Origin: Nannochloropsis salina CCMP1776
Taxonomy: Eukaryota; Sar; Eustigmatophyceae; Eustigmatales; Monodopsidaceae
NCBI GenBank assembly: GCA_004565275.1
Contig: SDOX01000028.1
Coordinates: 3,978-26,586, forward strand
Length of the DNA stretch: 22,609 nucleotides
Reading direction: 5' to 3'
The notes under the pieces: model-generated
Told to the model about the DNA's origin: nothing
What the model saw: the letters and a program-made list of their open reading frames with translations, nothing else
The model's database searches: none
Program-made: the position numbers and the translations under genes
Shown here: piece after piece, positions 1 to 22,609 of the stretch
How the letters are laid out: each line of letters begins with the position of its first letter
How positions within the stretch are numbered: position 1 is the stretch's first letter

Positions 1-373
1 GGTACCGATGGAGGCAGGTGCAGGCATTGACCACGTCGAATTGGATCGAGGCATTGCCCCCCCCCCCCTCCCTCGCGCTGGATCAATAGCATGATCGACT
101 CCACGTCTCCGCGGTCCGAAAATGAGACCAGCTTGCGCTGAGGTAGGGAGGGAGGGAGGAAGGAAGGGAAGGGCGGAGGAAGGGAGATAGGTAATGAGGG
201 AGCGGTGGGGGGAGGGAGGGAGGGAGGGAGGACAGTACCTGAATGACCTTGTGTCGCTCGGCGGGATCGAGGGGGGGAGGGCCAAGGGAGGAGACCGTTC
301 CGATCTTCAGACGCTTGGCCCGATCGTCAAGGATGGGAAAGGTGGAGGGGGATGGAGAGGATGGGGGAAGACC
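1..373 (-). CDS. 3' part of a spliced gene, unknown family, cut by the left edge
   Basis: Two minus-strand exons can be supported. The first spans 373-239: acceptor CTCCCTCAG, 45 codons including FPILDDRAKRLKIG and PAERHKVIQ, then donor GTACTG. The second starts at 137 after CTACCTCAG and begins RKLVSFSDRGDVESIMLLIQ. Both junctions are phase 0 and the intron between them is about 100 bp of TCCC-rich DNA. Past a run of 12 G (minus strand; 57-68) the good-looking frame shifts by one base and reads FDVVNACTCLHRY to the edge. The helical style loosely recalls organellar helical-repeat RNA-binding proteins (FAST-kinase/OPR type), but this is only an impression. The 5' exons lie above 373 and were not identified; the true length is unknown. 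Confidence 0.55.
57..68. repeat. C12/G12 homopolymer inside an exon
   Basis: Twelve consecutive C on the plus strand lie within the minus-strand exon 137-1. The plausible coding frames on either side differ by one base, so the run is either one base too long in this assembly, a slippage-prone site, or a real frameshift. Confidence 0.6.
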
Positions 374-528
374 CTGAGGGAGTGAGGGAGGGAGGAAGGG
401 ATGGAGGGAGAGAGGGAGGGAAGCGGGTAAGGCTGTCGGGAAGCCATGCAGGGCTGGTGATTTCTTGCGTTCTCGTCTCCACGTCCTCCTCTTCTCATCT
501 CCCTCGGGATTCCTATCCCCCCTCTCTC

Positions 529-577
529 CCCCTCCGCATTTCCCATTTTTGACTATAGAGCCAAGCCTCTCCATTTT
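529..577 (+). repeat. Inverted partial copy of the neighbouring exon
   Basis: The plus strand here resembles the minus strand of 312-360 (roughly three quarters identical by eye over about 48 bp). It would read FPIFDYRAKPL where the exon at 373-239 reads FPILDDRAKRL. It looks like a small inverted duplication of exon sequence, not an independent gene. Confidence 0.45.
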
Positions 578-1914
578 TCCTCCTTCCCTTCCTCTTACAC
601 TCGTGGCGCGTTGTGCTAATCCGGGTTGGAGGCCTCCCCCTGCCAAAATGCGGAAAAAAAGTCCCAAGTCAGGAGCAGGGCAGCGGGTAGAAAGAAAGTG
701 AGTTACGAAAGGGAGGAAAGCGGGAGCAAAGACGACACCAAGAGCAAAGGGAGGGAGGAGAAGAAGAACGGAGAGGCTTCCGATGCCACACAGAGAGAGC
801 CATCAACTCCCCTCCTTCCCTCCCTCCCCCTCCCCTTCACCTCCCATGGACGCTGCTCCCACTGCTGGAGGATAGGGCGGGTGTGCGTAGGGAGTGTCTA
901 GGGGGGGGAGCGGGGCAGAGGTTGATACATTCCCCCTTTTCGGTCTCACTAGCCTCGCGCTATTCCTCCATTTCTCCCCTCTTACGCACCTCCTCTAGTG
1001 CATACGACTCCATGCATAGGGTAGGCCTGCGGATTTCCCATTTGTCTCCACGATGCCCTCCTTTTCCCGGTCTGGAGTTGCTGCGCCTGGAGACGTCAAG
1101 TGTTACATCAAGAGGGAGGGAGTGTCCTGAGTTGTTGATCCAGGGCAGAACCACGCCGCAACACAAGAAGTAAAATGGACTCCGACGTCATCCGTCACAA
1201 TCCACCTTTTTTGTCCGATATTACGCATGCATCACGACATATTCCCAGACTCCCTTGATCTACCTCGGACGACTTACCTCTTCCTGTGTAGCCCAAGGTC
1301 CCTGCCCACCCTTTCCACCTCCTGCCCCAGGAGTATTTGCCATGCCTGCTTCCGGTATAATATAGATTTAATTGACGTCCATCAAGTAAGAAGGCAAAAA
1401 TTGGGTATGACAACGGACACGAGGCTCGTGCTACAGACATAGAGTACGTTGTGTGACCTCAAACGCGTACATCCGGGTAGGTCCGGAGAGAGAACATGGC
1501 CAGACCCTTTTGTTGGTGCATACATGTTTTGAAACTCATACTTCCAATGCAGAGAGGCCTGATGTTCACGTCTATGAGGAATGGTCAATTCTTCCTTTTC
1601 CTGCTGACAGGAACTATGGACACGCTTTTTCCCAAGGGTGTTGAGGTGCAAAGCGCTTCGACCTGTAGAGCCTAGCAACTAATGTTATAGGTAAAGGAAA
1701 AATGTACAGCACTGTCGAGGAAATCAATGCTCGTACCGTCTAGGGAATTTATTCTGAAAGCCAACGTTTCTTTCATGCAAGATTTTTGAACGACAAGCCG
1801 CCAATTACACGCCGCCACAACATACGTTTGTCGCCGTCAAGGAGGACGGTGCTTAGCTCGCAACCAACTGGGCATATGAACTAGCACGAGATATTGCAAT
1901 GTACCCAAGAACTT
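578..1914. other. No gene resolved; probably 5' exons or intergenic DNA
   Basis: Short frames are open on both strands, but none has convincing domain character. The 578-900 part is purine-rich GGGA sequence and probably holds 5' exons of the left-edge gene. 1200-1900 is ordinary mixed sequence and would include the 3' flank of the carboxypeptidase gene, which ends at 1915 on the minus strand. Confidence 0.4.
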
Positions 1915-4247
1915 TTATATTTCCTGGCTCAATATTTCATCAAAATTCTCCATCAAGCCGTTTCCGGCTTCCATCGTACCCATGTAAATCCGTTCATCAC
2001 CATGCTTCTCCTTCTCAACCTTTTCCTCCTCAGAGTGAGCGAAGGGTGCTCTATTCTCGATAAAACGAGTGATCATGTCCAGTGCAGCTAGTGGCTGGTC
2101 CATCGGGACCAGGTGTCCTGAACGGACAAGGGCGAGAGGGCAGGAGGAACAAAGGGAGGGATAGAGGGAGGGAATGAGGCCGGCAAAGAGGCAGGATAAA
2201 GACTCTTGTAAAGCAAGAAAGAGAAGGGGAGATATCTACGATAAATTGCGCGCATACAGGCTCCCCTAGCGCCCTGTCATCTTATTAATCTTGCCTTCAC
2301 CTTCTCCCTCCTTCCCTCCTTCCCTCCCTCCCTCCCTCCCTCCCTCCCTCCCTCCTTCCCTCCCTCTTCTTCCCTTCCTCCCTCCGTACCTGCCCCGGCG
2401 ACGACGGCTTCAATGAGCAAACCATACCGTTGTACCCAGCCAGCTTGAACAGGTTCTGCCTCCCCTCCTTCCCTCTCTCCCTCCTTCCCTCCGTCCCTCC
2501 CTTTCTCGTCTTCAAGGAACCAACGCGTGCGGTTTGCGTTCAGGTAGCCCTGTTGGCCGGACCACCTGGAATAACGAGGGAGGGAGGGAGGGAGGGAGGG
2601 AGGGGAAGAGGGAGGGAAGAAGGAAGGACAAAGAAAAGGAGGAGAGTGAAGAGGAAATTGGAGAGCCCGCACGAACGAGGTCCTTGGGAGAGTGTAGCCT
2701 GCTTCCAGGTGGAGCGGGAACCCCTCCCTCCCTCCCTCCCTCCCTCCCTCCCTACTTGAGGGCTCGAATCCATGCCTGGTTGCTGATGGGACCATCTTTG
2801 AGGTCGAATTGACCTTGATCTAGGAGGAAGGGGAAGAGGAAGTTTGGGAGGAGGTTTAGGGAAGGAGGAAGGGAGGGAGGGAGGGAGGGAGGGAGGGAGG
2901 AAGGGAGGAAGATGTAGCATATTTCGCCCCAATGTATTGTCCGATGACGATGCAAGGACGGAGAGAAGGAAAATAGTACAAGAGGGAGGGAAGGTGGGCG
3001 GGATTGAGGGAGGGAGGGAGGAAGGGAAGGCACGGAGGGACCCAAAATTGAATGAAGGAGGTCTGCAAGAGATTGCAGAGATATACAGAGAGCGTTCAAG
3101 GCAATATGCGTATATGGATATGCTCCTCAGTCGCGACAAAGCGCCTGGGGAAGACCACGAGGCTGGCCCTCCCTCTCTCCCTCCATCCATCCCTCCCTCC
3201 ATCCATCCCTCCCTTCCTCCACCCACCCTTGCAGGAAGATGTAGAGGTTCTCTGCCACCTCCTCCTCCTGTGTAAGGCCGTGAGGGATGCAGGCCAACGG
3301 TAAGAAACCTCGCCTTCCCTCTTCCCCTTCCCTCCCTCCCTCCCTCCCTCCCTCCCTCCCTTCCTTCCTCGTTCCCTCCCTCGTACGCTCTGAGAGTAGG
3401 CGTCTGGAGCCCCCGCCTCGCTGTACCCAGTTCCCACGGGCGAGTCCACAAAGAGGAGGCCTGGGGGGTGGAGGAAGAGGGTAGGAAACCGAGAGGAGAT
3501 ATAAGAGGAGGGAGGAGGGGAGGGAGGGAGGGAGGAGGGGATGGAGGGAGGGAGGGAGAGCGGCACAGGGACACCTCCATCGCTCCCTGTCGGCCTGGGA
3601 CTACTCTGCCAGTCCTTTCTTCCTATTAGACCCTCCCCTGTATTCATGATCTCTATAAAAAAAACTCACCGTGGTCGTGGTTCCATGCGCCTTGGGCACG
3701 GTCGGCGAGGGAGAAGGACGGGGGGGAGGCAGGGGTGGAGGAATTGTCCTGTCAAGAATCGGACGGGAAGGAATTTGCAGCCTAATCGGACCTCGAGTCC
3801 TGCCTTCCCTCTCTTTTCCATCCTCCTGTCGACTGCATGGAAGTCTTCATGACCGGATGTACCCCGGCATACCCCCACAACCCTCGTATCGTCCCTTCCT
3901 CCCTCCCTCCCTCCCTTCCTCCCTCCCTCCCTCGCTCGTACCTGCACGAGCCGGTAGGGCCCCATCTCGTAGAGCAAGCCCACCAAGCCACTCACACCAG
4001 GACCACCCTGTAGCCACAAAATGAGCGGCGGGGGGGGCGAGGAAGGCCGCGGAGGAGGGCGGGAGGGAGGGCAGTACCAGTAGAAGAGGGAGGAATTCTG
4101 GGTCACCGGGACGAAACCGGACTGGAAGGACGAGGCAGGTTGGGTGGAGGGAGGAGGAGGGACGGGAAACGAGCTTGTGGGAGGGGCGAGAAGGGATACT
4201 AGGAGGAGGAAAATTCCGGGTAGGTTCAAGAGGGAAAGAGTATGCAT
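1915..4247 (-). CDS. Serine carboxypeptidase-like protein (peptidase S10, CPVL/SCPEP1-like), middle missing
   Basis: S10 enzymes are secretory or lysosomal exopeptidases that remove C-terminal residues with a Ser-Asp-His triad. Exons read with matching phases: 4247-3942, 3748-3670, 3460-3387, 3267-3227, then 2819-2756, 2565-2390 and 2117-1915 (TAA). Exon 1 has a signal peptide (about residues 1-26), SGFVPVTQNSSLFYWY and the oxyanion motif WLQGGPGVSG (78-87). Exon 3 has LLFVDSPVGTGYSEAG and exon 4 VAENLYIFLQ. The later exons give GQFDLKDG (catalytic Asp), AWIRALKW, AGWVQRYGLL and GHLVPMDQPLAALDMITRFI (catalytic His). Between FLQ and GQFDL only about 400 bp exist, where S10 proteins need roughly 200 or more residues, and no GESYGG motif is present. 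A tentative exon 3125-3042 (SLADLLHSIL) joins GQFDL in phase. The family call is firm; activity is doubtful. Confidence 0.85.
2308..2385. repeat. (TCCC)n tract at the start of the last carboxypeptidase intron
   Basis: About 75 bp of near-perfect TCCC/TTCC on the plus strand; on the coding (minus) strand it is GGGA directly after the 5' splice site GTACGG at 2389. Confidence 0.85.
2419..2518 (-). repeat. GGGA-type repeat translated inside a carboxypeptidase exon
   Basis: Within exon 2565-2390 no GT donor lies between WFLED and VQAGWVQ, so the purine repeat stays in frame and encodes about 17 residues rich in Gly, Glu, Lys and Arg (KGRDGGKEGEREGG). CPVL-type proteins have a short variable loop at this point, so it looks like a repeat retained in coding sequence. 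Confidence 0.6.
2866..2911. repeat. (GGGA)n tract in the unresolved middle of the carboxypeptidase gene
   Basis: Near-perfect GGGA/GGAA repeat on the plus strand, pyrimidine-rich on the coding strand just before the 3' splice site at 2820. Confidence 0.85.
3328..3384. repeat. (TCCC)n tract after carboxypeptidase exon 3
   Basis: Coding strand reads GTACGAGGGAGGG and continues as a purine GGGA/GGAA tract directly after the donor at 3386. Confidence 0.85.
3894..3935. repeat. (TCCC)n tract after carboxypeptidase exon 1
   Basis: Coding strand is GGGA repeat a few bases after the donor GTACGAGCGAGG at 3941. Confidence 0.85.
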
Positions 4248-6211
4248 CCCTGTTTGGTGGTTCTAGAGGGAACGTGCGTGGGAATGCTGGGTGAGGGAGA
4301 TACTGAGACAGGCACGGCACAAATCTTGATCATATATCCATCTCTCGTGGAGAGGATGGGAGGCGTGCGTCAGAGTTACTCGAAGACTTCGAATTCAAGG
4401 CATAATTTGCTCCAAAGGTCATCACACAGCAAGGGTGGTCGGCCCCACGGCTTCCGAAAAGAGGCCCAAAAGAATCCAATCACGCGCTGATGGAACCGTT
4501 TTATTTTAAATTCCCGTCAGTCTAGATCAATAGAGGAAGGGGAAAAATCATGCTCGACAGCACTCGTGGTAGTTGCAGCGAGTGCCTGATGACGGCCAAT
4601 AATATGGGCCAATGCTCTCTGCTGAAGTACCAAATAATGCCTGAAGGCTACTCACCGTGGATTGGGGGTTCAGACATGTACAACAAGCGTTCATGTAGCA
4701 TGAGAAGAGGATCAAAGGATAAAAACCGAGTGGAGGACGCCCCCGACAGAAGTCGTGTGGCTTGGGTGTGTGAAGTTAGCAGTGACTGACAGACAGCATG
4801 GGCCGAGAGGAGCACAAGAAAAAAGTGCCGGAAAAGAACCTCTCGTGTCGTTTCGCACGGCACCCTTTTCATAAATCACGTCCCAGCGGCTCATCACTCT
4901 TGAAGACGTGGCATGTTTTTCGAGGGTATGAATGTCAACCTAAATCTTATAGCTGCGTCGTATGAAGCGAAAAAATGCTATTGCTGCCATAACCTGCCCT
5001 CCGCCTAAAGCGAAGCTTTCTCTTTGGGAAGTTGACCTTTGGTGTCACACAACGAGTCCAAACGCCCTGATTTCGCAAGGACACCCTGTGGTCCAAATAT
5101 TCACGTGCTTTCTTTATCGAATGACTGTGTTTCACTGATGCAACCCTCACAAAAGGGCACCTTTTGTTGGTTTTTTCGAGGTTTCAGGAGAGGACAGCGT
5201 CCCTCCCTCCTTCCTCAGGACTTTCTGACGCTTCCTCTGCTTGCTTGCCTTCAAGTCAACACCTAAAAACCCGCGAAGGAACGTACCAAGTCATTGCTCC
5301 TTGTCTGTGTCGGTGTAAAAAGGCAAGAACTTGTGTGAATACTGCCTTGAAGTGGGCATGAATGTTTTTTGAAGGCGAAACGGGGAAAAACGAGACAGGC
5401 AGTGAAAAGCCTCCTGATCGAAGCGACACGGCCGCGGCATGCTCCCTTTTCCCCCTTGTAAAACGCGTCGTCTCTCCCTTTTATGATCTTTATTTACTTC
5501 TTACATATTTTGGGAGTATTATGGACCAGACTGACTTTTTTTGCCCACCGCACCGCAAAGTTTGCCCTTTACAGGCACTTGACCTTTCTACCTGCGCTTC
5601 TCCTGCATCGTATCATTTGGTTTCCTCTTCTTCGGCGCCACCTTTAATTCCATTTGCGGCCGCCCCCACCGTACGTCAAGCGAACGTGGAGGGATAGGAA
5701 GCAGCTTAATGTCGTGGGTGGACTTAGGCAATTATAAGAAAGGTGAGTACAAGGGAGGCAATTAAGGAGTGGCGGCAATTGTCCCTGCGAGAGCCGACTC
5801 GCACAGAACGAAGCGAGTCCGGAGGGGAAACGTCAACGTGTTGCCTGACTTGCTTGCTAGGGTGTTTGGTAAACCTGGAGCTGTCTCTCGTAGGATCAGG
5901 GTATTGAGCATTGCTGTGAATGAGGTGGCGTGAGGGTGGGGAGCAAGGAGGATCGGGAGGCAGGTAGCACGTATTGTTGAGCGCTGTCAGGGGCTAAAAA
6001 AAGGCAATCGTCCTTGTGCACCGAAAGGAGAGCAATGTGAGGCAAATGTGCACCCGCCACTCCATTCTCAATCATACATCATTTCATGTGGGGGCCTCGG
6101 CGGGCGTTAGACCATCGCGCCGGCACGATTACAAGCAGCAGTGAACCGCAAAAACAGTACGGACATGCCCCTCGGAAACGAAAAAGACAGGCTTAAAGGC
6201 CGTTTCACCAG
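4248..6211. other. Intergenic region without a supported gene
   Basis: Upstream flank of the carboxypeptidase (minus strand) and of whatever precedes the amine oxidase. The GGGA repeats stop here and base use is mixed. The longest frame (5362-5697, plus, 111 codons) has no signal, domain or conserved motif and is not called. No tRNA or other structured RNA was recognised. Confidence 0.5.
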
Positions 6212-6276
6212 GTGCGGCGGGAGTGGGTAGAGGATGGGCACAGGGGGAAGCCTTTGACAGACACTCCCTCCGAGGG

Positions 6277-6363
6277 GGATGAAGAGGAGGAAGGGGAGGA
6301 GGGAGTGGAGGAGGAGGAAGAGGAGGAAGAGGTAGAGGAGGAGGAGGAGGAAGAAGAAGGAAA
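6277..6363 (+). repeat. (GAG/GAA)n low-complexity tract
   Basis: About 85 bp of GAG/GAA triplets. Read on the plus strand it encodes a run of about 30 mostly Glu residues inside an open frame (from 6212) that also gives GKPLTDTPSEGD before and RRRVSPMRGFLNKTRG after it. On the minus strand it reads poly-Ser. It may be an exon of an unidentified gene, but no splice partner could be fixed. Confidence 0.5.
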
Positions 6364-6448
6364 GGTCAGAAGACGAGTGTCGCCAATGCGTGGATTCTTG
6401 AACAAGACCAGGGGAAGCAACCGAAGGACGCTCAAAGGACCTGCCCAC

Positions 6449-6514
6449 GTCCCTCCCTCCCTCCCTCCCTCCCTCCCTCCCTCCCTCCCTCCCTCCCTCC
6501 CTCCTTCCTTCCCT
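6449..6514. repeat. (TCCC)n microsatellite
   Basis: About 16 near-perfect TCCC units on the plus strand, ending some 17 bp before the possible acceptor CCTCTCAG at 6531. Confidence 0.9.
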
Positions 6515-6531
6515 CCTTCCCGCCCTCTCAG

Positions 6532-6626
6532 CACCTCGGTCTCGACCGAGGCCGCGATGAGCACGGCCATCAAGGTTGCGGCTGTCAATACCCTCACCAG
6601 CGGCATCTCAAAAGGGAAGATGGGAG
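6532..6626 (+). CDS. Possible exon upstream of the amine oxidase exons (uncertain strand)
   Basis: An acceptor (CCTCTCAG) and a donor (GGGAG then GTAGGG) bracket 95 bp that read VSTEAAMSTAIKVAAVNTL on the plus strand. The end phase fits the start of the amine oxidase exon at 6854, giving a Gly codon across the junction. The peptide does not look like amine oxidase. The minus strand of the same bases reads MPLVRVLTAATLMAVLIAA, which looks like a signal peptide, so this could instead be the first exon of a divergent gene. I cannot decide between the two from sequence alone. Confidence 0.3.
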
Positions 6627-6853
6627 GTAGGGAGGGAGGGATCGAGGGAGGGAGGGAGGGAAAGAGGGAGGGAAAGAGGGAGGGATGGAGAAAGGGATGG
6701 AAAGCGGGAGAGAGGGAGAGAGGGAGAGGCCTTGGTCTCGGTCGAAGGAAGGAAAAGTGTGACTTAGAAGACCACTTTATGTTATTTTTTTCCCCTCCCT
6801 CCCTCCCTTTCTCATTCCCAACCTCCATCCCCCCCCTTTCCCCCCTCTCCCAG

Positions 6854-9049
6854 GACCCTCAAACCCCCACCACAATGCTTGGACCATTCAGGAACGTCTT
6901 CTCACATCGGAGCTGCAAGCACAGGTCAATCACGCCCATTTTCCCTCCCTTCCTCCCTCCCTCCCTCTTCTCTCGGAGCTTCCATGCCTCCCGGCCTCGC
7001 CCCCTTTCCCACTTTCCTCTCCTCTTTCCGGCCCTCCTTCCGGGCAGTGGCCATGACTTTTTGCATCTGACTCAGGCGCCTATCAGAGTCCCTGAGGCCA
7101 TCACAAGCCTTTGCATCACGCCCACGCCCACCTGGTGAACGTGACCACAGTCAGACTGACCTGTACCCTCCTCCCCTTCCCCCCCCCCCCCCCTGGCCTT
7201 TCTCCTCGCACAGCGCGACGCGGATCTGGCGAAGGAGCGCTTCTGGGTGGTAGAGTCCTCCGGCGCCAAGAACAGGACAGGGAAGGTAGGAAGGAAGGGA
7301 GGGAGGGACGGAGGAAGGGGGGGAGGGAGGGGGTGGGGAGGGAATATATTGACCCTACTACCCTTTCAGTCTATTGACCTGTCTCTCGGTGAACAGGAAA
7401 CACTGATCGCCTCTTTCCCTCCCTTCCTCCCGTCCTCCCTCCCTCCCTCCCACCCTCCCTCCCTCGATTCATCCAGCCCACCGCCTACAAGCTCGTGGCC
7501 CGGGACCCCATTCACATCATGGCTCGGGATCAGGCAGCTTTCTTGCGGTAGGGAGGAAGGGAGGGAGGGGTAACGAGGGCTAGACGAGGGCTAGACGGGG
7601 CGGTAGGATGGATGTTGGGAACCAAACTTCATCTTTCCTCCTACTCAATCCCTTCTTCTCCCCCCTCTTTCCCCCTCCCCAAGACGCGCGGGGTACACCA
7701 AACACACCCTGTGGGTCACCGCGTACCAGCCTCAAGAACGCTTTCCGGGGGGGGAATTCCCCAACCAGGACCCTCGACCCCTCTGTGGGCTGCCTTTGTA
7801 TGCAGCCAAGGACAGGTGGGAGGGAGGGAGGGAGGGAAGGAGGGAGGGAGGAAGGGAGGGAGGGAGAAAGGGTAAAGCCCGGAGATGGGGGGAGTACAGA
7901 TCGGGAGAGAAAGATTCGTTAATTCTCCTTGAGCATACGACCCTCAGTCTCTATTTACTTGGTAAGGAGTCATCGTCTTACCCTCCCTCCCCGAAAGGAG
8001 GCATATGATGGGATCATGTTTTATTCCAGATGCCCCTTGTCCTGCACTCCCGATCTGACCGACCCCGCATTCTTGTCGCGTTGATCCTGCGCGAATTTAC
8101 GGACCTATGTATATATACACACTGCTTCGCCTTTATGGCGATAAACTTTGAGACCATCCCCATCATCCCCCTTACAGTCGCCTATAAACCTGATCTTTCC
8201 CACCACAAGCTTTCCCCCTCCACCCTGTCTCATCCCTCTGTATGATCCTCCCAGTCTTGCTCATCTCCCCCGTCCGACTCCTCCTCCTCCCTTTCTTCCA
8301 GACCCTTGGTGGACAAAGACGTGGTGCTCTGGCACGTGTTTGGGGCCCATCACGTCCCTCGCTTGGAGGACTGGCCGGTCATGCCCTTCGAGAAGGTCTC
8401 CTGCGTCTTCAAGGTAGGGAGGGAGGGAGGGAGGGAGGGAGGGAGGACAGCCAGGGGTACGACTTGGGTACCTTGCCCTGTGTCAGGTCGACAGGGAGAA
8501 TGTCCAAGGCAGTTGAATCCTCTGGCCTCCACTCTTTCATCTTGGCTTCCTCCCTCCCTGCCTCCTTTCCTTCCTCTTTTGACGCTTCAATCCAATGTCC
8601 CTTCCCTCTTCTGACTGTCCTGTTCGATGATATCCTCCTTTCCGTCTTTCCTCGTTCTTTTTCCCTTTCCGTCTTTCCTCGGCCATTTTCCGTGCGCCTC
8701 TCTTCCGCCGTCCTTCCCTCTCTTCTTCCTCCCTCTCCGGTCTCACTCCGCCACTGTAGCCATCCATATCCACGTTTGTTTTTCCGCAATATTTCTGTCT
8801 GAAAGGAAAGCTACCAGGAAGCTCACCATTTCCCCCCCTTATTTCTCGCTCCTTTCAGCCTTTTGGTTTCTTCGACGCTTCGCCAGTCCTGGACGTGCCC
8901 GTGGCCACGAAACGGCAGGTAAGCGGGGAGGAGGGAGGGTGGAGGGGGAGGGAAAGGACGCCCTCCCGCTTCTCGATGGGGCAGGGGTTGGAACGAGGAG
9001 CGTGTGACGGTGCCAGGTTGCCGGATTGCGCGGAAGGAGATGGCTATGA
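6854..9049 (+). CDS. Copper amine oxidase (primary-amine oxidase), C-terminal exons only
   Basis: Copper amine oxidases deaminate primary amines to aldehyde, ammonia and hydrogen peroxide. Exons with consistent phases: 6854-6924 ([20 protein letters not shown]), 7214-7285 ([16 protein letters not shown]), 7477-7547 ([11 protein letters not shown]), 7684-7815 ([30 protein letters not shown]), 8302-8413 ([20 protein letters not shown]) and 8859-8918 ([19 protein letters not shown]). The LWVT, GEFPNQ, DVVLW and [13 protein letters not shown] blocks are diagnostic; the last includes the third copper-ligand His. A possible final exon, 9017-9049, ends in TGA but is weak. Together these cover about 170 residues of a family usually 600-700 long. 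The TPQ-forming Tyr (NYDY-type motif), the catalytic Asp and the HxH copper pair are not found upstream. The gene is either 5'-truncated or joined to exons I cannot see. Confidence 0.85.
7816..7868 (+). repeat. (GGGA)n tract at an amine oxidase 5' splice site
   Basis: GTGGGAGGGAGGG directly follows exon 7684-7815. The 486-bp intron ends in a pyrimidine tract (CTCCTCCTCCCTTTCTTCCAG region, 8280-8301). Confidence 0.85.
8414..8443 (+). repeat. (GGGA)n tract at an amine oxidase 5' splice site
   Basis: Seven near-perfect GGGA units start inside the donor GTAGGG after exon 8302-8413. The intron's 3' half (8550-8858) is TCCC/CTTT rich. Confidence 0.85.
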
Positions 9050-10119
9050 TTTTCAGTCCAAAATATTGGCGTAGTAATAATAATACTGCAAGTTGCTTAT
9101 ACGCATTGGGATCCAATGTCCATATTCCTTCCATATTCGTCTTATACTGCGTACATACATTGGTAGAACAGTGGATGCGGGGATAGATAGACTAGATGTG
9201 TTTCTAGGCTGCTGCAAGTTTGCATGCAAATTTATATACCAAGGTGTCTTGAAACCCCCTATATCTATTCCATTCATCCACAGATGCTCCTCTCCACCTC
9301 CAACCGTCATGTCCACACCGCACCGACTCCGCGTGGAAATCATCACAAGCGCCAGAGTTTCCCAGACCTGTCTCTTGGCCCGCAGAGTAGGCTTTAACTC
9401 CGCGGCGTAAATAGGAATGGCGTTATCATGAGCCAGAAATTGACCAGGCACTTGCCGAAGTGAGCACTGGAAGCTGGGAGCTTCGTGAAAGGAGGAGGTG
9501 GGCGTATGTGACGCATGGAATATACGAGAAAGAAGGGAAAATGTGTGTATCAGAGGGGGTCGGCTTTCATGAGTAAGCCCAATTTGGCGGGGGATAGGGG
9601 ATCTTGAGGTAAGGAAGGATATACGGGGATCGGATCAAAGATTTCAGATACAGGACGCTCCAAGCAGCATTGAGGACGACAAGAGTAACGATTTCTTGAG
9701 AGCGAAGTACAAGGACGTGACCGAAGGAAAAAACAAAAGTTTCGACGGCAAATGAGAGAGAGCATCAATCAAGCCAGAGAAAGGATGATCTTGATGGGTG
9801 AAGTAACGTTGGAATCATTAGCTTTATGTTTCCAAATGCATGAGTAGACAAGATTGATGAAGCAGGTCATACACGCGATACTAGTCCATACTCAGTAACA
9901 TGACTTGACCGTGAGGGGGAGAGGATTTGGGTGCAAATGCGTTGTTGTAGAATGCGTGGAGCAACATGGCGACGATGGTACTTGTCGCCCATGCTGAGTG
10001 AAAAATAACTCACCCAGTGCTTGCAAACACCAGAGGCTGCTACGATAATGGCATTGAAGAGCTTTTTCAATCCTTTCCATTTCCTTGAATAAAGCTCTTT
10101 CATATCTAAAGGGTGATGC
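9050..10119. other. Intergenic region, no supported gene
   Basis: The GGGA repeats end here and AT content rises. Overlapping frames are open on both strands at 9053-9451 (132 codons minus, 105 plus); neither shows a recognised domain, so neither is called. The rest contains only short frames without signals. Confidence 0.45.
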
Positions 10120-10800
10120 TGTTGTGCGATGTCACATCGAATGACCGTAACCGACCTGACGATGCTTTATGGATCCTCCTATCAGTTGCATTCTCCCTTG
10201 CATTCATTTCTCTGGACAGTTAAAGGGACGATCGATGTTTAAGATCACGATGTGGATTTGAATAGCGAATTGAAATTGAATATCAAAAGAACAGCAGGGA
10301 GGCTCTTATAACAGGTCGACCAAATAATCTGATACGTATAGTTCAGCCCCATATTCCTCACGCCACTTTTGGCTCGATTAGGCATTTTCCGTGCCAAATA
10401 TGATGATGGTCTTCGATGAATGTCCACCTTATCATTCGAGCTGGCTTATGGGGAGGAACAAAAAAGGGGAAAGATAGGATTTGCGTCAGGAAAGAAGGGA
10501 TCATCATTTTATTATAGACACTATTGTTACTATTGTTATTTGGGTAACGAGAGGCCTCAACACGTTGAAATCATTCAATTTAATATTTTACTGCCAGGAA
10601 GAATGTAAAGTAGGTGAATAGTACAATGCGTTTATACACAACAAAACTGCTTGCAAACGTCAACAATTTGAGGTAACAAGCTTTTTTATGCGAAAAGAAG
10701 CCTAGGCAATTGGCTTTAATTTTACTTCATACTACTTCGAAATCGTCCTCGCCTACATAGCAGAGAAAATGCTGGACTGGCCATTCAAATACTTTCAAAT
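10120..10800 (+). repeat. Diverged copy of the lipoxygenase upstream repeat, no gene attached
   Basis: Contains blocks seen again before both lipoxygenase genes. TCCTATCAGTTG...TCTCCCTTGCA at 10170-10200 matches 14010-14035. The GAGGAACAAAAAAGGG block at about 10453 matches 11004 and 14560. CTGCTTGCAAACGTCAACAA at about 10648 matches 14751. Identity is moderate with indels, so the repeat is older than the coding duplication. No lipoxygenase reading frame follows directly; the next repeat copy starts instead. Confidence 0.6.
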
Positions 10801-11440
10801 TGATGCCCTTTGAAATCATGTTTCACTGCTTTTGTTGTACCATGTCGAAGCCGACTAAGACCTTTCTTCACCTGACACATCACAACACAGGCTCATATCC
10901 TCCTGCCCAGTCATTATGTTGAAGGATGTAGGCAACTTGTGATGCCCGAAATGACGTGCGACCAGCTTTGATGGACCGTCGACCTAATCGCCTTGAGATC
11001 ATGAGGAGGAACGAATAAGAGGGAAAGATAGAATCTCGCGAAGGGAAGGATCAAGAAGATATAGTAAAATGAATGTCTTTCAAAAAAGCCTACGTTACTC
11101 TATATTGTCAGGATTTACTTTTGGCTGCTAAGAAAGAAGTAGATGTAGTTGTGCAGTAAGTACAGCGTGCGGGGTTTAAAACAGAGCTGCTTCCACACAT
11201 CAACTATTTCAATAAAAACCTTTTATTGCGCAAAGAAGTCTCACGTTATAAGAATACTAGATCATTGGCTTTACTTCAATCTCATTGTGCTCATGATTGT
11301 ATTGACAAATATGGCATAGGAAAGATCGCTCGACTGGCCATACAAATGCTGATTCATTCTTTTTTTCAAAACCCAACTGTATCCAACGGTTGTAACGGGT
11401 AGGCCGTTAAATTCGGCTAGCTGTCAGGGTATTAACTCGC
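10801..11440 (+). repeat. Upstream repeat copy belonging to lipoxygenase gene 1
   Basis: Blocks in order: TTTCACTGCT...GTCGAAGCCGA (about 10820-10856, matches 14240-14275), TGATGGACCGTCGAC (about 10969, matches 14527), TACAGCGTGCGGGGTTTA (11161, matches 14728) and the CCAACGGTTGTAACGG block (11383, matches 14939). Order and spacing are kept between the two genes while identity is well below that of the coding block. Confidence 0.65.
11383..11430 (+). promoter_or_regulatory. Conserved upstream block with MYB-like cores, gene 1
   Basis: CCAACGGTTGTAACGG is identical before both lipoxygenase genes and is followed by a GCCGTT...AATTCGG...TAGCT block. CAACGG and TAACGG fit the general MYB core YAACKG, and GCCGTTA carries it on the other strand. 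It lies about 260 bp before the start codon. A regulatory role is inferred from conservation within otherwise diverged flanks. Confidence 0.45.
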
Positions 11441-11645
11441 CTGTCATATCTTGCCCAGTATACAGCTAACACAGCAGATCGCTCTTTGTGATCAAATTAA
11501 TCGTCTATCATGTTCAGAAACCAGTTAAGCACTGCTCTTTGCTTGCATGCACTCAATCCAGACGAGACTTACTGCTCTGGTCTCCATTCAACCCCGAGTC
11601 AGCTCACAAAACGGTCTTTCAACGCTCTCTTACGGCCGACAGATC

Positions 11646-13622
11646 ATGCGCGTGGCTCATTGCATTCTGATACTGCTCTCAGTGACAAGGCAGCTGACTT
11701 CTGCCAAATACTCTTCTCACCTGAATGAAGAGGTTTCGAACTCGGGGCAAAGCCAGACGACCCGAACGCTTTTCCAAGATGAAGAAAAGAAAGGCTTTCT
11801 TTCAATTCCTCAGGACGATCCTGACCCGGCAAGCCGTGCTCGCCGCCTGAGCTATCGAGCGCCCTTCTGGGAGTTTGTGCCCTATGCTTCCATAGATCCT
11901 GACTTGGCCAATCTGACAATGGCAGCTCCCGGAGGCACTTTGGGAGAAGCTTCTCTCGATTCACAAAGCGCTGCAATCGGAGGCCAGCTTATGGTCTCCA
12001 GAGCGGTCGGGATGAATGTCTTAGAAGGTCCCATCATTGCGACGTGCCTGGCCATAAGCGCGTCGGGTGAGTGCCTGAATACTCTCGATAGCTATTTGCC
12101 TCTCTACGATTCCCTTGCCCCCCAATATCAGCCTGCGGCATACAAGTTCTACGACTCCGACTATGCTTTCGCCCGGGAGCGCATCACATCCTCCCCTGCA
12201 TTTATCACGCGCGTAAACAGCGTGGGTGACATTCCTTTCACGCAAGCAGACGTAACGGGCTATGACACCATCACCGGTGGCGTACCCTTATCCAGTCTGG
12301 TCGCGCAAGGGCGTCTCTTCACCGTCGACTACTATCCGTTGTACCAAGCAGGGGTTCTTGAGGCCTCTCCGAATGCTTTCTTGGAGGCCCCGACGGCCTT
12401 CTTCTTCGTGAACGGGCCCATCCCGAAAAGGCGCAAGTGGGGCAAGGCTAGGAAGAATGACCCGGCCCTGATGCCGCTGGCGATCAAGTACAACGTCCAG
12501 CAGACATATGTAGTATCTCCGCAAGACCCCCACCCCGACTGGTTCCTGGCCAAGGCAGTGTTCAATTGCCTCGATCGGGATGTAAACGCCATTTATCATT
12601 TTGTCTTGCACACGGTCATTGCCAACGTGGCGATTGCGGCGCAGAAGACACTGGCCAGCGAGCACCCGCTTTATCCGCCGATTCAACACGCAGCCAACCT
12701 TAATTTCGGGATCATTGCTTCTGGTGTGCTGTTGTTGCTGGCGCCGTCTGGCGTTTTCGACACTTATCTTTCTCTGAGTGGGGCCTCCATCCAAAGCTTG
12801 TTGTTCCCCTATCTCATGGAGCGTTTTGACTGGCAATCCACAAACATCAAGGATAATCTCCAAGCACGTGGTGTCATGGACATCCCGGGCTTCTTGTATC
12901 GCGATGATGGGGAGATCACCTATGATGCTTTGCGCACCTACACCAGGAAGTACCTGGCGGGTTCGTACAGGAAGCGCGGGTCTGTGCAGGGTGATCCGGA
13001 GCTGCAGAATTTCCTCGGTGCTCTCACTAACTCGTCCGACACGATCGCCTTCCTGAACGGCTTCCCTACTGGAGCTGAAGTGAGGAATCTGAAGGACGTG
13101 AGCGAGCTTCTTGCCCAGATCTTGTGGATCTCAGGGGTCGAGCATCACGCACTCAACTCCTTCCGCATCTTGAACTTCGACTTGGTCTATCCGTCCCATC
13201 CGGGAAAGATCCTGTCCCCTCTGCCCGCTAGCACGGGCACACTGACAGATGATCAGGTGCAGCAAAACTTCATATCGGGATCCGGCTTGTCGGGATCCAG
13301 CTTGTCGACCGCGCAGGCAGCGTCCACCGCTAATTTCGTGCCTGACTTCACGACAATGGACATTGGGAACCCCCTGGCTTTCTTCCTCGGCACGCAAGCT
13401 ACTGCATTCGCGTTTTATCCTCTGCTGCAGAAGCCCAACCGGCTGACTAACATTTATTTGTCAGACACAGAAGACAAACCTACTGCGAAGGCAGCTCTTG
13501 CCCTTCGTCAGAGACTCCGGGTCATCAGCAAGCGGATCGTGGAGCGTGAGGCTGCCACTACTGGCACATTCAAATACCTCCTACTCGATCCCACAAATCT
13601 GCCCTTCTATCTCTATATCTAA
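11646..13622 (+). CDS. Secreted lipoxygenase-family protein, copy 1
   Basis: 658 residues, no introns. Lipoxygenases add dioxygen to polyunsaturated fatty acids. The frame is open back to 11547, but the start at 11646 is preferred: it matches copy 2 and begins a signal peptide (MRVAHCILILLSVTRQLTSA). No N-terminal PLAT domain is visible. The catalytic domain shows RLFTVDYYPLY (223-233), PLAIKYNV (277-284), WFLAKAVFNCLDRDV (299-313), ASEHPLYPPI (337-346), RDDGEITYDALRTYTRKYL (419-437), LWISGVEHHALN (493-504) and a C-terminal Ile (658). In soybean LOX-1 numbering, His690, Asn694 and Ile839 correspond to His500, Asn504 and Ile658. The usual helix with His499/His504 instead reads DVNAIYHFVLH (312-322). 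Copy 1 differs from copy 2 in three short patches only. Catalysis is uncertain. Confidence 0.9.
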   Translation: MRVAHCILILLSVTRQLTSAKYSSHLNEEVSNSGQSQTTRTLFQDEEKKGFLSIPQDDPDPASRARRLSYRAPFWEFVPYASIDPDLANLTMAAPGGTLGEASLDSQSAAIGGQLMVSRAVGMNVLEGPIIATCLAISASGECLNTLDSYLPLYDSLAPQYQPAAYKFYDSDYAFARERITSSPAFITRVNSVGDIPFTQADVTGYDTITGGVPLSSLVAQGRLFTVDYYPLYQAGVLEASPNAFLEAPTAFFFVNGPIPKRRKWGKARKNDPALMPLAIKYNVQQTYVVSPQDPHPDWFLAKAVFNCLDRDVNAIYHFVLHTVIANVAIAAQKTLASEHPLYPPIQHAANLNFGIIASGVLLLLAPSGVFDTYLSLSGASIQSLLFPYLMERFDWQSTNIKDNLQARGVMDIPGFLYRDDGEITYDALRTYTRKYLAGSYRKRGSVQGDPELQNFLGALTNSSDTIAFLNGFPTGAEVRNLKDVSELLAQILWISGVEHHALNSFRILNFDLVYPSHPGKILSPLPASTGTLTDDQVQQNFISGSGLSGSSLSTAQAASTANFVPDFTTMDIGNPLAFFLGTQATAFAFYPLLQKPNRLTNIYLSDTEDKPTAKAALALRQRLRVISKRIVEREAATTGTFKYLLLDPTNLPFYLYI

Positions 13623-13906
13623 ACTGGCTTGAGGCAGTCGATTCACGCGGCTCGAGCAATATGTGTTGAGATTTCTCCATGGTGCACCTCTAGGAAAATA
13701 TTATGTTTAAGGCACTCGTCTAGCTAGCTATCTTCAGACCCGGCGAGGCCCCGCCAGCGTCCTCACTTCCTTCACTACCCCTTACGGCATTAATGTAGCA
13801 CATCCAATAGGCCTGGCGTACCTTCATTCTAGTGATCCACACAACGTAATGACGCTTCTGGCAGGCCATGCTTTTCACTCTCAAAATATAGATCGGGCTA
13901 CGATTA
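13623..13906 (+). other. Shared 3' flank of lipoxygenase gene 1
   Basis: Identical to 17190-17473. Probably the 3' untranslated region and terminator region; no canonical polyadenylation signal was fixed. Confidence 0.6.
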
Positions 13907-14284
13907 GACACGTCTACTCATTCTGTGAATTGTACCTCTCTTATATCCACTCGTTGATTGCTGTCGCGCGATATTATGCCGTGCCGACCTAAGTATAGTA
14001 AAAAATCATCCTATCAGTTGTTTTCTCCCTTGCAAAGTACTCCTCTAGACAATCCAAGAGATGATCGATATCTATGACTACGATGTGCGAATAAACATCG
14101 AACCCGAACTGATGCTAACTTCTCTCCTCGTCAAGCGTTTGCACATACATTGCGTAAACTTCTATGTCTATCTTTTTTACTCCCCATTGCCTTAGCTGCT
14201 GTCATATTATTTCACCTTTGGAAACACTATGAAGTACTTGTTTCACTGCTGTTCTTGTTCCAGGTCGAAGCCGATCATATCCTG

Positions 14285-14428
14285 TTTTTCCTTTGCCATG
14301 CTTGTTGACACAACCACGATTACCAACAGCTAGGGTATAGCCAAATGCCTGGTAGTTGAATGAAATGAGGCTTCTCAGCGCAAAGAAAAGTTTCTAAAAG
14401 AATTGTTAATGTTTGCAAGCGGCTGCGT
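14285..14428 (+). repeat. Inverted repeat, left arm (144 bp)
   Basis: Reverse complement of 14747-14890 with about eight mismatches and no gaps by eye. The arms are separated by 318 bp. The right arm belongs to the direct repeat series before the lipoxygenase genes, so this left arm is a secondary inverted copy. Confidence 0.9.
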
Positions 14429-14746
14429 GCATAGTACGTCTAGACATAGGCCCATATCATTCAACTTAGTATTGGTTCGGAACGTTACGTTTTTTCCCAT
14501 TCCAGAATGACAAGTGGACCAGTTCTGATGGACGGTCGACGTAATCAATTTGCTCGTATGAGGAGGAACAATAACGAGGGAAACAAAGGAATCTCGCGTC
14601 ATCAAAGAAAGGATGAAGAAGAATCTCATTACTCTGGTAGTTAATTATTCAAAGAAAGTCTCAATCACGTTAATTTATCAGAGTTTGTGTTCCCTTGCCA
14701 TAAAAATGGTACCTGTAGATGCGTGGTACAGCGTGCGAGGTTTACA

Positions 14747-14890
14747 ACGCAGCCGCTTGCAAACGTAAACAATTCTTTTTAAAACTTTTCTTTGCGCTGA
14801 GAAGCCTCATTTCATTCAACTACCAGGCATTTGGCTATACCCTAGCTGTTGGTACTCGTGGTTTTGTTAACAATCATGGCAAAGGAAAAA
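14747..14890 (-). repeat. Inverted repeat, right arm (144 bp)
   Basis: Pairs with 14285-14428. It lies about 325 bp before the start codon of lipoxygenase gene 2, so a long foldback could form upstream of that gene only. Confidence 0.9.
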
Positions 14891-14938
14891 TCGGTCGACT
14901 GGCCTAAATGCTGATTCGATCTTTCTTCCCAACTGCAC

Positions 14939-14987
14939 CCAACGGTTGTAACGGTTCAGCCGTTTAATTCGGTTAGCTTTCAGCACC
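14939..14987 (+). promoter_or_regulatory. Conserved upstream block with MYB-like cores, gene 2
   Basis: Same CCAACGGTTGTAACGG plus GCCGTTTAATTCGGTTAGCT arrangement as at 11383, about 270 bp before the start codon. The role is inferred from conservation. Confidence 0.45.
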
Positions 14988-15212
14988 GCATAAAGCCGTC
15001 TGTCAGATCTTGCTCCATATGCAGGGCCTTACGCGAATGCCTCTCTCTCTGTACAACTTTATCGCCATTTCTATTTAGAAGTCAATCATATACTGCTGTG
15101 ATGTACACATACATTCAAACAACGGACGAGACTTACTGCCCTACTGTTCATTCATCCTTGAGACTTCTCCCATAACGTTTCTCTCTCAGGCTATACTCCG
15201 ACCAGCAAGATC

Positions 15213-17189
15213 ATGCGCGTGGCTCATTGCATTCTGATACTGCTCTCAGTGACAAGGCAGCTGACTTCTGCCAAATATTCTTCTCACCTGAATGAAGAGG
15301 TTTCGAACTCGGGGCAAAGCCAGACGACCCGAACGCTTTTCCAAGATGAAGAAAAGAAAGGCTTCCTTTCAATTCCTCAGGACGATCCTGACCCGGCAAG
15401 CCGTGCTCGCCGCCTGAGCTATCGAGCGCCCTTCTGGGAGTTTGTGCCCTATGCTTCCATAGATCCTGGCTTGGCCAATCTGACAATGGCAGCTCCGGGA
15501 GGCACTTTGGGTGACGCCTCCCTCGCTTCACAAAGCGCTGCAATCGGAGGCCAGCTGTTGGTCTCTGAGGAAGTCGGGAAAGAGGTTCTAGAGGGTCCCA
15601 TCAGTGCGACGTGCCTGGCCATAAGCGCGTCGGGTGAGTGCCTGAATACTCTCGATAGCTATTTGCCTCTCTACGATTCCCTTGCCCCCCAATATCAGCC
15701 TGCGGCATACAAGTTCTACGATTCCGACTATGCTTTCGCCCGGGAGCGCATCACATCCTCCCCTGCATTTATCACGCGCGTAAACAGCGTGGGTGACATT
15801 CCTTTCACGCAAGCAGACGTAACGGGCTATGACACCATCACCGGTGGCGTACCCTTATCCAGTCTGGTCGCGCAAGGGCGTCTCTTCACCGTCGACTACT
15901 ATCCGTTGTACCAAGCAGGGGTTCTTGAGGCCTCTCCGAATGCTTTCTTGGAGGCCCCGACGGCCTTCTTCTTCGTGAACGGGCCCATCCCGAAAAGGCG
16001 CAAGTGGGGCAAGGCTAGGAAGAATGACCCGGCCCTGATGCCGCTGGCGATCAAGTACAACGTCCAGCAGACATATGTAGTATCTCCGCAAGACCCCCAC
16101 CCCGACTGGTTCCTGGCCAAGGCAGTGTTCAATTGCCTCGATCGGGATGTAAACGCCATTTATCATTTTGTCTTGCACACGGTCATTGCCAACGTGGCGA
16201 TTGCGGCGCAGAAGACACTGGCCAGCGAGCACCCGCTTTATCCGCCGATTCAACACGCAGCCAACCTTAATTTCGGGATCATTGCTGAGGGTGTACTATT
16301 ATTGCTGCAGCCATTTGGAGCCTTCGACACTTATCTTTCTCTGAGTGGGGCCTCCATCCAAAGCTTGTTGTTCCCCTATCTCATGGAGCGTTTTGACTGG
16401 CAATCCACAAACATCAAGGATAATCTCCAAGCACGCGGTGTCATGGACATCCCGGGCTTCTTGTATCGCGATGATGGGGAGATCACCTATGATGCTTTGC
16501 GCACCTACACCAGGAAGTACCTGGCGGGTTCGTACAGGAAGCGCGGGTCTGTGCAGGGTGATCCGGAGCTGCAGAATTTCCTCGGTGCTCTTACCAACTC
16601 GTCCGACACGATCGCCTTCCTGAACGGGTTCCCTACTGGAGCTGAAGTGAGGAATCTGAAGGACGTGAGCGAGCTTCTTGCCCAGATCTTGTGGATCTCA
16701 GGGGTCGAGCATCACGCACTCAACTCCTTCCGCATCTTGAACTTCGACTTGGTCTATCCGTCCCATCCGGGAAAGATCCTGTCCCCTCTGCCCGCTAGCA
16801 CGGGCACACTGACAGATGATCAGGTGCAGCAAAACTTCATATCGGGATCTGGCTTGTCGGGATCTAGCTTGTCGACCGCGCAGGCAGCGTCCACCGCTAA
16901 TTTCGTGCCTGACTTCACGACAATGGACATTGGGAACCCCCTGGCTTTCTTCCTCGGCACGCAGGCCCTTGCATTCGAATTCTATCCTCTGCTGCAGAAG
17001 CCCAACCGGCTGACTAACATTTATTTGTCAGACACAGAAGACAAACCTACTGCGAAGGCAGCCCTTGCCCTTCGTCAGAGACTCCGGGTCATCAGCAAGC
17101 GGATCGTGGAGCGTGAGGCTGCCACTACTGGCACATTCAAATACCTCCTACTCGATCCCACAAATCTGCCCTTCTATCTCTATATCTAA
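15213..17189 (+). CDS. Secreted lipoxygenase-family protein, copy 2
   Basis: 658 residues, intronless, with the same signal peptide and lipoxygenase domain as copy 1. It keeps the same altered first metal helix (Asp312 and Tyr317 where iron-ligand His are expected; His318 and His322 nearby) and the same His500/Asn504/Ile658. Protein differences from copy 1 fall in three clusters. Residues 86-131: D86G, E101D, D105A, M116L, R119E, A120E, M123K, N124E, I131S. Residues 359-370: S359E, A366Q, S368F, V370A. Residues 586 and 589: T586L, A589E. The second cluster follows Ala358, which aligns near the stereocontrol (Coffa) Ala of plant enzymes. The upstream region is diverged from that of copy 1, so expression may differ. 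Confidence 0.9.
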   Translation: MRVAHCILILLSVTRQLTSAKYSSHLNEEVSNSGQSQTTRTLFQDEEKKGFLSIPQDDPDPASRARRLSYRAPFWEFVPYASIDPGLANLTMAAPGGTLGDASLASQSAAIGGQLLVSEEVGKEVLEGPISATCLAISASGECLNTLDSYLPLYDSLAPQYQPAAYKFYDSDYAFARERITSSPAFITRVNSVGDIPFTQADVTGYDTITGGVPLSSLVAQGRLFTVDYYPLYQAGVLEASPNAFLEAPTAFFFVNGPIPKRRKWGKARKNDPALMPLAIKYNVQQTYVVSPQDPHPDWFLAKAVFNCLDRDVNAIYHFVLHTVIANVAIAAQKTLASEHPLYPPIQHAANLNFGIIAEGVLLLLQPFGAFDTYLSLSGASIQSLLFPYLMERFDWQSTNIKDNLQARGVMDIPGFLYRDDGEITYDALRTYTRKYLAGSYRKRGSVQGDPELQNFLGALTNSSDTIAFLNGFPTGAEVRNLKDVSELLAQILWISGVEHHALNSFRILNFDLVYPSHPGKILSPLPASTGTLTDDQVQQNFISGSGLSGSSLSTAQAASTANFVPDFTTMDIGNPLAFFLGTQALAFEFYPLLQKPNRLTNIYLSDTEDKPTAKAALALRQRLRVISKRIVEREAATTGTFKYLLLDPTNLPFYLYI

Positions 17190-17473
17190 ACTGGCTTGAG
17201 GCAGTCGATTCACGCGGCTCGAGCAATATGTGTTGAGATTTCTCCATGGTGCACCTCTAGGAAAATATTATGTTTAAGGCACTCGTCTAGCTAGCTATCT
17301 TCAGACCCGGCGAGGCCCCGCCAGCGTCCTCACTTCCTTCACTACCCCTTACGGCATTAATGTAGCACATCCAATAGGCCTGGCGTACCTTCATTCTAGT
17401 GATCCACACAACGTAATGACGCTTCTGGCAGGCCATGCTTTTCACTCTCAAAATATAGATCGGGCTACGATTA
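17190..17473 (+). other. Shared 3' flank of lipoxygenase gene 2
   Basis: Identical to 13623-13906; sequence after 17473 is unique. Confidence 0.6.
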
Positions 17474-17684
17474 TCAGCTCCCACAGTCAGGAACAATAAG
17501 GCAGAATGTCTTGAACGAGCATGGAACTTAATCATTATCTTTCTGTTCTGGATGATTGAAAGTCATGCAATTTCGCATGTATAGCCATAATGAATAAAGT
17601 AGACGTGTCTGTGCATTGTTAAAAGACTCTTCAATGCTATTGCAGTATCAACCTCTGTTTTTTGTAGGTTTTGAGTGATTTTCT

Positions 17685-18600
17685 TCATTCTGGCATTTGA
17701 CTGCTCAGACTACAGATGTCGGAATAGGTTTTCTTTCTAGCATGAGGCCCGTGTAGCATATACTTTTCGATCATAGATGGCAGGACAATGGCAATCGCCC
17801 AGCCATTGTCCCGGTCCTTTCTGTGCACCGCGTCCACGCTCGCAAAGTGGTCGCAAGACGTGGAAAGGGAGCCTGCGCTTTTGAAGGTTCTTTCCCCCTC
17901 CTCGACCACCGTCCCAATGTTGAGATCATCCAAGTGATGCTGGGCGAGGTCCTGGCAGTCTCCCAGCCACTAACTTCCATACTTCCCCCGGAACCACTCC
18001 CCTATCAGCCGCTGCACATGTGTTGTGCTCAAGACCCGTACGCGGAGGCCGAAGCCACCGTCGTTCGCCCGGTCCTCCTCTATATGTGCCCTGATTGCTT
18101 GAGCAGAGCACTCTCTCGCGGCGAAGCGGGGGTGAAGCCACTCGAGGACACGGGGCTCCATGTTGCGTCGGAAGTCCAGGTCGACGCACTTGTGGTTATG
18201 GAGTCTAGAGAAGACTGCCTTCAGAGACTTTGCTTCTGTCTCCGCCAGTCCGACAATCGTGGAGACTTTGTTGGGGGCGGCGGCGGTGGTCTGTACCATA
18301 GAAATGTTCATGTATTGAGGGGCACGAAGTTGGCCGGTAGCGTCGGTTCTTCCTCTCCTCCCGTGGATGGCATGACCCTCACGTGCAATGTCCCGAGGGC
18401 TTTGTTTTTGGCCTATACTGGACAGCTCGCACGCGAATCTCCTGCGGCCATGGATGTTGCTGGTGAAGGTAGCCACCATTGTGTCGTCCAAACGCCTTCT
18501 GCAACGCCAGACTAAGGAAGGTATCTGCCGTCACCACGCCATTGTAAGGGAAGAAGTGACCCTACTGGTGCGCCCGCCGGAGGCCCGGGTATAGGAGATG
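17685..18600 (-). pseudogene. Unrecognised minus-strand coding remnant, interrupted
   Basis: Minus-strand frames with coding-like composition include MDDTMVATFTSNIHGRRRFA, KCVDLDFRRNMEPRVLEWLH, THVQRLIGEWFRGKYGS and, further along, LNIGTVVEEGERTF and GWAIAIVLPSMIEKYMLHGP. The stretch is interrupted about twice, so no single frame covers it. A 230-codon plus-strand frame (17823-18515) overlaps it and is taken as the antisense shadow. The family is not recognised; it could be a decayed host gene or a mobile-element protein. Confidence 0.4.
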
Positions 18601-18691
18601 AAACTCTGGGTGACATTTTTATTCCATGCGGGGGAGAGTCGACCTGGGTGGGGTGGGAGGGACAGAAATGTGAAAAGGCACGAGCGGTCGG

Positions 18692-19090
18692 TCATTCTCC
18701 GCAGCCACCAACACGCACTTCCGTATCCTTAACGGGACTTTTCCCGTACCACGATTCTATCGGCCGTAGCGGCACGCGCGTCTTATCGTGCTTGATTGTT
18801 AGGACGATGTCCTCCCGGTCCTCCTTTGGCAGGGCCAGCGCCTTGTCCGCCGGCAGCTTTTCGACCGCCTCCCCCACCAGGCCTTGCAGAGCCCCAACAG
18901 AGCTGTCCGCCATCTGCTGCCAGGATTCCGCCAGCTCCGAGAGCGAGACCATAATTCGAAAGATAGAGTCGCGCCTGTCGTCGAGTTCCCCCCTCTTCAA
19001 AAGGTAAAGCCGCCTCCCATCGAGGTTGAAATGCGTGACCTCGTCGGGATTCTTCATTTCGTGGGGCAAAACCCACGGCGCCTCCATCAC
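18692..19090 (-). CDS. Unknown protein, copy A of a tandem pair
   Basis: 132-codon minus-strand frame: MMEAPWVLPHEMKNPDEVTH, RRLYLLKRGELDDRRDSIF, SLSELAESWQQMADSSVGA, EAVEKLPADKALALPKED, DKTRVPLRPIESWYGKSP. Copy B, 0.7 kb away, repeats it with many substitutions but the same layout, which argues that the frame is or was coding. Highly charged, soluble-looking, no signal peptide, no recognised domain. The 5' end may be spliced: in copy B the corresponding frame is preceded by an acceptor-like TTCATCAG. Confidence 0.45.
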   Translation of the reverse strand: MMEAPWVLPHEMKNPDEVTHFNLDGRRLYLLKRGELDDRRDSIFRIMVSLSELAESWQQMADSSVGALQGLVGEAVEKLPADKALALPKEDREDIVLTIKHDKTRVPLRPIESWYGKSPVKDTEVRVGGCGE

Positions 19091-19360
19091 CCTCCACAGC
19101 GCTTCCTATAGATGGAAGCTCCCATTCAAAGAGGCTCTTTCGGGGACCCGATGGACGGTAGTTTGAAAGAGACGGCAGAATCGTCAGGCAGTGAAATGGC
19201 GAAGGAGAGGACGCACATTTAACCCCGGTCCTGTGTTACCTTATGAGCGGATGCAGGTATTAACGACGTACCGAAGCCTCCTCTGAAGTATTTATTTTTC
19301 TTTACGCTTTCTTGTGAGATTAAGAGATTAATTGCCAACCTATGCCTCCTCAGACGAATG
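18697..19360 (-). repeat. Tandem duplication, copy A
   Basis: Aligns with 19405-20085 in direct orientation at very roughly 80% identity by eye with small indels. Covers the unknown frame and about 250 bp upstream of it on the minus strand. Confidence 0.75.
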
Positions 19361-19873
19361 TAGGCTATCGTGTGCTTCGAACACCAGCCTGTCCGAACGC
19401 GACGATCCTATCGGTCCTTTTCTATAGCCATCAACACGCACTTCCGTATCCTTAGTGGGACTTTTCATTTTCCATGACTCTATCGGTCGTAGCGGCACGC
19501 GTGTCTTGTCGCACTTGACTGTTACGACTTCCTTCTCGCGGCCCTTCCCCTCCGGCAGAACCAGCGCCTTGTCCGCAAGCATCTTCTCGACCGCCTACCC
19601 CACCAGGCCTTGCAGAGCCCTAAGAGAGCTGTCCGCCATCCACTGCCAGAGTTCCGCCAGCTCCGAGAGCGAGATCATTGTTCGAAGGATAAAGCCGCGC
19701 CTGTGGCCGAGGGTCCCCCTCTTCAAAAGGTAAAGCCGTCTCCAATTGCGGGTGAAGGGCGTGACCTCGTTGGGATTCTTGACTTCGAGGGGTAACACCC
19801 ACGGTGCCTCCGCCACCCTCCAGGGCGCTTCCTGAAGATGGGAGTACCTCTTGAAGGGGGCTGTCTCGGGCAC
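19340..19873 (-). pseudogene. Unknown protein, copy B of the tandem pair, interrupted
   Basis: Minus-strand frame: PETAPFKRYSHLQEAPWRV, EAPWVLPLEVKNPNEVT, RRLYLLKRGTLGHRRGF, SLSELAELWQWMADSSLRA, then a stop where copy A has a Glu codon, then AVEKMLADKALVLPEGKG and DKTRVPLRPIESWKMKSP in the same frame. The pattern is that of a gene copy inactivated by one nonsense change, or an exon boundary I do not recognise. No known domain. Confidence 0.45.
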
Positions 19874-20085
19874 CTGATGAACGGAGTTTGGAAGAGAGGA
19901 TGGAATCGTCAGGCAGTGTAGGGGCGAAGGAGAGGACGCACATGCGACCCAAGTGCTGTCTCAACTCACCAGCGGATGCAGGTACTGCACGACGTAGAAA
20001 AGGCCGGTCTAGTATTTTCATTTTTTTGGGGCGCTCTATTGTGATATTAAGTGCCAAACTATGCCTCCTCTGACGAACGGACGAC
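19405..20085 (-). repeat. Tandem duplication, copy B
   Basis: Second copy of 18697-19360. Both end near the conserved plus-strand words ATGCCTCCTC and GACGAA. Confidence 0.75.
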
Positions 20086-20899
20086 GGAGGAAGTCAGCGC
20101 TAGACGACACTTCAGCGTTCAAGTCAACACATATTCGGCTAGAACTTATAAATCCAGGTCTTCAAGATATTTCTTGCGATTCGCCTGAAGTCAGAGCATT
20201 GAATCAAATGCAGCTTGCCTGATGTCGGAGCTTTAAATTGAATGTAGATTCCACTGAAACTACTCCATTCCTATGGAGATCGTAGACCTAAATCTGACAA
20301 CCCTCAACTTCCTGGCCTTGGTGAGCGTCAAAAAGGCTTGTACGAGTCGAAACGCTTTCATCTGTCTTCGAAGCCATGGTGTTCTTATCATCTTAAATCG
20401 CAAACCGACCACACGGTCAGAATGTTGCGGCCACACGGTCAGAAAGTTGCGGCCACACGGTCTCGTACTGCATAAATATTCACTTTTTATCGCTCATTTT
20501 CAGGAAAACTCCCCGAAGTAACGGATGAATCTGTGGTCGCAGTCCTTCGGATCTCATGCAATTGTAAGGCTGTTTGTCTACCTTCTTCTTGGCTTTGCAC
20601 CTCTTTCTAAGCAAGATACTTCCTTATACGCTTAAGCTAATCCATGTTTATGTTTTGAATGAAGTTGGGTAGCTTTTGTTGGCTACGAAAGTGCTGATAT
20701 TAAGCTAGATTATGTCCTTAGTTTGGTTTGCCCTAACAATCCTAAGGAGCGATCGAATATGACCTCATCTATATGGGAAGGCTTGCATATCATATCAGTC
20801 GCCATCATTTGCGTTGGCACATGAACCTTCAAAATAAGTGCTTTCGACCTTCTGAATCTTACAACCTACACTCCTCTTTGCCATACAGAACAGAGGAAT
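20086..20899. other. Upstream region of the right-edge gene
   Basis: No supported gene. Holds an imperfect repeat pair at 20190-20250 (GCCTGA-GTC-GAGC...GAAT-AATG-AG) and the 22-bp repeat at 20409. An AT-rich 20500-20890 segment precedes the start codon at 20900. Confidence 0.45.
20409..20462 (+). repeat. 22-bp tandem repeat, about 2.5 units
   Basis: Unit CCACACGGTCAGAATGTTGC plus GG at 20409-20430 and 20431-20452 (one mismatch), with a partial third unit (CCACACGGTC) at 20453-20462. About 440 bp before the next start codon. Confidence 0.9.
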
Positions 20900-22609
20900 A
20901 TGCCGTCCCTTTCCTTCAAACTGGGCTTGATTATCTTAACCGCGCTAGCTTTGCAAAAAGAGGCTCAAACCACAAGCGTTTCAGACGTGCAATCACTACA
21001 GGGCCTTTTTGATAAGCATGGGCTCCACAGCAGATTACAAGAATTCCAAATCTCCAGCGAAAAGCGCAGTAGAAAAAGCTTTGGAATCCGACGTGGCTCT
21101 TCTCCTCCTGACGGTTTTGCCAAGGCTGAGAAATTACTGGAGTACAGTGTGACGGCCTCTCAAGAAACCGCGCTGAATCGAACACGTAAGGATCGTTTCC
21201 TAGAGCGTGATTTGCTTCGAAAACCGCGAAAGCGAAGGTGGATCAGCAAGCGAAAGCTCAAGAAACAGCTTCAAGAGTGCGAAGCCCGTCTGCAAGAAAC
21301 TCAGGACAACTTGGACGCCCCGAGAAATCTCTTCGTTCAGATGGCGCAACATTGCACTTTAGAAAGGGCAGCGGGACGATACTACCTTCGCACCACAGAT
21401 ATGGACGCAGATACTTATGTTTTTACAGAGATGCCCTTACAGCAGGCAAACGTGTGGCCCACAAGCTATTTTGTCGGCTACCTTTTTGATGAGTTCTTCG
21501 CCGACGAGAAGCCCAACGCGGCCTTCACGTTCAATGTCTACAACAACCAGTCGGAGAAGACATTTGAAGGACCCCTTATTTCTGTCCTCCTTTCGTCGCA
21601 TCAATTCGTCTTGCAGGAGGACAACTCCACCCTTGTTGTCTATGAGCTTGCTCAGTCTTCGGAGCAGGAAGCGACCTCCCCGCTCTCGCGCTTTTTCCGA
21701 GGAACTGATCCCCTCGGTAATGCATCGGTCACGTACGAGCACTGCTCTCTTTTTATCGATCCCGTGTCAGGAGTCGATGGAGATAGCTTTTACAGCCCAG
21801 CAGAGTCCAGGGATGATACTGTGGACGCCCTTAATCGTGCAGCTGAATCGGTAGAAAAGGGTCCTGATCAGACCACTCCTGAGATGCAAACCTACACTAG
21901 AGTGTGGAGTTTTGAGCAACCAAAGCCCCTTGCCCCTAAAGACGTCTACAAGGGTGCTGGAGACGCTATGAAAGCTCTAGCAACTCTCATTCAGGAATGC
22001 AATGGGAAGGGCTGTGGTACAAAAGATATCGTGGAGGGTCTGTCTAATATGCTAATGCCGGTGGCCTACGCAATCGGAGCTGCTTTCCCCGCGGCGGATG
22101 CAGTAATCACTATTGTAGCATCTCTCGGGCTTCTCTTTTCTAGTCTTTTCTTTGATCCCCCAAGTCCCCAAGCTGGTGCCATTTCGCCTTCCCAGATTGA
22201 GGATGCTGTAAAGAAGGCCCTTGCAAGGTATGATGCTACAAAGGACAAGGACCTTATCAACCAATACTCAGTCTTCCTCAAAGTTGACCTCGACAACTTT
22301 GTGAGGAGGACTGGAAGCTTGGCATACATTCGAAATCAAAAGAAGGACGACTTTCAAGCCCAAATCGACCAACAGGTACGTGTATTCCTGTGTAAGGAAG
22401 CTTCCTCATGGAAATGTCTTTTTTCCATCCCGCTTCGCCATCGACACGATTCGACAGCGTCACATGCATCATTCGAGGAAATATGAAATGGAATCCGCTC
22501 TTTCTCCATACAATACCCCCGTCACATTCACCAGGTTGAGCATTGGAAAACAGACGCATTTACCGGAGCATGGAACGAATATCAGGGCGCTTTGGTTCCC
22601 ATACAAGCC
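20900..22609 (+). CDS. Secreted or membrane-associated protein of unknown family, cut by the right edge
   Basis: Exon 1 is 20900-22375 (492 codons). A donor CAACAG/GTACGTG and an acceptor ATTCGACAG define an 82-bp intron (22376-22457). Exon 2 continues in phase (RHMHHSRKYEMESALSPYN, PVTFTRLSIGKQTHLPEHG, NIRALWFPY) to the end of the window. Reading straight through the intron would give a stop at 22484-22486 and a tail without character. The N-terminus is a signal peptide (MPSLSFKLGLIILTALAL). Residues 93-140 are very basic and helical. Residues 157-290 look like a beta-rich domain (VWPTSYFVGYLFDEFF, FEGPLISVLLSSHQF, TLVVYELAQSSEQE). Residues 383-418 are strongly hydrophobic, enough for a membrane hairpin, followed by amphipathic helices (ISPSQIEDAVKKALARY). 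I do not recognise the family. Confidence 0.8.
22376..22457 (+). other. Intron of the right-edge gene
   Basis: 82 bp, GTACGT...CGACAG, phase 0 on both sides. Unlike the introns of the left half it has no GGGA/TCCC repeat. Confidence 0.75.

Follow-up and report, generated by a model that had tools for sequence, protein, structure and literature searches.

The stretch of DNA analysed here, 22,609 nucleotides of the Nannochloropsis salina CCMP1776 genome and referred to below as the window, carries two lipoxygenase genes in tandem (W1 and W2), the coordinates of which are collected in Table 1 with those of the other features discussed. The genes lie in a near-identical block that recurs at an offset of +3567 (11641-13906 and 15208-17473) with no indels. 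The near-identity begins 5 bp upstream of the start codon and extends through the 3' flanks, beyond which the 1200 bp compared downstream give no further match between the two copies. The reading frame of W1 is open from 11547, and the start codon common to both genes is at 11646 in W1 and 15213 in W2; the N-terminus of W1 has a hydrophobic stretch which, judged by eye, resembles a signal peptide. Between W1 and W2, overlapping the 5' flank of the latter, there is an inverted repeat (14285-14890) consisting of two 144-bp arms that are 94% complementary and 318 bp apart; a DNA search of the same genome with this region matches the window's contig alone.

Table 1. Features of the window pair and of the second lipoxygenase pair; positions are those of the window unless a contig (C37) is named.
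Feature	Position	Strand	Remarks
W1	11646..13622	+	lipoxygenase copy 1, 658 aa, single uninterrupted reading frame
W2	15213..17189	+	lipoxygenase copy 2, 658 aa; PF00305 E=5.5e-10; 98% identical to W1
W1 5' flank	10950..11613	+	68% match with indels to 14506-15177 (blastn); putative un-homogenised remnant that dates the duplication
W2 5' flank	14506..15177	+	diverged homolog of the W1 5' flank
W1 3' flank	13623..13906	+	284 bp, identical to 17190-17473; homology detectable to its end only
W2 3' flank	17190..17473	+	284 bp
Patch 1, W1	11902..12037	+	residues 86-131; 23 differences, 9 replacements (W1 to W2): D86G, E101D, D105A, M116L, R119E, A120E, M123K, N124E, I131S
Patch 1, W2	15469..15604	+	offset +3567
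Patch 2, W1	12720..12755	+	residues 359-370, spanning the unchanged G360; 13 differences, 4 replacements: S359E, A366Q, S368F, V370A
Patch 2, W2	16287..16322	+	offset +3567
Patch 3, W1	13397..13415	+	residues 584-590; 7 differences, 2 replacements: T586L, A589E
Patch 3, W2	16964..16982	+	offset +3567
Genes A/B (L004/L003)	C37 957684-959606 and 963002-964924		second pair, 5318 bp apart
Duplicated units of the second pair	C37 954975-959756 and 960293-965074		

Matches to PF00305 of 42.0 and 38.8 bits, against a curated cut-off of 23.6, place the proteins in the lipoxygenase family. The metal ligands of lipoxygenases are described as three histidines, a fourth residue that is histidine, asparagine or serine, and a C-terminal carboxylate that is usually provided by isoleucine (PMC13059375). 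Candidate ligands, namely H318, H322, H500/H501, N504 and the C-terminal I658, are common to all four copies considered below. They align with the HX3H motif of the fungal manganese lipoxygenase 5fx8 and with the HHxxN motif of both this enzyme and 5fno, which has HX4H; the two fungal enzymes are only 22% identical to the algal proteins over the fold. Manganese lipoxygenases are the closest solved sequences, a likeness from which the catalytic metal of the algal copies is not readable.

W1 and W2 differ at 53 positions, 43 of which are inside three short patches. The original prediction had described an indel-free block of 2266 bp with about ten synonymous differences outside the patches, 23, 13 and 7 differences within them, a mixture of silent and replacement changes that includes every protein difference, and identical 284-bp 3' flanks. 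Our recount gives exactly 10 differences elsewhere, all of them silent (11711, 11798, 12155, 12869, 13025, 13028, 13061, 13283, 13298 and 13496), and finds the same patch counts at the same borders; the 3' flanks agree on direct comparison, and all 15 of the 15 replacements fall within patches, with none outside. Five glutamates are found in W2 where W1 has another residue (119, 120, 124, 359 and 589), and one in W1 only (101). Silent differences occupy 22.0 of 51.7 sites in the patches vs 10.0 of 428.7 outside (Fisher p = 2e-16), which corresponds to a silent divergence of 0.63 vs 0.024, or about 26-fold. The longest run of W1/W2 identity at sites variable among the four copies is 158, and none of 10,000 shuffles matched it; chance is excluded as the source of the clustering. 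The differences within the patches resemble those of coding sequence under constraint: 22 of the 43 are silent, whereas the site counts predict 27% (p = 7e-4). In all four copies the patches have the lower four-fold GC3 (44-51% vs 65-66% outside), with p = 0.013 for W2, 0.057 for W1, 0.061 for A and 0.108 for B. As the shift is significant in W2 alone, a foreign composition of the patches is not used as an argument here; the lower GC3 is possibly a trace of GC-biased conversion outside them.

Upstream of the near-identical block, the 5' flanks of the window pair can be aligned over about 670 bp, with 468 of 689 columns identical (68%) and 42 gaps (blastn E=1e-50); when gaps are left out, 179 of 647 sites (28%) differ. 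Since these flanks are merely 68% alike, the duplication that gave rise to the window pair is old, and the unexpected part is therefore the likeness of the coding sequence outside the patches, which has 10 differences over 1779 sites (99.4% identity) and is followed by a 3' flank that is 100% identical. The silent divergence of the patches is slightly above that of the 5' flank (p = 0.04), the order of magnitude being alike. Low coding divergence in spite of an older duplication is the outcome that gene conversion between neighbours would be expected to yield, and we infer that conversion has been the homogenising process.

Protein and PF00305 searches of the same genome found four lipoxygenase genes, which is a lower bound: the window pair and a second tandem pair, A and B, on a 1.07-Mb contig. 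Protein identity between the pairs is about 70%. A and B are near-identical save for clusters of differences at the same three places as the patches of the window pair, with a wider patch 2 and a few differences elsewhere. The alignment has 639 columns; replacements occupy 15 of them in the window pair and 34 in the second pair, and the two sets share 7 (columns 118, 121, 125, 133, 361, 370 and 591). An overlap of 0.8 is expected (hypergeometric p = 3e-6), and rotation reaches 7 in 3 of 639 cases; when only the 213 columns that vary anywhere in the four copies are counted, p = 0.004. The patch columns of the window pair, which make up 35 of these 213, hold 16 of the 34 second-pair replacements (p = 3e-6). 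Tested for patch columns against the remainder, the second-pair replacements give p = 5e-9, their patch count being reached in 9 of 639 rotations. The longest identical run of the second pair (p = 0.016) is less extreme than that of the window pair. Over the 195 patch sites W1 and W2 differ at 43 and A and B at 21, with 94-95 differences between the pairs; because the copies are closer within than between pairs, the two patch patterns probably arose separately. A single polymorphism inherited across both pairs was considered and rejected, the patch states of W1 and W2 having no one-to-one match to those of A and B.

Over the 2709 sites of the 5' flank of the second pair (C37:954975-957683) there are 8 differences, which are confined to the outer 1.6 kb, a divergence that resembles the silent level of the gene far from replacements (2.0 differences over 367.7 sites). 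Given such near-identical flanks, the duplication of the second pair may be recent. Homogenisation there may also extend well upstream, unlike in the window pair. In a wider region of the contig (L007/L008, C37:954975-967429), the duplicated unit reaches into a neighbouring ORF on the opposite strand and includes its 5' end (L007:151-3093). The unit also has a 3' part of 428 bp that is 96.7% identical between copies; in the second copy this part is 1.9 kb further off, where it directly precedes a run of 1,922 N.

The silent changes of both pairs accompany the replacements. At a distance of up to three codons from a replacement, the window pair has 21.0 silent differences over 51.3 sites and the second pair 12.5 over 89.5 sites; beyond that distance the window pair has 11.0 over 429.0, and the second pair falls to the low level given above. 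A rotation test confined to wholly silent codons gives p = 0.009 for the window pair (16 of 27 near a replacement) and p = 0.005 for the second pair (6 of 8 near, with 8 codons only); with neighbourhoods of 5, 8 and 12 codons, p for both pairs climbs to 0.017-0.034. Selected point mutation by itself would leave silent differences evenly spread, whereas here they bunch near replacements, so that in both pairs the replaced residues lie within islands of older sequence. The patches thus have the look of remnants that homogenisation passed over, the silent excess of the second pair being weaker when the patch borders of the window pair are imposed (p = 0.06).

These observations are best accommodated, with a probability that we put at about three in four, by an old tandem pair in which conversion homogenises the copies and selection retains three islands. 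Conversion between the neighbours of each pair would keep overwriting most of the coding sequence, giving near-identical copies. Recombinants in which one of the three short segments is overwritten would lose a selected difference, so that these segments would resist conversion, and silent differences linked to them would survive as well. The selected property would likely be substrate or product specificity. The whole argument is drawn from four sequences in one genome; a query with the four proteins found no relative in prokaryotic and viral contig collections.

An alternative is a recent homogenisation, or duplication, of the window pair, after which conversion brought in the patches from a sister paralog since lost or missing from the assembly, or from a diverged strain. 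The sharp borders of the patches would suit such an import, the gaps and short contigs of the assembly could conceal a donor, and the patch distances are compatible with a donor that was sister to the window pair. Nevertheless, searches of the same genome with the proteins, with PF00305 and with patch-1 DNA found no donor in the assembly; patch-1 DNA with its flanks matches solely W1 and W2. The patches of W1 are at 94 and 94 of 195 sites from A and B, those of W2 at 95 and 94, and there are 12 derived changes in W1 vs 11 in W2. This equidistance from the second pair argues against a donor outside the window pair's own lineage, with a power limited by the saturation of silent sites between the pairs (pS about 0.8). 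In addition, import would need to have struck both pairs at the same three places, and the old 5' flank already supplies diverged copies with no need of a donor. We consider this alternative improbable, and a third paralog as donor was rejected as the main explanation, as the searches yielded the four genes alone. The original prediction had offered two mechanisms and had proposed a genome search for further paralogs. That search brought to light the second pair, in which the islands recur, and no donor; hence conversion that homogenised all but selected segments gains support from the old 5' flanks, the silent clustering and the second-pair islands, while the idea that a third, more diverged paralog contributed the tracts finds no support, given the missing donor and the equal distances of W1 and W2.

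It is very improbable that the islands arose with no recourse to conversion, from a young duplication after which point mutations gathered in clusters, through positive selection or through relaxed constraint at the pocket. The second pair gives this some encouragement. Its patch columns hold 17 replacements vs 4 silent changes (12 vs 1 in patch 1), with a dN of 0.128 above a dS of 0.083, and between the pairs the protein evolves about twice as fast in the patch regions (W1 vs A dN 0.48 vs 0.22). Point mutation by itself is largely refuted for the window pair by the 26-fold silent excess of the patches and by the diverged 5' flanks, and in both pairs silent changes cluster by the replacements. 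Positive selection acting through point mutation probably adds to the islands of the second pair. Least credible of all is an assembly artefact, in which the patches would come from a blend of alleles or from faulty polishing of the repeat copies: assembling near-identical tandem copies is difficult, and the window's contig has only 26,586 bases, the first 3,977 of which are N, but a separate pair on a much longer contig has islands at the same places, all four reading frames are open with patch changes enriched in silent ones as in real genes, and W1 and W2 are separated by sequence of which the assembly has no match on any other contig.

The islands are observed, whereas selection on them is inferred; the property that it would act on is suggested by where they would lie in the enzyme. 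A model of W1 was built with an alignment of 34 bacterial lipoxygenases and the four algal proteins; a model from the four-sequence alignment alone had a pLDDT of 29 and was set aside. The bacterial set comprised 39 sequences taken from 80 loci, 37 of the 39 having an open frame and 34 being aligned, among them one from a Tatlockia MAG and one from Tsukamurella; near-duplicates, partial matches and loci of Pseudomonas aeruginosa, Burkholderia, Nocardia and Corynebacterium were omitted. The model has a mean pLDDT of 79.7 and a pTM of 0.84, with 10-residue means of 60-84 at the patches. All 50 matches listed in each structure search are lipoxygenases, a result to be read in the knowledge that the alignment behind the model itself contained lipoxygenases.

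Patch 1 takes up a loop and the greater part of model helix 104-137, which aligns with the bacterial segment that starts FSxxY. It is probable from the model that this is helix alpha-2, the lid at the entrance of the pocket, a role that we take over from work on 5-lipoxygenase. Patch 2 comprises the end of model helix 353-365 and the following turn. In Cyanothece lipoxygenase 2, one alanine has been named as the Coffa-Brash determinant (PMC5437038). G360 aligns with this alanine, with I356 and L364 at neighbouring clamp positions, and all three are unchanged across the four copies; by alignment, G360 would be the glycine/alanine position that controls R or S stereochemistry. The residue directly before it varies in both pairs (S/E in the window pair, S/A in the second pair). 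The original prediction placed patch 2 beside a presumed active-site alanine, and the adjacency stands, in that S359E directly precedes the site, whereas the residue itself is glycine in all four copies. Patch 3 is within model helix 576-594, which should correspond to the C-terminal pocket helix, the counterpart of that bearing Leu502 and Leu506 in Cyanothece. These two are clamp residues of the Cyanothece enzyme, and exchange of Leu502 changed its products (PMC5437038). Two registers onto Leu502/Leu506 can be drawn: with L577/L581, the L/I difference of the second pair (column 579) is at the Leu502 equivalent, and with T586/F590 it is T586L that takes this position. An exact placement on Leu502/Leu506, or on Ala603 of 5-lipoxygenase, was abandoned, the profile alignment giving no decision, and the helix alone is claimed. 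Taken with the model, the three patches probably line the fatty-acid pocket, and a difference in specificity between W1 and W2 is plausible from their position.

If selection has indeed retained the islands, conversion would act as a natural filter that tends to erase whatever the difference between the enzymes does not need. The 15 residue differences of the window pair, and the 34 of the second pair, would then be candidate specificity determinants in a little-studied group of lipoxygenases, and two pairs keeping the same three regions would amount to a natural replicate. It is doubtful that the pocket walls are standing specificity cassettes, with a scaffold renewed by conversion and the same three segments, at partly the same codons, held or exchanged as alternative modules, independently in the two pairs and perhaps between strains, so as to give a small repertoire of different oxylipin-forming enzymes on one scaffold.

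By analogy, the finding would belong to a known kind, in which islands of divergence are kept by selection under gene conversion. Human RHCE and RHD encode blood-group proteins, as against an enzyme pocket here. A two-locus model of conversion with selection for these genes, cited in the review PMC3924837, is the likeness. The same review describes a peak of divergence under gene conversion in the red and green opsins. As is proposed for the window pair, the primate opsins (Teshima and Innan) are neighbours homogenised by conversion, with a divergence peak around functional residues; the opsin genes contain introns and the peak described is in exon 5, whereas the lipoxygenases have three separate islands in single-frame genes, in two pairs of one genome. 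Closer in being an enzyme gene pair with islands of divergence are GOT1p1 and GOT1p2 of Tigriopus californicus, reported to have highly divergent regions despite apparent on-going conversion (PMC3728101). That pair was followed across populations, while the lipoxygenase islands come from one genome, are repeated in a second pair and map to helices that probably belong to the pocket. Lipoxygenases of brown algae, also stramenopiles, have expanded by tandem duplication, under purifying selection and with no evidence of episodic positive selection (PMC5712309); the tandem expansion is shared, and gene conversion is absent from the main text of that paper. Among the titles and openings of abstracts listed, a range that takes in few subscription journals, we found no publication on conversion between algal lipoxygenases, nor one that combines Nannochloropsis, tandem duplication and gene conversion. 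To the known kind the lipoxygenases contribute an enzyme with three separate islands and, which is more unusual, a further pair in one genome that has the same islands at partly the same codons.

Two further features lie downstream of W2 in the window. The first is a direct repeat of about 590 bp (18688-19270 and 19411-19996), 80.7% identical with 11 gap openings. The second is an ORF of 528 aa on the forward strand (20900-22486), the N-terminus of which has a hydrophobic stretch; no Pfam family matches it at E 0.001. At the DNA level it has 15 more matches, spread over 12 other contigs and with identities of up to 97%; several of these are <3 kb from the start of their contig (C2, C75, C89 and C96). 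The ORF looks like one of a gene family that is dispersed and perhaps subtelomeric, and a position of the lipoxygenase pair near a chromosome end would agree with this.
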